Assembly (NCBI RefSeq): GCF_016887565.1
Contig: NZ_CP069396.1
Span: 2,135,001 to 2,199,000, forward strand
Origin: Archangium violaceum
GTDB lineage: Bacteria; Myxococcota; Myxococcia; Myxococcales; Myxococcaceae
Reading direction: 5' to 3'
Length of the DNA: 64,000 nucleotides
Shown here: piece by piece, positions 1 to 64,000 of the stretch
Numbering within the stretch: the stretch's first letter is position 1
How the letters are laid out: each line of letters opens with the position of its first letter
Notes under the pieces: model-generated
Databases searched by the model: none
Seen by the model: only the letters and a program-made list of their open reading frames with translations
Told to the model about the DNA's origin: nothing
Translations under genes and position numbers: made by a program

Positions 1-1764
1 CCACCGCCATGCCGCCGCCGTCCGATCGAACTCGATCAACCCCTCCTGATAAATCATTGTCAGGAATTGGGTGGCGAAGAAGGGGTTTCCCTGCGTCTTC
101 TCCTGGATGAGCTGGGCCAGGGAACAGGTATGGCGAGGCTCCTGGTGCAGGGTGTCGGCGATGAGCAGGTTGAGGTGCTCGACGGAGAGCGGCGAGAGGA
201 CGCGCTCGTTCACCGCCGCTCCCGCCTGACGGAGCTCGCTCAGGGTCAGCATCAAGGGGTGGGAAGGGCTGACCTCGTTGTTCCGGTAGGCGCCAATCAC
301 CAGGAGGTACCGGGTCTCCGGTTGGGTGAGAAGGTAATGGATCAGCCGCAGGCTGGCGGCATCGGCCCACTGGAGGTCATCGAGGAAGAGGGCCAGAGGG
401 TGTTCCTTGCGGGTGAACACCTTCAAGAACTGCTGGAAGACCCGATGGAAGCGGTGCTGCGCCTCGAGCGGCGGCAGCTCCTGCAGGGGCGGCTGCTTGC
501 CGATGATGAGCTCGAGCTGGGGAACGACCTCGATGAGGAGCTGTCCGTTGAGCCCCACGGCGCCCTGGATTCGCCGCTTCCATTCCGCGATCCTCTCTTC
601 GTCCTCGGTGAGGAGTTGCTGCACGAACTCACGGAGGGCCTGAGCGATCGTGGCGTAGGGGGTGTCACGCTTGAACTGTTCGAACTTGCCCGAGAGGAAG
701 AACCCTCTCGCCCTTACGATGGGTCTGTGCAGCTCGCGGACCAGAAAGGATTTTCCGATGCCGGAGTATCCGGAGACGAGCAGGAGCTCGGGGGCGCCGT
801 GGGAGACGACCCGCGCGAAGGCGTCCATCAGGGAGGCGACCTCCTCCTCGCGGCCGTAGAGCTTCTGCGGAATCTGGAAGAGTTCCGAGACGTCATGAGC
901 CCCGAGAGGGAAGCTCGCGATGGACCCGTGCGCTGTCCACTGCTCGAGACACCTCTCCAGGTCGAACCTCAGGCCAGGCGCGCTCTGGTAGCGCTCCTCG
1001 GCCATCTTGGACAGCAGCTTGAGGACGACCGACGAGAGCGCCTCGGGAATCTCGGGGATGATGCTGGAGGGACTCGGCGGAGGCCGGGCGATGTGGCAGT
1101 GGATCCACCCCAGGGGATCCGAGGCCTGGAAGGGCAGGGTCCCGGTGAGCATCTCGAAGAGGATGACGCCGAGCGAGTACAGGTCGCTGCGGTAGTCGAC
1201 GGCCCGATTCATCCTCCCCGTCTGCTCGGGAGACAGGTAGGGGAGAGAGCCTTCGATGAGCCGAGGATTCAGCACCTCCTGATATTCCCGGGGGAGGAGT
1301 GAAGCGCTCCCGAAGCCCGTGAGCTTCACTTCGCCCGTTTCGGGGTGGACGAGGACGTTCTGGGGCTTGAGGTCCCTGTGAGCGACGCCGTGTCGATGGA
1401 CCTCCGAGAGGGCTCGAGTGATTTGGATGGCGAGCTGGAGGAAGCGCCCGGGCTCCATGGGGGGGCCGAGGAGTTGAGAGAGGGGACGGCCGCCAAGATC
1501 TTCCAGGACCAGGACCAGCCGGTCCCGGCTGCGCTCCAGGGCATACGGTCTCACCGCTGCCGGGCCCCCCACCTTCTTCCCAACCTCGTACTCATTCTTC
1601 AGTCGCTCGAGCTCCCGGAGGGCTGGGTGCTCGGAGAGGGGCATCTTGAGCGTGACCGGCCGCCCATCCAGCTCCCTCAACGCGCGGTAGACGAGGGTCG
1701 AGGCCCCTGTCTGAAGCGCTTCGGTAGCGGTGTATCCCAGGAGGACAGGCAGACCGACAGGCAT
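1..1764 (-). CDS. Ser/Thr kinase-AAA ATPase signalling protein (partial, N-terminal 588 residues)
   Basis: The gene enters from the left edge, so only the N-terminal 588 codons are visible. Residues 1-275 form a Hanks-type kinase domain with the ATP lysine at K40, HRDLKPQN at 129-136 and the APE-like LSPEQTGRMNRA. The DFG position reads GFG (150-152), so the metal-binding Asp is lost and kinase activity is doubtful. A large AAA_16-type ATPase follows, with Walker A GYSGIGKS near 332 and Walker B LFLDDLQWAD near 455. By family, such proteins continue into helical repeats, a GAF domain and a histidine-kinase module, as in the paralogue at 41.7-47.0 kb. The ATG at 1764 is the first possible start, because an in-frame TAG lies 12 codons upstream. 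No good ribosome site is seen. It probably acts as a cytoplasmic signalling hub. Confidence 0.88.
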   Translation of the reverse strand, partial: MPVGLPVLLGYTATEALQTGASTLVYRALRELDGRPVTLKMPLSEHPALRELERLKNEYEVGKKVGGPAAVRPYALERSRDRLVLVLEDLGGRPLSQLLGPPMEPGRFLQLAIQITRALSEVHRHGVAHRDLKPQNVLVHPETGEVKLTGFGSASLLPREYQEVLNPRLIEGSLPYLSPEQTGRMNRAVDYRSDLYSLGVILFEMLTGTLPFQASDPLGWIHCHIARPPPSPSSIIPEIPEALSSVVLKLLSKMAEERYQSAPGLRFDLERCLEQWTAHGSIASFPLGAHDVSELFQIPQKLYGREEEVASLMDAFARVVSHGAPELLLVSGYSGIGKSFLVRELHRPIVRARGFFLSGKFEQFKRDTPYATIAQALREFVQQLLTEDEERIAEWKRRIQGAVGLNGQLLIEVVPQLELIIGKQPPLQELPPLEAQHRFHRVFQQFLKVFTRKEHPLALFLDDLQWADAASLRLIHYLLTQPETRYLLVIGAYRNNEVSPSHPLMLTLSELRQAGAAVNERVLSPLSVEHLNLLIADTLHQEPRHTCSLAQLIQEKTQGNPFFATQFLTMIYQEGLIEFDRTAAAWRW

Positions 1765-1780
1765 ACCGAAACGGTAATAA

Positions 1781-1884
1781 CTGTCGCAACACGACGCCTA
1801 CATCATCGAGCGTTGCCTGAAGCAGGGCATCGAGACCATCGAAGCGACGGAGCAGGCGCAGCTGTTCGAGCTCTCCTCTCCGCG
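1781..1884 (+). pseudogene. coding-like gene remnant
   Basis: A short plus-strand frame reading DAYIIERCLKQGIETIEATE has almost exclusively G/C at third codon positions, which suggests real coding DNA. It has no start codon and an in-frame TAA sits immediately upstream at 1778. The bias breaks near 1885 and appears to continue in another frame, which suggests a frameshift. It may be the tail of a gene whose front was lost in a rearrangement. I do not recognise the family. Confidence 0.22.
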
Positions 1885-2053
1885 AAGAAGGTCAGGCCCT
1901 CGCCGCTCGCGACACCTCCAGCACGGGTGACGCGGGCGCGGCTCCGCCGACCTTCGGGCCGACCTCCGCCGCGGTGGATCGGGGGGGAGAACGTGGGCCT
2001 GCCTTTCTGCGGGAGTGCCCCGGACATCGGCGCTGTAGAGACCGGCTGTTGAG

Positions 2054-2078
2054 CGCCCTCTCCCTTTGGGAGAGGGCG
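2054..2078. repeat. perfect GC-rich hairpin (REP-like)
   Basis: An 11-bp perfect inverted repeat (CGCCCTCTCCC / GGGAGAGGGCG) with a TTT loop is followed by a G-run. This wording recurs in intergenic regions of many myxobacteria, so a repetitive extragenic palindrome is likely. It could also act as a weak terminator. Confidence 0.5.
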
Positions 2079-2191
2079 GGGGGGAGGGTCGCCGTGTGCA
2101 TCGGCCGGCCCTTCTGCCCATCGACAACGGCGGGACGACGCCACCATAATCGCCGGCCATCTCCAGTCCCCACATCACACCCGAGGTTCGA

Positions 2192-2629
2192 ATGAGCGAA
2201 GGATCCTCCGACATTGAGCAACTCGCAGCCCCCCCGCCGATCTCCGCGGAGCAGCGCGCGAAGATCCTCGCGGACCCGAACGTGGCGAAGATGGCCGCGG
2301 AGCTCGAGATGGACCTGGACGAGTTCGTCAACACCATCGGGTACTACCTGAACAACCCGGGCGTGGAGCCCGCGTTCCTCGTCGTCAGCGACGAGAACCT
2401 GAGGAAGATGGGGGTCGAGCCCCCCACCTCCGAGGCCATCGAGGCCAACGTGCGCGCCAGCGTCGAGGCCATCAAGGCCGGCCAGCAGTCCCGGAGTGGT
2501 TTCGAGGAGGCTCGCAAGAAGGGCGTGGCGTTGGATGCCCATGCCCAGGGGGGCGAGGCCGTGAAAACCAAGGCTGATCCCGGCCTCGAAGACGCGGTGA
2601 AGAAGGGGCGAACCTCGCTAAAGCCTTGA
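2192..2629 (+). CDS. conserved hypothetical soluble protein, 145 aa
   Basis: I do not recognise a family. The protein is charged, has no signal peptide or membrane segment, and appears helical. Its N-terminal third (residues 15-60) is rich in Ala, Glu and Asp, and its C-terminal 50 residues are Lys-rich. A GAGG ribosome site lies 7 bases before the ATG and codon bias is strong. It lies 107 bp upstream of a glycine-rich protein gene on the same strand, and the pair ends at a strong intrinsic terminator, so the two may be co-transcribed. Function unknown. Confidence 0.75.
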   Translation: MSEGSSDIEQLAAPPPISAEQRAKILADPNVAKMAAELEMDLDEFVNTIGYYLNNPGVEPAFLVVSDENLRKMGVEPPTSEAIEANVRASVEAIKAGQQSRSGFEEARKKGVALDAHAQGGEAVKTKADPGLEDAVKKGRTSLKP

Positions 2630-2736
2630 TTCCACGAGGCTTTCTCGAAAAAGCGCGTCCACTGACAACTCGCGGACGCAGCTCGCGATAATCACTTCAA
2701 CGCAGCATCTACCCCTTCCAAACAAGAGAGCAAGCC

Positions 2737-3192
2737 ATGGGATTCATCAAGGGCATCGGCAAGGCGTTCAAGAAGATCGGTGACTTCGCGAAGAAGGCGG
2801 TTGGCTTCGCGAGCAAGATTCTCAACGGGCCCCTTGGGCAGATTGCCTCGTTCATCCCGGGCGTCGGGCCCTTCATCGCGGGCGCCGCGAAGATCGTCGG
2901 CGTCGCGAACAGCGTGCTCAACGGTGGTGGCCTCAAGGGCATCATCGGCGGCCTCGTCGGCAACCTCGGCGGCGGTCTGCTGGGCCAGGCCGGTTCGCTC
3001 CTGAGCAAGACGGGTCTCGGCTCCGTCATCGGCCTGGGCTCGCAGGCCAACAGCACGGGCGGGGTCCTGGACCTGGTCTCGGGCCTGATGGGCTCCCGCA
3101 AGAACGATCAGTCTCCTGCCGCGCAGGGCGACCGGTACAACCTGAGCCAGTTCGCGGCGTTCAAGGTCGCCGACCTGCTCCGCGCCGCCTGA
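2737..3192 (+). CDS. small glycine-rich protein with cationic amphipathic N-terminus, 151 aa
   Basis: The first 22 residues are Lys-rich and amphipathic (GKAFKKIGDFAKKAVGF). Residues 30-105 are a hydrophobic Gly/Leu/Ile/Val stretch with many GxxxG and GG pairs, and the polar tail resembles a small soluble segment. This composition resembles membrane-active peptides and some bacteriocin or particle proteins, but no catalytic motif is present and no family is recognised. A purine-rich AGAGAG site precedes the ATG. It is the last gene before the terminator at 3218. Membrane association is an inference from composition only. Confidence 0.75.
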   Translation: MGFIKGIGKAFKKIGDFAKKAVGFASKILNGPLGQIASFIPGVGPFIAGAAKIVGVANSVLNGGGLKGIIGGLVGNLGGGLLGQAGSLLSKTGLGSVIGLGSQANSTGGVLDLVSGLMGSRKNDQSPAAQGDRYNLSQFAAFKVADLLRAA

Positions 3193-3217
3193 TCGGCCCG
3201 CTTCCGCTCCATTCCAA

Positions 3218-3250
3218 GGGGTGCACGCTCACGGGCGTGCACCCCTTTTT
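3218..3250 (+). terminator. Rho-independent terminator
   Basis: A perfect 11-bp stem (GGGGTGCACGC / GCGTGCACCCC) with a 6-nt loop is followed directly by TTTTT. It closes the 2192-3192 unit. Confidence 0.92.
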
Positions 3251-3309
3251 GTTTCACTCGGGTGCGACAACCCGGGTGAGGCACCGGCTTGTGTAGACTC
3301 CGCTCCACC

Positions 3310-3642
3310 ATGTCCGAGAACATCACGGGAGAACCGGCCGGAGGCTCCGATTCCGAGAATCAGGACCCGACGGCGCGTGTCCTGGTGCACGTGTTTGTGT
3401 TGGGCGCGCTCGCCGTGGTGGCGGAGGCCTTCTCGAATATCCCCACCAGCCCCGGGACCATGCTGCCCCTGGGTGGCCTGGTCGGGAAGGTGCTGTGGCT
3501 CATGTTCGCGGTGTACACGGTGATCTCCAGCATCGGGGTCATCTGCTGGAACAATTGGTGCGCCCTCTTCGGCATGCATGTGGCGGCGGGGGTGCTCTCG
3601 TACCCCGCGGCGATCTTCCTGTTATTTCTGTTGTGGGGCTAG
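3310..3642 (+). CDS. small integral membrane protein, 110 aa
   Basis: After a polar 25-residue N-terminus there are three likely membrane segments, at about residues 25-45, 55-80 and 88-109, and the protein ends in LLFLLWG. I do not recognise a family. The ATG at 3310 (MSENITG) is preferred over an ATG 7 codons upstream, because the extra residues look non-coding. The stop overlaps, in a shared CTAG, the stop of a coding-like remnant on the other strand. Confidence 0.6.
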   Translation: MSENITGEPAGGSDSENQDPTARVLVHVFVLGALAVVAEAFSNIPTSPGTMLPLGGLVGKVLWLMFAVYTVISSIGVICWNNWCALFGMHVAAGVLSYPAAIFLLFLLWG

Positions 3643-3730
3643 CCAGGCTCCTCCCAGGGGGCGGCCAGCCAGACCTGATAGGCGGCCTTCTGCGCGTCGG
3701 TGGGCTCCTCCGTGCTACGCCCCGCCCAAC
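3639..3730 (-). pseudogene. C-terminal gene remnant
   Basis: The minus strand encodes STEEPTDAQKAAYQVWLAAP followed by WEEPG and a stop, with near-perfect G/C third positions. No start or upstream coding region is present, because the reading runs into the secreted-protein gene at 3737. It looks like the 3' end of a deleted gene. Family not recognised. Confidence 0.3.
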
Positions 3731-3736
3731 CCCAGA

Positions 3737-3988
3737 TCAGGGGACTTCGCATCTCATGACGACGTCGGCAATCCAAAGGTTGGTCCGGGATACGTGACTG
3801 TATACCTCTTCGAGCGGAGTGCCGCCTTGTGCCGTGCACTTGGCGATGGCGTCGGCGCGAGCAGCCTGCATTGCCATGCCCGGATCGTAGCTCTGACCAT
3901 GGCCGGTAACGGTCACCACCGCAGCCAGTGCCGCACCGGAGAAGGACAAGAGAAGCGCAGAAGCAATGACGAAGGAATGCCTTTTCAT
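3737..3988 (-). CDS. small secreted protein, 83 aa
   Basis: A clear Sec signal peptide (MKRHSFVIASALLLSF, cleavage near SGAALA) precedes a mature part of about 60 residues. That part contains two cysteines and begins VVTVTGHGQSYDPG, which suggests a small disulphide-bonded periplasmic or secreted protein. The ATG at 3988 is chosen because GGGAGA lies 7 bases upstream and the signal peptide starts there. No domain is recognised. Confidence 0.72.
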   Translation of the reverse strand: MKRHSFVIASALLLSFSGAALAAVVTVTGHGQSYDPGMAMQAARADAIAKCTAQGGTPLEEVYSHVSRTNLWIADVVMRCEVP

Positions 3989-4146
3989 TTGTACTCTCCC
4001 GATAGATCCGAACGGACGTTCGAGCATGAGAGCTGGCGACAATCGTGAAAGTCAAGCCGGGTTCTGGCAATTCATGGCTCTCGTCAATATCGATCTCGAC
4101 AGCGTATGCGTAGATGAAGCACCTCTGGACTATAGGGGACCGCGGG

Positions 4147-5526
4147 CTACTGGAACGCCAGATTGCCCTCCAGCGACGTCGACCACGCCGGCGCGAGCGG
4201 ATCACTGGCGGGCTTCTGCGTGAAGAGGTCCGCGTAGTGGCCGATAGCGCCATCGAAGGTGGCGCGGAGGGTGATCCGGTAGGTGCCGCGGAAGGGGCGC
4301 GGGAAGGACGTTTCACCTATGCGCAGGCGGAAGGGCGTGAAGGAGGTCACCGAGCCTGGTGCCATCACCGTCCAGCCGAACTTCTCGACGTTGTCGAAGT
4401 CCGGGCTCATGGAGAACTCCACCCTCTGCGCGGCGGCCCCCCCGCTCCACTGGAAGACGAGGCCCCTGTTCGAGACCACGGGGGCGGGGTCGCTCCACGC
4501 TCCCAGGGCGGTGGGTGAGGTGAGGGCCATCGGCTTCGGGAGCGAGAGCGTCGCGGAGGAGAAGTCCTCCACGGGAACCCGAGCGAACGCCGACCCGGAT
4601 GGGAGCTCGTAGGCGGCTCCCACGCTGACGGAGAGCATCGCACGGGTCGTGTCGAAGGGAGCCGTCCGCGCGATGGCCGGGACGGAGGCCGGGAACCGCG
4701 ATGGGTAGGAAGCGAAGGCGTCCCTCGACGTATCGAAGAGGTACTGGCCGTCCTGGTAGAACGAGAGCCTCGCCGAGCCGGAGTGCTGCGGGTAGGTCTG
4801 CGTGCCATCGATGTTCAGCTGTAGTTGCCGGTCGACCGGGTGGTCGAGCGCGACATCCTGCCCGGAGACCTGCTGCCAGCCGGGCACGGGGATGTCCTTC
4901 TTCAAACCAACCGCTTTGAAATCGGATGGGTGACTCGGGTCCCGTTCGACCGCGAACAGGCTCATCACGGAGGGCAGCGAGCCCTCGACCTGGATGCGGT
5001 AGCTCCCGTCCGCGGTCACGTAGCCGGAGCCCCTCGCGTCCCGGCCGACGGCATACACGTACACGTTGTGCACGTCGTGCATCCCCGTCACCTTGCCGCT
5101 GATGAACGCGCGCTGCGGGTTCTGCGCGGGAGGGACCTTTGGCTCGACCCGCGGCAGCCAGACCTCCGGCCGCTCGAGCGCGAGATAGGTGTACGCCTGC
5201 GAGAAGCCGGACTCGAAGTTCGCCACCAGGGTGACGTTCTGGGGCCCCACGAGCGAAGGATCCTCGAACGTCACGTCGCCCGAGGCGTCGGGCTGCTTGA
5301 AGAACCGGCTCCCATCCCCGAGCAGGACGTAGACGCTCTTCGCCTCCGTTTCGGTCTCCCCGAAGCGCGTGTGGATCGTGAGGGAGCCCGCGATGACCTG
5401 GGGCTGGGGCGGAGGCGTGGAGTCCCCCGGGTCATCCGTCCCCGTGGGAGGAGGAGTGCCCCTGCCACAAGCGGCCCCCCCAACCACCACCACCAGCGCC
5501 AGAAGTCCTCTCCGCATCCACGTCAT
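4147..5526 (-). CDS. predicted lipoprotein, 459 aa
   Basis: The N-terminus MTWMRRGLLALVVVVGGAAC is a lipoprotein signal with the lipobox Cys at position 20, followed by a Pro/Thr/Asp linker. The rest is beta-rich and resembles stacked Ig-like or carboxypeptidase-regulatory-like sheets (for example GSLTIHTRFGET and ISGKVTGMHDVHNVYVYAVG), without catalytic motifs. A GGGGGAGAG ribosome site lies 2 bases before the ATG. It follows a second lipoprotein gene (5636-7243) on the same strand, and the two share a similar 5' leader, so they appear co-regulated. Function unknown; probably attached to the inner or outer membrane. Confidence 0.85.
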   Translation of the reverse strand: MTWMRRGLLALVVVVGGAACGRGTPPPTGTDDPGDSTPPPQPQVIAGSLTIHTRFGETETEAKSVYVLLGDGSRFFKQPDASGDVTFEDPSLVGPQNVTLVANFESGFSQAYTYLALERPEVWLPRVEPKVPPAQNPQRAFISGKVTGMHDVHNVYVYAVGRDARGSGYVTADGSYRIQVEGSLPSVMSLFAVERDPSHPSDFKAVGLKKDIPVPGWQQVSGQDVALDHPVDRQLQLNIDGTQTYPQHSGSARLSFYQDGQYLFDTSRDAFASYPSRFPASVPAIARTAPFDTTRAMLSVSVGAAYELPSGSAFARVPVEDFSSATLSLPKPMALTSPTALGAWSDPAPVVSNRGLVFQWSGGAAAQRVEFSMSPDFDNVEKFGWTVMAPGSVTSFTPFRLRIGETSFPRPFRGTYRITLRATFDGAIGHYADLFTQKPASDPLAPAWSTSLEGNLAFQ

Positions 5527-5625
5527 GGCTCTCCCCCTATTTGGAAGTCACGGTGTCGGCCCGACGAGGGCCCACACCGGGGAGAGCCCGTGACCTGGAG
5601 AATGATGCAAAGAATCCAGAGGTCC
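5527..5625 (-). promoter_or_regulatory. duplicated leader copy 1
   Basis: The 100 bp upstream of the 4147-5526 lipoprotein align over nearly their whole length with 7244-7340. Shared blocks include the GGGGGAGAG ribosome site, a GGGCCC-centred dyad and the distal TGCATCATT. A conserved promoter or 5' UTR is likely. Confidence 0.6.
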
Positions 5626-5635
5626 CCTGGCGGGC

Positions 5636-7243
5636 CTACTTCAGGTTGACGGCGCCCAGCCTGTTCGTGCCCTGCACATAGAGCACACCGTTGGCCGAGA
5701 GCGCCAGGCTCCCGGGCTCCCAGTAGGACCACACCGGCGCGTGCGTGGCGAGATCGATGGCGTACACACGCCTGCTCGTGCTGACGAAGACCAGGTTGTC
5801 GGTGACGAGGACTTCGCTGGCCTGGCCCCACGAGCCGTAGAGCGCCCCTTCATCGCGGCGGACCGGTGCCCAGCTCCACAGCAGCGCACCTGTCGCTTCG
5901 CTTCGCGCCTCCAGGCGATAGGGTTCGATGTGGGTGACGTAGATGACCCCGTTCGCGATCGCCGGGTTGCCGCTGTACATGCCCTCGAGGGACCAGTTCT
6001 TCGCACGCGAGGCCGGGTTGAAGCTCAGGACCTTGCCGCCGCTCACGACGACCACCGAGCCACTCGAGCCGATGACGGGCGCTCCGAACATGCTCCCGCC
6101 CTGCCCGGGGGAGGTGTCGCCGAGGGTGAAGGCGACCGCGCCGGTGGTCTTGTCCAGCGCGCTGAGCTTGCTGCCGGTATAGGCATAGGCGTACTTCGCA
6201 TCCACCGCGGGCGTCCACTCGTCGTACTGCGGCAGCGACTGGAACCAGCGCTGAACACCATCGGCGAAGCCGAACGCGTACATCCCGCCGTAGGAGCCGC
6301 CGTTGGTATAGACGACGCCGCCTTCGATCGTGGGGGCGTAGTAGCGTTCCCACTGCGAGGCGAACGCCGCCTTCGAGAGCTGCGCACCGGTGGCGGCATC
6401 GAATGACCACATGAACGTGGTGTTGTGGCCGCTGGTGGCGGCATACACCTTCCCGCCCGAGACCGCTGGCGGGTTGATTTCATGGGCGCTGAAGTCGAAC
6501 TGCCACTGCTTCCCGTTGTCGCTCTCCCTCAGCGCGAACACCCTGGGCCGGGCGACGGTGGAGTACCGTATGGGACTCGACAGGTAGATGAGCCCGTTGG
6601 CGACGGTCAGCGAGCTCACCCCGCCACTGTCCTCCGGGACCGTCCAGCGCCACCTCGGCGAGAAGCGGCTCGCGTCCAGGGTGACCGGGACGTAGCCCGT
6701 GTGCGCGGCGTTGCCCTGGAACGTCTCCCAGTCCGGCACCTGGGCCCAGCGGGTGAGCGGCGTCAGGTTCGTGTCCGGAATGATCTGGAAGTCATACGGC
6801 AGGTACCAGGGCGAGCCCGGGTGCGGTGTGCCGCATCCCGCATCCTGGCACAGGTGCACCTCGAGCCGTCCCTGGTGGCGCCCCAAGGGGAGGGAGGGCT
6901 TCGTCCGGAAATTCGCGAAGTAGGAGCCCGCCCATGCCCGATCGGGCTCGATGGCGACCTCCGGAAGGAGCACTCCGGCGGCATCGACGATGATGGCGTG
7001 GATATCGCCGGACAGCGGAACATTGAGCGTCGCCTTGACGCCCAGGTCCACCGAAGCGCCGACACCATAGGTCTCCACCAGCTGGGCCGGCACGAAGGCC
7101 AGCTCGGGAGGAGGTGGTGTGGAGGGTCCCGGCTCGCCTCCATCGCCCGGGGGTCCCCCAGCCCCACCATCCCCCCCATCACCGCATGCGGCCAACCACC
7201 CCAACAAGACCAGCGCTGAAAATCTCTTCTGCCCCCAGGTCAT
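5636..7243 (-). CDS. PQQ-like beta-propeller lipoprotein, 535 aa
   Basis: The lipoprotein signal ends at WLAACGDGG and is followed by a Gly/Asp/Pro-rich linker. Residues from about 170 to the end carry repeated beta-propeller blades of the PQQ-like type, such as WSFDAATGAQL, LSALDKTTGAVAF and VYAIDLATHAPVW. Known relatives include BamB-like scaffold proteins and PQQ dehydrogenase folds, but no PQQ-binding or dehydrogenase residues are evident, so a structural or binding role is more likely. The start at 7243 has GGGGGAGAG 4 bases upstream; nine upstream codons are rejected because they contain that site. Confidence 0.88.
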   Translation of the reverse strand: MTWGQKRFSALVLLGWLAACGDGGDGGAGGPPGDGGEPGPSTPPPPELAFVPAQLVETYGVGASVDLGVKATLNVPLSGDIHAIIVDAAGVLLPEVAIEPDRAWAGSYFANFRTKPSLPLGRHQGRLEVHLCQDAGCGTPHPGSPWYLPYDFQIIPDTNLTPLTRWAQVPDWETFQGNAAHTGYVPVTLDASRFSPRWRWTVPEDSGGVSSLTVANGLIYLSSPIRYSTVARPRVFALRESDNGKQWQFDFSAHEINPPAVSGGKVYAATSGHNTTFMWSFDAATGAQLSKAAFASQWERYYAPTIEGGVVYTNGGSYGGMYAFGFADGVQRWFQSLPQYDEWTPAVDAKYAYAYTGSKLSALDKTTGAVAFTLGDTSPGQGGSMFGAPVIGSSGSVVVVSGGKVLSFNPASRAKNWSLEGMYSGNPAIANGVIYVTHIEPYRLEARSEATGALLWSWAPVRRDEGALYGSWGQASEVLVTDNLVFVSTSRRVYAIDLATHAPVWSYWEPGSLALSANGVLYVQGTNRLGAVNLK

Positions 7244-7340
7244 GGCGCTCTCCCCCTCAGGAAGTCTCATCCGCGGGCCGAACAGGGGCCCACCGGGGAT
7301 GAGCCGGTGAGGGAGAAAATGATGCAGGGAATCGTGCGGA
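7244..7340 (-). promoter_or_regulatory. duplicated leader copy 2
   Basis: This is the second copy of the leader found at 5527-5625, with the same order of conserved blocks: ribosome site, GGGCCC dyad, TGCATCATT. It lies before the beta-propeller lipoprotein gene. Confidence 0.6.
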
Positions 7341-7388
7341 CGCCGGAGACTCCAGGCGGAATGGGGGCCCTGTTTGACTGACGGAGAG

Positions 7389-7418
7389 GGGCCTGGATCT
7401 CAGTGCCTCCCCAGGCCC
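7389..7418 (-). terminator. hairpin after the 7432-8196 gene
   Basis: An 8-bp stem GGGCCTGG / CCAGGCCC lies 14 bp downstream of the stop codon. There is no T-run, so it is a weak or factor-dependent terminator. Confidence 0.4.
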
Positions 7419-7431
7419 TGCTACTCGGGGC

Positions 7432-8196
7432 TCACGGGTGGACGGACTGCGGCGGCCGACCCCGGTCCTTCGACACCGGCAGGTAGCACTTGCCCTGGTA
7501 CTCGGCTTGGTCCTCGATGCAGGGCGGGCGCCGGGCGAGCTCCACCCAGCACCCGCCGTTGATCTCCACTTCGTCCCTCTTGGGCTGACAGGGAGCCGCC
7601 GCCTGGTTCCTGAAGGGCTTCTGGGGCAGGGGGTATGCGATGGGCCCCGAACTCGGGCTGGCGGTGTCGGTCAGTTTCGGCGCGTCAGCCGGTGACACGG
7701 CCTCCGAAGCCACGCCGTGAGCAGCGCGCTCCTCTCCCTCGAGGCCCTTGGGGTTTCCCGAGAGGCCGAGCCAGAGACCCGTGCCCAGCGCGAGCACGGT
7801 GAATCCCGCGGCCGCCAGGACCTTCAGCGGAGGGCGCCTCATGAATCGTCCCAGGGGCTGGCGGGTCAGGTGGGCGCGCATCCTGGGGTCGTTCCCCACT
7901 GCGTCGAGCCCCGCGAGCGGCAGGGTGAACAGGCGGGCCAGCTCCGCCAGCTTGCCCGAGACCGGAGCCTGCTCCACCTGCACCGCGATGAAGGGAGGAG
8001 TCACCTGGAAGAAGACGCGCACCTGCCAGTTCCTCCTGGGTTTCCAGCGCGGCCCGGGCGTCATCACCAGGGCCGGGGCGCCCGTGTGGACGTTGCGCGC
8101 CTCGTGGATGGGGCCCAACTCCGCCGCCGCGTGCTTGCACTGTCTGCCGAGTTGGAACGGGCCCAGCCTCCTGCCCTTCTTCTTCGTGGCCTTCAT
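7432..8196 (-). CDS. single-pass membrane protein with Cys-containing C-terminal tail, 254 aa
   Basis: A basic N-terminus (MKATKKKGRRLG) and a soluble domain of about 110 residues precede one membrane helix (LAAAGFTVLALGTGLWLGL). A linker and a short extracytoplasmic domain follow, containing NGGCWVELARRPPC and YQGKCYLPV. From memory, similar C-terminal modules occur at the end of myxobacterial membrane-bound Ser/Thr kinases. Here the N-terminal domain has no kinase motifs, so this may be a kinase-derived or kinase-partner protein. The start at 8196 is favoured by GGAC at a short distance over an in-frame start 10 codons upstream. Confidence 0.72.
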   Translation of the reverse strand: MKATKKKGRRLGPFQLGRQCKHAAAELGPIHEARNVHTGAPALVMTPGPRWKPRRNWQVRVFFQVTPPFIAVQVEQAPVSGKLAELARLFTLPLAGLDAVGNDPRMRAHLTRQPLGRFMRRPPLKVLAAAGFTVLALGTGLWLGLSGNPKGLEGEERAAHGVASEAVSPADAPKLTDTASPSSGPIAYPLPQKPFRNQAAAPCQPKRDEVEINGGCWVELARRPPCIEDQAEYQGKCYLPVSKDRGRPPQSVHP

Positions 8197-8411
8197 GCGC
8201 TGTCCTTTATCGTTCTTCCCGCCCACGCTTCATACCACGGCGCGAGTCCCCTCCCATTGGAGAACTCACGAAGTCATGTCCCTCCGTCACGGTCTTCCAG
8301 CGTCCGCGCGAAGCGATCCGTCTCCTGTTCCACCATTGCTTCCAGACGACGGGTGAACTTCGGACCGAAGAGATCGGGAATCGCCTTTGGTAACGGCTGG
8401 ATGCTCCCTGG

Positions 8412-8462
8412 CCTTGGTTCGGGACCAAGGGGTCGCAGGTTCAAATCCTGTCTCCCCGACCA
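8412..8462 (+). other. tRNA-Pro(CGG) 3'-half fragment, att-like site A
   Basis: The DNA reads as a complete anticodon arm (CTTGG, loop TTCGGGA, CCAAG; anticodon CGG), variable loop, T arm with TTCAAAT, 3' acceptor strand CTCCCCG, A and CCA. There is no acceptor 5' strand or D arm upstream, so it is not a functional gene. Fragments of this kind are left when integrative elements recombine into the 3' part of a tRNA gene. Confidence 0.85.
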
Positions 8463-8474
8463 TCTGAGAACCCA

Positions 8475-8519
8475 GGAGTTTCTCGGACTTTCGCTGAAAC
8501 TCCAAGGCTTTATGTTTTT
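8475..8519 (+). terminator. terminator following tRNA fragment A
   Basis: An 8-bp stem GGAGTTTC / GAAACTCC is followed after 11 bases by TTTTT, as expected behind a tRNA transcription unit. Confidence 0.7.
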
Positions 8520-8576
8520 CCCGCCGAGCCCCTCGGCGGCGTGGGTGCTTCTCCTTGTCCCGCTATCCTCCCCGCC

Positions 8577-9377
8577 ATGGCCCGCCCATCCCTCGGAAAT
8601 GAAACGGATTTGTTCTTCCCTCGCTTCGAGGGACAGGTGGTCGATCGCGGCCCGTACCTCGTGGTGCGCACGCCGGCGAACCCCACCTTCTACTGGGGCA
8701 ACTACCTCATCTTCGACGCGCCGCCCGGAGAAAGGGACTTCCCCCGCTGGATGGACCTCTTCGTCGAGGAGCTCGGCCGGCCGCCCCAGGTGCGGCACGT
8801 GCTGTTCGGCTGGAGTGGCGGCGAGCCGTCCGCCGCCGCGCTCGCGCCCTTCACGCGTGAGGGTTTCGAGCTCTCGGAGGACCTGGTGCTGGCGACCTCC
8901 GCCGTCCACGCGCCGCCCCACCCCAACACCGAGGCCACCTTCCGTCCCCTGGAGACGGATGCGGAGTGGGCCGAGGCGCTGGAGCACCAGGTGCTCATGC
9001 GCGAGCCCCACTTCGACGAGGCGCCCTACCGCGACTTCAAGGCGAGACAGCTGGCGCGCTACCGGCGCATGGCCGACGCCGGGCGCGGTGCCTGGTTTGG
9101 AGCCTTCCTCGGGGAACGGTTGGTGGCGGACCTGGGCCTCTTCCACGAGGGTCCCCTTGCCCGCTACCAATCGGTGGAGACGCACCCCGACTTCCGGCGG
9201 CGCGGCCTGTGCGGCACGCTGGTGTGGCGCGCCGCGGAGTACGCCCGCGAGCACTGGGGCGTGAAGCAGTGGGTCATCGTCGCGGTCTCGGACGGGCCCG
9301 CGACGTCCATCTACACCTCGGTCGGCTTCGAGTTCGTGGAGCGCAAGCTCGCGCTCCTGCGCCCGCCGGGGGCATGA
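8577..9377 (+). CDS. GNAT-family N-acetyltransferase, 266 aa
   Basis: The C-terminal half carries the GNAT fold with the acetyl-CoA signature VETHPDFRRRGLCGTLV (Q/RxxGxG/A-like loop) and a typical ending around TSIYTSVGFEFVERK. The N-terminal half resembles the extra GNAT-like lobe of two-domain members. The substrate is unknown. The start at 8577 is chosen because the twelve codons before it overlap low-quality sequence; the ribosome site is weak. It lies just right of tRNA fragment A as a single-gene unit. Confidence 0.87.
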   Translation: MARPSLGNETDLFFPRFEGQVVDRGPYLVVRTPANPTFYWGNYLIFDAPPGERDFPRWMDLFVEELGRPPQVRHVLFGWSGGEPSAAALAPFTREGFELSEDLVLATSAVHAPPHPNTEATFRPLETDAEWAEALEHQVLMREPHFDEAPYRDFKARQLARYRRMADAGRGAWFGAFLGERLVADLGLFHEGPLARYQSVETHPDFRRRGLCGTLVWRAAEYAREHWGVKQWVIVAVSDGPATSIYTSVGFEFVERKLALLRPPGA

Positions 9378-9468
9378 CGCTTCCCGAGAGTCATTCCTCC
9401 GGAGCGTGAACCGAGGGGTTGACGTCCGTCTGCCCGGGCCTCCCCGGCCGGATGCCACTCTCGAATGG

Positions 9469-9902
9469 GCTTGCCCCGGTTACGTGGACAGTAGGATTAA
9501 GATGCCAACTTCTTTCCTCACCAACCCCTGGGGGCCGCTGGACAACAATCTGGCGGAGCGGCAGCTGCGCGACATGGTGGTGGGCCGCAAGAATCACTAC
9601 GGCTCCAAGTCGCCGCGCGGTACCGGGGTGGCCGTCCTCTTCTACTCGCTCATCGAGACGGCCCGTCTGCGTGGTGAGGACCCGGGCCACTACCTGCAGC
9701 GCGCCGCGCTCGCCGCCATCGAGCAGCCCGGTACCATCACGCTCCCGACCAGCTCAGACTGACTCCGCCTCGTCCTCTTCGGCACCGGGCGCGCTCATCC
9801 TCGCCCCGTCCAGACGGGGTACGGCGAGCTGTTACGTGTATCCGAGGCGATGACTGCGGGTTTCCACACAAACTACGGGAGAGCCACGTAACCGGGGCAT
9901 GC
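9469..9902. mobile_element. 434-bp IS66-type remnant with inverted ends
   Basis: A 19-bp inverted repeat with one mismatch bounds the segment: a left copy at 9469-9487 (GC-TTGCCCCGGTTACGTGG) and a right copy at 9884-9902. Inside is the C-terminal part of an IS66 transposase. No flanking target duplication is seen (TCGAATGG versus TCAGCTGC). It looks like an internally deleted, non-autonomous element. Confidence 0.6.
9502..9762 (+). pseudogene. IS66 transposase C-terminal fragment
   Basis: The translation contains GPLDNNLAERQLRDMVVGRK and NHYGSKSPRGTGVAVLFYSL, the classical end of the IS66 DDE transposase. The Asp-Asp catalytic part and zinc-finger domain are missing. It is a different, more diverged member than the intact copy at 24.6-26.1 kb. 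Confidence 0.85.
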
Positions 9903-9939
9903 TCAGCTGCCGATATGCAGGGGCATGCTGGTGGACACG

Positions 9940-12432
9940 TCAGGCCGTGTTGGCCGGACGGTCCTTCGCGTTGACCTTGAGGGGAGCGGTGGTCGGAACG
10001 AAGCCTACAGCCCACGCATAGCTGGAGAGGCACGACTCGACGGTGTACTTGCTGCCATTGCCTACCAGCAGGCCGTCCGCGACCACCAGGACGTCTTTGC
10101 CCTCGCGCAACAGCACCCCGACATGGCCCGCATGTCCTGTCCCTCCCAGGGCGTACTTGCCATCGATCTTCTCCACGCTTCGCGAGAGCGCCGGGCCGAA
10201 GACGACGACCGTTCCCTCGGGAAGTGCGCGAAGCGCCTTCACGCTCTCCTCTGGAGGCGTCCCCATGCTGCCGTGGCCATGCAAGGGCGGCGTGCACTCG
10301 ACGAACTTCAACATCTCCAGGGTGTGCTTCATGAACTTGGCGCTGTCCATGGCGGACGCGCACTTCACATTGGCCTCCGACTTGACGACATGGGTCTTGT
10401 TGTCCAGATGGCTGTGCTTCGACACGTAGTAGCCCTTGGTCGAGGAGGGGCTCCATCGACCGGTGCCGTAGTCATAGACCCTGCTGATGATGCCACTGGA
10501 GACATAGGGCCGGCCCGACGCGCAGGCATAGCCCACCGCTCCCAACATCTCGCAGACGCCCTTGGCACAAAGGCCCTTGTTGTACAGGCTCATCCGCAGC
10601 CTGGCCTGCTGGCCCAGCTTCTTGAGCGTTTCCTGATGGGCCACGGCGGGGGGCGTCACCTTGGTAGGGGACGTGTTGGAAGCGGTCTGCTTACCCTTGG
10701 AGCCTTGATCGGACTTCGCCACGGTCATCGAGGCCTTGGCTGCGTCAAGGGCCTGGTTGGGCTTGCCCCCGGTGCTGGGGAGCTTGATCCCCAGCTCGGC
10801 CAGTCGCGGATCGCTCCGTGAGTAGACGACGCCGGCCTTCCAGCCCTCCACTTTCTGGATGGCGGTCGCGAACTTCCGCAGCTCCGCGTCGTTCAGGCTC
10901 GAGAGTGTTCTGTCCACGTCGAGCCCGGTCAGTTTCGAGAGCGTGCGGGCATAGGCAACCGGATCATTGCTGTCCGTGGAGGGCGCGTAACGCGCCATTG
11001 CCTTCATCACGGAGAGCGGCTGGTAGGCTTGCGTCTTGAGAAGCGCGAGGAGGGCGGCGAAGCCGGTGGCGTGGTCCGGGAAGATGGCGAAGCGGCGGTT
11101 GTTCTTGCCTTTGAAGGCGCCGTGCGTATCGGCGAAGGCGCCGTTGCGGATGTTGCCCGGATTGTTGTTGCGCCAGGCAATGGTGCCCTGGCCACGCACC
11201 TCGTTCGGATAGATGACGTAGCCATTGATGACGGTGCCCGCGGACTCATCACCCGTCGAGGGCGAAGAGGCCTTGTTGGCACTCGCCTTCGTGTCCGTCT
11301 TGGAGGAGGTGGAGGACTGAGTCTTGGAAGGGGACTTCTGGAGGGTCGTGGTGCCCTGGCTGAGCCCCGGGACGAGCCCGGCCTCCTTCCAGCCTCGGCC
11401 CGTGGCCTTGAGGATGCAGACGCCTTTCTTCGAGTTGGCGGCCTCAATGGTCGTCCCATCGCCCAGGCTGATGGCGACGTGGGTGTCCGTGAAGAGCAAC
11501 GCCCCGCGTGTCTTGATGGCCTCCTCCACCGGGAGGGTGGTCTTGTGCTTGCGGCAATACTCCCGCTGTGCCTGCGAGCCGTCTGGCATGAAGCCCCCAG
11601 CCCGGCTGACGGCCCACTCCACGAGCTCGGAGCAGTCAAAGGCCTTGGCCTGGGTGTCGGAAGCCTTCACCTCCACGCCATACACATAGTCCTTGCCCTT
11701 TTGAGCCAGCGCGGCCTGCACCATGGCCTCGACGCTGGGGAGGGCCGAGGAGGAGCCGGAGGTGCTGGGGCCGGCAAGCCCCCGCAGGAACTGGATGTGC
11801 TTGTCCTCGTCCGGGAAAGAGACACCGGTGGCGAGCAGATCGATGAGCAGCTCCCGAAGAGCGCTCTCCGTCTTCAACATCTCCAGGGCCAGTCCCCCAC
11901 GAGACTGGACGAGCTTGACATACTCAAGCGCCACGTCATCGGAATCTGCGGTCCACTCCTCGTCGAGCAGCTTGAACGCGGTGGTGACGACAGTGATGTC
12001 CTTGCCCCGGTTGTAGAGGGCATGGGCGAGCCCCTCCTCGTCCGTGGACCAGATCGATACGAACTTCTCGACCAACTCCTGCGCGGTGTTCTTGGCCGAG
12101 TTGGCCGCCAGCGTCTTGCCATGGGCCGTGCCATCGGCGGGGTGCCGTGGAGTGGCGGAGAGGCTGATGCCGAGCGCCTCCGCGGTCTTGGGGCCAACCA
12201 CCCCATCGGCGACCAGTCCCTTCGCTCGCTGGAAGGCTTTCACCGCATCGAGGGTCTTCTGCCCGAAGTGGCTGTCCGCCGCACCGACGTTGTAGTGGAG
12301 CGCCGCGAGCCTCGATTGCAGGCTGCTCACCTGCTCGCCCTTGCTGCCGAACCGGAGGAAGGTCTGTGGGTCCACCACCCCGCGCGTCGGGCGGGTCGTG
12401 GGGGACGAATTCGCGGTTTGGTTCAGCGGCAT
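9940..12432 (-). CDS. multidomain peptidoglycan hydrolase (PG-binding, NlpC/P60, NPGNIR domain, second papain-like domain), 830 aa
   Basis: Residues 28-90 match a PG_binding_1 domain (LRFGSKGEQVSSLQSRLAAL ... DGVVGPKTAEALG). Residues 235-345 look like an NlpC/P60 peptidase with Cys267 in FDCSELVEWA and His318 in THVAISLGDG. Residues 400-545 contain the WRNNNPGNIR motif found in phage structural and secreted toxin-like proteins. Residues 610-830 form another Cys/His domain (CAKGVCEMLGAVGYAC and GHAGHVGVLL), probably a second amidase. No signal peptide is seen, so export through a contractile or type VI-like apparatus is possible. GAGG lies 6 bases before the ATG. The upstream neighbour on the same strand is a lipoprotein that could be its immunity partner; that pairing is inference. 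Confidence 0.85.
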   Translation of the reverse strand: MPLNQTANSSPTTRPTRGVVDPQTFLRFGSKGEQVSSLQSRLAALHYNVGAADSHFGQKTLDAVKAFQRAKGLVADGVVGPKTAEALGISLSATPRHPADGTAHGKTLAANSAKNTAQELVEKFVSIWSTDEEGLAHALYNRGKDITVVTTAFKLLDEEWTADSDDVALEYVKLVQSRGGLALEMLKTESALRELLIDLLATGVSFPDEDKHIQFLRGLAGPSTSGSSSALPSVEAMVQAALAQKGKDYVYGVEVKASDTQAKAFDCSELVEWAVSRAGGFMPDGSQAQREYCRKHKTTLPVEEAIKTRGALLFTDTHVAISLGDGTTIEAANSKKGVCILKATGRGWKEAGLVPGLSQGTTTLQKSPSKTQSSTSSKTDTKASANKASSPSTGDESAGTVINGYVIYPNEVRGQGTIAWRNNNPGNIRNGAFADTHGAFKGKNNRRFAIFPDHATGFAALLALLKTQAYQPLSVMKAMARYAPSTDSNDPVAYARTLSKLTGLDVDRTLSSLNDAELRKFATAIQKVEGWKAGVVYSRSDPRLAELGIKLPSTGGKPNQALDAAKASMTVAKSDQGSKGKQTASNTSPTKVTPPAVAHQETLKKLGQQARLRMSLYNKGLCAKGVCEMLGAVGYACASGRPYVSSGIISRVYDYGTGRWSPSSTKGYYVSKHSHLDNKTHVVKSEANVKCASAMDSAKFMKHTLEMLKFVECTPPLHGHGSMGTPPEESVKALRALPEGTVVVFGPALSRSVEKIDGKYALGGTGHAGHVGVLLREGKDVLVVADGLLVGNGSKYTVESCLSSYAWAVGFVPTTAPLKVNAKDRPANTA

Positions 12433-12539
12433 GAGGACCTCAACGGAGGCGTTTCAAGGAACGTCTACAGGCTCCTCATTCTGGACTTGGGCGCACAGGC
12501 ATTGCAAATGCGCACCGCGAGGCTTTGGCTCACGTGGAA

Positions 12540-12562
12540 GCGCCCCTGTGGGATAGGGGCGC
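12540..12562 (-). terminator. hairpin between lipoprotein and hydrolase genes
   Basis: An 8-bp stem GCGCCCCT / AGGGGCGC with a 7-nt loop lies 18 bp after the lipoprotein stop. It lacks a T-run and may only attenuate read-through into the hydrolase gene. Confidence 0.4.
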
Positions 12563-12580
12563 CTCGTCAGCGGAGCCTCC

Positions 12581-14035
12581 TCAGCCCGCCATCTGGCAGG
12601 TGAGTGAGCCTGGCTGGACGGTCCGCGTGGCGTCATCGACCTTGTACTGCAGCCTCATGGAGGGTCCATCCGGGTTTTCCTCGTCACCGGGGGTCATGAA
12701 CTGCGCCTTACAGGCCCACGTCTTCGTGTTCTTCTGGGCTTCGCACTGGACGGACCACTCCTTGTAATCGGCGCGAGCCTTCTTCACGAGCGCGCCGAGC
12801 GTCCCCGCCTCCGCCAGCTGGGCACAGGACTCATTGGCCTCTCCCAGCGTCATGCTGGACTTCTCGAGGACGTCGAGCGCTACCTGAGGGTCATCGAGCT
12901 TCATGCTCAGCGCCCCGGGCTTGCCCTCGCTGCTGTCGGCACGGGGCCAGAAGGAGGGCTGGAACACCCCGTCCAGCGAGAGCAGGTGCTTCTTTTGCTT
13001 CACGTCATAGAGACGCACGGCCTTGTCGGCGATGACGAGGAGCACATTGCCGCGACTCTCCAGGGAGAGGGACGCATCCGTGGGCAGTGAGAGCTTCTCG
13101 GGCTCGACGAGCTTGCCGCCCACGTTCCAGCGCATGGGAGGGGAGGCGTTGGGAACCTCGATCGGCTCCGCCCTGTAGTAGATGGGGCCACCCGGGAGGA
13201 GGCTGCGGACCCAGTTGCTGCCCTCCAGCAGATCCTCGCCTCTGGGACCGATGAGCTCCGCCTCCGCGGACGCGTCCAGGGCCGTCTGCTCCTCCGGGGA
13301 GATGCTCTCCGGCCGCGGCCCTTCCTTCGAGGCGAGCTTCGTGTTGGGGCCGAGCTTCTTGGCGAGGTCGAGCACTCGCGTCTCCTCGGCGGAGTCCGAC
13401 CCGTAGTCCGTCACCCGGGTCTCCACGCGATTCCACGTGGCGCCTTCGCGGCGATAGGCGTGCGCAAGACCGAGCTCACCCTCTCGATCGATGGGGTACT
13501 GCTTGCCCCCGAACACAAAGGCGCTCTGGCCATCCTTCTCGACGCGCTCGGGTGCCTTCATGTGGGGGCTGGCGTAGTGTGCGACGAGCGCGACGGGCCG
13601 CCCCTCCGGATCGAAGCCCAGTTCCGTGGTGAGTCCCACCTCTGGCAGCGGCAGTGCCGTGCCCTGACCGGTGACGAGGTCCACCGTCCAGGCGCGTGGT
13701 GGGCGCTGGTCCTCGAAGGACTGGAGGACGGCGCCCTTGCTCCCATCAGGGCTCCAGGCGAACTGGGCAAGCTCACACCCGCCCTCGAAGGTGAAGATGT
13801 TCCGGCGGGTGCCGTTGCTGGCCTCGAGACGCACCCACTTGCACTTGCCACCCTCCGGTTGGGCAAAGGAGAGCGTGTCGTCGGTGACAGGGGGCAGCTC
13901 CGCGGGCTTGCTCGCTGGCGTCACGGTGGACGAGTTCGGGGCGGGCGCTGGTGCAGGGTCCTGGGACTTCGACTTGCATGCGCTCACGACGAGCGTGGCG
14001 GCAAGGAGGGACGAGAGGCCAAGCTGGCGGAACAT
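12581..14035 (-). CDS. predicted lipoprotein, 484 aa
   Basis: The signal MFRQLGLSSLLAATLVVSAC has a lipobox Cys at 20, followed by a Pro/Ala linker. Residues 75-370 contain loosely repeated beta strands resembling a WD40/TolB-like propeller (FAWSPDGSKGAVLQSF; RAWTVDLVTGQGTALPL). The C-terminal 110 residues contain four cysteines that could form disulphides. It lies 148 bp upstream of the peptidoglycan hydrolase gene on the same strand, which suggests a periplasmic immunity or accessory role, but nothing in the protein proves this. Confidence 0.82.
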   Translation of the reverse strand: MFRQLGLSSLLAATLVVSACKSKSQDPAPAPAPNSSTVTPASKPAELPPVTDDTLSFAQPEGGKCKWVRLEASNGTRRNIFTFEGGCELAQFAWSPDGSKGAVLQSFEDQRPPRAWTVDLVTGQGTALPLPEVGLTTELGFDPEGRPVALVAHYASPHMKAPERVEKDGQSAFVFGGKQYPIDREGELGLAHAYRREGATWNRVETRVTDYGSDSAEETRVLDLAKKLGPNTKLASKEGPRPESISPEEQTALDASAEAELIGPRGEDLLEGSNWVRSLLPGGPIYYRAEPIEVPNASPPMRWNVGGKLVEPEKLSLPTDASLSLESRGNVLLVIADKAVRLYDVKQKKHLLSLDGVFQPSFWPRADSSEGKPGALSMKLDDPQVALDVLEKSSMTLGEANESCAQLAEAGTLGALVKKARADYKEWSVQCEAQKNTKTWACKAQFMTPGDEENPDGPSMRLQYKVDDATRTVQPGSLTCQMAG

Positions 14036-14120
14036 GTGAGGGCTCCAGAGATGAGGCGGCCGGACTCTGTCACAAGGAGGGAGACACAGAAAGGGCGCGC
14101 GCGGGCTGCCGCAAACCGTT

Positions 14121-14225
14121 TCACTCGGCCGGCAGGTTCGGGCAGTCCTTCCGGTAGGGCTCCAGCCCGGCCACGTAGTTCCGCCACTGCTCCGGCGTCA
14201 GTTCCCGCTTCAGGTACGTACAAGT
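14121..14225 (-). pseudogene. C-terminal tail of a WD40/STE-like protein
   Basis: The reading LTPEQWRNYVAGLEPYRKDC then PNLPAE and a stop has near-perfect coding bias. It resembles the conserved tail (TPEEW..Y..GEPYR.TCPNLP) that ends many large WD40 or kinase-linked proteins. Upstream of about 14225 the coding bias stops, 160 bp before tRNA fragment B. An old element end probably truncated the gene. Confidence 0.5.
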
Positions 14226-14385
14226 CTGGGCTGAGCCTGCCCCGGTTTTGTGGCTCTCCCACACTTCGCATTCGAGAGCCGCAAGTGCGGCAACTCGCTG
14301 GAACGGTTGGACTGCCCCGGCTCCAGAAATCCTGGTAATTACCATGGGTTGTGAACCGCTGGTGACCCTTGGACGGCCCTTCACA

Positions 14386-14435
<50 letters not shown>

Positions 14436-14437
14436 CA

Positions 14438-14482
14438 GAAGGGCGCGGAATCCTTGGAGAAATCCTCGGGTCCGCGCCCTTC
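14438..14482 (+). terminator. terminator-like hairpin after tRNA fragment B
   Basis: A perfect 12-bp stem GAAGGGCGCGGA / TCCGCGCCCTTC begins 3 bases after the CCA end and is followed by GTCTTTCC. Confidence 0.65.
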
Positions 14483-14503
14483 GTCTTTCCGCGACCAAGA
14501 GGC

Positions 14504-14523
14504 CAGCAGCAAACTAGCAGCAA
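14504..14523. repeat. arm-like direct repeat, left copy
   Basis: The 20-mer CAGCAGCAANNTAGCAGCAA (NN = AC here) is itself two AGCAGCAA half-sites. The same motif in the same orientation occurs at 41466-41485, just inside the opposite end. It is a candidate integrase arm-binding site. Confidence 0.5.
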
Positions 14524-14624
14524 GCGGAGGGGGTTCGGCTCCAGCGGCGAGCGGAGTTGGTGGGGCCTCTGCTGCCGGTGACGGAGAAGGGCAAGAGGAC
14601 ACCGCCCCTTGTAGGTTTCCTGCT

Positions 14625-14652
14625 GGGCGGATTCGATTCCCGCTGCCTCCAC
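14625..14652 (+). other. tmRNA (ssrA) 3'-end-like fragment
   Basis: The words GGATTCGATTCCCGC and GCCTCCAC match the T arm and acceptor end of bacterial tmRNA with a few changes. No other part of tmRNA is nearby. The 3' end of ssrA is a common attachment site, so this may be a second, older att remnant. Confidence 0.35.
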
Positions 14653-14715
14653 TCCCCGGTGTAAGGGTAGTTGACGCTGGTGGCGTTCCTTGTAGCCCGT
14701 GACCATGCGCTTTAC

Positions 14716-15687
14716 TCAGGGGCATTCGTCCTCGGAGATGCCGAACAGCTCGCGCAACACCGAGGCAATCTCCTCGGCGGCGCGTGACGCGCTTGACCGG
14801 TTTCTCTCCAGTTGTTGTGCGACGCGCGCGAGGTTGAGGTCGTCATTCCAAGTGACGTCGGCGCGCATGGCGGTCAGCCATCGACGCTGGATTCGTGTCA
14901 GGTGCTCGGGAAGTTTGCCCAGCAGTCGCTCCCGCTCTCGGGCGTAGAGGCGTGCCTCTGCCTCGGTGTCCTGGCGGATCAAGGCTTCCTCGCGCGGGCG
15001 GATGACGTCGGTCGGAAGGAGAACCTCAGCGATGGTGCGGCGCTTACGTTCCCTGTTCCGGAAGCGGACGACGAAGTCGACGATTGCCTCACGGCCTGCG
15101 TGCTCGTGCCTGGCCAACTCGCCACTCCGCAGCGCGGCAAGCACCTCAAGGCGTGCATTCTCAATAAATTCCCCGGCTGGTGTCCCGGGGATGAACCACT
15201 GAGACCGATTGGCGTTCATGAGGCGCCGAAGCTTCGCCTGAACATGGTCCCAGAGGCGGAGGACACCCTCGTCGTTGGTCGCGGCGGCATCGCGTACTTG
15301 CTGGTCCACCCATTCCCTCTGGAGCGCCTTGAGGCCGTGAGTCTCGACGAGGTGTCGATAAGCGCGTGCGAGTGCCGCAAGGGTCCATGGGCGAAGTGGG
15401 CCCTTCTCGGGGTCGAAGTGCAACTGCGCCCATTCCGCCGCCTTGAGGGTGAGTTCCTCAAGTTCGCGAAAAGCGGCGCGACCGAGACGAGGGCGCAGCA
15501 ACTCAAGGTACGCTTCGCGTAACGGTGCGATGGCTGCAATGCGGCGCGTCGCTCGCTCGGTCGCTCGGTCGATGCTGCCCGGGGCGGGTGGAAGGTGGCG
15601 GCGCTCGGCCGTCGTCACCACCGAATACACGACGCCGTCGCGGCTAGTAGTTGGCTTCGTTTTTGCCGTCGAGAGCTTGCGGGCCAT
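14716..15687 (-). CDS. hypothetical protein with C-terminal sigma-like HTH, 323 aa
   Basis: The protein is helical and rich in Arg, Glu and Ala, with no signal peptide. The last 60 residues (LTRIQRRWLTAMRADV ... LARVAQQLERNRSSASRAAE) have the shape of a sigma region-4 helix-turn-helix, suggesting DNA binding. No full sigma-factor region 2 is recognised. A GGGGAC stretch lies before the ATG. As the first gene inside the left end, it may be an element regulator. Function unknown. Confidence 0.72.
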   Translation of the reverse strand: MARKLSTAKTKPTTSRDGVVYSVVTTAERRHLPPAPGSIDRATERATRRIAAIAPLREAYLELLRPRLGRAAFRELEELTLKAAEWAQLHFDPEKGPLRPWTLAALARAYRHLVETHGLKALQREWVDQQVRDAAATNDEGVLRLWDHVQAKLRRLMNANRSQWFIPGTPAGEFIENARLEVLAALRSGELARHEHAGREAIVDFVVRFRNRERKRRTIAEVLLPTDVIRPREEALIRQDTEAEARLYARERERLLGKLPEHLTRIQRRWLTAMRADVTWNDDLNLARVAQQLERNRSSASRAAEEIASVLRELFGISEDECP

Positions 15688-15896
15688 CGCACACGTCCCC
15701 TTCTTTCGTCGTCGCTGTGCTTGGCCCTGCCAATCTCATCTCCTCCACTCAATATTCTGTAAGCCTCTTTCACGGCGAATGTTGCGTTTTTGGTTGCGGG
15801 CCCATGAACCCGGGTTGAATGCGGCGGTCCCGCGCTTGCCTGCTGGGTCGGTCACGACCGTTGAATCCAGGGAAGACCAGTCCGGTCGGTCGAGGG

Positions 15897-16060
15897 CTAC
15901 TCGGCCGGGGCCGGCTCGGACGCCGCGAAGTCGAGCCGATCGAGGCCCTTGCGCATGTCCTCCACGTCGAGGTGGCCGTACACCTCCGTGGTGATGGCCG
16001 GGTCGGAGTGGCGGAGGATGCACTGCACGGTGGCCAGCAGGACGCCCGCCTTGAGCAGCT
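15897..16060 (-). pseudogene. duplicated integrase C-terminal fragment
   Basis: The minus strand encodes LLKAGVLLATVQCILRHSDP then AITTEVYGHLDVEDMRKGLD and a stop, nearly identical in DNA and protein to the last 55 residues of the intact integrase at 17673. The catalytic His-x-x-Arg region is absent. It marks a second, mostly deleted copy of the same integrase family. Confidence 0.9.
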
Positions 16061-16097
16061 ACGTCCGGTTGACGGTCAGTCACGGTGAGCAGTACAA

Positions 16098-16130
16098 CGG
16101 CGGGCAGTGGCACTCGACGGGTGCCCGCCG
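16098..16130. repeat. 9-bp inverted repeat upstream of 16244 gene
   Basis: CGGCGGGCA / TGCCCGCCG with a 15-nt spacer lies about 115 bp before the next start codon. It could be an operator or a leftover element end. Confidence 0.3.
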
Positions 16131-16243
16131 CCCACACCGGCAAAGCCGAATCGGCACCGACGTCACCCAACGCTCTCACCTCTGAGCGCTGCGGTCCTGA
16201 GTGGGCCACGACCGACGAAGGCGCTTTCCGAGGAGAGAGTTCC

Positions 16244-16909
16244 ATGTCACGTCGCACGTTTACGCACGCTGAGGTCGAGCGCCTGAAGCGCTTGGCGAAG
16301 GAGGCGGCCAAGCAGGAGGGGATCCCCCACCTGCAGTGGCTGAACAACTTCGCAAAGAGCGCGGGCTACATCGACTTCCGCGACCTGAAGCACCGCGCAA
16401 AGCCGAACTCGAAGGTGGGTGCTCCGCCGACGCTGTCGGCCCCGCCCGACCCGCCGCCTCCACGCGTCGAGAACCGGAGCAAGTACCGTCTCATGGAGTT
16501 GGTCGAGGAGCACGGCCCCTGCCGTTCGCAGTGGCGTCGCGGTCCGGCGTTCGCTTACGGCTGCATCCTATGGAAGGGCCACGACGGCCCGCACAGTCGG
16601 TTCGGGAAGTCGTGGACCGACGCCGAAGGCTACATGCCGACGGCCGCCGAGATCCGCCAACTCGAACACGAGGAGGCGACCGGCACCACGCGGGAGTTCG
16701 TCCTGAAAGACGGTGAGTTCGTCGAGGTCACGCCGGAGGACAGCGTCCGGAAGCCCGGCGAGGGTCGCAACAAGTTCCGCTACATGGAGGAGATGCTCGA
16801 AGCCGGGGACGACGACGAGCCCGACGATGAGACGTTCCCTCCGGGCGACGACGGCTTCGTCGATGAAGACGAGGACGACGGCGACGGCGACGGCGACGAC
16901 GGCGAGTAG
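16244..16909 (+). CDS. hypothetical acidic-tailed protein, 221 aa
   Basis: Residues 5-52 (FTHAEVERLKRLAKEAAKQ ... WLNNFAKSAGYIDFRDLKHR) resemble a short helical module found at the start of many mobile-element and glyoxalase-superfamily proteins, in which AKxLxxxxGIxxxQALxxIAxxAGF.NW is typical. The middle is unassigned and contains several Cys, Trp and His residues. The last 40 residues are almost entirely Asp, Glu and Gly. GAGGAGAGAG lies 4 bases before the ATG at 16244. Function unknown. Confidence 0.78.
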   Translation: MSRRTFTHAEVERLKRLAKEAAKQEGIPHLQWLNNFAKSAGYIDFRDLKHRAKPNSKVGAPPTLSAPPDPPPPRVENRSKYRLMELVEEHGPCRSQWRRGPAFAYGCILWKGHDGPHSRFGKSWTDAEGYMPTAAEIRQLEHEEATGTTREFVLKDGEFVEVTPEDSVRKPGEGRNKFRYMEEMLEAGDDDEPDDETFPPGDDGFVDEDEDDGDGDGDDGE

Positions 16910-16915
16910 CGCGAG

Positions 16916-16952
16916 CCGAGGGCGGAGGTCTCGTTCGAGCCTCCGCCCTCGG
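16916..16952. terminator. bidirectional hairpin between convergent genes
   Basis: A perfect 13-bp stem CCGAGGGCGGAGG / CCTCCGCCCTCGG with an 11-nt loop sits in the 54 bp between converging stop codons. There is no T-run on either side. Confidence 0.7.
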
Positions 16953-16963
16953 TGCTCCGTTCG

Positions 16964-17299
16964 CTACCTCTTCAGCACGACCCGCGTCGAGGTCGCGGTC
17001 GCCGACTCGACGGTCCACTTGCCGTCCACATCGACCAACGAGCCGGTGGCGGTCGCCTCGACCTTTTCTCCGTTCTCACCGTGCTCCTCCGGGGTTTCCC
17101 CAACGAAGGTGAGGACCACGAGGAAAGTGATCCGCCCGGGCCCGGCCCAGCGCGAGCGCTCGACCTCACCCTCGTCGAACTCGAACGGCGACGCGTTCGT
17201 CTCCATGAACGTGCCGCTGAGATCGCCGTCCATGACGAGTAGGTATCCGGCGATCTCCATCAGCATGTTTTCCACGATCTGTTCGGGCTTCATCGACAT
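16964..17299 (-). CDS. hypothetical small soluble protein, 111 aa
   Basis: The protein is acidic, has no signal peptide or membrane segment, and appears mostly beta (GRITFLVVLTFVGE; VEATATGSLVDVDGKWTVES). I do not recognise a family. The ATG at 17299 is preferred over one 9 codons upstream because AAGGAGAAGAA immediately precedes it. It converges on the 16244 gene across a strong hairpin. Confidence 0.7.
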   Translation of the reverse strand: MSMKPEQIVENMLMEIAGYLLVMDGDLSGTFMETNASPFEFDEGEVERSRWAGPGRITFLVVLTFVGETPEEHGENGEKVEATATGSLVDVDGKWTVESATATSTRVVLKR

Positions 17300-17504
17300 T
17301 TTCTTCTCCTTGGGGACCATCCCCATGGCCCTTTACAGAACCGGATCTGCTCGACCGGTCGCGGAGCCCAACTATTTTTGAATCCCGAGTAGTTTCGGGG
17401 GGTTAGGCGTGATTTTTTTTCGTCTGCGTCGGTGATTTGCGGCCTTCGCGCGTGCTGTGACGTATAGGGAGGACAGGAGGCCTGTAAGGGGTAGCGGGCT
17501 GGAG

Positions 17505-17668
17505 CAGCGAACCCGTGCGCCAGCACCCCGCACTCCAGGTAGCGGGCGAAATCCCGCTCCACGTACCTGGGCAGGCCGCGCCCCCCCGCTCGCCTCCGCC
17601 AGCAGCGTGACGAGGTTGTCCCTCACCGCCGCATACAACACCGTCCCCTCCGGCTGCCTCCGCCAGTG
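17505..17668 (-). pseudogene. IS91-type transposase N-terminal fragment, frameshifted
   Basis: The reading GTVLYAAVRDNLVTLLAEAS, then after a frame change in a run of seven G/C, RYVERDFARYLECGVLAHGF matches the N-terminus of IS91-family transposases just before their zinc-binding cysteines. The rest is absent. It abuts the integrase stop codon. Confidence 0.65.
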
Positions 17669-17672
17669 GGAA

Positions 17673-18857
17673 CTACTCGGCCGGGGTAGTCGGCTCGGGC
17701 GCCGTGAAGTCGAGCTGGTCGAGGCCCTTGCGCATGTCCTCCACGTCGAGGTGGCCGTACACCTCCGTGGTGATGGCCGGGTCGGAGTGGCGGAGGATGT
17801 GCTGCACGGTGGCAAGCGGGACGCCTGCCTTGAGCAGCAGGGTAGCCGTGGTGTGCCGCAGGTCGTGGAATCGCAGCGGGCGAGGGAGCGCCCGTGGCCA
17901 CAGCTTCATGCCGCAGTGGGGGCAGGGCTCGGGCACGCCGTGACTCCTCCTTGCCTTGTAGCCGCAGCCCTTGCGCCGACAGACGTGGTTGTAGCCCTCC
18001 ACCAGCCCCGCGCGCCCCAGGGCCCGGCGTAGCACCTTGTGCAGGGCCACGTCCGGCCGGTGCTGCGTGCCATCTTGCCGAGGGAATAGAAGCTCCGAGG
18101 GGGACGCGGCCATGGCCTCGCGCAGATATGGCACCAGGCCCACCGCGATGGGCAGCAGGTCCTCCCGGTTGCCCTTCGTAGTGTCGCTCCCGTGGGAGCG
18201 GCCCACCCGGATGGTGCCCGTCTTGAGGTCCACGTCCGACTTGCGCAGCGCCAGCAACTCGCCTTTGCGCATCCCGGTGTAGACGGCCGTGGCGAACAGG
18301 GGCCGCCAGCGGAGCTCCAGGGCCGCGAGCATCAGCGGGACCTCCTCGGCCTTGAGGTACTGCGGGAGCTTCTTCGGCTGTTTGATGCGCGGGACGGTCT
18401 TGGCGGGGTTGAGGCCGGTGAAGAGACCGCGCCGGATCGCCAGCTCGAAGATGCGGTGGACGTGAGCACGCAGGTGGTTGAGCGACTTGGGGGCCAGCTC
18501 ACCGGCCTTCGCGTTGAGCAGCGTTTCCAGCCGCGAGGGCGTAATGTCCTTGAGGGGTAGGGGGCCCAGCTCATCGCGCAGGTGCTTCTCCGCGAAGCCG
18601 ATGATGGTGGTGGAGCGGAGCCGACTGCCCACCTCGGTCTTCCAGACGTCCATGGCCTCCCCGAAGGTGACTTGCTTCCGGTGCTCGGGCATGGGCTCCA
18701 GGCCGCGCCGTTGCCGGTCGGATTGAACCTCCAGGTCATGGAGGAGGGACTTCGCCTCCGTCTTCGTGGTGGCCTGGGTGGCGGTGTCGCGCCACCGGCC
18801 GTGTCCGTCCTTGAATCGGACGTACCACTTGTCGTTCTTGCGGTAGATGGAACCCAT
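17673..18857 (-). CDS. tyrosine recombinase / integrase, 394 aa
   Basis: The N-terminal 60 residues (SIYRKNDKWYVRFKDGHGRW) form an arm-binding domain, residues 75-160 a core SAM-like domain, and residues 185-385 the catalytic domain. Visible catalytic residues are Arg in TGMRKGELLALR, HDLRHTTATLLL, HILRHSDPAI and the Tyr in TEVYGHLD. A zinc-ribbon-like insert (CRRKGCGYKARR ... CPHCGMKLW) interrupts the catalytic domain. AGGAGGT lies 5 bases before the ATG at 18857, ruling out longer starts. With the AlpA-like gene 48 bp upstream and the polymerase gene overlapping that, it forms an operon for element mobility. Confidence 0.96.
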   Translation of the reverse strand: MGSIYRKNDKWYVRFKDGHGRWRDTATQATTKTEAKSLLHDLEVQSDRQRRGLEPMPEHRKQVTFGEAMDVWKTEVGSRLRSTTIIGFAEKHLRDELGPLPLKDITPSRLETLLNAKAGELAPKSLNHLRAHVHRIFELAIRRGLFTGLNPAKTVPRIKQPKKLPQYLKAEEVPLMLAALELRWRPLFATAVYTGMRKGELLALRKSDVDLKTGTIRVGRSHGSDTTKGNREDLLPIAVGLVPYLREAMAASPSELLFPRQDGTQHRPDVALHKVLRRALGRAGLVEGYNHVCRRKGCGYKARRSHGVPEPCPHCGMKLWPRALPRPLRFHDLRHTTATLLLKAGVPLATVQHILRHSDPAITTEVYGHLDVEDMRKGLDQLDFTAPEPTTPAE

Positions 18858-18904
18858 TCGGACCTCCTCGTGATGATGAACCTCAGAGGTCTTATGACTT
18901 GGAC

Positions 18905-19120
18905 CTACCTGATTTTTGTGCCCTGGCCCCTGATGAAGGCGCGGATCGCTGCCGGCTCGAAGCGCAGCAGCCCGCCGATCTTCACGCACGGAAGCTGACC
19001 CGCCTGAGCCCGTTGGTACACCCACGAGCGCGAGGCTTTGAGGAAGCGAGCCACGTCATTCGCGTCCCAGAGGCCCTCCTCCTGCTCCAAGTTGTCCGTG
19101 TCCATGGTGGACCTACGCAT
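18905..19120 (-). CDS. AlpA/excisionase-type helix-turn-helix protein, 71 aa
   Basis: Residues 17-65 match the HTH_17/MerR-like excisionase fold (LWDANDVARFLKASRSWVYQ ... LPCVKIGGLLRFEPAAIRAF). Such proteins bind att DNA and steer integrase direction or regulate its transcription. AGGAGG lies 5 bases before the ATG at 19120. The start overlaps the last 8 bases of the polymerase gene, which suggests coupled translation. Confidence 0.9.
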   Translation of the reverse strand: MRRSTMDTDNLEQEEGLWDANDVARFLKASRSWVYQRAQAGQLPCVKIGGLLRFEPAAIRAFIRGQGTKIR

Positions 19121-20219
19121 CGGCGCCTCCTGCTTCAGATTCCACCGTGCCTACGCCAGCGCGCTTCTTGATGTCGCCGACCGTGGAGCGGGCCAGCTTC
19201 AGTTCCCTGGCCACCTCTCGAACACTCCTGCCGCCACTCAACAAGGTGAGGGCCTTCTCCATCTTGTGGGCCGGCACCCGTGACTTCCGCGGGCGCGCGC
19301 CTCCCTCTCGAATCTGCCGCTGACGCTCACCTGCCTCCAGTCGCGAGAGTGAGCGGTACGGGGCGGTGTCCGTGCTCTGCGTGAATGGTTTGCTGTCGCG
19401 GTCGAGCAACCGTCGCTTGTTGTCCCACGAGAAACCCGTGCGCACCTCCTCCTGTACCAGGGAGTGGATGGGCTTGCCCTCACGTACAGCCGCCTCCACC
19501 GTCAGCCTCCGTTTCCTGATGCGCGTCGGGGCCACGTCGCGCCCCTCGCGCAGGCAGGCCAGCAGCGTCTGGGCGAAGTCCGCCTCCGACTCGCTCGTCC
19601 CCTGACGGGCGACACGCACCACCGCCCAGGTGTCGTCCCGTCCCAGCACCGGCTCACCGGGGCCCACGTCCTCCACCCTCCGCAGCAGCGCGTACAAGCG
19701 AGCACGGGCGATGAAGACGGCATCAGCCCGATGCTCCAGGCGCATGCCGCTGCCAACGCTCTCCAGCGCATCGAGCCCTTCACAGCGCAGGTCCAACTCC
19801 TCGGGGCAGATGATGGCGTCGGTGGAGATGAGAAGGGCCCCACGCGCGGTGATGTCGGCCATGAGGGCGCGAGCCCGGCCCAGCACCAGCGTGGCCCACT
19901 CCGGGGCGAAGGCACTGCCTACATCCGGAGGCCCCTTGAGCGAGGCGCGCAACAACGGCGAGCCGTGGATGGCCGCTCCCAATCCCGGGCCGAAGCCGTG
20001 GAGCTGGGCCTCGCGCTCGACGTCCAGCAGGCCCGAACCGTGGATCCTCTCGGCCAGCTTGCCCAGCAGGGCGTTGGCGAAGAGCTTGGCCGTGGCGTAC
20101 TCCAGGGTGCCCCTCTTGGCGGCGGCCTTCTTCTCGAGGAAGTGCCGCATGTAGCGGCTCACGTCGTGGTCGCGCTCACGAGGGCCGGGCTTGAAGCCGT
20201 AGGCTTCCACCACCTTCAC
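19113..20219 (-). CDS. family-B DNA polymerase, C-terminal part (motifs B and C, thumb, HTH tail), 368 aa
   Basis: This frame is the in-frame continuation of the 20232-21398 gene after one TGA codon. It contains motif B as AKLFANALLGKL (KxxxNxxxGK) and motif C as LISTDAII, where the first Asp of DTD is Ser but the metal-binding second Asp is kept. A thumb-like region precedes a C-terminal helix-turn-helix (SGGRSVREVARELKLARSTV), which is not usual for PolB. If separately translated, a GTG at 20219 would serve as start; there is no clear ribosome site. Either the gene is broken or the stop is read through or re-initiated. Confidence 0.8.
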   Translation of the reverse strand: MKVVEAYGFKPGPRERDHDVSRYMRHFLEKKAAAKRGTLEYATAKLFANALLGKLAERIHGSGLLDVEREAQLHGFGPGLGAAIHGSPLLRASLKGPPDVGSAFAPEWATLVLGRARALMADITARGALLISTDAIICPEELDLRCEGLDALESVGSGMRLEHRADAVFIARARLYALLRRVEDVGPGEPVLGRDDTWAVVRVARQGTSESEADFAQTLLACLREGRDVAPTRIRKRRLTVEAAVREGKPIHSLVQEEVRTGFSWDNKRRLLDRDSKPFTQSTDTAPYRSLSRLEAGERQRQIREGGARPRKSRVPAHKMEKALTLLSGGRSVREVARELKLARSTVGDIKKRAGVGTVESEAGGADA

Positions 20220-20231
20220 CTTCGCTCCCCG

Positions 20232-21398
20232 TCATAGCGCCAGGCGCACCTCGGCCAGCGTGCAGGAGGAGGTTCCTTGAAGAGGAAAGACGAGTCGACG
20301 CACGCCATTGCGATGCACTGGCAGGCAGGGGTAGCGCGTGCCCCTCGGGAAGACGAACGTGAAGGTGCCGAAGCCCTCGTGCTCCTCGACCTGGGCGAGG
20401 GATTCCAGCCGGACCCACCGTGTCCCAGCGTGGGGGAGCGGCTGGAGCATCGCCGCGTAGGGATAGAGGGACACTGCGTCGTACTCGGCGAAGGCGCCGA
20501 CGTGGAAGCCGCGCCGGAACGCCTCCGACTGCGCACCCCAGTAGGCGCGGCAGGCCATGCGGCGCACGTTCGGGTCGCCGTTGAAGACCAGCTCGACACG
20601 CGGCTCATCCCGGTAGCCCGTGCCCTTCTTCACCTTGCGCACCACCTCGCGCTTCACCACCGGGGCGGGACCATTCCGGACGAAGTGCAGGCGGAAGATG
20701 GCGGACGCCACGGCCGGTAAGGTGCGGTTGCCGAGCACGTCGATGTTCCACTCGGCGAGCACCCCCTGGCGGAAGTCCCGCATGGCACGCAGGGCCACCT
20801 CCGCGTCCCGGGTGGCATGGGCCACCAGCCGCGCTAGATCCGTCCGCTTCAGCTCGGTCAGGTGCGGCCCATCTGCCTCCAGGCGGGGACTGCCCACGGT
20901 TCGAGCGATTTCCTCCAAGGGCGTCTTCGGGAAATAGCCCGCGAGATCCACCAGCCGCACGTCCCAGGTGCCCTCCTCGCGCTTCACGCGCTCCAGTCGC
21001 GCGTGGTGGGCCTTTCCCACCTGCTCCACCCGCGCCTCGGCCACGGCGGAAGGAAAGAGGGCGAGGAGACTGCTGGCCTCGTGTGCCACCACATGCACCT
21101 GCCGGATTCCGCGCCGGGCGGGCGGCATGGCATCGGCCCGCCGGAGCAGTTCCCGGATGCAGTCGATGAGCTGCTCGCCCATGAGCTGTCCCTCGGGCAG
21201 CTCGTAGGCTTGGGCGTGGACGTGCTCGTCCGCGAGGGTGACGAGCTGCAACAGCAGCGGGACGCGATGCTCCTCGTCCCACTTCACGCTCACGCCCACC
21301 AGCACGGTGTGCGGATACGCTCGGGGCCGACGACGGAGGGGAGAGAGTGTCCGGGACAGGAGCAGCCCCAGGTGCGTCTCCAAGTCCTTCTCGTTCAT
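20232..21398 (-). CDS. family-B DNA polymerase, N-terminal part (exonuclease-like domain and motif A), 388 aa
   Basis: Residues 30-210 resemble a diverged 3'-5' exonuclease domain; an Exo III-like HATRDAEVALRAM is visible, with Asp198, while Exo I and II residues are unclear. AYWGAQSEAFRRG near 285 matches the YxGGxxEaFxxG element that precedes the palm, and AEYDAVSLYPYAAM at 304-317 is motif A (DxxSLYP). The reading stops at TGA after VRLAL, but the same frame resumes with RGAKVKVVEAYGF, exactly where PolB sequences continue. The ATG at 21398 follows a GGGGGTGG stretch; 33 upstream codons look non-coding. It is likely an element-borne replicative polymerase of viral/plasmid type. Confidence 0.85.
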   Translation of the reverse strand: MNEKDLETHLGLLLSRTLSPLRRRPRAYPHTVLVGVSVKWDEEHRVPLLLQLVTLADEHVHAQAYELPEGQLMGEQLIDCIRELLRRADAMPPARRGIRQVHVVAHEASSLLALFPSAVAEARVEQVGKAHHARLERVKREEGTWDVRLVDLAGYFPKTPLEEIARTVGSPRLEADGPHLTELKRTDLARLVAHATRDAEVALRAMRDFRQGVLAEWNIDVLGNRTLPAVASAIFRLHFVRNGPAPVVKREVVRKVKKGTGYRDEPRVELVFNGDPNVRRMACRAYWGAQSEAFRRGFHVGAFAEYDAVSLYPYAAMLQPLPHAGTRWVRLESLAQVEEHEGFGTFTFVFPRGTRYPCLPVHRNGVRRLVFPLQGTSSCTLAEVRLAL

Positions 21399-21546
21399 GC
21401 GCCACCCCCGAGCAATTCCAGGGACTTGGCGCGGCAGGAGACTGGCGCGTTTCGCCAGATGGCGGACTGGAACCGTCCACCCCCTCGGAGCTTGCAAGCC
21501 CTCGAAATTACGACGTCGAGGGGCTCAACAGAGTGTCCGGAACCGT

Positions 21547-21581
21547 GATGAGGGGGCGGACAACACGCCTGCCCCCTCATC
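21547..21581. terminator. hairpin in the PolB upstream region
   Basis: An 11-bp stem GATGAGGGGGC / GCCCCCTCATC with a 13-nt loop lies between the 21853-22581 gene and the polymerase gene. It could terminate the upstream gene or act as an origin or operator structure. Confidence 0.45.
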
Positions 21582-21790
21582 GTGATCCCTTGGATGAGGG
21601 TGATGTTCTTGGAGTTCCCGGTGACTTTCGACCGTCGCATCTTGCCGCCTCGTGCGCAGGGCGCCTGTCCTGGGCGTCCGGCTCTGAGTGGCAATGTCGA
21701 GATGCTTTGGTCGAAGAAAAATCCTAGAGGTCTCGTGGGGTTGTGGGGCGATTGGTCTCTACTAGAGAGGGAAGGGGTCGTTACCCTGCA

Positions 21791-21850
21791 CCATCTCTAC
21801 CCCCTGGAGACGGGAGGGCTCACTACCCCCCATCATCTCCACCCCCTGGA
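21791..21850. repeat. two 18-bp direct repeats
   Basis: CCATCTCTACCCCCTGGA (21791) and TCATCTCCACCCCCTGGA (21833) are spaced 42 bp centre to centre and end just at the stop codon of the 21853 gene. Two copies are too few to call iterons, but they lie next to a replication-type gene. The remaining 450 bp between the two genes show nothing else. Confidence 0.4.
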
Positions 21851-21852
21851 AC

Positions 21853-22581
21853 TCATGCCTGCAAGTCCCCGAATGGGGATTGCGGTGGCGGAAGGGGCGG
21901 CTCCTCTGGTGACGGGTCGGTTGGCGCCGTGGGTGGGGGGCTCTGGCCTGTGAGCTGTCTCAACGCCGCCAGGAGCTCCTTGGAGTTTTGGCGCGCGTTG
22001 GCCCACTTCCACACCCGCTGGGTGGTTTCCACTTTGTCCGAGGTGGGGTCCTCATAGCCGATGAGGATGGCGAGCGCGGCGATCTCCCTGTGCGCCAACT
22101 CGATGCCGAGTATCTCCGCCGTGAAGTCCGCGAAGGCGGCCATCATCCTCTTCTCCGCACCCGCTCCTTCGAGCAGGACACGTAGAGCTGGCTTCTGTTT
22201 CACTTCTTCGAGCAGGGGTCCGATACGTCGTTGGAGAGCGAGAAGGAAGGTGGCCACTCGTTCCAGTTGGCGCAGAGGCTGGAGGCTCTCGACGAGCACG
22301 GGCGGCAGCAAGCCGCGCGTGACCTGGATGTATCGCCCCACCCAACTGCTCCTGGCGTTCTGGAAGAGCGACTGCTTGCGCTGGCTGAGCACGTCGTTCT
22401 TCTTGCCGAGCCATCCCAGCAGGTTCCGCAGGGGCTCGGACGCATTGGAGATCTTGAGTCCCATCTCCATGCTCGCTGCAAGCGCGTCAACATGCGGGCG
22501 GATGCGTTCCTGCTCTACTTCAAGGTAGGCGAAAACCGAGGCATTCGAGGCGAGATGCGCGATGAAGCGTGGCTGGTTCAT
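21853..22581 (-). CDS. hypothetical helical protein, 242 aa
   Basis: The protein is almost all helical, with no signal peptide. The C-terminal 30 residues are Pro/Glu-rich (SPPPTAPTDPSPEEPPLPPP). I do not recognise a family. The ATG at 22581 is chosen over a TTG 12 codons upstream. It is divergent from the 22661 gene, with about 80 bp between starts that must hold both promoters, and lies upstream of the polymerase gene on the same strand. Confidence 0.7.
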   Translation of the reverse strand: MNQPRFIAHLASNASVFAYLEVEQERIRPHVDALAASMEMGLKISNASEPLRNLLGWLGKKNDVLSQRKQSLFQNARSSWVGRYIQVTRGLLPPVLVESLQPLRQLERVATFLLALQRRIGPLLEEVKQKPALRVLLEGAGAEKRMMAAFADFTAEILGIELAHREIAALAILIGYEDPTSDKVETTQRVWKWANARQNSKELLAALRQLTGQSPPPTAPTDPSPEEPPLPPPQSPFGDLQA

Positions 22582-22660
22582 GGCCGAGAAGCTCGTCACG
22601 CCTGGTCCCCCCGCCAAGAAGCAGTTCCCACAGGTGTAGAGGCTCCTTCACAATTCGAGC

Positions 22661-23527
22661 ATGAAGACCGTCAGAACCGCCGTGCAGGCTGCGCAGGCCG
22701 CGATCAATGGGGTTCGCTCGAAGGGCCCGAAGACGCCTGAAGGGAAGGTTGCCTCCTCACTCAATGCCCTCCGGCACGGTTTGAGTGCCAAGCAGCTACT
22801 ACTGCCCGGGGAAGATGCCGACGAGTACGAGCGCCATCTCGATGGGTACTTCGTCACCTTCGCGCCAGCTACCCTGCCCGAGGCCGTCATCGTGGCGCAG
22901 ATCGGGGATACAGCCTGGAAGCTGGAACGGCTGAGCAAGCTGGAGAGCGGACGGACCCTCGCCAGCCTGGAAGATGCTCTGGAGAAGACGCTTGAGTTCG
23001 AGAGGTTCGCCCTTACTCGCCGCGCACTTCGGGCCGTGAACGCCCTCGTGGAGATCGCGGACGCCTGCCCGGTGCCGCAGGATGCGGCGCAGACCGACGC
23101 CCTGCTGGCCGCCGTGGATGGAACCATGAAGATCGTCCACGAGGTGCCGGAGCTGCCGATGATGGTGAGCCGGTCCCTCGCCTTCTCGCTCGGTCATGCC
23201 CGGGACACCTCCAAGGATGGACGCATGCTGCCGGACGCCTACCGTGCCCTGGGAGATGCCGCCAAGGTGCTGAAGGGGGCCCTCTCCGCGAAGCTGGCCG
23301 AGGACGAGGGGGCGCTGGCTCCGGTACGCGAGCGGCTGGCCGCCGAGGTGCTGCTGCTGGACGACGCGGACCTGCGGAAGCTGGAGCGCCACCGCAAGCT
23401 GCTGGAGACCGCGATGCAACGGCAGCTCGGGCTTCTCGACCAGCTCCGCGTCCAGGTGGCCGCCGTGAAGACCCAGAACCCGGCTGAGTCCAAGGAGCTG
23501 CGCGTGCGCCTGCGTCTCGTGAAGTGA
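22661..23527 (+). CDS. hypothetical protein with SKGPKTPEGK motif, 288 aa
   Basis: Residues 12-45 read AAINGVRSKGPKTPEGKVAS then SLNALRHGLSAK, a motif seen at the N-terminus of many bacterial proteins of unknown role (ANGAKSxGPxTxEGKxRSSxNAxxHGL). The remainder is a long helical region rich in Ala, Leu and Glu. No catalytic residues are recognised. Such genes are frequent in mobile regions. The ribosome site is weak. Confidence 0.78.
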   Translation: MKTVRTAVQAAQAAINGVRSKGPKTPEGKVASSLNALRHGLSAKQLLLPGEDADEYERHLDGYFVTFAPATLPEAVIVAQIGDTAWKLERLSKLESGRTLASLEDALEKTLEFERFALTRRALRAVNALVEIADACPVPQDAAQTDALLAAVDGTMKIVHEVPELPMMVSRSLAFSLGHARDTSKDGRMLPDAYRALGDAAKVLKGALSAKLAEDEGALAPVRERLAAEVLLLDDADLRKLERHRKLLETAMQRQLGLLDQLRVQVAAVKTQNPAESKELRVRLRLVK

Positions 23528-24183
23528 CGCCCTCGGGTTCGTTCTGACGCCTCTCCCGGGCCCTCTCCGCCCTGGCTCGCTAATCGGTAGGGCTATCGAA
23601 TCTGGGTGAGCGCCCCCGGGATGGGGGGACAGGGGTTCCCTTGTCGCAGGTCCACCTGCAAGCCCCCAGTCTTCTTCGAGCCCCCGGGGGATGGGGGGCT
23701 CTCAAGATTTTTTGGGGGATTCTCCAGCGGGCTGCTCCCGGTACGCGGTCCCTGGCGAGCTTCGCCCAGGGGTTACTGATGACCGTACCCTGTGTTCGCT
23801 CTCCAGCTCCTCGCGCACGAGGGGGGGAGTGCCCCCGGCACTTCAAAGTTTCGTGGGGTACCTCGGGAAGAAACCGCGGACTTCCGTCCGTGGAGCTGCA
23901 CCAGCTCCAGCACCACCGAGGAGGCGGCACCGTGAAGCTGAGCTGGCTCCCTTGCGCTACTTGGACGAGACCGGGCACACCTGCGCGGCTGGTGAGGCGG
24001 TAGGCACATCGCCCAGCTCGCATCCTGCGTGAGCTGGCGCAACTCGAAGCCTCCGATGCAGGCGACAGGTTGACCCCCGAAACCCAGGTCCTGTGAGGAG
24101 AAGGGTCGGTGCAGCCGACAGGGTGAAACGTAAGAGAAGAGGGCGAACTTTCATCGTGGACTGGAAGTCCGCCCCCTCGACCG
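23528..24183. other. 656-bp non-coding stretch
   Basis: No credible gene is seen. The stretch contains a repeated CCCCCGGGATGGGGGG-type block (about 23609 and 23681), a TTTTTTGGGGG tract and several short dyads. It may hold regulatory DNA or decayed genes. Confidence 0.4.
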
Positions 24184-24291
24184 CTACTGCGCGTGCCGCT
24201 GCCTACTCAGTGCATGGGCCAGCACCGTGAGGATGGCGGCGGCCACGTCCCGTGCGAGGGGCGAACGCAGCACCTTTCCGAGCCAGTTCAT
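24184..24291 (-). CDS. 35-aa small protein
   Basis: The reading MNWLGKVLRSPLARDVAAAI then LTVLAHALSRQRHAQ has excellent codon bias and a near-consensus AGGAGGTG 5 bases before the ATG. It starts 21 bp after the stop of the DUF932 fragment, so it was the downstream gene of that operon before IS66 landed. The amphipathic helix with basic ends suggests membrane or nucleic-acid contact. No family is recognised. Confidence 0.6.
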   Translation of the reverse strand: MNWLGKVLRSPLARDVAAAILTVLAHALSRQRHAQ

Positions 24292-24312
24292 GGGACACCT
24301 CCTCACCTCGAC

Positions 24313-24510
24313 TCACGCCGCGAGCCGGAGCTGGGCGGTGTCCGCGATGGCCGCGAGCGCCTGGCGCTTCATGGCGGCGGCCTTGCCCATCCAGATGCTC
24401 TCCAACCGCATCACCTCAACCTTTTTGCCCTGGACAGCTCGGGTGTGGCGGTGGTGGTCGGCCCACTCGCTGAACGCCTGGAGAGCCGCCCAGGCGGTGC
24501 CCTGGATGTC
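24313..24510 (-). pseudogene. DUF932 protein, C-terminal piece cut off by IS66
   Basis: The reading GTAWAALQAFSEWADHHR followed by AVQGKKVEVMRLESIWMG matches the end of DUF932 (phage/plasmid-like TIGR03299) proteins. It begins exactly at the IS66 target duplication and is in the same frame as the N-terminal piece at 27056-27843. It has no start of its own. Confidence 0.9.
24503..24510. repeat. IS66 target-site duplication, left
   Basis: TGGATGTC directly abuts the left IS end; the identical 8-mer abuts the right end at 27056. Eight bp is the usual duplication length for IS66. Confidence 0.95.
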
Positions 24511-24645
24511 GTAAATGCTCGCCGAGCCCCGTGGTCGAAGAGCTTGACGACGAATGGAGGGCGTGAGGGGGGCGCTCACCGCAGTGCAACAAGCACCGCG
24601 GCGCCCGGTCAGCTCGAGACAGGTGGGAATGAGTAGCGTAGCGCG

Positions 24646-26145
24646 TCAGCCCTCGGCGGGCTGAGCGAGTTGGTTGGGCAGGGGGAGCGCTTCCCCGCGC
24701 AGGGCCGCCAGCGCGGCCTCTCGCAGGTAGCGCTTGGGGTCCACCCCGCATAGCTTCGCCGTCTCCATCAGGCTGTAGTAGAGGGCCGCCACCTCGGTGC
24801 CGCGCCGGCTCCGGCTGCCGTAGTGGTTCTTGCGGCCCACCGCCAGCCCGCGCATGGCACGCTCGGTGGCTCCATTGTCCAGCGGCACCCGCGGGTCCGT
24901 CAGAAACCGTGTCAGCCCCGTCCACCGGTTGCTCATGTATTTGATTGCCTGGCCCAGCGCCGACTGGGGCAGGACGCGCTGCTCGCACGCCCACTGGTGC
25001 AGCCGCTCGATAATGGGACGGCTCTTCTGCTGTCGCAGTTCCAGCAGGCGCGCCAGGTTCTCGGGCCCCTGCTTATACTCGCGCTCCACCGCGTACAGCT
25101 CGGCAATCATGTCCAGGGCTTCGTTCGCCTGGGGGAAGGCTTCCGCGCACTCGACGAATTTGCGCCGCGCGTGCATCCAGCAGTTCACCAGAGATATGCC
25201 CGCGCTCTTGCCCGCCACGCTCTCGTATGTGCTCAGCCCATCCGTCATGAGGACTCCACGGAAGTCCTTGAGCATGTTGCGCGCGGCCTCCACGTCCCGG
25301 CCCTCCTGTATCCGGTACACCACGGCGTCAGGAGCGCACAGTGCCCAGGCGTACCAGCGCGTCTGACTCTTGCTGCCCAGCAGCGGCCAGCGCGTCTCGT
25401 CTCCCCCCAGAATCTCCCGCGTCAGCAGCGCCTGGTGCAGCGCCTCGTGCGCGGGCGACAGCAGCCGCGCCAGCGCGTCTATCTGGTCCCAAAGCGTCTG
25501 GCTGTCCACCGCCAGCCCCTCGCGCTGCATGGTTCTCACCTGCCGCTCCAGCGGCATGTGGTCGAGGTACTTGGCCACGGCCACTTCCACGGCGAAGTCC
25601 ACCGAGTAGCGCCCGCCGGGCTGAAGCTTGGGCGGGCCCAGGGCCGTCTCCACGCATCCGCCGCACCCGCAGCGGTACTTCTGTCGCTTGTGGCGGCGCA
25701 GCACGAAGCGCCGCTCCACCACGTCCACCTCCTCGGCCTCCTCGTAGCAACCCTTCATTTCCGTCAGCGCCCCGCCGCACTCGGGACACTGCTTGTCTGG
25801 CTCCTCCAGCGTGTGCACTTCCTCCAGCAGTGGCAGTGTGGGCTGGGTGCGCGGGCCGTGGCCGCGCGCGGGCTCGGCCGGCCCGGCCTGTTTCCCCTCG
25901 TCCTGCTCGCCGCGGGGGCGCTTCTCGCTGGAGCGGCCAAACAGCTCGCCGGTGCGCTGCGCGAGCTGCCGCTCCAACTCCTGCAAGCGCAACTGCAATT
26001 CCTCGGCGTCCTGGCCCCGCGCGCTCATCAGCTTGCGCGTGAGCTCCACCACGCGCGCCACCAGGCGCTTGTTCTCCGCCTCCAGCAACAGGGCCGCCTG
26101 GCGCAGCCTCTCCACGTCCTTCTCCGTCGTAAGCTGGAAGCTCAT
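24646..26145 (-). CDS. tnpC: IS66 transposase TnpC (DDE), 499 aa
   Basis: An N-terminal coiled coil (residues 8-80) and a helix region precede a zinc-binding motif with CPECGG at about 120-125 and a second CGCGGC at 160-165. The catalytic domain follows, with ILGGDETRW (first Asp), LMTDGLSTYE (second Asp) and the C-terminal PLDNGATERAMRGLAVGRKN and HYGSRSRRGTEVAALYYSL. Length is normal for the family. It cuts and joins the IS ends together with TnpA and TnpB. Confidence 0.97.
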   Translation of the reverse strand: MSFQLTTEKDVERLRQAALLLEAENKRLVARVVELTRKLMSARGQDAEELQLRLQELERQLAQRTGELFGRSSEKRPRGEQDEGKQAGPAEPARGHGPRTQPTLPLLEEVHTLEEPDKQCPECGGALTEMKGCYEEAEEVDVVERRFVLRRHKRQKYRCGCGGCVETALGPPKLQPGGRYSVDFAVEVAVAKYLDHMPLERQVRTMQREGLAVDSQTLWDQIDALARLLSPAHEALHQALLTREILGGDETRWPLLGSKSQTRWYAWALCAPDAVVYRIQEGRDVEAARNMLKDFRGVLMTDGLSTYESVAGKSAGISLVNCWMHARRKFVECAEAFPQANEALDMIAELYAVEREYKQGPENLARLLELRQQKSRPIIERLHQWACEQRVLPQSALGQAIKYMSNRWTGLTRFLTDPRVPLDNGATERAMRGLAVGRKNHYGSRSRRGTEVAALYYSLMETAKLCGVDPKRYLREAALAALRGEALPLPNQLAQPAEG

Positions 26146-26201
26146 GCCCCCGGTAGTGACATGGCTTCACCCTCCCGCGCAAGTAGTCCGTGCAGCGTGA
26201 C

Positions 26202-26600
26202 TCACGAAGTCACCCCCTGCACTGTCTGGGCTTGGAAGAGAGGCACCAGTTTGTACGGCTCGGGCGACAGCGGCGCTCGCCCCACCATCTCGCTGCCCTC
26301 CAGGAACAGGGCCAGCTCCGACACCGTCAGCTCAAGCGGCTGCGCGCCACTCTCGCGCCGCCACAGCGGGGCGAAGCGTCCCTTCTCCAACCGCTTGGCG
26401 TACAAGCACAGCCCGGTGCCGTCCCAGAAGAGCGCCTTGGCCCTCTTCCTGTCCCGTCCGACGAAGAGGAAGACGTCTCCCGAGAGGAAGTCGCGCCCCA
26501 GCGCCTGCGTCACCAGCCCGCACAGCGCATCGAAGCTCTTGCGCATGTCGCACGGCTGCCCGTAGGCGTACACCGCGAGCCTGCGCGTGGAGCCAATCAC
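26202..26600 (-). CDS. tnpB: IS66 accessory protein TnpB, 132 aa
   Basis: It shows the canonical TnpB signature YGQPCDMRKSFDALCGLV and FLFVGRDRKRAKALFWDGTG (Orf2 family). The GTG at 26600 overlaps the tnpA stop (GTGA), so translation is coupled; the longer in-frame extension upstream lies over tnpA and is rejected. It is required for IS66 transposition, though its biochemical role is unknown. Confidence 0.95.
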   Translation of the reverse strand: MIGSTRRLAVYAYGQPCDMRKSFDALCGLVTQALGRDFLSGDVFLFVGRDRKRAKALFWDGTGLCLYAKRLEKGRFAPLWRRESGAQPLELTVSELALFLEGSEMVGRAPLSPEPYKLVPLFQAQTVQGVTS

Positions 26601-27007
26601 TGCAGCCCCCTCAGCAACCGCACCGCGTCTTCCAGCGACAGCCCCTCCACCCGGACTCCCCCCGGCCCGTGCACCACCAGCCCCCTTCCTCGAGCCTGGG
26701 CACGCTCGGCCTTTATCTCGACGGGCACCAGCGCCTCCCTCGCGGGCTGCTGCTGGGTGGCTCGGCGCGCCGCGCTGCCCCACCGGCTGAGCGTCCAGCT
26801 GCTCATGCCCAACTCCTTCGCCGCTTCCTCCACGCTCGCCCCCTGCTGCTGGCGCGCTCGCACGTACTCCAACGCTTCCTGTCTCTGCTCCTCCGTGTAG
26901 CGCGCTCTCGGGCCCACTCCTCCCCGCTCTTGCACCACCTTCCGGAACTTCTCCGCCTGCTCCTTCATGTCCATCTCTTCCGCCTCCTTCTTGGGGACGA
27001 CGGACAT
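26597..27007 (-). CDS. tnpA: IS66 accessory protein TnpA (HTH), 136 aa
   Basis: A helix-turn-helix of the transposase_8/Orf1 type is visible (RYTEEQRQEALEYVRARQQQ ... SVEEAAKELGMSSWTLSRW), followed by a short beta-rich C-terminal domain ending GVRVEGLSLEDAVRLLRGL. A GTG two codons upstream (27013) is an alternative start. The stop overlaps the tnpB start. Confidence 0.9.
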   Translation of the reverse strand: MSVVPKKEAEEMDMKEQAEKFRKVVQERGGVGPRARYTEEQRQEALEYVRARQQQGASVEEAAKELGMSSWTLSRWGSAARRATQQQPAREALVPVEIKAERAQARGRGLVVHGPGGVRVEGLSLEDAVRLLRGLQ

Positions 27008-27055
27008 GCTCACGTCTCGGCGCTCACGTCACGACGGGCTCGGGCGAGCATTTAC

Positions 27056-27063
27056 TGGATGTC
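27056..27063. repeat. IS66 target-site duplication, right
   Basis: TGGATGTC, identical to 24503-24510. Confidence 0.95.
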
Positions 27064-27843
27064 TCCCTCGATGCCGGTGCCCGTGTGGAACAGCTCCACC
27101 ACCTTGTTGCGCGCGTTGGTGATGCGCGGGTGCTTGGCCTCATCCTCGGGCAGCGGCATCACCCGGTTGAGCACGAGCTGGAGCTGGTGCTCGCTGAAGG
27201 GCTGGATGGCGAGGTGATTGGCCAGCTCGCCGAACCGCTCGTAGCCCTCCACGAGGAGTCGGAAGGCTTGGGCCGCTTCCTCCAGCCGGACCTTGGCGCT
27301 GGTGGTGTGCGGGATGTGCCACTCGGCCCCGTCCTTCTCCGAGAGGGCAACGCCGAGGGTGTTCTGGCACACCACGCGCGTGGCCACGTTCTTGAGGGTG
27401 ATGGCGGTGGTGCCGTCATGGCCGCAGTAGCCCAGCACGTACCGCTTGATGGGGCTCTTGTCGCCCCGGACGAGCAGCGGCTCGGGCAACTCGCCGAGCA
27501 GCCACCCGCGTACGCCGTTGCGGCCCAGGGTGCCCGCCGTGTGGAAGATGCAGCGCACGCCGCCTGCCGCTTCCATGAGTGTGCGGGCCACCTCCGCGAA
27601 CTGCACCACCTCGTAGCCCTTGGAGACGGTGGACAGGTACTCGCCCGTGTCCTCCCGGAAGAGGGCCTTCCTGTCCGGGATGGCCTCCACCATGGGCGGC
27701 GAGAAGACGGGCCGCTCTACCGCCGTGTAGAAGCCGGCGGCCTGGACGAGGGTGTCGTAGTCGGTGTTGGCCTGGAGCGCGGTGCCCAACCCGTGCCAGG
27801 GCTCCGTTCCGACGTAGACCATCTTGCTGATGTCGTGAGACAT
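27056..27843 (-). pseudogene. DUF932 (TIGR03299) protein, N-terminal piece, disrupted by IS66
   Basis: The reading SKMVYVGTEPWHGLGTALQA is the typical start of DUF932 proteins, and VVCQNTLGVAL with its downstream helix is the core signature. GGAAGGAG lies 5 bases before the ATG at 27843. The frame runs to the IS end and stops at a TAA inside the IS terminal repeat. Removing the IS and one target duplication restores an in-frame gene of 325 residues. Family members are common on plasmids, phages and integrative elements; their function is unknown. Confidence 0.93.
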
Positions 27844-28155
27844 GGTGCTCCTTCCCTTCGTTGAAGAAGGCGCACCTCGGGCGCTCGGGCCCAGTCCATG
27901 AGAACTCGAGTCCGTCACCTCGCGGTGCGCCGAGCTGTTGTTGTTGGAGGAAGGCGCACTGGCTGGATTGCCAGCGCGTCGGCAGATACGTCTCCGCCAT
28001 GAGCCTTATGTCGAGGAACACGCGACTTTTGGACAGCTTCATCGCGGGCGCTTGACAGCGGCACTACTTGCGAGGAGCTTGGCACCCAGTCCCAGGGCGT
28101 GTTGCCCAGGGGCATATGTCCAAGGTCCTTCGTGTCCTTGGGCGGGAGATAAAAC
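27844..28155. other. divergent intergenic region, 312 bp
   Basis: It lies between divergent DUF932 and GHKL-ATPase genes and should hold both promoters. A TTGACA occurs at 28052 toward the ATPase gene but has no convincing -10 at normal spacing. No gene is seen. Confidence 0.4.
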
Positions 28156-30078
28156 ATGAGCAGCAAGAATCAGCTCGGGCTCGGGCTCCCAGGGGCCGTG
28201 TCCGCTGGTGTGGGCCCCCACAAGCCGTCCACGGAGATGGGGATTGGCGCGAATGGCCCCTTGGTTGACCGGGCCTTCAAGGAAGCCCTCCCGCACCAGT
28301 ACGACCGAGAGGTCGTCAAGAACGCCATTGAGGCGGGTGCTAGCTACATCGAGATCACCCCGGACTGGGTCCATGTCGAGGAGACCGGCGGTGAGGTCTA
28401 CCGCTACGCGGTCGTGGACAATGGCCACGGGATGTCCGGCGAGGAGTTGGTCAAGTATTTCAACATGATCAGCTCCTCGGGAAAGAGCATCGGCCCAGTC
28501 GACGGCAACTTCGGCGTAGGCGCGAAGATCTCCCTGATGCCGTGGAACCCCAGGGGCCTCCTCATCATGTCCTGGAAGGATGGCGAGGGGTCCATGGTCC
28601 GCATTGGCAAGAAGCCGAACGGCAACTACGCGCTCTTGCACTGGGAGATCGCGGACGAGGATGGCGAGTCCGTTTACGAGGCAGTGGTCCAACCCTTTGA
28701 GGGCTACAAGGAGGCGTTCCTCAAGGGCTCGGATACCGGAACCATCATCGTGGCAACTGGTGATACCGGGACCGAGGACACCTACCTGGGGCCGAATTAC
28801 GGGGACAGGAAGAAGAGCGCCATCAAGGTTCACTCTCTCGCGCTCAACACACGCTTTTTCCACATCCCGGATGAGCACGAGATCCGGGTGTTCGAGTTCG
28901 CCTCCAGCAAGAAGGCTCAGTGGCCAAAGCAACGGGTCAACGCCATGCCCCAGGGCGGCATGTACCGGCGTGTACGCGGGGCGCGCTACTACCTGGAGAG
29001 GAACAAGGAGACGAGTGGGACTGTCCACGTCTCGGGGGCGAAAATTCACTGGTGGATCCTCCAGGAGGATCGCGAGGACATCAGCCAGATCGCCATCTCG
29101 AGGAACTTCATCGCCGCTCTCTTCGATAACGAGCTCTACAACATCTCGTCCGGCAACGAGGGCCGTCACCACTATCAATCGTTCGGGGTGGTCTACGAGA
29201 AGGCGTTCTCGCGGCTGACCCTCGTGGTAGAGGCCGACCACTACAACAAGGGCAAGCTGGAAGGTGTTTTCCCGAACACGCCGCGTTCCCAACTCCTCTA
29301 CATGGGCACCCCGAACGGGGAACTCCCCTTGAAGCAGTGGGGGGCCGAGTTCTTGGACCAGATGCCGGAGGAGGTCCGCAAGTTGTGCGAAGAGGCAGCC
29401 GCCTCCTCGGTGAAGACGGGTGTGGACGCGAAGGACAAGCTGAAGGACTACCTCCACCGTCTCCAGTCGGTGCAGTTCCGGCGCGCCCTTAACGGTAAGT
29501 TCTTGGTAAGCCTCAACAAGCCGGGCGGCCTTGGTGTGAAGCGTCCTGGGACTACGATTCACAAGGGCGGCAGCAAACCCGGGAGCCCCGGTGGACAGAA
29601 GGGCCTCTTCACCTCGGGTGGTCAGGCTGGCCCGACTCCAGCGCGCAAGGTGAACCCCGTTCCAGCCATTCCCACTGCGGAGTGGCTCTACGCGCGCGAT
29701 GGTTCCCGCACCGAAGGTGACGACATGGAGGGACGGGCGGCGCGTTACGTGGAGAGTACCAACCTCATCCAGATCAACGGTGACTTCCCCCTCTTCAGAG
29801 AGGTGACCGACTACTGGGTTGCAAGATACGGGGCAACGCCTGGTGCAGAGGACATCGTAATGCGCGTGGTCCGCGAGGTATATGAGCTGGACCTCATCGC
29901 CAAGGTCATCCAAGCGCGGGCCATGAAGGGAACCGTCCACTGGGCGTCTCGCTGGGACCAGCTCGTGTCCGAGGAGTCCCTGACGATGGCCGTTCTTGGC
30001 ATCGTGGGGACGGACCACAGCATCGGGACCAAGGTCGGCGGTGCTCTCGGGGGAACTCGGTCGCGTAAGGCTGTCTGA
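28156..30078 (+). CDS. GHKL-type ATPase of unknown role, 640 aa
   Basis: Residues 45-200 carry the Bergerat fold of Hsp90/MutL/MORC-like ATPases: N-box YDREVVKNAIEAGA (E52, N56), G1 box VVDNGHGMS (D88, G90, G92) and G2 box DGNFGVGAKISL (G120, G122). Residues 200-430 may be a transducer-like region. A Gly/Pro/Lys-rich linker near 445-510 leads to a C-terminal domain starting around PAIPTAEWLYARDG. No histidine-kinase, topoisomerase or MutL endonuclease motif is seen. A GGGAGA site precedes the ATG by 6 bases. Codon bias is weaker than in neighbours, suggesting transfer. Defence or element-maintenance function is possible but unproven. Confidence 0.88.
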   Translation: MSSKNQLGLGLPGAVSAGVGPHKPSTEMGIGANGPLVDRAFKEALPHQYDREVVKNAIEAGASYIEITPDWVHVEETGGEVYRYAVVDNGHGMSGEELVKYFNMISSSGKSIGPVDGNFGVGAKISLMPWNPRGLLIMSWKDGEGSMVRIGKKPNGNYALLHWEIADEDGESVYEAVVQPFEGYKEAFLKGSDTGTIIVATGDTGTEDTYLGPNYGDRKKSAIKVHSLALNTRFFHIPDEHEIRVFEFASSKKAQWPKQRVNAMPQGGMYRRVRGARYYLERNKETSGTVHVSGAKIHWWILQEDREDISQIAISRNFIAALFDNELYNISSGNEGRHHYQSFGVVYEKAFSRLTLVVEADHYNKGKLEGVFPNTPRSQLLYMGTPNGELPLKQWGAEFLDQMPEEVRKLCEEAAASSVKTGVDAKDKLKDYLHRLQSVQFRRALNGKFLVSLNKPGGLGVKRPGTTIHKGGSKPGSPGGQKGLFTSGGQAGPTPARKVNPVPAIPTAEWLYARDGSRTEGDDMEGRAARYVESTNLIQINGDFPLFREVTDYWVARYGATPGAEDIVMRVVREVYELDLIAKVIQARAMKGTVHWASRWDQLVSEESLTMAVLGIVGTDHSIGTKVGGALGGTRSRKAV

Positions 30079-30082
30079 TTGT

Positions 30083-30118
30083 ATGCCGTGCTTCCGGGGG
30101 CTTGAAGCCCCCGGGCAT
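30083..30118. terminator. bidirectional hairpin
   Basis: A stem of ATGCC ... CCGGGGGC / GCCCCCGG ... GGCAT sits between the converging stops of the ATPase and 30135 genes. Confidence 0.7.
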
Positions 30119-30134
30119 GGTCTACGACCCGCAC

Positions 30135-30578
30135 TCATGGAGCTGGTTGCGCCCCATCCACTGGGGGCGGCTTCTCAGGCCTCTTCTCCGCCCGCCTCGC
30201 CCGGGGCTTGCGCACGGTCGTCTTCCGCGCGCTCCGAGCGAAGAGAGGGGCAGACTTCGACACCAGCCGCACGTCTTCATCATCCCCCGGACGGGGCGAG
30301 GGGCTGGTGGCGTTGTACGGAGCCCACAGCGTCTCCGCGTCCTCCTCGCCCCGGATGACCCGACCCATATGGCGCAGCCGGGCGTTGACGAGCGCGAGCT
30401 GGGCGCTGATGCAGTGGGGGGCCATCCGCTGCGTCTCTTCCTCCGGGAGGTCGTGGTTGGCGAGCAGCTCGGCCAGGAGCGAGGCCCCGCGTAAGGCGTG
30501 CTCCAGCGTGGTCAGCTCCATGCTGAGACTGACGGCACTCGACTCGGAGCGGAGGGTGCGTGTGTTCTTGTCGCTCAT
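30135..30578 (-). CDS. hypothetical protein, 147 aa
   Basis: The first 90 residues look helical (MELTTLEHALRGASLLAELL ... AQLALVNARLRHMGRVI) and the C-terminal 45 are Lys/Arg/Pro-rich (RKTTVRKPRARRAEKRPEKP), suggesting nucleic-acid or polyanion binding. GGAGG lies 4 bases before the ATG at 30578. Divergent from the kinase gene at 30813. No family recognised. Confidence 0.68.
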   Translation of the reverse strand: MSDKNTRTLRSESSAVSLSMELTTLEHALRGASLLAELLANHDLPEEETQRMAPHCISAQLALVNARLRHMGRVIRGEEDAETLWAPYNATSPSPRPGDDEDVRLVSKSAPLFARSARKTTVRKPRARRAEKRPEKPPPVDGAQPAP

Positions 30579-30812
30579 GGGTCCTCCATGCGGTGTGTAG
30601 ACGAAGGGCACCCATGCCCCACGTCCTGCGGCTTATGCCGCCGCTTACCGTGGAGTTGCTGGTGGGCACTCCGACCAGCCGGGCGCGTTGCCGCTTCCAC
30701 CGGGTTCAACCCCGAGCATGGGAAGCCCCGGGTTCTGGTAGCTTCCCACTCCCGAGGTTGAGCGCATGACCGGACTTCCACCGTTACTGGCCGGTGCCGC
30801 TGGAGAGGCACC

Positions 30813-32750
30813 ATGAAGCCCACGCTGGAGGACGTGGTGCGGCCGGGCATGGTGGTGAGCGGCTACCGCATCGAGAAGAAGCTGGGAGCCGGCGGCTTCG
30901 GCAAGGTGTTCCTCGCGTGGCGTGACGGTAGCCCGTGCGCCCTCAAGTTCATCCACCTGGAGAGCGTGGGAGAGTGGGGCTGGCGGGAGCTGTTCATCAT
31001 GCTCCGCCACGAGTTCCCCAACGTGGTGAAGCTGCTCAGTCACTTCAAATGGCCCGAGGACAAGCCCGAGTACCTGGTGCTCGTCATGGAGTACGTGCCG
31101 GGAGTGACGCTCTACCAGTGGGCCCGGGACAACAACCCGTGTGCCCGCGATCTGGTGGAGAAGCTGTTGCCGCTCTCCAAGGCGTTGAAGGGGGTCCACT
31201 CCAGGGATGTCCTGCACCGTGACTTGAAGGGGGACAACGTGCTGGTGCGCGAGACGGATGGAGCGCCGGTGCTGGTGGACTTCGGAGCCGGTGCCATGCC
31301 GGGCGCTCCTCGTGTCACCGGAGCCCTGGCCCCGGCCAACCTCCGCTACCGCAGCCCCGAGGCCGTGGCCTTCTTCCTGCGCGAGGATCGCAGGCGGGGG
31401 GAGAGCTACAACTACGCGGTGAGGGACGAGCTGTACGCGCTGGGCGTCATCCTCTACGTGCTCGCCACCGACGTGTACCCCTTCAACGGCCCGGACGACG
31501 AGCTGCTGGGGGAGATTCTTGAGGGCAACCCCAAGCCCCCGCACGTGCGCAACTCCCGTGTGCCCCGGGCCTTGAGTGAGCTGTGCCTGCGCCTGTTGGC
31601 CAAGGCGCCCGCCCGCGTGCCGGATGCCGAGGCGTTGTGCGTAGCGCTGGAGAAGCTGCTGCTGGAGGAGGCGAAGGCGGACCCACGGTGGGAGGTGCCC
31701 CTGTGCTACGGCTGGACGGTGGACGGGCGTACCACCGAGGACGCGCCGGAGCTGGTGGGCCATGACCCCCAGGGGTGGCTGCGCAGGTGGATCCGTCAGA
31801 AGCCCAAGCGGGGCAAGCCGCCCGCTCCTCCCGTTGTAGCTCCCGCCCCACCCGAGCCGCCCGCGACGAAGACCCGCCCCCCACTTCGCACCCGAGTGCG
31901 ATGGGCCTTTCCGGTCCTCGTGGCAGTGGTGGGACTCGCGGTGGGAGTGGGCCATGTCCTCGGCCAGCTTCGCCCGCCGCCGTCCACACCGACTCCAGGC
32001 CAGCCGGTGCCTACGCTTCCCTTACCTGCGGAATTCTCCCTCGATGGTCCGATGCGATGGGCCACGCACGTCCATGAAGTAGCGCCACCCTGGAAGCCGC
32101 CCGAAGCTGACGCAGGCGCAGCGCCCTCGAAGGCGGATACCCCTGCGTCCGTCACCACCATGACGCTCAGCTCGGGAACAACTCGCATGAAGAAGAAGGC
32201 CCCCGGCTCACAGGCGGAGAAGGAGAAGAAGGGCAACAACTCCACCGGGGCCAACGTGCTGCTCGCGGTGGCCGCCGCCGCCAACATGGCCTGTCCCGGT
32301 GCCCAGGTTCGCAAGGAGCCCGCGCCCCAGGCGTGCCCGGCCGGTGCTGTCGAGACCATGACCCGCCAACTCGGCATTCCCGTTGGGGACCGCTCCTTCG
32401 CCGCTCTTCCCGGTTGGAAGATGGGCAGTAACGAGCCCATACCCGTGAAGGATGGCCCCATCTCACTGGAGCTGGCTGGCGCCTGGAAGGCGGGAGCTGA
32501 TGCCATGGGCCGGGGTGGGCAAGTCGTGCTGCCAGACGTCACCCGGCTGTCCGGGCAGCTCTGCATCGGGGAGAAGCGCGTCTACGGCCGCATCACCCAG
32601 GCCGTCACGCCCGCTGGAGACACGTTCACCGTCTGCATGGAGCTGGTCGACCCGTACAGCGGAGATCGTGGACTCGAGATCGAGCCTGACGGGGGAGCCA
32701 TCAAGGTTCGCCCCCGCGCGGCGGTGAAGACGGTGGAGCGGTTCGAGTAA
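30813..32750 (+). CDS. membrane-anchored Ser/Thr protein kinase, 645 aa
   Basis: Residues 17-285 form a Hanks kinase with glycine loop GAGGFGKV, ATP lysine in CALKFI, HRDLKGDN and DFGAG; all key residues are present. A Pro-rich juxtamembrane part leads to one membrane helix (AFPVLVAVVGLAVGVGHVLG, about 367-386). An extracytoplasmic part follows, with a Lys-rich segment, a CPGAQVRKEPAPQAC cysteine pair and a beta domain ending CIGEKRVYGRITQAVTP. GGAGAGG lies 4 bases before the ATG. The DUF2381 gene follows 113 bp downstream; kinase/DUF2381 neighbours recur in myxobacteria as far as I recall. Confidence 0.94.
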   Translation: MKPTLEDVVRPGMVVSGYRIEKKLGAGGFGKVFLAWRDGSPCALKFIHLESVGEWGWRELFIMLRHEFPNVVKLLSHFKWPEDKPEYLVLVMEYVPGVTLYQWARDNNPCARDLVEKLLPLSKALKGVHSRDVLHRDLKGDNVLVRETDGAPVLVDFGAGAMPGAPRVTGALAPANLRYRSPEAVAFFLREDRRRGESYNYAVRDELYALGVILYVLATDVYPFNGPDDELLGEILEGNPKPPHVRNSRVPRALSELCLRLLAKAPARVPDAEALCVALEKLLLEEAKADPRWEVPLCYGWTVDGRTTEDAPELVGHDPQGWLRRWIRQKPKRGKPPAPPVVAPAPPEPPATKTRPPLRTRVRWAFPVLVAVVGLAVGVGHVLGQLRPPPSTPTPGQPVPTLPLPAEFSLDGPMRWATHVHEVAPPWKPPEADAGAAPSKADTPASVTTMTLSSGTTRMKKKAPGSQAEKEKKGNNSTGANVLLAVAAAANMACPGAQVRKEPAPQACPAGAVETMTRQLGIPVGDRSFAALPGWKMGSNEPIPVKDGPISLELAGAWKAGADAMGRGGQVVLPDVTRLSGQLCIGEKRVYGRITQAVTPAGDTFTVCMELVDPYSGDRGLEIEPDGGAIKVRPRAAVKTVERFE

Positions 32751-32863
32751 CGCCATCCGGGGGCTTGGCGGGCTGGTCGGTGAGGACGGCTCGCGCACGA
32801 CCGGCCGTGTGTTAGAGCTCACGTTCCCGGTCTCTTCCTCGTTTCCGTGGAGGTTCCCGCTCC

Positions 32864-33790
32864 GTGTTCGCCTTGTCCTCCTCCGCCCTGCTCGGACTGG
32901 CCCTGCTCGCTGCACCCGTCGAGGCTACCGAGAGGGTGCCGCTCCCCACCTGCGAGGCAGGTACGCGCTACATCGAGCTGACGGCGGGCACCCCCAGCAA
33001 GACGCCGGAGGTGTGCATCCGGCCGGAGCTGTCCCTCACCCTGTTCTTCGACGCGAAGCTGGCGCGCGTGGAAGTCGAGGGACGGGAGCGGTTCCGCCGG
33101 GTAAAGGTGGTGGACGACACCCTGGCACTCGTGGCCTCGGAGGCGCTGCATGACGGGGAGCGTGTGCCGGTGACGGTCTACTTCGAGGATGGCGCGGCCC
33201 CGGTGAGTGCCACCTTCATGCTGGTGGTCCACCCCTCCCAGGCGGAGCGGCAGGTGGAGGTATCACGCCACGAGCGCACGCTGGCCTCTCTCCGGCAAGG
33301 CGAGCAGCAGGCGCGTGCCGAGGCCCAGCAGTGCCGGGAGGAGAAGGCGCGTCTCCAGGCCGAGTGTAGTGGCCAGGGCGGTCTCACGGGTTTCATCGCC
33401 AACGAGTGGATGGGCGAAAAGGGAGTCATCGCCCGGCGACTCCCGATGGGGGCTGAGCGCCCGGAAGACTCCCTCGCGGTGTGGACGGTCATCAGCTATC
33501 GGGCCGTGGGACCCAAGGGGCGGGGACGGGTTGCCGTGGAGGTGATGCTACGTAACCGGGGAACGGTGGCCTGGAGGCCGAAGGGGGCGGCCTTGGTGGG
33601 CTCCAAGCGCGAGGAGCTGACGGGGCTGACGGTGTGGCTCCTGGAGCCCATCCCGCCAGGAGAGTTGGGGCGCATCGTGGTGGAACTGGACGCGACGGAG
33701 AGCGAGGCCCGGGGCACCTACACGCTCAATCTGTGGGCGGGAGAAACCGGAGCCGGGGGCGTGAACCTCGACGGCGTGACGTTCCCATAG
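32864..33790 (+). CDS. DUF2381 family protein (TIGR02268), secreted, 308 aa
   Basis: A signal peptide (ALSSSALLGLALLAAPVEA) precedes a beta domain (residues 25-130), a helical segment rich in Gln, Glu and Arg (about 132-165), and a second beta domain ending GTYTLNLWAGETG. This is the layout of the Myxococcus paralogous family TIGR02268. A GTG start is used. Function unknown; a periplasmic partner of the upstream membrane kinase is plausible. Confidence 0.86.
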   Translation: MFALSSSALLGLALLAAPVEATERVPLPTCEAGTRYIELTAGTPSKTPEVCIRPELSLTLFFDAKLARVEVEGRERFRRVKVVDDTLALVASEALHDGERVPVTVYFEDGAAPVSATFMLVVHPSQAERQVEVSRHERTLASLRQGEQQARAEAQQCREEKARLQAECSGQGGLTGFIANEWMGEKGVIARRLPMGAERPEDSLAVWTVISYRAVGPKGRGRVAVEVMLRNRGTVAWRPKGAALVGSKREELTGLTVWLLEPIPPGELGRIVVELDATESEARGTYTLNLWAGETGAGGVNLDGVTFP

Positions 33791-34031
33791 GTGGTGGACC
33801 GGAAGGATTTCCACCTGCTTGCGTCAGGTACGCTGCCTCAGGCGGCGGGCTTGTCCTTTCCAGCTTCGGCTTTGCCCCCGCTCTAATGGAGACGCCCGTG
33901 TGAGGTGCGGACCGGGCGACATAGGTCATGCCACCCACATGCACCTACGGTAGGACCGGAGATGCAGAATCGCTGATGCACGCCCGGGCCATGCTGAAGT
34001 AGGGTCCCCCGGCCCCAACCCTACGCCTCCC

Positions 34032-35228
34032 ATGCCTATCGACCTCACGGTCTTCGCTACCCCAGTTCTCCGCGGGCAACGCTTCGACCACAACCCCGAT
34101 CCGAACAATGTAACCATCCCGGTGGACGTCCTCCCGATGCTTGAGGAGTACCGGATGGTCATCCTTGAGACCGCTCGTGCGCTCTACCATCAGCGCACGG
34201 GCGCCCGGGTCCCTGCGGGCTTCGACGACAGCTTCGCTTTGCGGCTGGGGAGGGTTGAACCAGGCAGCACCATTCCGACCCTGCTTCGCACGGTGGCTTT
34301 ATCGGCGGCGCTGATTCAGAACTATCCGGCAGTTATGGGTCCTGACGGGCGGGACATCTTCGAGGAGGCCCGCGAGGTTGTAGGGCAGACGATTTCCGCC
34401 ATATCTCAACGGCAGCAACTCCCGAGGGCCTTCCCGCGCAAGCACCTGAACAAACTGCGTCACATGAGTGAGCACCTTGAGGAGGGTGAGTCGCTCGAAC
34501 TGCGCACGCCGGGGGCACCAGCAGGGCCCAGGACCACCCGTGCACTCAAGGACGTAATTCGGGACATTGAGATCCAGCAAACATCTCGCGTTGTCTCGTT
34601 CGTTGGGCAAGTGACGGGCATGGACACTGTGTCCCGCTCGTTCACTGTTCGGACGCGGGACGGTGTGAACATTGATGCGACCTATGGCGAGGGGGTGGGG
34701 AGCGAGCAGGAGGTTGTCAACCTGCTGCGTGGCCGGCACTACATGCGTGCCGAGGTTGAGGTCGATGCGACGTTCGATGTTGATGGTAAGCTGAAGGACG
34801 TGTCACGCCTTCTCAGTTTCATGGCCGTGACCGTGGTAGCCGAGGCAACTGTGAAGCAGCTCGAGGACAGATTTGAGGTACTCGGGACTGTCGAGTCCGG
34901 TTGGCTCGATGGCAAGGGCGCTGCCGTGTCGGCGGAGCGGTTGCCATGGACGAAGGACCTGTTCCTCGAATTGATGGTGGAGGACGGCATCCCGAAGCCG
35001 CGTCTCTATCCGACACCAACTGGTGACATTGAGGCCGAGTGGTCCCATGGAGGCTGGGAGGTCGTCGCTACCATTGTGCTGATGGCGCGTACTGCCAGCG
35101 TCACTGTCGTGCACGCCGAACTTGACGACGAGGACGAGGGCGACTTCAACCTCAACACTGACGAAGGTCGGACTGACTTCGCCGCCTTCCTCAGGAAGTA
35201 CTTGAACCCCACCGAGGAGGAGCGCTGA
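34032..35228 (+). CDS. hypothetical protein of a two-gene cassette, first gene, 398 aa
   Basis: No recognised domain. The N-terminal half is mixed helical. Residues 185-300 look beta-rich (TSRVVSFVGQVTGMDTVSRS; FTVRTRDGVNIDATYGEGVG), like an OB- or barrel-type fold, and the C-terminal 110 residues end in an acidic tail. Third-position G/C is lower than in flanking genes, suggesting transfer. Its TGA overlaps the next start (TGATG), so the two proteins are probably made together and may interact. Function unknown. Confidence 0.78.
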   Translation: MPIDLTVFATPVLRGQRFDHNPDPNNVTIPVDVLPMLEEYRMVILETARALYHQRTGARVPAGFDDSFALRLGRVEPGSTIPTLLRTVALSAALIQNYPAVMGPDGRDIFEEAREVVGQTISAISQRQQLPRAFPRKHLNKLRHMSEHLEEGESLELRTPGAPAGPRTTRALKDVIRDIEIQQTSRVVSFVGQVTGMDTVSRSFTVRTRDGVNIDATYGEGVGSEQEVVNLLRGRHYMRAEVEVDATFDVDGKLKDVSRLLSFMAVTVVAEATVKQLEDRFEVLGTVESGWLDGKGAAVSAERLPWTKDLFLELMVEDGIPKPRLYPTPTGDIEAEWSHGGWEVVATIVLMARTASVTVVHAELDDEDEGDFNLNTDEGRTDFAAFLRKYLNPTEEER

Positions 35229-35755
35229 TGGCCAACCTCATTCCTCCTCCTCTCCCCGAGAACGATGACGTGACGCTTTACCGCCACGTCCACCCGAAGT
35301 GGCTCGACAATGGGGAGCCGTCGAGCATGGCCTTCCGCCCCTTCGACGAATCCAACATCCACCTGTCGGTAGACCTCTCGACGAAGACGTCCGCAGAGGC
35401 CGCTCACAAGAACTTCAAGGGCGAGTCGGTCGGCGTCTTCGGCGTCACCCCGGCAGAGTGTAGCGCCGAAGAGCTCAAGACGTACTGGGCCCCAGAAGCG
35501 GGGAACGACGCTCACGGCGCCATTGACTACACCGAGACAGGTCTCGGCAAGGCCGCCAAGAAGAAGAGCAGTAGACTCGCCGCCAAGGCTCGTGCGCGCC
35601 GCAGGTTGTACCCGCCTCCAGACGACCTGCCTACCACTGCGACAGATGAGGGTGCCACGGCCACCGTGCAGCCTTCCGCCGAGGCGACACCGACCGGTGA
35701 CATGCCTCCTCCCACGGCTGAGCAACCGCGCCGCGGTGACGAACCCAGCACGTAG
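35228..35755 (+). CDS. hypothetical protein of a two-gene cassette, second gene, 175 aa
   Basis: Residues 15-100 contain VTLYRHVHPKWLDNGEPSSM then AFRPFDESNIHLSVDL and ESVGVFGVTPAECSAEEL. From memory this belongs to a widespread uncharacterised family with an LYRxxHPxxxxxGxxSSxAFxP pattern that often follows a larger unknown protein. The C-terminal 70 residues are basic, then Pro/Thr-rich and probably disordered. No catalytic motif is evident. Confidence 0.76.
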   Translation: MANLIPPPLPENDDVTLYRHVHPKWLDNGEPSSMAFRPFDESNIHLSVDLSTKTSAEAAHKNFKGESVGVFGVTPAECSAEELKTYWAPEAGNDAHGAIDYTETGLGKAAKKKSSRLAAKARARRRLYPPPDDLPTTATDEGATATVQPSAEATPTGDMPPPTAEQPRRGDEPST

Positions 35756-36263
35756 GCTGCGCTGGCTCTGCGGAGCTATACCCTACTCCCAGCTAGCGCG
35801 AGGTGCAGTACGTCGAGCGCTAGCATTCCAGGTGAGGAGGCCACCCCTCCCGGTAGGAAGCACAGGACGGATGGGGCCTTGTTGAGGGGCGAGTTGGTGC
35901 GGAGAGGCAGAGAAGGGTCGCTGACGGGTCCCACCCAGGCCAGTGTAGAGGTCGTGCAGGGCCCTGGATCTGTCCAGGCCGTCACTGCCCCGTGGTCTCG
36001 TTAAGGGCCGAGCAAAGTGTAGGGAGGTTGCTTGTGGCTCTGCACTTCTCTCTGGAGAGGCCCCGTGCAGGGCAAGCTTCGGAGACACTGCGAGCCGGCC
36101 CAAGCGCTCCAGGATTGCTCCTAGAGGCTCCCCCGCTCCAACAGGTTGAGTTTAGGCGCTGACCTGCTTGGTTGGCCGGTGCTTTCTTTTGATTGCCTCC
36201 CCGTGTTACCTAAAAGGAGCTTGGTTTTGTTTGCGAGTACCTGAAAGGTTAAGAGGTGCCCTC
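35756..36263. other. 508-bp non-coding stretch
   Basis: No credible gene is seen. It is less GC-rich toward the right (TTTCTTTTGATTGCC, GGTTTTGTTTGCG) just before the pseudokinase gene, where its promoter should lie. Confidence 0.4.
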
Positions 36264-37445
36264 GTGAAAGGTCCATCGACCAACGACAGCTTCCCCATCC
36301 ACCCCACGGGTCCTGACGGTCTTCTCTTCGAGGGACCCGCGTACCGCTACACCTTCGTCTCCCCGCTGCTGGACGCACCGGACCCCATGGCCATCGCCCG
36401 ACGCACTCCCGTGAAGGGGGAGGGTGCTGCGTGCCGCGTCATCCTCAAGCGGGTGCAGATGCCCCCCGAGGACGAGCGCCGCCAGCGGGCCGTGGAGGAG
36501 GTACAGCTCGCCACACGGCTGCGCCACCCCGGCATCGTCCAAGTGTACGGGCTGGAGGAGTACGAGGGCGCCCCCTACGTGGTGATGGAGCACACCCAGG
36601 GCATCTTCCTGGCGACGGCCATGGAGACGGCGCTGTTGCTGGGCAGGACGCTCGACCCGGCCCATGCCGTCTACATCGCCGCCGAGGTGGCCGATGCGCT
36701 CCACTACGCCTGGAACAGCCAGGGCGAGGATGGCCAACCCCTGCACCTCGTCCACCGGGCCGTGAGTCCCACGAGCATCCGGCTCGAGTTCAGCGGCAGG
36801 GTGACGCTCACCGACTTCGGCGTGGCGTACTCGCGGATGGTGGGCCGGTTGGACACCCCCTCCAAGGTGCTGCGTGCGGAGCTGGCCTATGCCGCCCCGG
36901 AGGTGATGCGCCGCCAGAAGCCGGATGGGCGAGCGGACCTCTACTCGCTGGGCATGGTGCTGCTGGAAATGCTGTCGGGGCAGTACCCGCTGGACCCTCC
37001 GGACGTGAACGTGCCCTACAGCGGGTCCTCGGAGGTGAGCCGGTACAACGCTCGCGTCCGCCCTGAGCGCCCTACCTGGACAAGCCCGGGGGAGCTGGCC
37101 AACCGCATCCTGAGCTTCGGCCCGGACGACGTGGAGCGGGTGGCCTCCCAGGTGCCCGAGCCGCTCAAGTGCATCCTCCACAAGGCCCTGCACGCCCACC
37201 CGGACGACCGCTACCAGACGGGCGGTGAGATGCGGGACGAACTGCGCGCGTGGCTCGCCAGCCAGGGCAACCCGTTCGGACCCGCCGAGGCGGAGGCGGA
37301 GTTGGGAACTCTCCTCCGCGAGAAGCCTCTCCCCCAGGAGACGCACGCCTTCCCCATCGAGAAGGGCGTCCTGCCCACCCCCGAGGAGGAAGCCACGGCC
37401 GAGGAGGAAGTCACCGAGGAAGAGACGAAGGACCGGAGCGAGTGA
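36264..37445 (+). CDS. predicted pseudokinase, 393 aa
   Basis: A Hanks-like fold is clear: ATP lysine in CRVILKRVQ, VVMEHTQG hinge, LTDFGVAYSR and AELAYAAPEV. The catalytic loop reads HRAVSPTSIRL instead of HRDxxxxN, so both the catalytic Asp and the Asn are lost, and no glycine loop is visible. From memory, related myxobacterial proteins share this altered loop. The C-terminal 70 residues are Glu-rich. The GTG at 36264 follows AAGAGG; longer readings look non-coding. An XRE regulator gene begins 3 bp after its stop, so a signalling pair is likely. Confidence 0.85.
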   Translation: MKGPSTNDSFPIHPTGPDGLLFEGPAYRYTFVSPLLDAPDPMAIARRTPVKGEGAACRVILKRVQMPPEDERRQRAVEEVQLATRLRHPGIVQVYGLEEYEGAPYVVMEHTQGIFLATAMETALLLGRTLDPAHAVYIAAEVADALHYAWNSQGEDGQPLHLVHRAVSPTSIRLEFSGRVTLTDFGVAYSRMVGRLDTPSKVLRAELAYAAPEVMRRQKPDGRADLYSLGMVLLEMLSGQYPLDPPDVNVPYSGSSEVSRYNARVRPERPTWTSPGELANRILSFGPDDVERVASQVPEPLKCILHKALHAHPDDRYQTGGEMRDELRAWLASQGNPFGPAEAEAELGTLLREKPLPQETHAFPIEKGVLPTPEEEATAEEEVTEEETKDRSE

Positions 37446-37447
37446 CC

Positions 37448-37840
37448 ATGAAGAAGAGCGACCACCTGACGAAGAAGAAGATGACCGTCCTCCTGGGAGA
37501 CGTGCTGCGAGAGGCCCGGCTCAAGGCCGAACTCACCCAGGCGGACGTGGCCGAGCGCGTGGGCGTGGCCACCGAGGTGTACGGGCGGATAGAGCGGGGC
37601 AACCTGACGCCTAGCGTCCCGAACCTGCGTAGGCTCTGCATGGTGCTGCGGGTGGACGCCAGTGCCGCCCTGGGGCTCGACGTGGGCGAGGCGGCGGCCT
37701 GGTTGAAGGAGTCCGCGGCCCCCCCGGAGGAGTCACCGCGACTGCGCCGCCTGCTGCGCACCCTGCGCCAGTTGGATGACAAGCAGCTCAACGCTGTCGG
37801 CTACATGGTGCGCAGCCTCATGACGCCCGAGGCCCGTTAG
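37448..37840 (+). CDS. XRE-family HTH regulator, 130 aa
   Basis: Residues 15-70 are an HTH_3/XRE domain (LREARLKAELTQADVAERVG ... VYGRIERGNLTPSVPNLRRL). The C-terminal half is helical (RLRRLLRTLRQLDDKQL). It starts 3 bp after the pseudokinase gene and its stop overlaps by 4 bp the stop of a convergent XRE gene. Probably a transcription regulator controlled with or by the pseudokinase. Confidence 0.9.
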   Translation: MKKSDHLTKKKMTVLLGDVLREARLKAELTQADVAERVGVATEVYGRIERGNLTPSVPNLRRLCMVLRVDASAALGLDVGEAAAWLKESAAPPEESPRLRRLLRTLRQLDDKQLNAVGYMVRSLMTPEAR

Positions 37841-38214
37841 CGCTCGTCCGAGAGGTGCGTGTCGGCTGTCTCCAGCAGCTTGCGCAAGAGCGCCAACCGC
37901 TCCGGCGGCCACCCTTTCAAGACGTGGATGATGCGGCTCAGCTCCGGGTGCTCGCCGGCCCCGAGCGGAGGAGCTGGTGCCGTCTCCTCGCGGGCCTGGG
38001 CACCCAGGGACAGGAGCACGTCCGAGGAGATGCCCAGGGTCTCGCACATGCGACGCAACGTGGGGACGCTGGGCGTCATCATCCCGCGCTCTACTCGGCC
38101 GTAGACGCCGGACTTCAGGCGCACCCTCTTGGCTACCTCCGCCTGCGTGAGCCCCAGCCGCAGGCGGGCAGCCCGGGCCGTATCCCCCAAGGCGCGTTGC
38201 AGCTTCTCGTCCAT
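37837..38214 (-). CDS. XRE-family HTH regulator, 125 aa
   Basis: Its HTH (AARLRLGLTQAEVAKRVRLK ... VYGRVERGMMTPSVPTLRRM) is clearly paralogous to the convergent 37448 protein, as is the C-terminal helical part. The two genes overlap tail to tail by 4 bp, which suggests an inverted duplication. No ligand domain is seen. Confidence 0.9.
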   Translation of the reverse strand: MDEKLQRALGDTARAARLRLGLTQAEVAKRVRLKSGVYGRVERGMMTPSVPTLRRMCETLGISSDVLLSLGAQAREETAPAPPLGAGEHPELSRIIHVLKGWPPERLALLRKLLETADTHLSDER

Positions 38215-38339
38215 GGGGTGCCTCTACCGCGAAGGAGCTTGGAGGGGGAGAAGGTTCGGCGGCCAAGTTGCGCTGCGCTGCCGCCTCTGGAGGCACGCCC
38301 TCGACCACAGCGCTTGACACTCACCGGACGTCCCGAACT

Positions 38340-38897
38340 TCAACGCATGAAGGCGACGGCCAGACCCGGGTAGAAGGAAGCGCGCAGCTTGGCCGTCCGC
38401 GGATCCAAGTGGAAGTGAAGCACCGTGAGGCTGAGGTCCAGGTGCGTGGAGTCCGGGAGCTTGAACTTGCGGCCCACCCCCAGTTCCGCTCCGAGCTCCA
38501 TCAGGGACGAGGTGCCCCGCTCCGGGTTGGAGCCCAGCAGCGCGAACAGCCCGGGGTCGATGAAGGCATAGCCTGCCGAGTCATCCTTAAACCCGCCAAA
38601 GGCCAGCCGGCCGGTCAATGCTCCCGAGAGGCCTCCTGCGGTGAGAGCCGGGGTGTCTTCGATTTGAAGGGTACTCCAGCCGCCGAGGACCTGCACTTGG
38701 ATGCGGCTCTGGAAGTGGTCCGACTCCCAGCGGTACCCTCCCTGGAGCCCGAGGGCTGGCAGGGAGGGAGCCCCTTCAAAGCCAGGGGAAAGAAGCTGGA
38801 GCTTGAGACCCCAGAAAAACGAGTTGGTGGCGTGAGCCGGATGGGCGGCCAGCATCAACAGCAGGCCGGTGACAATAGAAGTGTGTCTCCGATTCAT
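38340..38897 (-). CDS. predicted outer-membrane or periplasmic beta protein, 185 aa
   Basis: The signal peptide MNRRHTSIVTGLLLMLAAHP (cleavage near AHA) is followed by alternating beta strands (FQSRIQVQVLGGWSTLQI; HLDLSLTVLHFHLDPRTAKL) and an aromatic-plus-charged end. This suggests a small barrel. GGAGG lies 6 bases before the ATG at 38897. It is the last gene of a three-gene minus-strand operon with a secreted protein and a protease. Confidence 0.78.
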   Translation of the reverse strand: MNRRHTSIVTGLLLMLAAHPAHATNSFFWGLKLQLLSPGFEGAPSLPALGLQGGYRWESDHFQSRIQVQVLGGWSTLQIEDTPALTAGGLSGALTGRLAFGGFKDDSAGYAFIDPGLFALLGSNPERGTSSLMELGAELGVGRKFKLPDSTHLDLSLTVLHFHLDPRTAKLRASFYPGLAVAFMR

Positions 38898-38941
38898 GCA
38901 GCACCTCCGTCGAGCGGACGAGGCCCGAGGGCCTTCCTTGG

Positions 38942-40288
38942 CTACTTGGTGCGCACCCCGAAGACGGTCTGGAGCAGTTGTACCGCCGCCCGGAGGTCCA
39001 CGGACGCCGACCAGAAGAAGCTGGTCCGCCACTTCTTCGCGGTGGGAATCTGCTCCTCGCTGCTGAACTGCTGCCCCAGCGACACATTGGCGTTGGGATC
39101 CAGGACACTCACGTGGCCGACGTGGACGCCCGCAGTGATGACCACGCCATCCAGCAGGTCCACGCTGAGGCCCAGCAGGGCGTTCTCCAGCGGGTTGTTG
39201 ACGACTAGGCCGAGGCTCGGGTTGATGTGCCGCAGGAGGGAGCCGGTGTCCCTCACCCCGCTCACTAGCAGCGCGGGCTCCTTCTCGAAATCGCGAGGCC
39301 CCCAGACGAACGGCGTGAGGAAGATGGCATAGAGGAGGCGGTTGGGCCCGAGTTCCCGGTTGGTGATGACCGTGACACCGTCTCGGGTCGTGGTCCCGAA
39401 CGAGGGGTCGGACAACCCGGTCCAGACCCCTCCGAAAGAGAGCATGCCGCGGTAGAGTGTGCGGACATTGAACTCAATCACACTGCGGGTCTCCTTGTTC
39501 TGGGCGTCCACCGTGGTGATTTCAATCTGTCCCGCGCCCGGTGCGAAATCGGTCAGGGTCGACCAGGTGGGTTTGCAGGCCTGGGCAGTCTGCAGGACGA
39601 CCTGGGTGCCCGCGCCCGCCAGCGCGAACGCATTAAGGTCACGTCGCGCGGAGGTGCGGCGGATCGTCACCGTGCTGTCTTGAGGTGCGATGACCTTGAC
39701 CTCGATCGTGTCATTCTCGTCCACGAGTCCGAGTTCACCCGCCACGACATTGCCATTGGGGGTAGTGACGATATACGCCCGGTTCTTCTCCGCATCGTAG
39801 GCAGGAGGATTGGCCCGGGCCTGCTGGATGAGCTGCTCGCAAGTGAAAGCGATGCCGACAGTCTGCGCCGGGGCCTGGGTTGGAGCCGGAGCCGGCTGGG
39901 GCACGCTGAACCTGAAGAGCTCCGAGCCACCCACGAGCTTGATGCCGAGGACCGGGGTGCCTGTGGTGGGGATTTGCACCGGCGTGGCGACGGAAACCGC
40001 TTCGACCGTATTGACCACCCACTTCAATCCAGCCTGGGCGGCGGCGCAGTTGGCAACCGTCGCAGTATCGCAGTCGACCTTGGCGGAGTCGGCTTTGACC
40101 TGAAGCTCATAGACGCCGGGTGTGGTCTGCTTGAGCGCGTTGTCGTCCGGGACCAGCTTGAAGTTCGCATCGCTGACGGTGAACGCGAAACCCGCAGGGT
40201 CTGTAGGCGGGCGGATGGCCGCGACCTTCGTGGGTGTGGCTGCCAGGAGGCCGGCGGTGGTGAGGAGGGAGAGAGCAGACAGGGGCAA
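38942..40288 (-). CDS. secreted beta-rich protein of protease operon, 448 aa
   Basis: A signal-like N-terminus (LSALSLLTTAGLLAATPTKV) precedes beta-rich domains with four cysteines in the N-terminal half. The C-terminal 170 residues look like a barrel or membrane-associated domain (LLYAIFLTPFVWGPRDF; VDLLDGVVITAGVHVGHV). The start is a TTG with GGAGAGG 4 bases upstream. It lies 12 bp after the protease gene and 44 bp before the small beta protein gene. No family recognised; it may be a substrate or anchor for the protease. Confidence 0.75.
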   Translation of the reverse strand: MPLSALSLLTTAGLLAATPTKVAAIRPPTDPAGFAFTVSDANFKLVPDDNALKQTTPGVYELQVKADSAKVDCDTATVANCAAAQAGLKWVVNTVEAVSVATPVQIPTTGTPVLGIKLVGGSELFRFSVPQPAPAPTQAPAQTVGIAFTCEQLIQQARANPPAYDAEKNRAYIVTTPNGNVVAGELGLVDENDTIEVKVIAPQDSTVTIRRTSARRDLNAFALAGAGTQVVLQTAQACKPTWSTLTDFAPGAGQIEITTVDAQNKETRSVIEFNVRTLYRGMLSFGGVWTGLSDPSFGTTTRDGVTVITNRELGPNRLLYAIFLTPFVWGPRDFEKEPALLVSGVRDTGSLLRHINPSLGLVVNNPLENALLGLSVDLLDGVVITAGVHVGHVSVLDPNANVSLGQQFSSEEQIPTAKKWRTSFFWSASVDLRAAVQLLQTVFGVRTK

Positions 40289-40300
40289 GGGACACCTCTC

Positions 40301-41251
40301 CTAAGGGATGGTACAACCCAGAGTGTTCAGGACGAGCTCGGAGGGTTGTGCGAGAGCGAAATCTGCGTTGTTGACGGTGATGCGTCCGACGAGGAAGCCA
40401 ACGATGAAGCCATCTCCATCGACCAGGGCGGCGCCTGAATCTCCCTTCGCGGAAGGGAGGCTGATGGTGAAACAGGCCGCGAGGTTGTTCGGATGGATGT
40501 CGAGGTGGATGTGTTCAATGGTCCCGAGCGCATGGGGCGTCATGGCTCCGAGCATCCGGACCACGGTCCCTTCATCCTCGCGGAAGCGCAGGGGGCGTGA
40601 GCCACGGATGCCGGGCATCGGGACCATGGTGGAGGGGTCCTCCAACTGGATGAGGGCTGCGTCAATGCCATTGCGGCTGCCGCGCACGAGCGAGCCGAGG
40701 TTGCGCGCATTCGCATTGCCGACATTGCTGGGACAGAAGAAGGTCGGCCCCACACTTCCGTCAGGGAACTCGAAGAGGTGGGTGGCATGCATGGCCGTGA
40801 TGGCGACGGTGCGGCCTGCGTAGGTCCCGAAGGCGCCCAGCGTGGCGAACTCTCCGAAGGGCCCGAGGCTGTCCCCGACACGGGCCTGCCAGCGCACCCG
40901 CCCCATCTCCTGGACGTCGACTGGGAGCGTCCTTCCGCCACACTTCACCTCTCGCGGTAAGGGTTGGATCTTCCGCTTCCGCAGCTCGGACAGGGAGCGC
41001 TTCCTGGGCACGAAGACCACGGCCGCGAGTTCCCCCGTCTCCCGCCCTTTTGTCATCTTCGTGCCAAGCCCGATGCCGCGTACCGATGTGTCGCACAAAA
41101 GCCCCGAACACTGGGTCAGCGTGTGCATCGCCCGAGCATGCTGCGGGTCGAAGACGGTGGGCGTGGAGGCGCTGCGGCTCATCCGAGCGAGCGCCTTCTT
41201 CTGGCGGATGACCTCCCGCTCGGCGCGAGCCAGCGCCCGGAGCGTCTGCAT
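40301..41251 (-). CDS. trypsin-like serine protease, 316 aa
   Basis: The catalytic triad is visible in order: His in AITAMHATHLFEF, Asp in NGIDAALIQLED and Ser in AKGDSGAALVDGDG. The preceding region (VRGIGLGTKMTKGRETGELA ... VFVPRKRSLSELRKRKIQP) is typical of bacterial proteases that begin with a VGxGxK.GG domain. No signal peptide is seen from the ATG at 41251; a GTG at 41290 is an alternative start. Upstream reading runs antisense into tRNA fragment C and is rejected. First gene of the three-gene operon. Confidence 0.82.
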   Translation of the reverse strand: MQTLRALARAEREVIRQKKALARMSRSASTPTVFDPQHARAMHTLTQCSGLLCDTSVRGIGLGTKMTKGRETGELAAVVFVPRKRSLSELRKRKIQPLPREVKCGGRTLPVDVQEMGRVRWQARVGDSLGPFGEFATLGAFGTYAGRTVAITAMHATHLFEFPDGSVGPTFFCPSNVGNANARNLGSLVRGSRNGIDAALIQLEDPSTMVPMPGIRGSRPLRFREDEGTVVRMLGAMTPHALGTIEHIHLDIHPNNLAACFTISLPSAKGDSGAALVDGDGFIVGFLVGRITVNNADFALAQPSELVLNTLGCTIP

Positions 41252-41465
41252 CAGGCCGGGCTTGGACTTACGCTGCGTGGAGACGCTCACCGACTGTGAG
41301 TGAATCTTATAGCCTATCGGAAAGTCAAGCTTCTGCGCGGCAGCGGGACGTTGGAACTCTGTCTCAGTTGCGCCCCCACTTGCGCGGCTGGGCGAATCGC
41401 GACTTCTCGGATGGTCAGCAGCCGTCCAGGTCCCTTGGCCACGGGTGGCGGCACCGGGGTAGGAC

Positions 41466-41485
41466 GCAGCAGCAAGGTAGCAGCA
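41466..41485. repeat. arm-like direct repeat, right copy
   Basis: CAGCAGCAANNTAGCAGCAA (NN = GG), same orientation as 14504-14523, about 110 bp left of tRNA fragment C. Confidence 0.5.
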
Positions 41486-41597
41486 AAATCCTTGGTGCCG
41501 TCGCGTACGGGCTGGGACGGCTGGACAGGCCCGCCTCCAGAAAACCGAGTATTTACGAGGGCTTGTGCACCGCTGATACCCGCTGGACGCTCCCTCG

Positions 41598-41637
41598 CCT
41601 TGGTTCGGGACCAAGGGGTCGCAGGTTCAAATCCTGT
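41598..41637 (+). other. tRNA-Pro(CGG) 3'-half fragment, att-like site C
   Basis: The anticodon arm through the T stem (CCTTGGTTCGGGACCAAGG ... TTCAAATCCTGT) is identical to site A. The acceptor 3' strand and CCA are replaced by GAAGACGCACC, so identity ends at the T stem. It marks the right junction with ordinary chromosome. Confidence 0.82.
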
Positions 41638-41713
41638 GAAGACGCACCCTGGGCGTGAGGACGAGGCGCGGGTGTTCGCGGCCCTCGCGCTCGCGGTGTG
41701 CTCTCCCCGTTCG

Positions 41714-44700
41714 TCAGTGGAGCGGAAGTTCCAGCGTGGACACGGCCCCCCGACCCGGTCCATCGCTGTCGATACTGAGGCGGCCATTCAGGAGTTGTGC
41801 CGCCAGCGCGCTGGAGTGCAGTCCGAAGCCATGGCCGTCCTTGCGCGTGGTGAAGCCGTGGGAGAACAGCTTCCCCTTCACCTCGGGGGTGATTCCCACG
41901 CCATCATCCACCACCTGGATGCGTGCCACCGGCCCGTCCGCCCTCAGCTTCACCCACAGGTTGCGCGAGCCCTCGGACTTCGCTTCCAGCGCGTGCCTGG
42001 CGTTGCTGATGATGTTGATGAGGATCTGCAGCACCTTGTGCTTGTCCACCTTCACCCGCGGCACCACCTCCAGCTCCCGGTGCACGGTGACGCCGTGGCG
42101 CTGTGATGCCCCCATCTGGATGCGCAGGGCGTCGTCGATGAGCTGGGCCAGCTCGCACTCCTCCGTCATCAGCGAGCTCCGCGCATACGTCTGTTGCACC
42201 TGGATGATGGCGCGGATGTGCTCGACGTGCCGGCTCATCACCTCCATGTCCTCCACCAGGCGCATCTGATCGTTCCCCAACTCCTCCCCCAGCGCCGTCA
42301 GGTAGTCCGGCAGATGTCTGCCCCGGACGTTCGTCGTCAGGAACTCCGCCAGGTTCTCCCGCTGCTCCACGAGGAGCGCCGCCGCCTGTCTCAGACGGCC
42401 CACGCGCAGCGAGCCCACCGCCTTGCGCATCACCTCGAGGTTGACGACGGCGCTGGTGAGCACATTGCCCACGTTGTGCAGCACGTTGGAGGCCACCTCC
42501 GTCATGCCCACTTCTCGCGCCGTATCCACCAGCCGGGTCTGGGCCTGCTCGAGCTCGCGCGTGCGCTCCTCCACCCGCTGCTCCAACTCTTCATTCGCCT
42601 GGCGCAGCTCCGCCCTGGCGCGCTGGACGTCCTCATAGAGCCGGGCGTTCTCGATGGAGATGGCCGCCTGGGAGGCCAGGTGCTCCAGCAGCGTCAGTCG
42701 CGCCGGGCTGAAGGCATCCGCCGCCAGGTCGTTCTCCAGGTACAGCACTCCGGAGAACCGCTCCTGCCTCAACAGGGGCAGGCACAACACCGACCGCGCT
42801 CCGCCGCGCGCCAGGTACGCATCGGAGAAGAAGGGGTGCGGCTTGGAGGCATCGCCGATGAGCACGTGCTCCCGCGTGCGCCGCACATAGGAGAGGAGCG
42901 TCCAGGGCAACTCGGGGGTCACCCCCTCCGACGGAGCATCGGAGATGGCCGCCACCGACAGGGTGTCCCCCTCGGGAAGCAACAGCGCGCCTTTCTGGGC
43001 TCCGGCGTTCTCAATCGCCGCGTGCAGCAGCGTGGTCACCAGGCGATCCAGGACGATTTCACTGGAGACGGCCTGCTGGACCTTGACGACCGTGAGCGCG
43101 TCGATGTGGCTGGAGGCCGTACCGCTGGTGGTCAGTTCGTCCCGGGTGTCCGAGGTGGACGAGAGGTGGGGCCACTGGGACTCCAGGTGCTGGACCTTGC
43201 CCAGGGCGCCCCACCGCAGGTACGCCGCCCGCGCTTCGCGCGCGAAGCCCTGGGCAACGAGCGGGGCCTGACGCGTGCGCCAGAAGTTCGCCGCGAGCTC
43301 GGCGGCCAATCCCACATGGTGGGTGGCCCCATTCTCCCGAGCCGAGCGGATGGCTTCCTCATAGGCGCGTATCGCCTCATCCAGTCGCCCCTGGAGGCGG
43401 GCCAGCTCCGCGGCCACCATCCGCTCCAGCGCGTGGAAGTTCTCGGGGCAATTCTCCGCCCACTCCGCCAGCTGCCGCTGGTGACGCTGGATGGCCTCGA
43501 GGAACTGGCGCTGCTCCTCCGCGGTGGCGCCCTCGAAGCACGCGGCCAGGGCCAGGGCGCGGTAGAGGTTGAATTCGCGGAAGAAGAGGATGCCATTGTT
43601 GGCCTTCAGGAGCTCGGCCGCCTTGTCCGCCGCCCGGCGGGCTTCCGCGTAGTCGCCACACATGAATCGCGACTGGAGCCGGGTGACCCAGAAGGCGCGC
43701 GTGCTCCTCCTGGGGACTGGCGGCAGTCGGGCCTCGAAGGCCCGCTCATCGAAGCCTTCCCCATCGAGCGTGCCGAACGAGGGGGAGCATCCGCGCATCT
43801 GCTGCACGTAGCGCCGCGCCAGGAGGAGCGACTCCTGGGGATCCAGGAAGCCCGTCTTGCTCAAGAACTCGCCGCGGACGAGCGACTCCTGGTGGACCTC
43901 CTCCAGGTCGTGTCCCATGGCCAGGCGGTTCAGGACGAGCTCGAGGCCGCAGTAGGCGGCGGTGGCCGTGCTCCCCACTTGAAGCGCGTGTTGGAAGCCG
44001 CTGACGACGAGCTCCTGCGCCTGGGGGAGAGGCTGGCTCCAATAGCTGCTGAACTGCATGCTGAGGAGGACATCGCCCCGGTTGGCGGACAGGTCGTACC
44101 GCTCGACGAGCTCGCGGGCGACCCTCGTGAAGGCAAGGCCTTCCCGGTACCGCTTGAAGAACGAGCCGGTGATGACGCCAAACCAGCTGAGTCCGGGCAC
44201 CGCGGCGGCCACGAAGCCGTGACGCAGGGAGAGGGAGACCATCCGGCTCAAGAGGACGATGAGCAGGGGAGGGTGGGTGGAGTACGCGGAATTGAAGAGC
44301 TTGAAGAGGGCACCGATGACCAGCTTCATGTCCGGATCGGCCAGGAGTGGCAGGTCGATGAGGCTCTCGATGGAACGCTCCCCCAGCAAGGCCCAGACCT
44401 CCTCATGGGCGGCCGCCGCCTCCTCCCAGGTGGGGTGCCGCGAGAGCGGCATGCCCAGCAACACCAGGCATTCCAACATGCAGGTGACGCCCTCCTCGCG
44501 CTCACCCGCGGCGAAGTGGACGTCATGCTTCAGGCCGTAGACGGCCTCGATGTCCGAACGGGAGCTCACCCGGGGGAGGAGCTTCCCGACCAGGCGGCGC
44601 GCCTCGGCGATGTTGCCGCTCATGAGCTCACAGCGCGCCAGGGTGAATTGCAGCTTGAAGGCCAGCGCGTGGTCCGTCTCCCAGGGGTCTCCTGGAATGA

Positions 44701-46984
44701 GCGAGAAGGCCGTCGTGAAGTAGGAGATGGCGGGGCGGAGCGCGAGCGCGGCCTTGGCCTTGTCACCCGCCTCGGTGTTCAGCCGCGCGAGGTGGTGGCG
44801 CTCGGCGGCGTCCTCCATGAGCCCGGCCCCGGCGTTGAGCTGGTTCACCACGTCGAAGAGCGACTCGCGAAGTTCCTCCTGGGACAGGCTCTCGAGCAGC
44901 AAACGGCCGATACGCAGGTGAACGGCCTCGAGCTCCGACTGGGAGCAGAGGCTATGGGCCGCCTGCTGGATGCGGTCGTGCAGGAACCGGTAATGCGCCG
45001 GGCCGGAACGCACCAGCATGCCCTCCAGGAGCGCGGGCTCGAGCCCCTGTTCCACATCTCCCCTCTCGCCGAGGTTGGCGAGGACGTCCAGCATCTGGAG
45101 TGAGAAGACCTTGCCCACGCACGCCGCCAGGCGCAGCAGGTGCTGCGTGCCAGCGGGGAACTGGCGCAGCTTGCCCACCATGAAGTCGACGATGTTCTCC
45201 GAGTAGTCGCGCGTCCGCACCGCCTCGGCATCCCACTGCCAGCCGCCTCCGGGCCCTCGCACCAGCAGGCCATCCTGGTGGAGCGCCACCAGCAATTGCA
45301 GCAGGAAGAAGGGGTTGCCCCCCGTCTTCCCGTGCACCAGCGCCGAGAGGGGAGCGACCACCTCCCGTGTCGCTCCCGGCAGCGTGTCGGCCACCAGTTG
45401 CTCCACCTGCGCCACGCTCAGCGGCTCCACGCGGAGCTCCTTCAGCTTCCCCCCCGCCTGACGCACCCCCTCCAACATCTGCATGAGCGGGTGCGCGGAG
45501 CTCATCTCATTGTCCCGGTAGGCGCCCAGCCACAACATCGGTGGGATCTCCTTCTCGGAGAGCAGATGGGAGAGCATCTGGAGGCTGGCGGGGTCCGCCC
45601 ACTGCAGGTCATCCAGGAACAGCACCATGGGATGCGCCGGGGTGGCGAACACCCCGTAGAACTGGCGGATCGCCCAGAAGAAGCGGCGCTGGGCCTCCTC
45701 TCCAGGGGGCATCGCCGGGAGCGCGGGCTGTGGGCCCACCAGCACTTCCAGCTGGGGCACCTGGTCCACGAGCAGCTGGCCGTAGTTTCCCCAGGCTTGG
45801 TTCACCTGCTGGCGCCACAGGGAGATCTCCTCCTCGCTCCTCGCGAGCGCCTGCTGCACCAGCGCCCGGAGGGTCTGGGCCAGGATGTCGTAGGGGATGT
45901 CCCGCTGGAACTGGTCGAACTTGCCGCTCAGGAAGAAGCCACGGCGCTCCACCACGGCCTTGTGCAGCTCATGCACCACCGAGGACTTGCCGATGCCCGA
46001 GTACCCGGTGACGAGGACCAGCTCCGGCGTGCCCGTGCGTCTCACCCGCTCGAAGCCCTCCAGCAGGGTGGACACCTGGGCCTCACGCCCGTAGAGCCGT
46101 TGCGGCAATTGGAACCGGATGGGTGTGTCCCGCGTGCCCAGCGCGAACACCTCTCGCACGTCCGGGCCCGATGCGTCGCGGCACCGCTCCAGGTCCGCCC
46201 GCAGTCCCTCGGCGCTCTGGTAGCGCTCCTCCGCCGTCTTCGCCAGCAGCTTGAGGACGACGGCGGACAAGGCCGGGGGCACCCGCGGGTTCAGCTCGTG
46301 CGGAGGCCTGGGCGCCTGCGCCATATGGACGTGAAACCACTCGAGCGCATCCCGTCCCTGGAAGGGCCGCCGTCCCGTCAACAACTCGTAGAACATGACG
46401 CCCAGCGAGTAGAAGTCCGTGCGGTAGTCCACCGCCCGGTTCATCCGCCCCGTCTGTTCCGGCGACATGTACGCCAGCGTCCCCTCGACCAGGTGCGTCG
46501 GAGCCGCGTCCAGGTACTCCACCTTCTGCAGCGTGGCCACGCCGAAGTCGATGAGTCGCGCCTCTCCCGAGGGCTCCAGGATGATGTTGGAGGGTTTGAT
46601 GTCCTTGTGGATGACGTCGCGACAGTGGACCTCCCCCAGGGTGGCGACCAGGGAGAGGGCCAGGTTCAAGAACCGGGAGGGCTCCAGGGGCTGGCCCGTG
46701 GACTCGGACAGGGGCTGACCCTGCACCCGCTCGAGCAGCAGCACGGGCCGCTCGCTGATCCATTCACAGGCATACGGCCTCGCCACGCCCCGCACGTCGC
46801 GCAGCCGTTGCAGGATTCCAAACTCCCGCCGGTACCGCTCGCTCTCCGCACGACCCGGAGATGCCATCACGGGCGTCTTGATGATGACCGGCAGGCCGTC
46901 GGCCTCACGAACCGCGTGGAACAGCGCGTTCGAGCCCGTGCCCCGAATGAGGCCAACAACCCTGTACCCTGAAATATCGAGCAT
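41714..46984 (-). CDS. trifunctional Ser/Thr kinase / AAA ATPase / sensor histidine kinase, 1756 aa
   Basis: The protein begins with a Hanks kinase (residues 1-270; IIKTP lysine, HKDIKPSN, IDFGVA). A large AAA_16 ATPase follows (Walker A GYSGIGKSSV, Walker B LFLDDLQWADPASL), then a long helical-repeat region (about 640-1290) and a GAF domain (about 1320-1470). A coiled coil (QANEELEQRVEERTRELEQA) leads to a histidine kinase with His box EVASNVLHNVGNVLTS, N box ILINIISNARHALE, G1 VVDDGVGI and G2 GHGFGLHSSA. All key residues of the kinase and HK parts are present. The ATG at 46984 is preferred over a GTG 4 codons upstream. Likely a cytoplasmic signal integrator; the input is unknown. Confidence 0.95.
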   Translation of the reverse strand: MLDISGYRVVGLIRGTGSNALFHAVREADGLPVIIKTPVMASPGRAESERYRREFGILQRLRDVRGVARPYACEWISERPVLLLERVQGQPLSESTGQPLEPSRFLNLALSLVATLGEVHCRDVIHKDIKPSNIILEPSGEARLIDFGVATLQKVEYLDAAPTHLVEGTLAYMSPEQTGRMNRAVDYRTDFYSLGVMFYELLTGRRPFQGRDALEWFHVHMAQAPRPPHELNPRVPPALSAVVLKLLAKTAEERYQSAEGLRADLERCRDASGPDVREVFALGTRDTPIRFQLPQRLYGREAQVSTLLEGFERVRRTGTPELVLVTGYSGIGKSSVVHELHKAVVERRGFFLSGKFDQFQRDIPYDILAQTLRALVQQALARSEEEISLWRQQVNQAWGNYGQLLVDQVPQLEVLVGPQPALPAMPPGEEAQRRFFWAIRQFYGVFATPAHPMVLFLDDLQWADPASLQMLSHLLSEKEIPPMLWLGAYRDNEMSSAHPLMQMLEGVRQAGGKLKELRVEPLSVAQVEQLVADTLPGATREVVAPLSALVHGKTGGNPFFLLQLLVALHQDGLLVRGPGGGWQWDAEAVRTRDYSENIVDFMVGKLRQFPAGTQHLLRLAACVGKVFSLQMLDVLANLGERGDVEQGLEPALLEGMLVRSGPAHYRFLHDRIQQAAHSLCSQSELEAVHLRIGRLLLESLSQEELRESLFDVVNQLNAGAGLMEDAAERHHLARLNTEAGDKAKAALALRPAISYFTTAFSLIPGDPWETDHALAFKLQFTLARCELMSGNIAEARRLVGKLLPRVSSRSDIEAVYGLKHDVHFAAGEREEGVTCMLECLVLLGMPLSRHPTWEEAAAAHEEVWALLGERSIESLIDLPLLADPDMKLVIGALFKLFNSAYSTHPPLLIVLLSRMVSLSLRHGFVAAAVPGLSWFGVITGSFFKRYREGLAFTRVARELVERYDLSANRGDVLLSMQFSSYWSQPLPQAQELVVSGFQHALQVGSTATAAYCGLELVLNRLAMGHDLEEVHQESLVRGEFLSKTGFLDPQESLLLARRYVQQMRGCSPSFGTLDGEGFDERAFEARLPPVPRRSTRAFWVTRLQSRFMCGDYAEARRAADKAAELLKANNGILFFREFNLYRALALAACFEGATAEEQRQFLEAIQRHQRQLAEWAENCPENFHALERMVAAELARLQGRLDEAIRAYEEAIRSARENGATHHVGLAAELAANFWRTRQAPLVAQGFAREARAAYLRWGALGKVQHLESQWPHLSSTSDTRDELTTSGTASSHIDALTVVKVQQAVSSEIVLDRLVTTLLHAAIENAGAQKGALLLPEGDTLSVAAISDAPSEGVTPELPWTLLSYVRRTREHVLIGDASKPHPFFSDAYLARGGARSVLCLPLLRQERFSGVLYLENDLAADAFSPARLTLLEHLASQAAISIENARLYEDVQRARAELRQANEELEQRVEERTRELEQAQTRLVDTAREVGMTEVASNVLHNVGNVLTSAVVNLEVMRKAVGSLRVGRLRQAAALLVEQRENLAEFLTTNVRGRHLPDYLTALGEELGNDQMRLVEDMEVMSRHVEHIRAIIQVQQTYARSSLMTEECELAQLIDDALRIQMGASQRHGVTVHRELEVVPRVKVDKHKVLQILINIISNARHALEAKSEGSRNLWVKLRADGPVARIQVVDDGVGITPEVKGKLFSHGFTTRKDGHGFGLHSSALAAQLLNGRLSIDSDGPGRGAVSTLELPLH

Positions 46985-47518
46985 CGATGCGCACACCCGC
47001 TGGCGAGAACCGGTCCCCGTGACGTCGTCGCGCCCGTGCGCCGGATCATAGGCGTTCGGACCGGAACAGGGTGCTCGTCCCGGTTATTCGGTGCTCCGCG
47101 CCTGGGTGGCCCTCCTGGACGCGTCGAAATTCCAGACACGCAGGGGAGAGGGCTCGCCCGGTGACGTCAGTGCGACTCGCACCTCGCCCACTCGAGCGGT
47201 CACCCGGTCGTAGACTTCGCGAGCGAGCAGGCGAAGCGGTCAACACGGTCGCCGGCTCTGCTTGCTTCAAAAATAAACCCTGGAAGTAGAGGGGATGCCT
47301 ACTACGTCTCGGGTGCTGAAAGGTATTGGCTACGGGATGATGCTGACCGCCATCATGGCCGGTCATGACCCTCAAGCAAAAGCTTTGTTTTTCCCCGCGA
47401 AAGAGGGCGAGGCACGAACGCGGAGGTTGTCTCCTCGGTACGGATGCGACTAATTTCGCACGCTGGGTACGGCTGCTCTTGACGCCGTGTCCTTCCTCAT
47501 AACCAGGAGGTTGGTGTC
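46985..47518. other. divergent intergenic region, 534 bp
   Basis: It separates the trifunctional kinase gene from a small secreted-peptide gene. The right half is AT-richer (AAAAGCTTTGTTTTT; CGACTAATTTCGC) and should carry the promoter for 47519. No gene is seen. Confidence 0.4.
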
Positions 47519-47710
47519 ATGACGAAGTTTCTCGCCGCCGCTATTTTCGTCGCTGCCACGGCCGTTGCCGCCGGAATCCCATGGCGTGAGACGGCACCCG
47601 TCGCAGCCCAGTCCGCCCAGGATCCTACCGTCTGCTATTCCTCGCCCTCCCAGGCCATCTGTCTGGCGAACGGGTGCGTCTGGAAGGGCAGCTACTGCAC
47701 GCCTCGATAG
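47519..47710 (+). CDS. small secreted cysteine-containing protein, 63 aa
   Basis: A signal peptide (MTKFLAAAIFVAATAVAAG) precedes a mature region with four cysteines (CYSSPSQAICLANGCVWKG then SYC), spaced for two disulphides. AGGAGG lies 8 bases before the ATG. No family is recognised; similar small Cys peptides are common secreted products in myxobacteria. Confidence 0.7.
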   Translation: MTKFLAAAIFVAATAVAAGIPWRETAPVAAQSAQDPTVCYSSPSQAICLANGCVWKGSYCTPR

Positions 47711-47749
47711 CCGATTCCGGCGTGCAGAGCGTGAACGGGGACGCCGTGC

Positions 47750-49294
47750 TCAGCGTTCGGCCCGGTGTCCCCTGTCGTTGACGGGAACGGCCCACAGCTC
47801 GTGGAAGTGGACGCCGTCATTGGCGACGAAGAACATGAAGTCACCCGAGCGCGTGAAGTCGAACGGGAACGAGTTGGCGGGACCCGGGTTGACGTCCTTC
47901 AGCAACCGTGTGCCTCGGGGCGTGCCATCGGTCACCCACGGCTCCTGGCCGTGTGCCTCATCCGTGGCGGCGAAGAGCGCGAGGTCCTCGTTCACGGCGG
48001 TGAGCGTCGTCACGGGGATGTCGATGGCGTTGACCAGCCGCCGGCGTACCAGCTCCGTGGTCTGGCGGGTGCCGCGGGTGGCCCAGAGCTGCACGTCGGC
48101 CAGCGCGGGCCCGGAGGTGCTGTAGGCGAGGGTGAAGAGCAGTCGGCCATTGACCTCGGCGACGCCCCCCAGGGGCAGGAAGGCGCTCACCGTCGGGACG
48201 TCCGGGAAGGGGTTGGGCAGGTCCTCGATGACGGTCGAGCGCGGGTGGCAGTCCGGGTCCGGATTCAGCTTGCGCAGGCGCGCGCCGCGGTCCGCCGGCT
48301 CCAGGGTGACGAAGTAGAGGCGCCCCTCGAAGAGGGCGATGGGCTGCGCCTCCGAGCCCGTGGGGCCCGGCACGGTGTCCTCGGCGAGCTCGGTGCCGCT
48401 CAGGGTGCCATCCGTGCGCCAAAGCTCGCGTCCGTGCTCCGGCTCCTCGGCGGAGAAGTAGAGGAGGCCGTCGTCCACCCGGAGCGGTCGCGTCACGCCC
48501 GACCGGGCCGGGCCCGGGTTGATGTCCTTCAGCAGCCGGGTGCCTCGGGCGGTGCCATCGCTCACCCAGGGCTCGAAGCCGTGCTCCGCGTCCTCGAAGG
48601 CGAAGAAGAGCGTGTCGTCGTCCAGGGCGGCCTGCTCGAAGAAGGCGAAGCCCGGGCCCAGCTCCTTCACGCGCACCGTGCCCGACCGGGTGCCGTCGCT
48701 CTTCCACAGCTCGAGCAGCCCGACTTCGAGCGGGTCGGTGCTGAGATGGCGATAGAAGAACAAGGTGTCCCCCACGCGGGTGAAGCCTCCCAGGTCCGAG
48801 CTGGTGGGGCCCGGGGTGATGTCCCTCACGAGCCGGGTGCCTCCGCTCGTGCCGTCCGTCACCCACAGTTCAGCGCCGAGGGTCGGCTCGCTCGCGACGA
48901 AGAAGAGCCGGTCCCCCACCACGGTCAGGGAGCTGACGGAGCTGTCGGTCCCGAAGTCCCGCACCGCGAAGGTGCCCGGGGCCGTGCCGTCACTGCGCCA
49001 CAGCGCCCCCTCCCCGAAGATGTTGGCCGCGAAGAAGAGCCTCCCCCGGAAGTCCACCAGGAACGTCGGCAGGGGGTCCTTGATGGGAAGAGGAGGCGGC
49101 GGGGGAGGGAGTGGGGGAGGGAAGATGTCCTCCACCAGGAACGGTGTGCCGAGCCCCGTCCTCTTCCACTGCGCGGAGACATCTCCCGGCGCGATCTCGT
49201 CCGAGCCCACCTCGTGCGAGGGCTCTCCCGGAAGTGGCCCGCCACATCCCGCGACCAGCGCACAGACCCATGCCACCTGAAGCCAGACACGCAT
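47750..49294 (-). CDS. ELWxTDGT-repeat lipoprotein, 514 aa
   Basis: The lipoprotein signal MRVWLQVAWVCALVAGC is followed by a Pro-rich linker. At least seven repeats of about 50 residues contain ELWVTDGTSGGTRLV, EPWVSDGTARGTRLL and similar, with alternating GDTLFF/RLYF strands, forming a beta-propeller of the hyalin/DGT type. The repeats are known from secreted myxobacterial and Bacteroidetes proteins of unclear role. GGAGGGGG lies 5 bases before the ATG at 49294. Converges on the small secreted gene at 47519. Confidence 0.88.
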   Translation of the reverse strand: MRVWLQVAWVCALVAGCGGPLPGEPSHEVGSDEIAPGDVSAQWKRTGLGTPFLVEDIFPPPLPPPPPPLPIKDPLPTFLVDFRGRLFFAANIFGEGALWRSDGTAPGTFAVRDFGTDSSVSSLTVVGDRLFFVASEPTLGAELWVTDGTSGGTRLVRDITPGPTSSDLGGFTRVGDTLFFYRHLSTDPLEVGLLELWKSDGTRSGTVRVKELGPGFAFFEQAALDDDTLFFAFEDAEHGFEPWVSDGTARGTRLLKDINPGPARSGVTRPLRVDDGLLYFSAEEPEHGRELWRTDGTLSGTELAEDTVPGPTGSEAQPIALFEGRLYFVTLEPADRGARLRKLNPDPDCHPRSTVIEDLPNPFPDVPTVSAFLPLGGVAEVNGRLLFTLAYSTSGPALADVQLWATRGTRQTTELVRRRLVNAIDIPVTTLTAVNEDLALFAATDEAHGQEPWVTDGTPRGTRLLKDVNPGPANSFPFDFTRSGDFMFFVANDGVHFHELWAVPVNDRGHRAER

Positions 49295-49591
49295 GTTTTC
49301 CCCCTCCATCATGGGTTGGCTGCGTGACACGATGTGGCGCGAAGTGCCGGGTGCCCATCGCCTTCGAGGGCTGGAGGAGCGGAGACATCGCGAGGGCCGA
49401 GTTGCCCGACAGCTTGGGGATGGGACGGGCCGGGAGGCACCTCCGAGGCCACCGAGGGCAAACTTCTTCCCTGGTGGGGAAGGCGCATCGCCACTGTTGC
49501 CGTGCCGTGGCACGGGTGTAACACAAGCCCTCTGTGTGCCTGTCTATCCTCCGCGCCGGTTTCTTCACCCCAGACCGTATTCGAGGACGAC

Positions 49592-51829
49592 GTGGACGAG
49601 CGCGCAGACATTTCCAAGCGGGGCCAGGATCCGGATGACATTGATTGCAACGACTCGGGCAACCCGACCTTCGACTCGGTGTTGCACGCCCGCCTGAGCC
49701 GTCGTTCCATCCTGCGCGGCGGCATGGGCACCGCGGCCCTGGCCCTCTTTGGTGGACTGCCGCTGGCGGCCTGCGGGGATGGCGGTGAGGGTGACGGTAA
49801 CGGTAATGGTGGTGACGGCGGCCCGCGTGAAACCCTGCTGGCCTTCAGCGCGGTGGCGAAGAGCCTGAGCGACACCGTGACCGTGCCCCCGGGCTACACC
49901 GCCTCGGTGCTGTACCGCCTGGGCGATCCGATCGCCGCGGGCGTCGCGGCCTACAAGAACGACGGCACGGATGGCGACTACGAGAAGCGTGCTGGCGACC
50001 ACCACGACGGCATGGAGTACTTCGGACTGAACGCGGCCGGGACGGCACGAGATCCGAACGGCTCCGAGCGCGGCCTGCTCGCGATGAACCACGAGGCCAC
50101 GTCCGACGAGGGCGGTCGCGTCATCTTCATGCACCCCGCCGGGGGCAGCCCGATCAATGCCCGCGTCGCCGCCGAGGTGGACAAGGAAGTCGCCGCGCAT
50201 GGCATCTCCATCGTGGAGGTGCGCAAGGTCAATGGCCGGTTCCAGTACGTGCAGGACTCGGCCTACAACCGCCGCATCACGCCGCTCACCCCGGTGGAGC
50301 TCTCCGGCCCCGCGCGCGGCAGCGCGCTGCTGCGGACCCGGTACTCGAACAGTGGCGCCACCACGCGCGGCACCATCAACAACTGCGGCACCGGCTACAC
50401 GCCTTGGGGCACGCTGCTCTCCGGTGAGGAGAACTGGGCCAATTACTTCGCCCGTGGCGCCAGCGATGACGCGGCACGCGGTGACAAGAGTGTCGCGTCC
50501 CTGCGCCGCTACGGCAAGAACCAGGGTTCGACGGGCCGCCACGGCTGGGAGACCGCCGGTGCCGACGACAGGTACGCCCGCTGGAACATCAGCCAGCTCG
50601 GCGCGACCGCGCTCGATGACTACCGCAACGAGATGAACACCTACGGCTACATCGTCGAGGTGGATCCCTACGGCAACGACACGCCGGTGAAGAAGCGCAC
50701 GGCCCTCGGCCGCTTCGCGCATGAGAGCGCCGCGTTCTCGAAGCTCGTGGCCGGTAAGCCGTTCGCGGTCTACATGGGGGACGACTCGCGCGGCGAGTAC
50801 ATGTACAAGTTCGTCACCCAGGCCAGCTGGGACGCAGCCGATGCCAACGCCACCAACCGCATCGCCATCGGCGACAAGTATCTCGACAACGGCAAGCTCT
50901 ACGTCGCCAGGTTCAACCCGGATGGCACCGGTGCGTGGATTGAGCTGAACATCGCCGACACACGGATTGCCACGTATGCCGGCTACTCCTTCGCCGACCA
51001 GGTGGACGTGCTGGTGAACGCCCGCCTCGCGGCGGATGCCGTCGGTGCGACCAAGATGGACCGCCCCGAGTGGTGCGCCACGCATCCCACCACCGGCGAG
51101 GTCTATTTCACCCTCACCAACAACAGCAACCGCAAGGTCGACGCGACGGGCTCGTCACAGATGGCGGTCGACCCGGCCAACCCGCGCGCCTACGGCGACT
51201 CGTACAAGGGCGGGGCGGTCAGCGCTCCGGGCAACATCAACGGCCACATCATCCGTATCCGGGAGAACGGCGGCGAGGCGACCGCCAACGCCTTCGCCTG
51301 GGACGTGTACCTCTTCGGGTCGGAGGCGGACGCCGATGGCGCCCGCATCAACCTGTCGGGCCTCACGGCCGACCAGGACTTCTCCAGCCCCGACGGCCTG
51401 TGGTTCAGCAAGGCCACCGGCATCTGCTGGATCCAGACCGACGACGGCGCCTACACCGATGTGACCAACTGCATGATGCTCGCGGCGCTGCCGGGTCAGG
51501 TCGGCGATGGAGGCAAGACCACGCTGACCTACACGAAGGCCGATAGCTCCACGCTCAACGTCGACACCTTCATGGGCAAGAAGCCCACGGCCGATACGCT
51601 GAAGCGCTTCCTGGTGGGGCCGGTCAGCTGCGAGATCACCGGCTGCGCGGAGACGCCGGACGGCAAGGCGCTCTTCGTCAACGTGCAGCACCCGGGGGAG
51701 AACACCCCTCTGGCTGACGCCGCCAACCCGGCCCGGTACACCAGCCACTGGCCGGATGGCGGCACGGCGCGTCCGCGTTCGTCCACCCTGGTGATCACGA
51801 AGGACGACGGCGGCCGGATCGGCTCCTGA
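49592..51829 (+). CDS. PhoX-family (DUF839) secreted phosphatase, 745 aa
   Basis: The N-terminal LSRRSILRGGMGTAALALFG is a twin-arginine signal following a 38-residue leader, as in PhoX. The body has DUF839 motifs such as LLAMNHEATSDEGGR, GYTPWGTLLSGEENWANYF, RFAHESAAF and MDRPEWCATHPTTGEVYFTL, and a late CEITGCAETPDGKALFVNVQ then HPGE. PhoX enzymes are calcium/iron-dependent alkaline phosphatases exported by Tat. The GTG at 49592 has GAGG 6 bases upstream. Phosphate-starvation control is typical for the family, but no Pho box was identified. Confidence 0.93.
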   Translation: MDERADISKRGQDPDDIDCNDSGNPTFDSVLHARLSRRSILRGGMGTAALALFGGLPLAACGDGGEGDGNGNGGDGGPRETLLAFSAVAKSLSDTVTVPPGYTASVLYRLGDPIAAGVAAYKNDGTDGDYEKRAGDHHDGMEYFGLNAAGTARDPNGSERGLLAMNHEATSDEGGRVIFMHPAGGSPINARVAAEVDKEVAAHGISIVEVRKVNGRFQYVQDSAYNRRITPLTPVELSGPARGSALLRTRYSNSGATTRGTINNCGTGYTPWGTLLSGEENWANYFARGASDDAARGDKSVASLRRYGKNQGSTGRHGWETAGADDRYARWNISQLGATALDDYRNEMNTYGYIVEVDPYGNDTPVKKRTALGRFAHESAAFSKLVAGKPFAVYMGDDSRGEYMYKFVTQASWDAADANATNRIAIGDKYLDNGKLYVARFNPDGTGAWIELNIADTRIATYAGYSFADQVDVLVNARLAADAVGATKMDRPEWCATHPTTGEVYFTLTNNSNRKVDATGSSQMAVDPANPRAYGDSYKGGAVSAPGNINGHIIRIRENGGEATANAFAWDVYLFGSEADADGARINLSGLTADQDFSSPDGLWFSKATGICWIQTDDGAYTDVTNCMMLAALPGQVGDGGKTTLTYTKADSSTLNVDTFMGKKPTADTLKRFLVGPVSCEITGCAETPDGKALFVNVQHPGENTPLADAANPARYTSHWPDGGTARPRSSTLVITKDDGGRIGS

Positions 51830-51838
51830 GTCCTGGGC

Positions 51839-51869
51839 GCGAGCGTCCCGGGAGGGCCGGGACGCTCGC
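51839..51869. terminator. bidirectional terminator hairpin
   Basis: A perfect 13-bp stem GCGAGCGTCCCGG / CCGGGACGCTCGC with a 5-nt loop fills the gap between the converging PhoX and SDR genes. Confidence 0.8.
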
Positions 51870-51871
51870 CT

Positions 51872-52558
51872 TCACCAGGCGATGCGCTCGCCCCGGAAGC
51901 CGAAGAAGCTTCCGCTGTCCTGGAGGGTGAGTCGGTCGATGAGGCCGAGCAGGCCAGCGACCGACTCGGACACGGGCGTCGGTGCATCCTCGCCGCCCAT
52001 GTCGGTCCGCACCCAGCCCGGGCTGAGCACCACGGCGATGATGCCCTCGTCCCGCAGGTCCTGGGCCAGCGAGCGCGACGCCATGTTCAGCGCCGCCTTG
52101 GACATGCGGTAGCCATAGGCACCGCCCGAGGTGTTGTCGTCGATGGAGCCCAGCCCCGAGCTCATGTTGGCGATCTTCGCGCCCCGGGAGCGACGGAGCA
52201 TCGGCAGCAGCGCGTGGGTGACCCGCAGCGGGCCGAGCGCGTTCACCTGGAAGGTCCGCGCCGCGCCGTCCAGATCCAGCTCCTCGAGCCCGTCCGGCCT
52301 GTTCCTCATGCCGGCGTTGTTGATGAGCAGGTCCACGGGCTCGGTCACCGAGGCCGCGAACGCGCGCACGCTCGTCTCGAGCGCCACGTCGCAGGGGTTG
52401 ATCCGGAGCCGGCCGCCGGAAGGCTCCACGAGCGCGGTGAGCTCGGGTGCTTGCTCGGGTGTTCGGACTCCCGCGTGAACGGAGTCGCCTCGGGCGAGAT
52501 ACTGGCGCACGAGCTCGAGACCGATGCCGCGGTTGGCTCCCGTGATGACGATCTTCAT
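51872..52558 (-). CDS. short-chain dehydrogenase/reductase, 228 aa
   Basis: All SDR signatures are present: cofactor loop TGANRGIG, LLINNAGM, IANMSSGLGSI (catalytic Ser) and YGYRMSK (catalytic Tyr and Lys), then SPGWVRTDMGG. The Arg after the first strand suggests NADP preference. The substrate is unknown. Length is usual for classical SDRs. It stands alone between a terminator and a Cys-rich lipoprotein gene. Confidence 0.95.
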   Translation of the reverse strand: MKIVITGANRGIGLELVRQYLARGDSVHAGVRTPEQAPELTALVEPSGGRLRINPCDVALETSVRAFAASVTEPVDLLINNAGMRNRPDGLEELDLDGAARTFQVNALGPLRVTHALLPMLRRSRGAKIANMSSGLGSIDDNTSGGAYGYRMSKAALNMASRSLAQDLRDEGIIAVVLSPGWVRTDMGGEDAPTPVSESVAGLLGLIDRLTLQDSGSFFGFRGERIAW

Positions 52559-52616
52559 GGCGGCGAGCCTACTTCAAGGGCGAGGGAGCGTGACCCACCT
52601 TTTCCCAACGCGAAGA

Positions 52617-52643
52617 GGCCCACCCTCATCCTGAAGGTGGGCC
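52617..52643 (-). terminator. hairpin after the Cys-rich lipoprotein gene
   Basis: An 8-bp stem GGCCCACC / GGTGGGCC with an 11-nt loop lies about 50 bp after the stop at 52694. Confidence 0.5.
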
Positions 52644-52693
52644 CTCCGCTCATTCACCGAGCCCATCCGTTCCAGGAGGGCTGGCTGTTTGTA

Positions 52694-53053
52694 TTACTTG
52701 GTGCAGAGGGCGCTGTTGGTGAAGCTCGGCGAGTAGCACGTCCAGCACGAGGAATTGCACGTCGTGCTGGTGCGGGTCCAACCCGACGGACACGTCGAAC
52801 CGCAGGGATTGATCGAGCCGCTGGTGGGGATCGGATTGCAGACGACCTGGTTGGGGCTGGCGGCGCAGCTACCGCAGGTCGCGCTGCAGTTCTGTCCAGC
52901 CACGTAATAACCGCTGGGACACGACAGGCCACACTGGACCAGCGCGGACTCGTGCGTGGCCAGGGTCTCCGTCTGAACTTCCGCCTGGTCCATCTCCGTA
53001 CCACCACAGCCCACGGCCAGCGTCACCAGGACCAGCTTCAGCAGGTTCTTCAT
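52694..53053 (-). CDS. Cys-rich lipoprotein, 119 aa
   Basis: The lipobox LVLVTLAVGC is followed by a mature domain with about 13 cysteines in repeated blocks (CGLSCPSGYYVAGQNCSATC; CGSTCPSGWTRTSTTCNSSC). This suggests a disulphide-knotted extracellular domain. AGAGG lies 4 bases before the ATG at 53053. No family recognised. Confidence 0.82.
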   Translation of the reverse strand: MKNLLKLVLVTLAVGCGGTEMDQAEVQTETLATHESALVQCGLSCPSGYYVAGQNCSATCGSCAASPNQVVCNPIPTSGSINPCGSTCPSGWTRTSTTCNSSCWTCYSPSFTNSALCTK

Positions 53054-53331
53054 ATCGCCTCTGTTTGTCAGGGATTTGCTTCGGCTCCTCGCGCGAAGCG
53101 GCGCCATATTACGAACAATCGCTGTCCGGACAAGCAAAAAGACGGAAAGTCGGAACGTCTGACGTGAAATTGATGGGATTGATGAGGGGAATGTCTGCTC
53201 ATTCAGTCTGTCTATCGAATGCCCGTCGGACTGGAATGTCCACCGCGACGATTCTCGCTCGTGTGACTCGAATCACGCCTCCTCGTCACGCCACCTCGCC
53301 TGTCCAAAGTCCTCCCCCCTCGCGAACCAGA

Positions 53332-53353
53332 ACTGTTCCGCCCATGGAACAGT
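53332..53353. promoter_or_regulatory. palindromic operator candidate upstream of YceI-pirin
   Basis: A perfect 8-bp inverted repeat ACTGTTCC-N6-GGAACAGT sits about 100 bp before the YceI start in a 400-bp divergent region. Symmetric sites of this size usually bind dimeric HTH repressors or activators. Confidence 0.5.
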
Positions 53354-53451
53354 CCTTCTCGTTTGGCCCATCTAATCAAGAAAGGGGGGCACGGTTACCT
53401 TTCTTCTCGTCGGACACACGAAGCGAACCCGAAAGAAGAGGAACGACGCAC

Positions 53452-54000
53452 ATGGCCACCACGACCTGGAACATCGACACCACCCACTCCGGCATCCACT
53501 TCTCCATCCGTCACATGGTCGTCGCGAAGGTGCGCGGCGCCTTCAAGGCGTTCAGCGGCACGGTGCAGCTCGACGAGCAGGCGCCCGCCAGCTCGTCCGT
53601 CTCGGTCCGCATCGAGGTGGCGAGCATCGACACCGGCGTGGAGCAGCGCGACAACCACCTCAGGAGCCCGGACTTCTTCGACGTGGCGAAGTTTCCCGCC
53701 ATCACCTTCCAGAGCACGAAGGTGGAGAAGGCCTCCGGTAACAACCTCCGCGTGACGGGCAACCTCACCATCCGCGACGTCACCCGCGAGGTGGTGCTCG
53801 ACGTGGAGCAGCTCGGTACCGGCAAGGACCCCTGGGGCCAGCTCCGTGTGGCGTTCGAGGCGAAGACCTCCGTGGACCGCCGCGACTTCGGCCTGACGTG
53901 GAACCAGGCGCTCGAGGCCGGCGGCGTGCTGGTGGGCGAGAAGGTCGAGATCTCCCTCGAGGTCCAGGCGGTGCAGGCACAGGCCGCCAAGGTGGCTTGA
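53452..54000 (+). CDS. YceI-family protein, 182 aa
   Basis: The whole length matches the YceI lipocalin-like barrel: TTWNIDTTHSGIHFSIRHMV at the start, RDNHLRSPDFFDVAKFPAIT in the middle and RRDFGLTWNQALEAGGVLVG at the end. These proteins bind amphiphilic isoprenoid-type molecules. No signal peptide is present, so this is a cytoplasmic member. AGAGGA precedes the ATG. A pirin gene follows 72 bp downstream, a common pairing in stress-response operons. Confidence 0.95.
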   Translation: MATTTWNIDTTHSGIHFSIRHMVVAKVRGAFKAFSGTVQLDEQAPASSSVSVRIEVASIDTGVEQRDNHLRSPDFFDVAKFPAITFQSTKVEKASGNNLRVTGNLTIRDVTREVVLDVEQLGTGKDPWGQLRVAFEAKTSVDRRDFGLTWNQALEAGGVLVGEKVEISLEVQAVQAQAAKVA

Positions 54001-54072
54001 AGTCCCCTGGACGCCCCCGAATCCAGAGGGGGCGTGCCGCATCATACGAAGCCCGTTAGAACAGGAACCGCC

Positions 54073-55098
54073 ATGAAGAGCCCCATCCTCCAGACCCTGC
54101 CACTCGGCTCACCTCCCTGGGTGACCGCGGACCCGTTCCTGTTCTGCGTGCATCACGACGACCAGTACCCGGCCGGCAACGACCACATGGGGCCAGAGGC
54201 CTCGCTGGACGGCCGGAACATCGGCCAGGACTTCGAGGGCAAGGACGGCTGGCGCATGTACCACGGTGAGCAGGTGCCGGGCTTCCCCGGGCACCCGCAC
54301 CGTGGCTTCGAGACGGTGACGCTGGTGCGCAACGGGCTCATCGACCACTCGGACTCGCTCGGCGCCACCGCGCGCTTCGGCCACGGTGACGTGCAGTGGC
54401 TGACCGCGGGGGCGGGCATCGTGCACTCGGAGATGTTCCCCTTGGTGAAGAAGGGAGAGCCCAACCCGACCGAGCTGTTCCAGATCTGGCTGAACCTCCC
54501 GGCCGAGGACAAGCACGCGCCGCCGCACTTCTCGATGCTCTGGAGCCAGGACATCCCTCGCCTCACGTTCACCGACGCGGCGGGCCGGCGTACCGAGGTG
54601 ACGGTGGCCGCAGGGGAGCTCGACGGCCGACGCGCGCCGCCGCCCCCGCCCCGCTCGTGGGCCTCGCGTCCGGACACCGACGTGGCCATCTGGACCATCC
54701 GCCTGGAACCGGGTGCGACGTGGACGCTCCCGCCCGCGAAGAACCCGCGGGCCAACCGCACGCTCTACTTCTTCGCGGGTGACGCGCTGAAGGTCGCGGA
54801 CCATGCCTTCCGTGAGCACCAGATCCTGGCCGTTCAGAGCGACGCCGCGTTGCGGCTGGAGTCCCTGGGGGGCGCGGTCGAGGTGTTGATGCTGCAGGGG
54901 CGCCCCATCGGGCAGCCCGTCGTGCAGTACGGCCCCTTCGTGATGAACACCCGCGCGGAGATCCAGCAGGCCTTCAACGACTACCAGCGCACGCGCTTCG
55001 GTGGCTGGCCGTTCCAGAAGGACGACCCGGTGCATGCGCGCGAGGAGGGCCGGTTCGCGCGGCACGCGGACGGACGCATCGAGCGGCCGTCCCGCTGA
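54073..55098 (+). CDS. pirin family protein, 341 aa
   Basis: The N-terminal cupin has the iron ligands GHPHRGFETVTLV and AGAGIVHSEMFP, and the C-terminal cupin begins around WTIRLEPGATW. AGGAA lies 6 bases before the ATG at 54073; the 13 upstream codons are rejected. Pirins act as iron-dependent regulators or quercetinases. Operon with YceI and possibly the downstream enzyme. Confidence 0.94.
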   Translation: MKSPILQTLPLGSPPWVTADPFLFCVHHDDQYPAGNDHMGPEASLDGRNIGQDFEGKDGWRMYHGEQVPGFPGHPHRGFETVTLVRNGLIDHSDSLGATARFGHGDVQWLTAGAGIVHSEMFPLVKKGEPNPTELFQIWLNLPAEDKHAPPHFSMLWSQDIPRLTFTDAAGRRTEVTVAAGELDGRRAPPPPPRSWASRPDTDVAIWTIRLEPGATWTLPPAKNPRANRTLYFFAGDALKVADHAFREHQILAVQSDAALRLESLGGAVEVLMLQGRPIGQPVVQYGPFVMNTRAEIQQAFNDYQRTRFGGWPFQKDDPVHAREEGRFARHADGRIERPSR

Positions 55099-55182
55099 GG
55101 CCCCGCGTCTGACGTCGACATCCATGTTGTTCCGCGTGCCTCGATCGGCGAAGGATCCGAGACGAGACACGCGGAGGACGTG

Positions 55183-56769
55183 ATGACGACGAGCGACGGT
55201 CGCCCCGGAGTGGTTGCTGGAGTGGATGCGAGACAGCTGTCCTACTTGCGTCACTTCGACAACCTCTCCCGGCGTCAGCGCAATGACTGGTCGTTCATGA
55301 CCGGGCGCACGCCGAACCAGATGGACTTCGGCGGCTACCGATTCCAGCTGGCCTATGCGGCCTATGCGCTAGCGCTGACGCACGTCCATCGGCTGCCAGC
55401 GGCGCCGGGAGCCTTCCGGCCGATCTTCCAGCGGTTGATCGCCAAGATTCTCGAGCCCGAGGTCTGGATGTACTGGCGCGACTCGAGCAAGGCCGGCGGC
55501 ATCTGGAACCCGCACATCCAGGGTCTCCCCGAGCAGTGGGATCCGGTGGCGCGCGACAACATCATGTACAGCGCCTACGTCCAGTCGATGGCCCTGATGT
55601 ACAACGTGCTCTTCGACGACGCGCGCTACGCCGAGCCCGGCTCGCTGACCCTCGAGTATTTCACGCCGTTCTGGGGTGATGGCGGCTCGCCGGGCGGCCT
55701 CGACCGGAAGTTCGAGTACGACCAGTTCTCGCTGAACGAGAACCTGTACTGGCAGATGGTCCAGAACGGCTACCTGGGGATCGCCTGCGAGCCGAACTGC
55801 GTCTTCCAGATCTGCAACCAGCCGGCGATCATCGGCTTCCGGATGCACGATCTGCTGACGGGCGGGTCGACCGCGGATGAGGTGAGCCGAGGCTACCGGC
55901 AGGCCTGGGAGCAGTTCGGCGGATCCGTCGCCGCCAACGGGCACCTGTACCTCTACGCGGCCTCGGACACGAGGACGCCCATCCCCAACGCGGGCGTGAT
56001 GCCGTGGGGCGACGCCTGGTACGGCACGCTGGCGAACACCTGGAATGGTCAGTTCGTGGAGGAGTACTACCGGACCGTGATTGGCAAGCACCTGCTCGAA
56101 GGACCGGATGGCACGCTGTCGGTCAGACCCCCGAAGCCCCGGACGTTCGGCACACGGCCGATCGAGAACGACAGCTGCGACTTCGGTTGGCTGACGGTCT
56201 GGGCGTCCGAGATGGGTGACACCGCGACCCTCGAGGGGCTGCTCCGTCACGCGGAGCGCCACATGCGGCCCACGATGCACGAGGGTGGCCGCTTCTTTCC
56301 TCGCCACGACGCGGTCACTGACGCGGAGGGGAACTACACGTGCGTCGAGCCCCTGACCGGCAACGTCCTCCTGGCGTACGCGAGCCTGAACGTGCCGCAC
56401 GGGCTGCGCCGGCTCTATGAGCGGCCCTGGGCATCGGGCCACTTCGCCGAGCCGAACCTCGCGCTCGTGGGCGACGCCGTCGAGGTGCACCGGGCGTACT
56501 ACGACGGCGAGCGAGCGACGCTGCACTTCACGGCCGGTGTCCGGAGTGATCGCACGGGAGACCCCGTCATCAGCCTGGCCAACATCTGGGGCCGGGGGGC
56601 GTGGGAGCTGCGGCGGGACGGCCGGACTGTCGCCACCGGTGACGGGCAGGACGTGCACGAGGGGAGGGGAGTGGACGTGCGGCGCCGGGAGCAGCATCTC
56701 GACCTGCACCTGGCGCGGTCCGAGGCCGGCACCGGCTACACGCTGTCCTGGTCGGGAGGTGTCCGATGA
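55183..56769 (+). CDS. linalool dehydratase/isomerase-like protein, 528 aa
   Basis: The region NENLYWQMVQNGYLGIACEP then NCVFQICNQPAIIGFRMHDL matches the LDI superfamily, whose founding enzyme isomerises and dehydrates monoterpene alcohols using a pair of cysteines. Here a Cys cluster lies in the same place. The C-terminal 100 residues add a beta domain. GGAGG lies 5 bases before the ATG at 55183, with a GTG one codon earlier. The next gene overlaps by 4 bp. Substrate unknown; a terpene or polycyclic role is suggested by family only. Confidence 0.83.
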   Translation: MTTSDGRPGVVAGVDARQLSYLRHFDNLSRRQRNDWSFMTGRTPNQMDFGGYRFQLAYAAYALALTHVHRLPAAPGAFRPIFQRLIAKILEPEVWMYWRDSSKAGGIWNPHIQGLPEQWDPVARDNIMYSAYVQSMALMYNVLFDDARYAEPGSLTLEYFTPFWGDGGSPGGLDRKFEYDQFSLNENLYWQMVQNGYLGIACEPNCVFQICNQPAIIGFRMHDLLTGGSTADEVSRGYRQAWEQFGGSVAANGHLYLYAASDTRTPIPNAGVMPWGDAWYGTLANTWNGQFVEEYYRTVIGKHLLEGPDGTLSVRPPKPRTFGTRPIENDSCDFGWLTVWASEMGDTATLEGLLRHAERHMRPTMHEGGRFFPRHDAVTDAEGNYTCVEPLTGNVLLAYASLNVPHGLRRLYERPWASGHFAEPNLALVGDAVEVHRAYYDGERATLHFTAGVRSDRTGDPVISLANIWGRGAWELRRDGRTVATGDGQDVHEGRGVDVRRREQHLDLHLARSEAGTGYTLSWSGGVR

Positions 56770-57293
56770 GCGCCGTCAGAGCCGGCTCGGGACTTCCGGT
56801 GGGGGGGGCGTTCGCCCTCGTCGATCATGACGGGCGACCGGTCACGAACGAGACCTTCCACGGGGCGTACGCCCTGGTGTTCTTCGGTTTCACCCACTGC
56901 CGTGTCGTCTGCCCTCGCGCGCTGGGACGCCTCTCCAGGGTGCTCGAGCTGCTCGGCCCCGAGGCCACGCGGGTGCGGCCCCTGTACATCACGGTCGACC
57001 CGGACCGTGACAGCCCGGCGGTCATGAAGGCGTACCTCGCGAGCAGGCCGGGATTCCTCGGGCTGACCGGCAGCCACGAGCAGATCGACGCGGCCAAGGC
57101 GGCCTTCCGGGTCTTCGCCCGGCGACGGGACGATCCCCAGGAGCCCGATGGCTACGCCGTGCCTCACACCGCCATCACCTACGTGCTCGACCCGAACGGT
57201 GTCTGCGTCGACCACTTCACCGACGCGCTCGGCGCGGAAGAGGTCGCCGAGCGCCTGCGGGCGCTCATGGCCGGAGGAGCGTTCCAGGCATGA
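56766..57293 (+). CDS. SCO1/SenC-like thioredoxin-fold protein, 175 aa
   Basis: The copper-binding motif appears as FGFTHCRVVCPRALG (CxxxC) with the distal His in YAVPHTAITYVLD, and LYITVDPDRDSP is the usual SCO core. No signal or membrane anchor is present, unlike typical SCO proteins that act in the periplasm on cytochrome oxidase. It overlaps the LDI-like gene by ATGA, so the two are co-translated. A redox partner role for the upstream enzyme is possible. Confidence 0.9.
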   Translation: MSAVRAGSGLPVGGAFALVDHDGRPVTNETFHGAYALVFFGFTHCRVVCPRALGRLSRVLELLGPEATRVRPLYITVDPDRDSPAVMKAYLASRPGFLGLTGSHEQIDAAKAAFRVFARRRDDPQEPDGYAVPHTAITYVLDPNGVCVDHFTDALGAEEVAERLRALMAGGAFQA

Positions 57294-57343
57294 GGGCGCC
57301 GGTGAGCCCCAATGCGCGCACCGATCTCTCCTATACTTCCCGC

Positions 57344-57808
57344 ATGAGCCCGCCGACTTCGATCCTCGTGGACGATTCGCTCTGGCCGTTGCTGCGGGTG
57401 ACGTTCCCGTGCGCGATCACGAATCAGCAACAGGCGGAGTTGCTGGAGCGCATCCTGTCCTATCTGCGACGCGGGGAGCGGCACGTTTGTCTGCTGGACA
57501 CGCGCCAGCTCCGGTCGCTGACCACCGAGCAGCGCGAACAGCTGGGGATCTACCTGAGACAGCATGCGGACCTGATGCGTCAGGGCTCGATGGGCATCGT
57601 GACACTCATCAACTCTCCAGCCCTGGCGCTGGTGGTCCGGGTCCTCATCCACCGCATCAAGCCCTCGGTCGTGCCGTACTCCGTCCTGGCGTCGTGGCCA
57701 GCGGCGGTGTCGTGGGCGGCGGACCGGCTGGAGGGAAATGGTCTGCGCGAGCACGCCCAGCGGGTACGGCAATGCCTCATCTCGTCCGCGGATGGAGCGA
57801 CGGGCTGA
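57344..57808 (+). CDS. STAS/SpoIIAA-like hypothetical protein, 154 aa
   Basis: The pattern WPLLRVTFPCAITNQQQAEL then CLLDTRQLRSLTTEQREQLG and SMGIVTLINSPALALVVRVL resembles small STAS-like proteins frequent in myxobacteria. A TATACT lies 7 bases before the ATG at 57344, so a leaderless transcript is possible. An ATG at 57290 overlapping the SCO stop is the alternative. It lies directly upstream of the NACHT gene, 16 bp between stop and start, and the two may form an operon. Confidence 0.75.
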   Translation: MSPPTSILVDDSLWPLLRVTFPCAITNQQQAELLERILSYLRRGERHVCLLDTRQLRSLTTEQREQLGIYLRQHADLMRQGSMGIVTLINSPALALVVRVLIHRIKPSVVPYSVLASWPAAVSWAADRLEGNGLREHAQRVRQCLISSADGATG

Positions 57809-57824
57809 GCTAGAGTTGCCGCCC

Positions 57825-60800
57825 ATGAACGCGCCTGCGCTGGGTGAGTTGGAAGCACGCTACCTCGACTCGGTGAGGGCCTCGTTCGAGCGCCTCTCCT
57901 TCCAGGGCCTCTCCCAGACGGGCTCGACGATGAGCCTGCCGCTCGAGCAGGTCTATGTCGACTTGAAGATCGTGGCAGAGGTGCCCGACACCGCGGATGA
58001 CCTCAGCGCCGCCGAGCGGCGGCTCCTCCACGAGGCCGAGCAGCGCGGCTCGCTGGAGGCGGAGCAGGAGCGGGAGCTGGACGGCTTGCGCCACCAGCGC
58101 TGGATGCGGGCAGCTGGCGACGAGGAGCCACACCTTCGACGCCTGAGCCTGGAAGTCCTTGGGACCCAGGCGGAGCAGCCCGCCCTGATCCTCCTGGGAG
58201 ATCCGGGCTCGGGAAAGACCACCCTGCTCCACGTCCTGGCCCTGCGGGCGCTGCGCCCCGGCCCCCAGCAGCGCCTGCCCATCTTCGTGCCGCTCGCCGC
58301 GTATGACGACTACCTGCGGCACACGCACGAGCCCCTGCCGCTCGAGCGCTTCCTCTCCCTCTACCACGCACGCTGGCGGGGCCTGCCCGGGCTGGAGCCG
58401 CTCTTCCAGCGCGCCCTGGAGGAAGGCCGCGCGCTCGTCCTACTCGATGGCCTGGACGAGGTGCTGGACCTGGAGACGCGACGGTTCGTGGCCCGGCAGG
58501 TGCGCGACCTGTTGCTCGCGTGGGCGGGGCGGGGCAACCGCTTCGTGCTCACCAGCCGCTTCATCGGCTACCGCGAGGTGCGTCTGCCAGACGAGGTGCC
58601 CCACTTCATGGTGTTGGACTTCGGGCCGGAAGAGCGCGAGCGCTTCGCCCATCAATGGTGCGAGGCCTATGAGGTGTGGGCGGCGGGCGGCCAACGCTCG
58701 GACGAGGTCTTGCACGAGGCGCGGCGGCAGGAGCAGCTCCTGCTGGCGGACATGAACGGCAATCCGAGCGTGGCGCGTCTGGCGTCCAATCCCCTGTTGC
58801 TGACGCTCCTGGCGCTCCTGCGGCGTCAGGCGGGGTCCCTGCCGGTGAGGCGGATCGAACTCTACGAGCGCTACGTGCGCACGCTGCTGGACCACTGGGA
58901 GCACAGCCGGAGCGAGGGCGCGCGCCGACTCGCGCTCGAGCGGCTGGAGCCCGAGGGATTGCAGCACCACCTGATGGAGCTGGCGCTATGGCTGCAAAGG
59001 CACCGGCCCAGCGGGACGGCACGCCGGGCGGACCTGCGGCGGGCACTGGCGGAACAGGCCCTGCGCCGGAAGGGGCAGGAGCCCCAGCACGCCACGGCCG
59101 CACAGTGGGAAGAATCCGAGCGGCGAGCGGACCGCGTTCTGCAAGAGGTCAAGGACATCGCCGGCCTGTTGGGGGAGCGGGGCCAGGACGCCTACGGCTT
59201 CCTGCACCTCACCTTCCAGGAGTACTTCGTGGGGCTGGCGCTCGCGCGCGAACCGGCCGAGGGGCGATGGGAGCTGCTGCGGCCCCATCTGCATGATCCG
59301 CGCTGGCGGGAGCCCCTCCTCATGTGCGCGGCACAGCTCGGGAGCATCGAGCAGCGGGAAGAAGAGCTCACCGACCTGGTGCGCCGAATCCTGGAGGCGC
59401 GCAGCGAGCACGAGGACGTGCTGCACCGGGATGTGTTCCTGGCGGCGGCGGCGGGCGCGGAGGATGTCACCCGCTGCGAACGTGTCCTGGGCGGACTGGT
59501 GGCCCGGCTCGAGGCGCTCCGAGGGGGGCGCATTCCGGCGATCCGGCAACAGGCACTCGCAAGGATGGCTCACCTGGTGCGCCAGGGATACGGGCCCGCC
59601 GAGGAGCGATTCATCCTGTGGCTGCGGGAGCGGGCCCACCTCGAGGAGACCCTCGCGGCTCTGGAGGGAAATCTCAACGAGTCGGCCTCGGCCGGGCTGC
59701 GTGAGGTATTGCTCGCCCGGCTCCATGATGGAGACGAGCCTGGGTACAGTCGTGTGCGCCTTGCCATCACCGGGCTCCTGGGAGCCCTGGTGGGCAGCGA
59801 TGCACGGGTACGTGAAGCCTTGCCCGCTCGGGCTGGCGATGAGCCTCCCCGGATTGTTTATGATCTCGAGAAGGCTCGCGACGCCCTCCTCGCCCGGTTC
59901 AACGAGGAGTACTCCTCATTGCGGTGGGTGATGGATGGAGTGCTGAAGGAAATCGTGGGCGAGGACCAGGCGTTGCGTGAGGCCCTCCTCGTCCGATTCA
60001 TGGAGGACACCACCCTCCAGAGGGCGGTGGTCAGCTCGGTGGCCGCCGTGGCGAAGTACGACGGGGAGGTGGTGCATTGTCCCTTCTGGAAGCAACCTGG
60101 CGACGAGGAGCACGAGCGCCGCTCGGACGCCGCCAGGCCGCTGCTCGACGTGGAGCGCGACGGACGGGAGTGCTACGGGTTCCCGGAGCTGCAAGAACAC
60201 CATTCGTTGGAGATCATCAATCCCATCGTTCAGGCGCTGGGAACCCTGGTGGGCCGCGATGAGAAGCTGCGCCACGCGCTCCTGTCCGCGCTCGGCGACG
60301 AGGAACTCCAGGTGCGGGAGTTGGCCGTCGGAGTGCTTCGCGGCTGGGTGGGTCGCGATGAACGGGTTCGCGACGCCTTCCTCGCCCGGCTCGGTCACGA
60401 CGAGTTCAAGGAGCACCTGGAGGTCATCATCCACACGCTCGGCGCCGTGGCGAGCCGTGACGAGAAGGTCCACCACGTCCTACGGGCCCAACTCGGCGGT
60501 GAGGATGCCAGACGACGACGGGAGATCGCCCAGGTGCTCGGACCCTGGGCAGGCCATGACGAGGAGGTGCGCGGGACCCTCCTGGCCTGGCTCGATGACG
60601 AGGATGAAGAGGTGCGCAAGTCCGCCGCCGACGCGCTGAGCGCGTGGGTGGGCGGCGATGAGGAAGTGCGCGACGCGTTCCTGGCCCGGCTCGACAGAGA
60701 GCCGAGCAAGTGGAGCGCGGCGCGAAACAGCATGTTCGAAGGGCTCGCGCCACTGGTGGGGAGTGATGAGAAGGTGCGCTACGCCTTCCTGGCCTCGTGG

Positions 60801-62486
60801 GACGCTCGATATTCCCGCTTCATGGGCGTCCGGGAATTGGGGGCCGTGGCGGACCGCGATGAAAACGTGCGCAACACCCTCCTGGCCCGGCTCGGCGACG
60901 AGAGCCCGGGCATGAGGAAGGCGGCCGCCAGCGCACTGCTGGCCGTGGCGGACCGGGATGCGAAGGTTCGCGCCCTGATCGTCCGGCTCGGCGGCGAGCG
61001 CTTCGACATGAAGCAGATGGCCGCCGAGGCGTTGGGCTCCGTCGTGAACCCCGAGGATGAGGTGTGCCATGCCCTCCTCGGGCTGCTCGACAACCCTCAC
61101 ATGGAGCTTTACTTCCCCGACACCCTGAGACACGCGGCGGACAGCCATGAAGAGACGCGTCACATGCTCCTCGCCCGGCTCGGTGATCCAAACAGGATGG
61201 TGCGGGAGAAGGCCGTCAGCGCGCTGAGCACCGCCATGGTCCGCCATGACGAAGTGCGCCGCGCCTTCCTGGGCCTGCTCGACGATCCAGAGCGTCATGT
61301 TCGGGATTCGGTGGTCGGGCGGCTGCTTGCCCTCGTGAGCAGCCACGAGGACGTGCGTCGCACCTTCCTGGCCCGGCTCCGCGATGGGAATTCCGAGCAG
61401 CGAGCCGGCATGGTCCGGGTACTGGGGGCTCTCGCGGGCCATGATGAGGAGGTGCGTGACGTCCTCCTCGCCAGGCTCGATGATGGGGAGCCCTCCGTGC
61501 GGCGAACCGCCGCCCAGGTGCTGGCAGCCCTCGTGCACCGGGATGAAGGGGTGCGCCGTGCCCTCCTCTCCCGGTTCCGTGAAAAGGACTTTCACGGAAT
61601 GGGACTGGACTTCATCTCCTCCCTGGGCGCCGTCGCGGACCGCGAGCCGGAGGTGCGCAATGCCTTCCTGGCCATGCTCGGCGATGGGGACGTCAAGCTG
61701 CGCAGGACGGTCGCCGAAGCCCTGGGCGCCTCGGCGAGCAGTCACCCCGAGGTGCGCCGCGCCCTCCTCGCGAGGCTGGACGATGAAACGTGGACCCTGC
61801 GCGCCACGGTCATGAAGGCGCTCCTCGCGCATTCACCCGATGCGCTCGATACGGAGCGCTGGCTCCTGCCATGGTTGGGAGCCGTCACTCTTTCGATTGG
61901 CGACAAGAATTACGACTACCACGACAGTGAGCTCGTCAAGGAGGTTCGTCGCGCCGTCGCGCGGCGCGTGGCGACGCTCGCCCTCCAGGATGAACACCTG
62001 GTGGAACGTCTGGTAGAGATGTCTCGACACCCCGAGTGGCGCATCCGCGAGGGCGCGGCGATGGCCCTGCTGGCCATGCCCGGGGGACCGCCACCGCGTG
62101 CCAGGGCCAGCTTGCGCGGACTGCTGAAGGACTTCCGGGATGAGGGCAACTGGTCCGAACGTCTGATCGTGATCGAGGCCCTGTTGAACGTGCGGGATCG
62201 GAAGACGAGCCAGATGGCCATCGACCGTGCGATGAACGCGCTCGAGCATGGCACCCAACCCTGGTACGACGGCGCCTCCACGGGGCCGGTGCGCGCGGAG
62301 GCCGCGCGGATCCTCGGGCGGCTGGAACCCATCTATCGGGATGAGCGGGTGCTTCAGCGACTGCTGCGGCTGCTGCGGGAGGACGATCAGGAAGGAACGC
62401 GTGAGGCGGCCTACCACGCCGTGATGCGGCTCATCGCGGCGCCCGTCGAGTCCACCCAGGCGCCGCCACCCCCCGCTCTCGGCTAG
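57825..62486 (+). CDS. giant NACHT-HEAT repeat protein (NLR-like), 1553 aa
   Basis: An N-terminal segment with LSFQGL and LPLEQVYVDLKI precedes a NACHT ATPase: Walker A GDPGSGKTT at 125-133, Walker B RALVLLDGLDEVLDL near 202-216, sensor FVLTSRFIGYREV, and the winged-helix LTFQEYFVGLALA. From about residue 520 to the end run 20 or more HEAT-like repeats of about 32 residues with the wording VRDAFLARLGDDE and ALGAVAxRDEKVR. Bacterial NACHT proteins with repeat sensors include antiphage NLR-like proteins, but no effector domain (nuclease, TIR, pore) is seen here. The stop overlaps the convergent amidohydrolase stop in CTAG. Confidence 0.93.
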   Translation: MNAPALGELEARYLDSVRASFERLSFQGLSQTGSTMSLPLEQVYVDLKIVAEVPDTADDLSAAERRLLHEAEQRGSLEAEQERELDGLRHQRWMRAAGDEEPHLRRLSLEVLGTQAEQPALILLGDPGSGKTTLLHVLALRALRPGPQQRLPIFVPLAAYDDYLRHTHEPLPLERFLSLYHARWRGLPGLEPLFQRALEEGRALVLLDGLDEVLDLETRRFVARQVRDLLLAWAGRGNRFVLTSRFIGYREVRLPDEVPHFMVLDFGPEERERFAHQWCEAYEVWAAGGQRSDEVLHEARRQEQLLLADMNGNPSVARLASNPLLLTLLALLRRQAGSLPVRRIELYERYVRTLLDHWEHSRSEGARRLALERLEPEGLQHHLMELALWLQRHRPSGTARRADLRRALAEQALRRKGQEPQHATAAQWEESERRADRVLQEVKDIAGLLGERGQDAYGFLHLTFQEYFVGLALAREPAEGRWELLRPHLHDPRWREPLLMCAAQLGSIEQREEELTDLVRRILEARSEHEDVLHRDVFLAAAAGAEDVTRCERVLGGLVARLEALRGGRIPAIRQQALARMAHLVRQGYGPAEERFILWLRERAHLEETLAALEGNLNESASAGLREVLLARLHDGDEPGYSRVRLAITGLLGALVGSDARVREALPARAGDEPPRIVYDLEKARDALLARFNEEYSSLRWVMDGVLKEIVGEDQALREALLVRFMEDTTLQRAVVSSVAAVAKYDGEVVHCPFWKQPGDEEHERRSDAARPLLDVERDGRECYGFPELQEHHSLEIINPIVQALGTLVGRDEKLRHALLSALGDEELQVRELAVGVLRGWVGRDERVRDAFLARLGHDEFKEHLEVIIHTLGAVASRDEKVHHVLRAQLGGEDARRRREIAQVLGPWAGHDEEVRGTLLAWLDDEDEEVRKSAADALSAWVGGDEEVRDAFLARLDREPSKWSAARNSMFEGLAPLVGSDEKVRYAFLASWDARYSRFMGVRELGAVADRDENVRNTLLARLGDESPGMRKAAASALLAVADRDAKVRALIVRLGGERFDMKQMAAEALGSVVNPEDEVCHALLGLLDNPHMELYFPDTLRHAADSHEETRHMLLARLGDPNRMVREKAVSALSTAMVRHDEVRRAFLGLLDDPERHVRDSVVGRLLALVSSHEDVRRTFLARLRDGNSEQRAGMVRVLGALAGHDEEVRDVLLARLDDGEPSVRRTAAQVLAALVHRDEGVRRALLSRFREKDFHGMGLDFISSLGAVADREPEVRNAFLAMLGDGDVKLRRTVAEALGASASSHPEVRRALLARLDDETWTLRATVMKALLAHSPDALDTERWLLPWLGAVTLSIGDKNYDYHDSELVKEVRRAVARRVATLALQDEHLVERLVEMSRHPEWRIREGAAMALLAMPGGPPPRARASLRGLLKDFRDEGNWSERLIVIEALLNVRDRKTSQMAIDRAMNALEHGTQPWYDGASTGPVRAEAARILGRLEPIYRDERVLQRLLRLLREDDQEGTREAAYHAVMRLIAAPVESTQAPPPPALG

Positions 62487-64000
62487 CGGCTGGTCGAGCC
62501 AGGCGCGTAGCCGCCGAAGAGCGCCACGGGTGACCAGGTGGGCTCGACGGGCGTGGGGGCGGGCGCGAGCGAGGCGAAGTCGCCAGCCGCGAACACCACC
62601 TGCCCCCCCACCACCGTGAGCACGGACTCGAGCGATTTGATCTTCTCTTCTGGAACGGACAGGTAATCGGCGGAGAGGACCGCCAGGTCCGCGTACCTGC
62701 CCGGCTCGAGCGTGCCTTTCTGCTTCTCCTCGCCGGAGAACCACGCGCTTCCCACGGTCGCGAGCCGGAGCGCCGTCACCCTGTCCAGCCGCATCTCGGG
62801 CTGGTTCAGCTCCGTGCCACCGAGCGTCCTGCCGGACACGAGCCAATAGAGTGACAGCCAGAGGTTGTGGCTGGACACGCGGGTGGCATCCGTCCCGAGC
62901 CCCACGGGTATCCCCAGCTCCAACATCCGCTTCACGGGCGGCGCGTGCGCGGCCAACTCCTTTCCATACCGGTTGATGAAGTGCTCGCCCTGGAAGGCCA
63001 TCCGGTCCTGCACCGCGATGCCTCCACCCAGCCTGGCCACGCGCTCGAGGTTGCGCTCGGAGATGGTCTCCGCGTGGTCGATGATGAAGCGCAGACCCTC
63101 CATCCCCCGGGTCGTCTTCACCCGCTCGATGACATCGAGGATGCGGGAGATGGACTCGTCATAGGTGGCGTGGATGCGGAAGGGCCAGCCCTTCTCCGCG
63201 AAGAGGGTCAGGATCTCCTCCAGCTTCGGCTCCATTCCCTCGTGAAGCTCCGGCCTCGGCTCGAGGAAGTTCTCGAAGTCGGCCGCCTCCCAGAGCACGT
63301 TCTCGCCGGCCCCTCCCACCTGGTAGCCATTGGGGCGCAGCAGGTCACCGTTCTTCCCCGGCCGGGTCATCGTCGTCCACTGCTTGTAGTCCTCCAGCTC
63401 CTGGCCCCGCTTCTGCGCGAAGAGGTAGTAGGCGATCCGGAGCGTCAGCTCGCCGCGCCGGGCCAGCTCCGTGCCGACCGCGTAGTCGCCCGGGAAGTTC
63501 TGCCCGCCGCCTCCCGCGTCGATGGTGCTCGTCACGCCCAGGCGGTTCAGCTCGCGCATGAACTGCCGTGTCGAGTTCACCTGCTCCTCGGGTGAGAGCT
63601 TCGGCAGGCGCCCCAGGGTCGAGTAGAGAATCAGCGCATCCGGCTTCGCGACCAGCAGGCCCGTTGGCTCTCCCCGCGCGTCTCGTTCGATGATCCCGCC
63701 GGACGGGTTCGGCGTGTCCTTCGTGATTCCGAGCACCCGGAGGGCCTCCTTGTTCAAGAGCGCCTTCCCGTACAGGTACAGCACGAACACCGGCGTCTTC
63801 GGCGCGGCCGCGTTCAGCTCGGCGATCGTCGGCATGCGGCGCTCGGCGAACTGGAACTCCGACCAACCGCCCACCACCCGGACCCATTGCCCCTCGGGCG
63901 TCCGCTCCGCCTGACGACGGACCCGCTCCAGGGCCTCGGCGAGGCTCGGGACGCCGTCCCACCGCAGCTCCAGGTTGTAGTTGAGGCCACCGCGGATGAC
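62483..64000 (-). CDS. YtcJ-like amidohydrolase, C-terminal part (partial, 505 residues)
   Basis: The gene runs off the right edge, so its start and signal region are not visible. The visible part matches Amidohydro_3 enzymes: GVTSTIDAGGGG, IHATYDESISRILDVIE (metal His), FIIDHAETISERNLER (metal His), VGLGTDATRVSSHN (metal Asp) and the closing KGTLEPGRYADLAVLSADYL. YtcJ-type members are membrane or secreted hydrolases with unknown substrates. It converges with the NACHT gene by a 4-bp overlap. Confidence 0.95.
   Translation of the reverse strand, partial: VIRGGLNYNLELRWDGVPSLAEALERVRRQAERTPEGQWVRVVGGWSEFQFAERRMPTIAELNAAAPKTPVFVLYLYGKALLNKEALRVLGITKDTPNPSGGIIERDARGEPTGLLVAKPDALILYSTLGRLPKLSPEEQVNSTRQFMRELNRLGVTSTIDAGGGGQNFPGDYAVGTELARRGELTLRIAYYLFAQKRGQELEDYKQWTTMTRPGKNGDLLRPNGYQVGGAGENVLWEAADFENFLEPRPELHEGMEPKLEEILTLFAEKGWPFRIHATYDESISRILDVIERVKTTRGMEGLRFIIDHAETISERNLERVARLGGGIAVQDRMAFQGEHFINRYGKELAAHAPPVKRMLELGIPVGLGTDATRVSSHNLWLSLYWLVSGRTLGGTELNQPEMRLDRVTALRLATVGSAWFSGEEKQKGTLEPGRYADLAVLSADYLSVPEEKIKSLESVLTVVGGQVVFAAGDFASLAPAPTPVEPTWSPVALFGGYAPGSTSR

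Follow-up and report, generated by a model that had tools for sequence, protein, structure and literature searches.

The window analysed here, a stretch of 64,000 nucleotides of the Archangium violaceum genome, carries a gene for a family-B DNA polymerase (PolB) next to a tyrosine integrase gene. This raises the question of whether the polymerase belongs to a mobile element and serves its replication. The analysis supported the view that an integrative element is present and that the family-B polymerase is its own, and the locus in the window is quite probably a decayed copy of a pipolin-like element. The term 'pipolin-like' was preferred to 'pipolin' because PolB falls outside the sampled piPolB group.

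Gene organisation of the PolB module

The module and its neighbours were defined as follows.

17673..18857, minus strand: tyrosine integrase, 394 aa (PF00589, 2.5e-25; PHROG integrase, 2e-65)
18905..19120, minus strand: AlpA/excisionase-type HTH protein (HTH_17), 71 aa (PF12728, 6e-10; PHROG 66 excisionase, 1.2e-8)
19113..21398, minus strand: PolB reading frame, 761 codons, with degenerate exonuclease domain, palm/fingers and C-terminal HTH, interrupted by a TGA
21853..22617, minus strand: 254-aa ORF upstream of PolB
22661..23527, plus strand: 288-aa ORF

A preliminary description had placed integrase, AlpA-like HTH and PolB head to tail with overlap or short gaps. This was borne out by matches to PF00589, PF12728 and PF03175, the latter obtained with the joined PolB frame (6e-13, Pfam). 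The three genes follow one another on the minus strand in head-to-tail order, with an 8-nt overlap between PolB and AlpA and a gap of 47 nt from AlpA to the integrase. Of the catalytic set of the integrase, R, HxLRH and Y are present, as well as a CxxC...CxxC insert. Its start, earlier set at 19025, is very likely the ATG at 18857 (MGSIYRKNDKWY...). The AlpA-type protein is likely a directionality factor and/or a regulator. The HTH reported at the end of the polymerase was recovered as a C-terminal match to PF02796. The description of PolB as one joined protein held in so far as it aligns to PF03175, but the frame consists of two pieces separated by an in-frame TGA, so that joining them means reading across a stop codon. 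The span originally given to the module, up to 22581, also covers the separate 254-aa ORF (22617-21853). No match to this ORF was obtained in Pfam, PHROG or NCBIfam, and its similarity to the ORF at the same place in two relatives (G153, G149) is weak (E 0.006). The 288-aa ORF is also found beside the PolB module in G061, G153 and G152.

The module lies in a tandem array of islands

The ends of the region were located by fragments of a tRNA gene, and two further features were assigned inside the island.

8413..8467, plus strand: further att copy, boundary of two neighbouring tandem islands
14385..14439, plus strand: att site, tRNA-Pro(CGG) 3' end, integrase-side end of the PolB-bearing island, followed by TCAGAAGGGCGCGGAATCCTTGGA
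24646..26145, minus strand: IS66-family transposase inserted in the island (PF03050, 1.8e-76)
34032..35755, plus strand: candidate defence pair PDC-M32A/PDC-M32B, cargo (PADLOC, 4.6e-63 and 1.7e-26)
41599..41637, plus strand: distal att copy, core truncated after CCTGT

The claim that tRNA fragments bound the region was confirmed by three tRNA-Pro(CGG) 3' halves at 8413, 14385 and 41599, together with an intact gene outside the window, 5 kb to its left (genome positions 2129941-2130017). No tRNA was called in the window by ARAGORN or by Rfam at gathering thresholds, because only 3' halves are present there. The pattern of the tRNA-Pro(CGG) 3' half occurs five times in the 13.2 Mb genome (reversed control, 0). 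Since four of these five copies fall in one 47-kb cluster, the window contains a tandem island array, with the PolB module inside a 27-kb island (14385-41637). The sequence TCAGAAGGGCGCGGAATCCTTGGA after the att site at 14385 is a near-match to the sequence following intact tRNA-Pro in L011, L012 and L014. The island is large compared with those of relatives (8.7-13.8 kb), and its size and the IS66 copy suggest that it may be composite. No Cas1 was found among the island genes scanned, which comprised part of the ORFs. The other five genomes of the genus all retain the tRNA-Pro flank, and no PolB relative was found in any of the five. Related integrase remnants were observed near tRNA-Pro in some of them.

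Relatives and integration sites in Myxococcota

Matches were obtained in ten of the 195 Myxococcota genomes searched. Nine of these, from two families, hold a substantial PolB; the tenth (G062) has short remnants only. The family of the window contributes G000 (the window genome), G063, G061, G099 (M. xanthus AM003), G084 and G069 (Hyalangium versicolor), while G153, G149 and G152, one of them an Anaeromyxobacter MAG, belong to another family of the same order. Second loci in G000 and G069 consist of short PolB remnants only. The PF03175 matches in G039 and G124 were set aside as DNA polymerase II-like rPolBs with DTDS, which are not members of the clade. Beyond these genomes, no relative emerged from a scan of viral contigs with the PolB query, nor did the first PolB half find one in a genome-contig scan or, by tblastn, in phages; a PDB sequence search gave chance-level matches only.

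The search for comparable loci proposed in the preliminary description gave the following result: an integrase lies directly beside PolB in all nine genomes, and att-like repeats were recognised in five relatives besides the window. The integrase was identified by PF00589/Phage_integrase in the window, G099, G153, G149 and G152, and by sequence similarity in G063, G061, G084 and G069. An excisionase-like protein adjoins PolB or the integrase in most of the nine, and in G069 the AlpA-type HTH is fused onto the C-terminus of PolB. Cargo differs among the copies, with dCTPase and DndB-like genes in G084 and PAAR-like and DUF2169 genes in G061 and G069.

Bounding direct repeats were delimited in G063, G061, G084, G069 and G153. 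They correspond to the tRNA-Pro 3' end in the first three. In G069 an element of 8.7 kb is enclosed by repeats of 25 bp from the 3' end of the tmRNA, a call supported by Rfam matches that are partial and score below gathering. In G153 the repeats span 30 bp from the 3' end of the RNase P RNA and enclose an element of 9.4 kb. The integrase abuts rnpB in G149 as well, where a second repeat was not seen on the short contig. To our knowledge, RNase P RNA, used in these two members, is an unusual integration site. In G099 the integrase adjoins tRNA-Pro(GGG) and the contig stops before any distal repeat; neither an RNA gene nor a repeat was found in G152.

The polymerase is sister to the sampled piPolBs

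Failure of the joined protein to align to the PolB palm motifs had been named as an outcome that would refute the first interpretation. Motifs A, B and C were all found in the joined frame.

20460..20483, minus strand: PolB motif A, YDAVSLYP
20058..20087, minus strand: PolB motif B, KLFANALLGK
19815..19826, minus strand: PolB motif C, STDA, without the first Asp of DTD, as in piPolBs (TTDG)

Motif C reads S-T-D-A in all seven full-length Myxococcota PolBs, with the second catalytic Asp retained. It is T-T-D-G in six of seven piPolBs and V-T-D-G in that of Fusobacterium, while pPolBs mostly have D-T-D-S. In place of KxY the Myxococcota sequences carry [KR]xR, as do piPolBs, and DxKR is also common to both. 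The exonuclease-like region noticed earlier is present as a fold, but the ExoI DxE is replaced by SVK, so activity would not be expected in the lineage of the window. Among the full-length PolBs, ExoI reads DTE in G152 and DLE in G069; the residues are lost in the remaining five, the lineage of the window included. These five form one clade (100/98), and the pattern is thus consistent with a single loss.

A maximum-likelihood tree was calculated from seven full-length Myxococcota PolBs, seven piPolBs, 12 pPolBs and two rPolBs. The Myxococcota sequences grouped together (100/100) as sister to the piPolBs (99/97) in a joint clade (100/98). With this small reference set, they were placed on a long branch beside, not inside, the seven sampled piPolBs. 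Grouping with pPolBs was rejected by the AU test (p 0.016). Profile comparison, as suggested at the outset for pipolin and phage-type PolBs, also brought the Myxococcota PolBs closer to piPolBs (E 9.2e-37 over 609 columns) than to pPolBs (4.6e-8 over 408). The AlphaFold model (pLDDT 70, pTM 0.66) found its best match in phi29 polymerase (Z 16.9, 491 residues, 4.6 A). A viral-structure search listed many PolBs and gave nothing beyond the fold.

Comparison with known elements

The preliminary description had not recognised the combination of genes. In E. coli pipolins, however, integrase, HTH_17 protein and PolB occur together in a single run that also includes a small ORF. This is the same trio as in the window, and the window PolB is sister to piPolBs. 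Published pipolins have att repeats at tRNA genes and tyrosine recombinases (PMC7385651, PMC9710591); the piPolB profile criterion of ExplorePipolin is an E below 1e-50 (PMC9710591). The window element resembles pipolins by the same deep PolB clade, a motif C without the first Asp, the tyrosine integrase, HTH_17, tRNA att repeats and variable cargo. Several features set it apart. The PolBs of its clade fall outside the sampled piPolB crown (seven sequences), and the C-terminal HTH is detectable by Pfam in the window PolB, whereas E. coli piPolB gave no such match. One Myxococcota subclade has lost the exonuclease residues that piPolBs retain. In the Myxococcota elements the integrase lies downstream of PolB and adjoins the RNA gene, and the targets are tRNA-Pro, tmRNA and rnpB instead of tRNA-Leu.

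An integrase near a piPolB-type polymerase (TTDG, KTRG/RTRG) is also found in Proteobacteria, on a Pseudosulfitobacter plasmid, where PolB is split by an IS66 element, and in WB5_2B_004, where the integrase lies beside a tRNA. Both of these polymerases fall inside the piPolB group, unlike the clade of the window. Phi29-type pPolBs have the overall fold and motifs A and B in common with the window PolB, and differ by a DTDS motif C, KxY, a terminal protein, linear genomes and the lack of an integrase. Casposons are likewise integrative elements with their own PolB. They use Cas1 and terminal inverted repeats, whereas the window element has a tyrosine integrase and RNA-gene att repeats.

Pipolin-like elements are thereby extended to a Myxococcota PolB clade that is sister to the sampled piPolBs. 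Tentatively, and with the odds somewhat against it, this clade may represent a deep lineage of its own among integrative elements driven by a PolB, one encountered here in Myxococcota alone. Such elements would have an HTH-tailed polymerase (once AlpA-fused) that in part is devoid of proofreading residues, would integrate into tRNA, tmRNA and RNase P RNA genes, and might provide a second group of self-priming polymerases. No reports of such elements in Myxococcota were found in the part of the literature covered; older literature placed myxobacteria in Proteobacteria, where pipolins are reported. A sister clade can serve to test features tied to primer-independent synthesis, namely the absence of the first Asp from motif C, [KR]xR and the need for an exonuclease. 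Since members exist with and without exonuclease residues, the importance of proofreading can be tested directly.

A stop codon in PolB, most likely recent

One position distinguishes the window PolB from its closest relatives.

20232..20234, minus strand: in-frame TGA in PolB; CGA (Arg) at the same codon in G063 and G061

At the protein level, PolB of G063 is 99% and that of G061 97% identical to the window PolB. As both relatives read CGA and have frames open throughout, comparison of the sequences indicates that the window PolB is almost certainly a recent nonsense mutant (CGA to TGA). Recoding of TGA was ruled out, since the relatives read CGA. The integrase and AlpA of the window look intact while PolB is cut. 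Most PolB copies in Myxococcaceae are broken (TGA, TAG, TAA, insertion, fragments), including a TAG in G099, a TAA in G069 and an interruption in G084; activity in nature may therefore be rare.

Alternative explanations

Two other readings of the TGA were considered. It is very improbable that it reflects an assembly or base-calling error in an intact gene: an error would fit the fact that the codon is one C to T change away from that of two nearly identical intact copies, but the assembly is a single contig, the change is a base substitution rather than an indel, and independent stops occur in other members of the clade. About as improbable is that the TGA yields two functional subunits, the second ORF starting at GTG 20219 and the halves assembling. 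The GTG does sit 12 nt past the stop, behind a GGGGAG that is absent from the relatives (window TGACGGGGAGCG versus CGACGGGGGGCG in G063 and G061), and coding bias is kept in both halves. Nevertheless, neither of the two nearest relatives has the split, the interruptions in related copies are different and unrelated, and the break lies between motifs A and B, within the polymerase domain itself. The window copy and that of G063 have diverged too little for a fresh pseudogene to be distinguished from a retained gene.

The role of PolB could also be another one. A terminal-protein-primed enzyme of the phi29/tectivirus type, with a linear protein-capped stage and the upstream ORF as terminal protein, would agree with the presence of that ORF, with PF03175, which covers pPolBs too, and with phi29 polymerase as the best solved fold (Z 16.9). 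The rejected pPolB clade (AU p 0.016), the piPolB-like replacement of motif C and KxY, and a tyrosine integrase with att repeats, which suit a circle, make it very doubtful. Less remote, though still unlikely, is an ordinary genomic island in which PolB acts for the host, in repair or damage tolerance, and not in replication of the element. Islands indeed persist while PolB often decays, and the role of piPolB has been called unclear, with a putative function in host damage tolerance being cited (PMC9710591). On the other hand, PolB stands beside an integrase, and mostly an excisionase too, in nine genomes of two families, and it overlaps or is fused with AlpA, as expected for the replication and mobility module of an element.

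Proposed mode of action of an intact copy

For the pipolin-like element preferred here, the tyrosine integrase of a working copy would insert the element into a structural RNA gene, in this case tRNA-Pro, at the 3' end, and att direct repeats would be left behind. Excision would probably be steered, and the operon controlled, by the AlpA-type HTH protein. After excision, the circle would be copied by the element's own PolB, perhaps with a primer-free start. By analogy with pipolins, we infer excision, the circle, its replication and the primer independence of PolB; as far as the sequence can tell, the window element would behave like a pipolin.

Selection, transfer and regulation

Among close copies, dN/dS of PolB ranges from 0.13 to 0.27, and PolB has therefore been under purifying selection as a protein. 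Between the window genome and G063, which belongs to another genus, the module is 97.8% identical, whereas rpoB reaches 95.6% and the tRNA flank 83-90%, a difference that argues in favour of recent horizontal transfer.

The int-alpA RNA of Rfam was not found in the window module. In G153 a sequence like it directly precedes the operon (34.8 bits; gathering score 35.8), and G152 has a weaker one (24.3 bits). A match at L036 6666-6738 overlaps rnpB and was taken as spurious; the leader of L036 was judged by eye. Also by eye, a sequence resembling int-alpA RNA was noticed in G149.

RNase P RNA gene and int-alpA-like leader in Anaeromyxobacter-type loci

In two loci with Anaeromyxobacter-type PolB relatives (L035 and L036), the sequence points to the 3' end of the RNase P RNA gene as the integration site. 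The PolB operon of the Anaeromyxobacter-type members is immediately preceded by a leader resembling the int-alpA RNA, which scored below the Rfam gathering score.

L035 7997 and 17440: RNase P RNA gene 3' end, 30-bp direct repeat
L036 6561-6992: RNase P RNA gene, putative integration site at 3' end
L035 13058-13127: int-alpA RNA-like leader directly upstream of PolB operon (Rfam, sub-gathering)
L028 324-392: likewise

In L036, a sequence similar to these leaders was recognised by eye only.

Remnants and neighbouring genes

The integrase fragment in the window is probably a leftover from an earlier integration. The PolB remnant found elsewhere in the same genome is 45–49% identical. Many further copies of the 5-kb region of the GAF/histidine-kinase-type gene exist within the genus (~70–94% identity).

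Window 15897-16059: integrase C-terminal fragment, between att site and intact integrase
L016 9652-10380: another remnant of PolB, covering its C-terminal part
Window 41714-44902: directly after last att copy, a large gene of the GAF/histidine-kinase type

On a Pseudosulfitobacter plasmid (L041 1806-7350), an integrase and a piPolB-type polymerase, the latter split by an IS66 element, were present together; the annotation there reads hypothetical proteins.

Follow-up and report, generated by a model that had tools for sequence, protein, structure and literature searches.

A probable nonsense mutation in the family-B DNA polymerase gene of a tRNA-associated integrative element in Archangium violaceum

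Introduction

A gene for a family-B DNA polymerase (PolB) in the genome of Archangium violaceum is interrupted by an in-frame TGA, and the question is whether the gene has been broken by mutation, only appears broken through an error in the sequence, or is still expressed across or behind the stop. The gene lies in a stretch of 64,000 nucleotides (G000:C1:2135001-2199000), the whole of which we refer to as the window, taken from a genome that forms one contig of 13.2 Mb and is scored 100% complete. The initial annotation of this DNA had offered four options for the stop: a recent nonsense mutation, a sequencing error, read-through, and re-initiation that yields two subunits. Here we compare the gene and the element around it with relatives from the Myxococcota and with polymerases of known systems.

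Results

The interrupted reading frame

The PolB frame runs on the minus strand from an ATG at 21398 to a stop ending at 19113 and comprises 761 codons. Codon 389 is the in-frame TGA at 20234-20232, seen as TCA on the plus strand (translation of 19113-21500). It is the only internal stop, the sequence reading VRLAL*RGAKVKVVEAYGF, and the frame is unshifted across it. Position-specific G+C is 0.75/0.45/0.86 on the 5' side of the TGA and 0.71/0.51/0.85 on the 3' side, which is coding-like on both. When the stop is read through, the Pfam family DNA_pol_B_2 (PF03175) spans it continuously with a value of 1.9e-13 for the whole protein; the separate parts give 5.3e-5 (part 1) and 0.056 (part 2), and the PolB of an intact relative gives 9.5e-14. 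The claim of the initial annotation that the frame is unchanged, with coding sequence on both sides, is borne out by these results.

By translation, Pfam and alignment, part 1 extends from the ATG to the TGA (20232-21398, minus strand) and holds a degenerate exonuclease domain and motif A, and part 2 (19113-20231, minus strand) runs on to the natural stop and holds motifs B and C as well as a C-terminal helix-turn-helix. In the alignment, motif A is EYDAVSLYPYA (residues 305-315; 20454-20486), motif B is TAKLFANALLGKLAE (residues 436-450; 20049-20093) and motif C is LISTDAIIC (residues 523-531; 19806-19832), with a single Asp instead of D-T-D. The helix-turn-helix (Pfam HTH_7) lies at 19179-19289; all four are on the minus strand, and the coordinates of motifs A and B and of the helix-turn-helix are derived from codon number. 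Translation and motif alignment thus place the single TGA between motif A (Asp307) and motif B (Lys438), as had been claimed.

Codon 389 in related genomes

A search for PolB covered 96 genomes of the family, with matches in 7, and 195 genomes of the phylum, of which 10 carry PolB copies. Fifteen genomes were matched altogether, but G049, G089, G131, G146 and G152 match the C-terminal helix-turn-helix only and were not counted as PolB copies. The PolB genes of G033 (99% protein identity) and G031 (98%), which belong to another genus, are open through all 761 codons and have Arg at codon 389, and as this one uninterrupted frame recurs in them, the two parts are not two open frames adjoining by chance. 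Comparison with orthologues, a check proposed in the initial annotation, finds Arg at this codon also in G078 (Myxococcus xanthus AM003) and G063. Since these four copies encode Arg, the TGA, present in one of eight aligned rows (that of the window), is on the aligned sequences derived in the window's lineage and private to its genome. The proposed single C-to-T change holds as far as a one-transition origin from an Arg codon is concerned, since the G033 and G031 orthologues carry Arg one transition away. With Arg in these two orthologues and in two outgroup copies, a recent nonsense mutation is the best supported of the four options. The PolBs of G143, G138 and G142, with 39-43% identity to the window protein, are open. 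Across the relatives the residue at codon 389 varies, being Arg or, in more distant ones, Ala, and never Cys.

Constraint and horizontal transfer

With the stop set aside, the window and G033 PolB genes differ by 19 synonymous and 7 amino-acid changes, and dN/dS is 0.13 overall, 0.06 before the TGA and 0.16 behind it, the changes being too few to show relaxation. Before the stop arose, to judge by these values, purifying selection acted on the frame. Behind the TGA there is no second stop and no indel relative to G033 or G031, and this undamaged region fits a young mutation, but it also fits read-through or restart. The module of PolB and integrase is 97.8% identical to that of G033 over 4951 bases, whereas identity is about 85% in the chromosome flanking that tRNA gene, and because of this difference the module must have moved recently between genera. 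The stop is younger than the common source of the window and G033 modules. The comparison shows a horizontal origin of the PolB module, at the level of nucleotide identity.

Lesions among the PolB copies

Eleven PolB copies were found in 10 of the 195 Myxococcota genomes, five of them open (G031, G033, G138, G142 and G143) and six broken. Besides the copy with TGA at codon 389 in the window, the broken ones are those of M. xanthus AM003, with TAG at codon 287, and G041, with TAA at codon 497; that of G063, where an insertion sequence with a DDE_Tnp_1 transposase interrupts motif B (L017 9291-10736) and is flanked by the 10-base target duplication GGCGTACTCC; a second copy in the window's own genome, of which only the C-terminal part is present; and short remnants in G032. 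The stops in M. xanthus AM003 and G041 carry the usual doubt, because both assemblies are drafts. No two of the six broken copies share the place of their lesion. Recoding or a split, if conserved, would fix one site, and the six different sites therefore argue against programmed read-through, selenocysteine and a conserved two-subunit enzyme. As a separate observation, the PolB frame of G041 continues into an excisionase-like HTH_17/MerR domain, in the manner of a polB-xis fusion (L007 2947-3918).

The integrative element

In the element PolB is followed by a gene for a small excisionase-like protein of 66 aa (18905-19105, minus strand; Pfam HTH_17) and then by a tyrosine recombinase/integrase (17673-19025, minus strand; Pfam and translation), whose frame is open and whose true start is likely the ATG at 18857. 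Upstream of PolB, a Pfam scan and comparison with relatives place a 254-aa protein (21853-22617, minus strand) that is 98% identical in G033 and G031. A complete tRNA-Pro(CGG) on one side and a second copy of its 3' 49 bases on the other, 11-14 kb apart, flank the module in G033, G031 and G063. The complete tRNA-Pro of the window's genome is at G000:C1:2129969, upstream of the window, and att copies are at 2143414, 2149386 and 2176600. In window coordinates, the repeat comparison gives these copies of the 3' part of tRNA-Pro(CGG) at 8414-8462, at 14386-14434 (plus strand, integrase side) and at 41600-41637 (plus strand, far side, 38 bases of the core), and as repeats they mark tandem integrations. 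The complete tRNA-Pro heads this array, which falls into three segments. PolB belongs to the third of these (window 14386-41637), a stretch of about 27 kb that also encodes, among others, kinases, a DUF932 protein and an IS66 transposase.

The integrase is open in the window, G033, G031 and M. xanthus AM003, and apparently frameshifted in G063. Since PolB is broken and the integrase open both in the window and in M. xanthus AM003, this combination occurs in at least two elements. We also observed a 92% copy of the 3' end of the integrase gene (window 15897-16059, matching 17673-17838). It lies 1.8 kb away, separated from the gene by about 1.6 kb of other DNA; a second integration or a recombination event seems to have left it as a scar. 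The integrase frame of M. xanthus AM003 (L016 11299-12762) crosses a tRNA-Pro on the opposite strand (11317-11393), with the att site inside the integrase frame. PADLOC, run on 10 window proteins, returned kinase matches and one candidate family only; the latter is the candidate defence family PDC-M32A, matched within the element at 34032-35228 (4.6e-63).

The kind of polymerase

When plasmids were searched with tblastn, 39 records with distant PolBs came up, in Staphylococcus, Fusobacterium, Pseudosulfitobacter and Bacillus. The phage collection yielded no match to the window PolB or to the S. epidermidis plasmid PolB, and a scan of viral contigs gave 24 pattern matches but no relative. Sequence searches of the PDB with PolB gave no polymerase match, and NCBIfam gave nothing above cut-off for the five PolBs tried. 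A structure predicted from a two-row alignment had a mean pLDDT of 34 and was not used.

We built a maximum-likelihood tree of 19 rows, with eight myxobacterial PolBs, five plasmid PolBs and six others (phi29, Av-1, autolykivirus, GC1, a Methanosarcina virus and a Bacillus plasmid); no E. coli piPolB was included, and the Pseudosulfitobacter PolB was left out, its frame as read having only 463 residues. A branch of 100/99 separates the eight myxobacterial and five plasmid rows from the six others, in a tree whose midpoint root is arbitrary and which has two long end branches, and the myxobacterial and the plasmid PolBs each form a single group. The myxobacterial PolBs are, in this tree and under its arbitrary midpoint root, sister to the single-Asp plasmid PolBs of putative piPolB kind. 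We take these plasmid PolBs, including that of pSE-12228-03, to be piPolB.

Motif C reads S-T-D in all eight aligned myxobacterial rows (STDA) and T-D-G in all five plasmid rows. A single Asp in this motif is common to the myxobacterial proteins and the PolBs of Staphylococcus, Fusobacterium and Helicobacter plasmids. A Lys-Thr-Arg(-Gly) motif is a feature of piPolB; where the plasmid PolBs have mostly K-T-R (Helicobacter: R-T-R), the eight myxobacterial rows have R-x-R. The Asp-x-Glu of ExoI is missing in the window's clade (VSVKW) and also in G143 and G138, and is kept in G142 (GFDTEW) and G041 (GFDLEW).

Discussion

Comparison with known systems

Like pipolins, the myxobacterial element is integrative and carries a PolB gene together with a tyrosine recombinase and an excisionase-like gene, and its direct repeats overlap a tRNA gene. 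Its polymerase resembles piPolB in having only the second Asp in motif C; in the tree, under the arbitrary midpoint root, it groups with the putative piPolBs of pSE-12228-03 and of Fusobacterium and Helicobacter plasmids. It differs from piPolB in its length of 761 aa, its C-terminal helix-turn-helix, the loss of the ExoI Asp-x-Glu in the window's clade, R-x-R in eight of eight rows instead of K-T-R(-G), and an identity of only about 20% to the plasmid proteins. One report has the first Asp of motif C missing from primer-independent PolBs (PMC7544198). E. coli pipolins, according to another (PMC7385651), integrate at tRNA-Leu and carry att repeats and tyrosine recombinases, whereas the myxobacterial element targets tRNA-Pro; ExplorePipolin likewise relies on att repeats and tRNA genes (PMC9710591). 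Broken polymerase genes are a further likeness, as truncated piPolB genes occur in E. coli pipolins (PMC7385651).

The protein-primed PolBs of phi29, tectiviruses and autolykiviruses belong to the same Pfam fold family, PF03175, and have their motifs in broadly the same order, but they lie in the separate tree group of six rows (100/99), and the myxobacterial motif C block, with a single Asp in place of D-T-D, does not align with theirs. Pfam scans of the neighbouring genes recognised no terminal-protein gene, which is weak evidence.

Origin of the stop codon

As the origin of the stop, a nonsense mutation is most likely and a base error is less likely. In the latter case, the true codon would be a sense codon and the gene intact. 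Such a sequencing or assembly error would suit a gene in which one transition is the sole lesion and purifying selection is seen on both sides of the TGA. We nevertheless regard it as unlikely, given a genome in one contig that is scored complete and five other PolB copies that are also broken, which makes breakage of PolB common. Translation could also terminate and re-initiate, with the two parts assembling into an active enzyme. The GTG that the initial annotation had placed 15 bases on is present, as the first in-frame GTG, at 20219-20217 (minus strand), 12 bases past the TGA, with GGGGAG ending 5 nt upstream of it; the cut lies between conserved motifs at a variable residue (Arg, Ala), and the C part is under constraint. 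Natural split B-family polymerases exist, in Methanothermobacter and some T4-like phages, where the polymerase is likewise encoded by two frames and the gap also falls between conserved motifs. Their split is fixed, however, whereas here it is private to one genome (one of eight aligned rows): none of the seven other aligned copies stops at codon 389, the GTG codon is a Leu codon in G078 and G063, and no adaptation is seen around the cut. Two-subunit re-initiation, although physically feasible, is therefore disfavoured, and we consider it improbable. A ribosome-binding site newly made behind the stop was also considered and is rejected, because by comparison with G078 the GGA at codon 391 is ancestral, so that the purine run predates the stop.

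Functional read-through of UGA-C, which would supply some full-length polymerase, seems to us very improbable. A TGA followed by C is a leaky stop context, and C is the base found here; since codon 389 encodes different residues in different relatives, the protein may accept whichever amino acid is inserted. Against this, the position of the stop is kept in no relative, and the predicted RNA fold behind the UGA is unexceptional (z -1.7; 8 of 200 shuffles are equally stable). Programmed recoding is rejected on the same absence of a stop at codon 389 from the seven other aligned copies, which leaves programmed read-through physically feasible but disfavoured. That the UGA is read as selenocysteine is barely conceivable, and we reject it despite two tRNA-Sec genes above the Rfam cut-off in the genome (G000:C1:5204985 and 5182915), because the relatives carry Arg, or further away Ala, and never Cys at this codon. 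General RNA folding compared with shuffles gives no exceptional stem-loop directly behind the UGA, and we know of no role for selenocysteine in a B-family polymerase of this type.

The TGA is, in our judgement, probably a nonsense mutation of recent date that is confined to this genome and lies in the PolB gene of a tyrosine-recombinase integrative element in a tRNA-Pro array, and ordinary gene decay is the most likely account of it. Translation would end after codon 388 and leave an exonuclease-like fragment with motif A and without motifs B and C, so active polymerase would be absent apart from trace leakage. Restart at the GTG behind GGGGAG may yield the C part, with no sign of selection for such a restart. 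The element may persist without its polymerase, and PolB would be dispensable there, since both the integrase gene and the excisionase-like gene are open and integrated DNA is replicated by the host.

Implications

A broader reading, which we put forward only tentatively, is that the Myxococcota possess their own pipolin-like branch, with a single-Asp PolB, a helix-turn-helix tail and an exonuclease that is degenerate in some of its members. In hosts of the window's family the polymerase would be dispensable or costly after integration, leading to repeated independent lesions, and some elements with an open integrase would still be moving. Our literature search found no description that links pipolins with Myxococcota. 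The gene found here points to a Myxococcota branch of self-synthesising mobile elements, and this polymerase branch merits follow-up more than the stop codon does. If confirmed, it would widen the range of piPolB-like polymerases and would provide natural enzymes without the Lys of K-T-R and without part of the exonuclease, and the existence of nearly the same element in both intact and broken form would offer a way to probe the role of the polymerase for the element.
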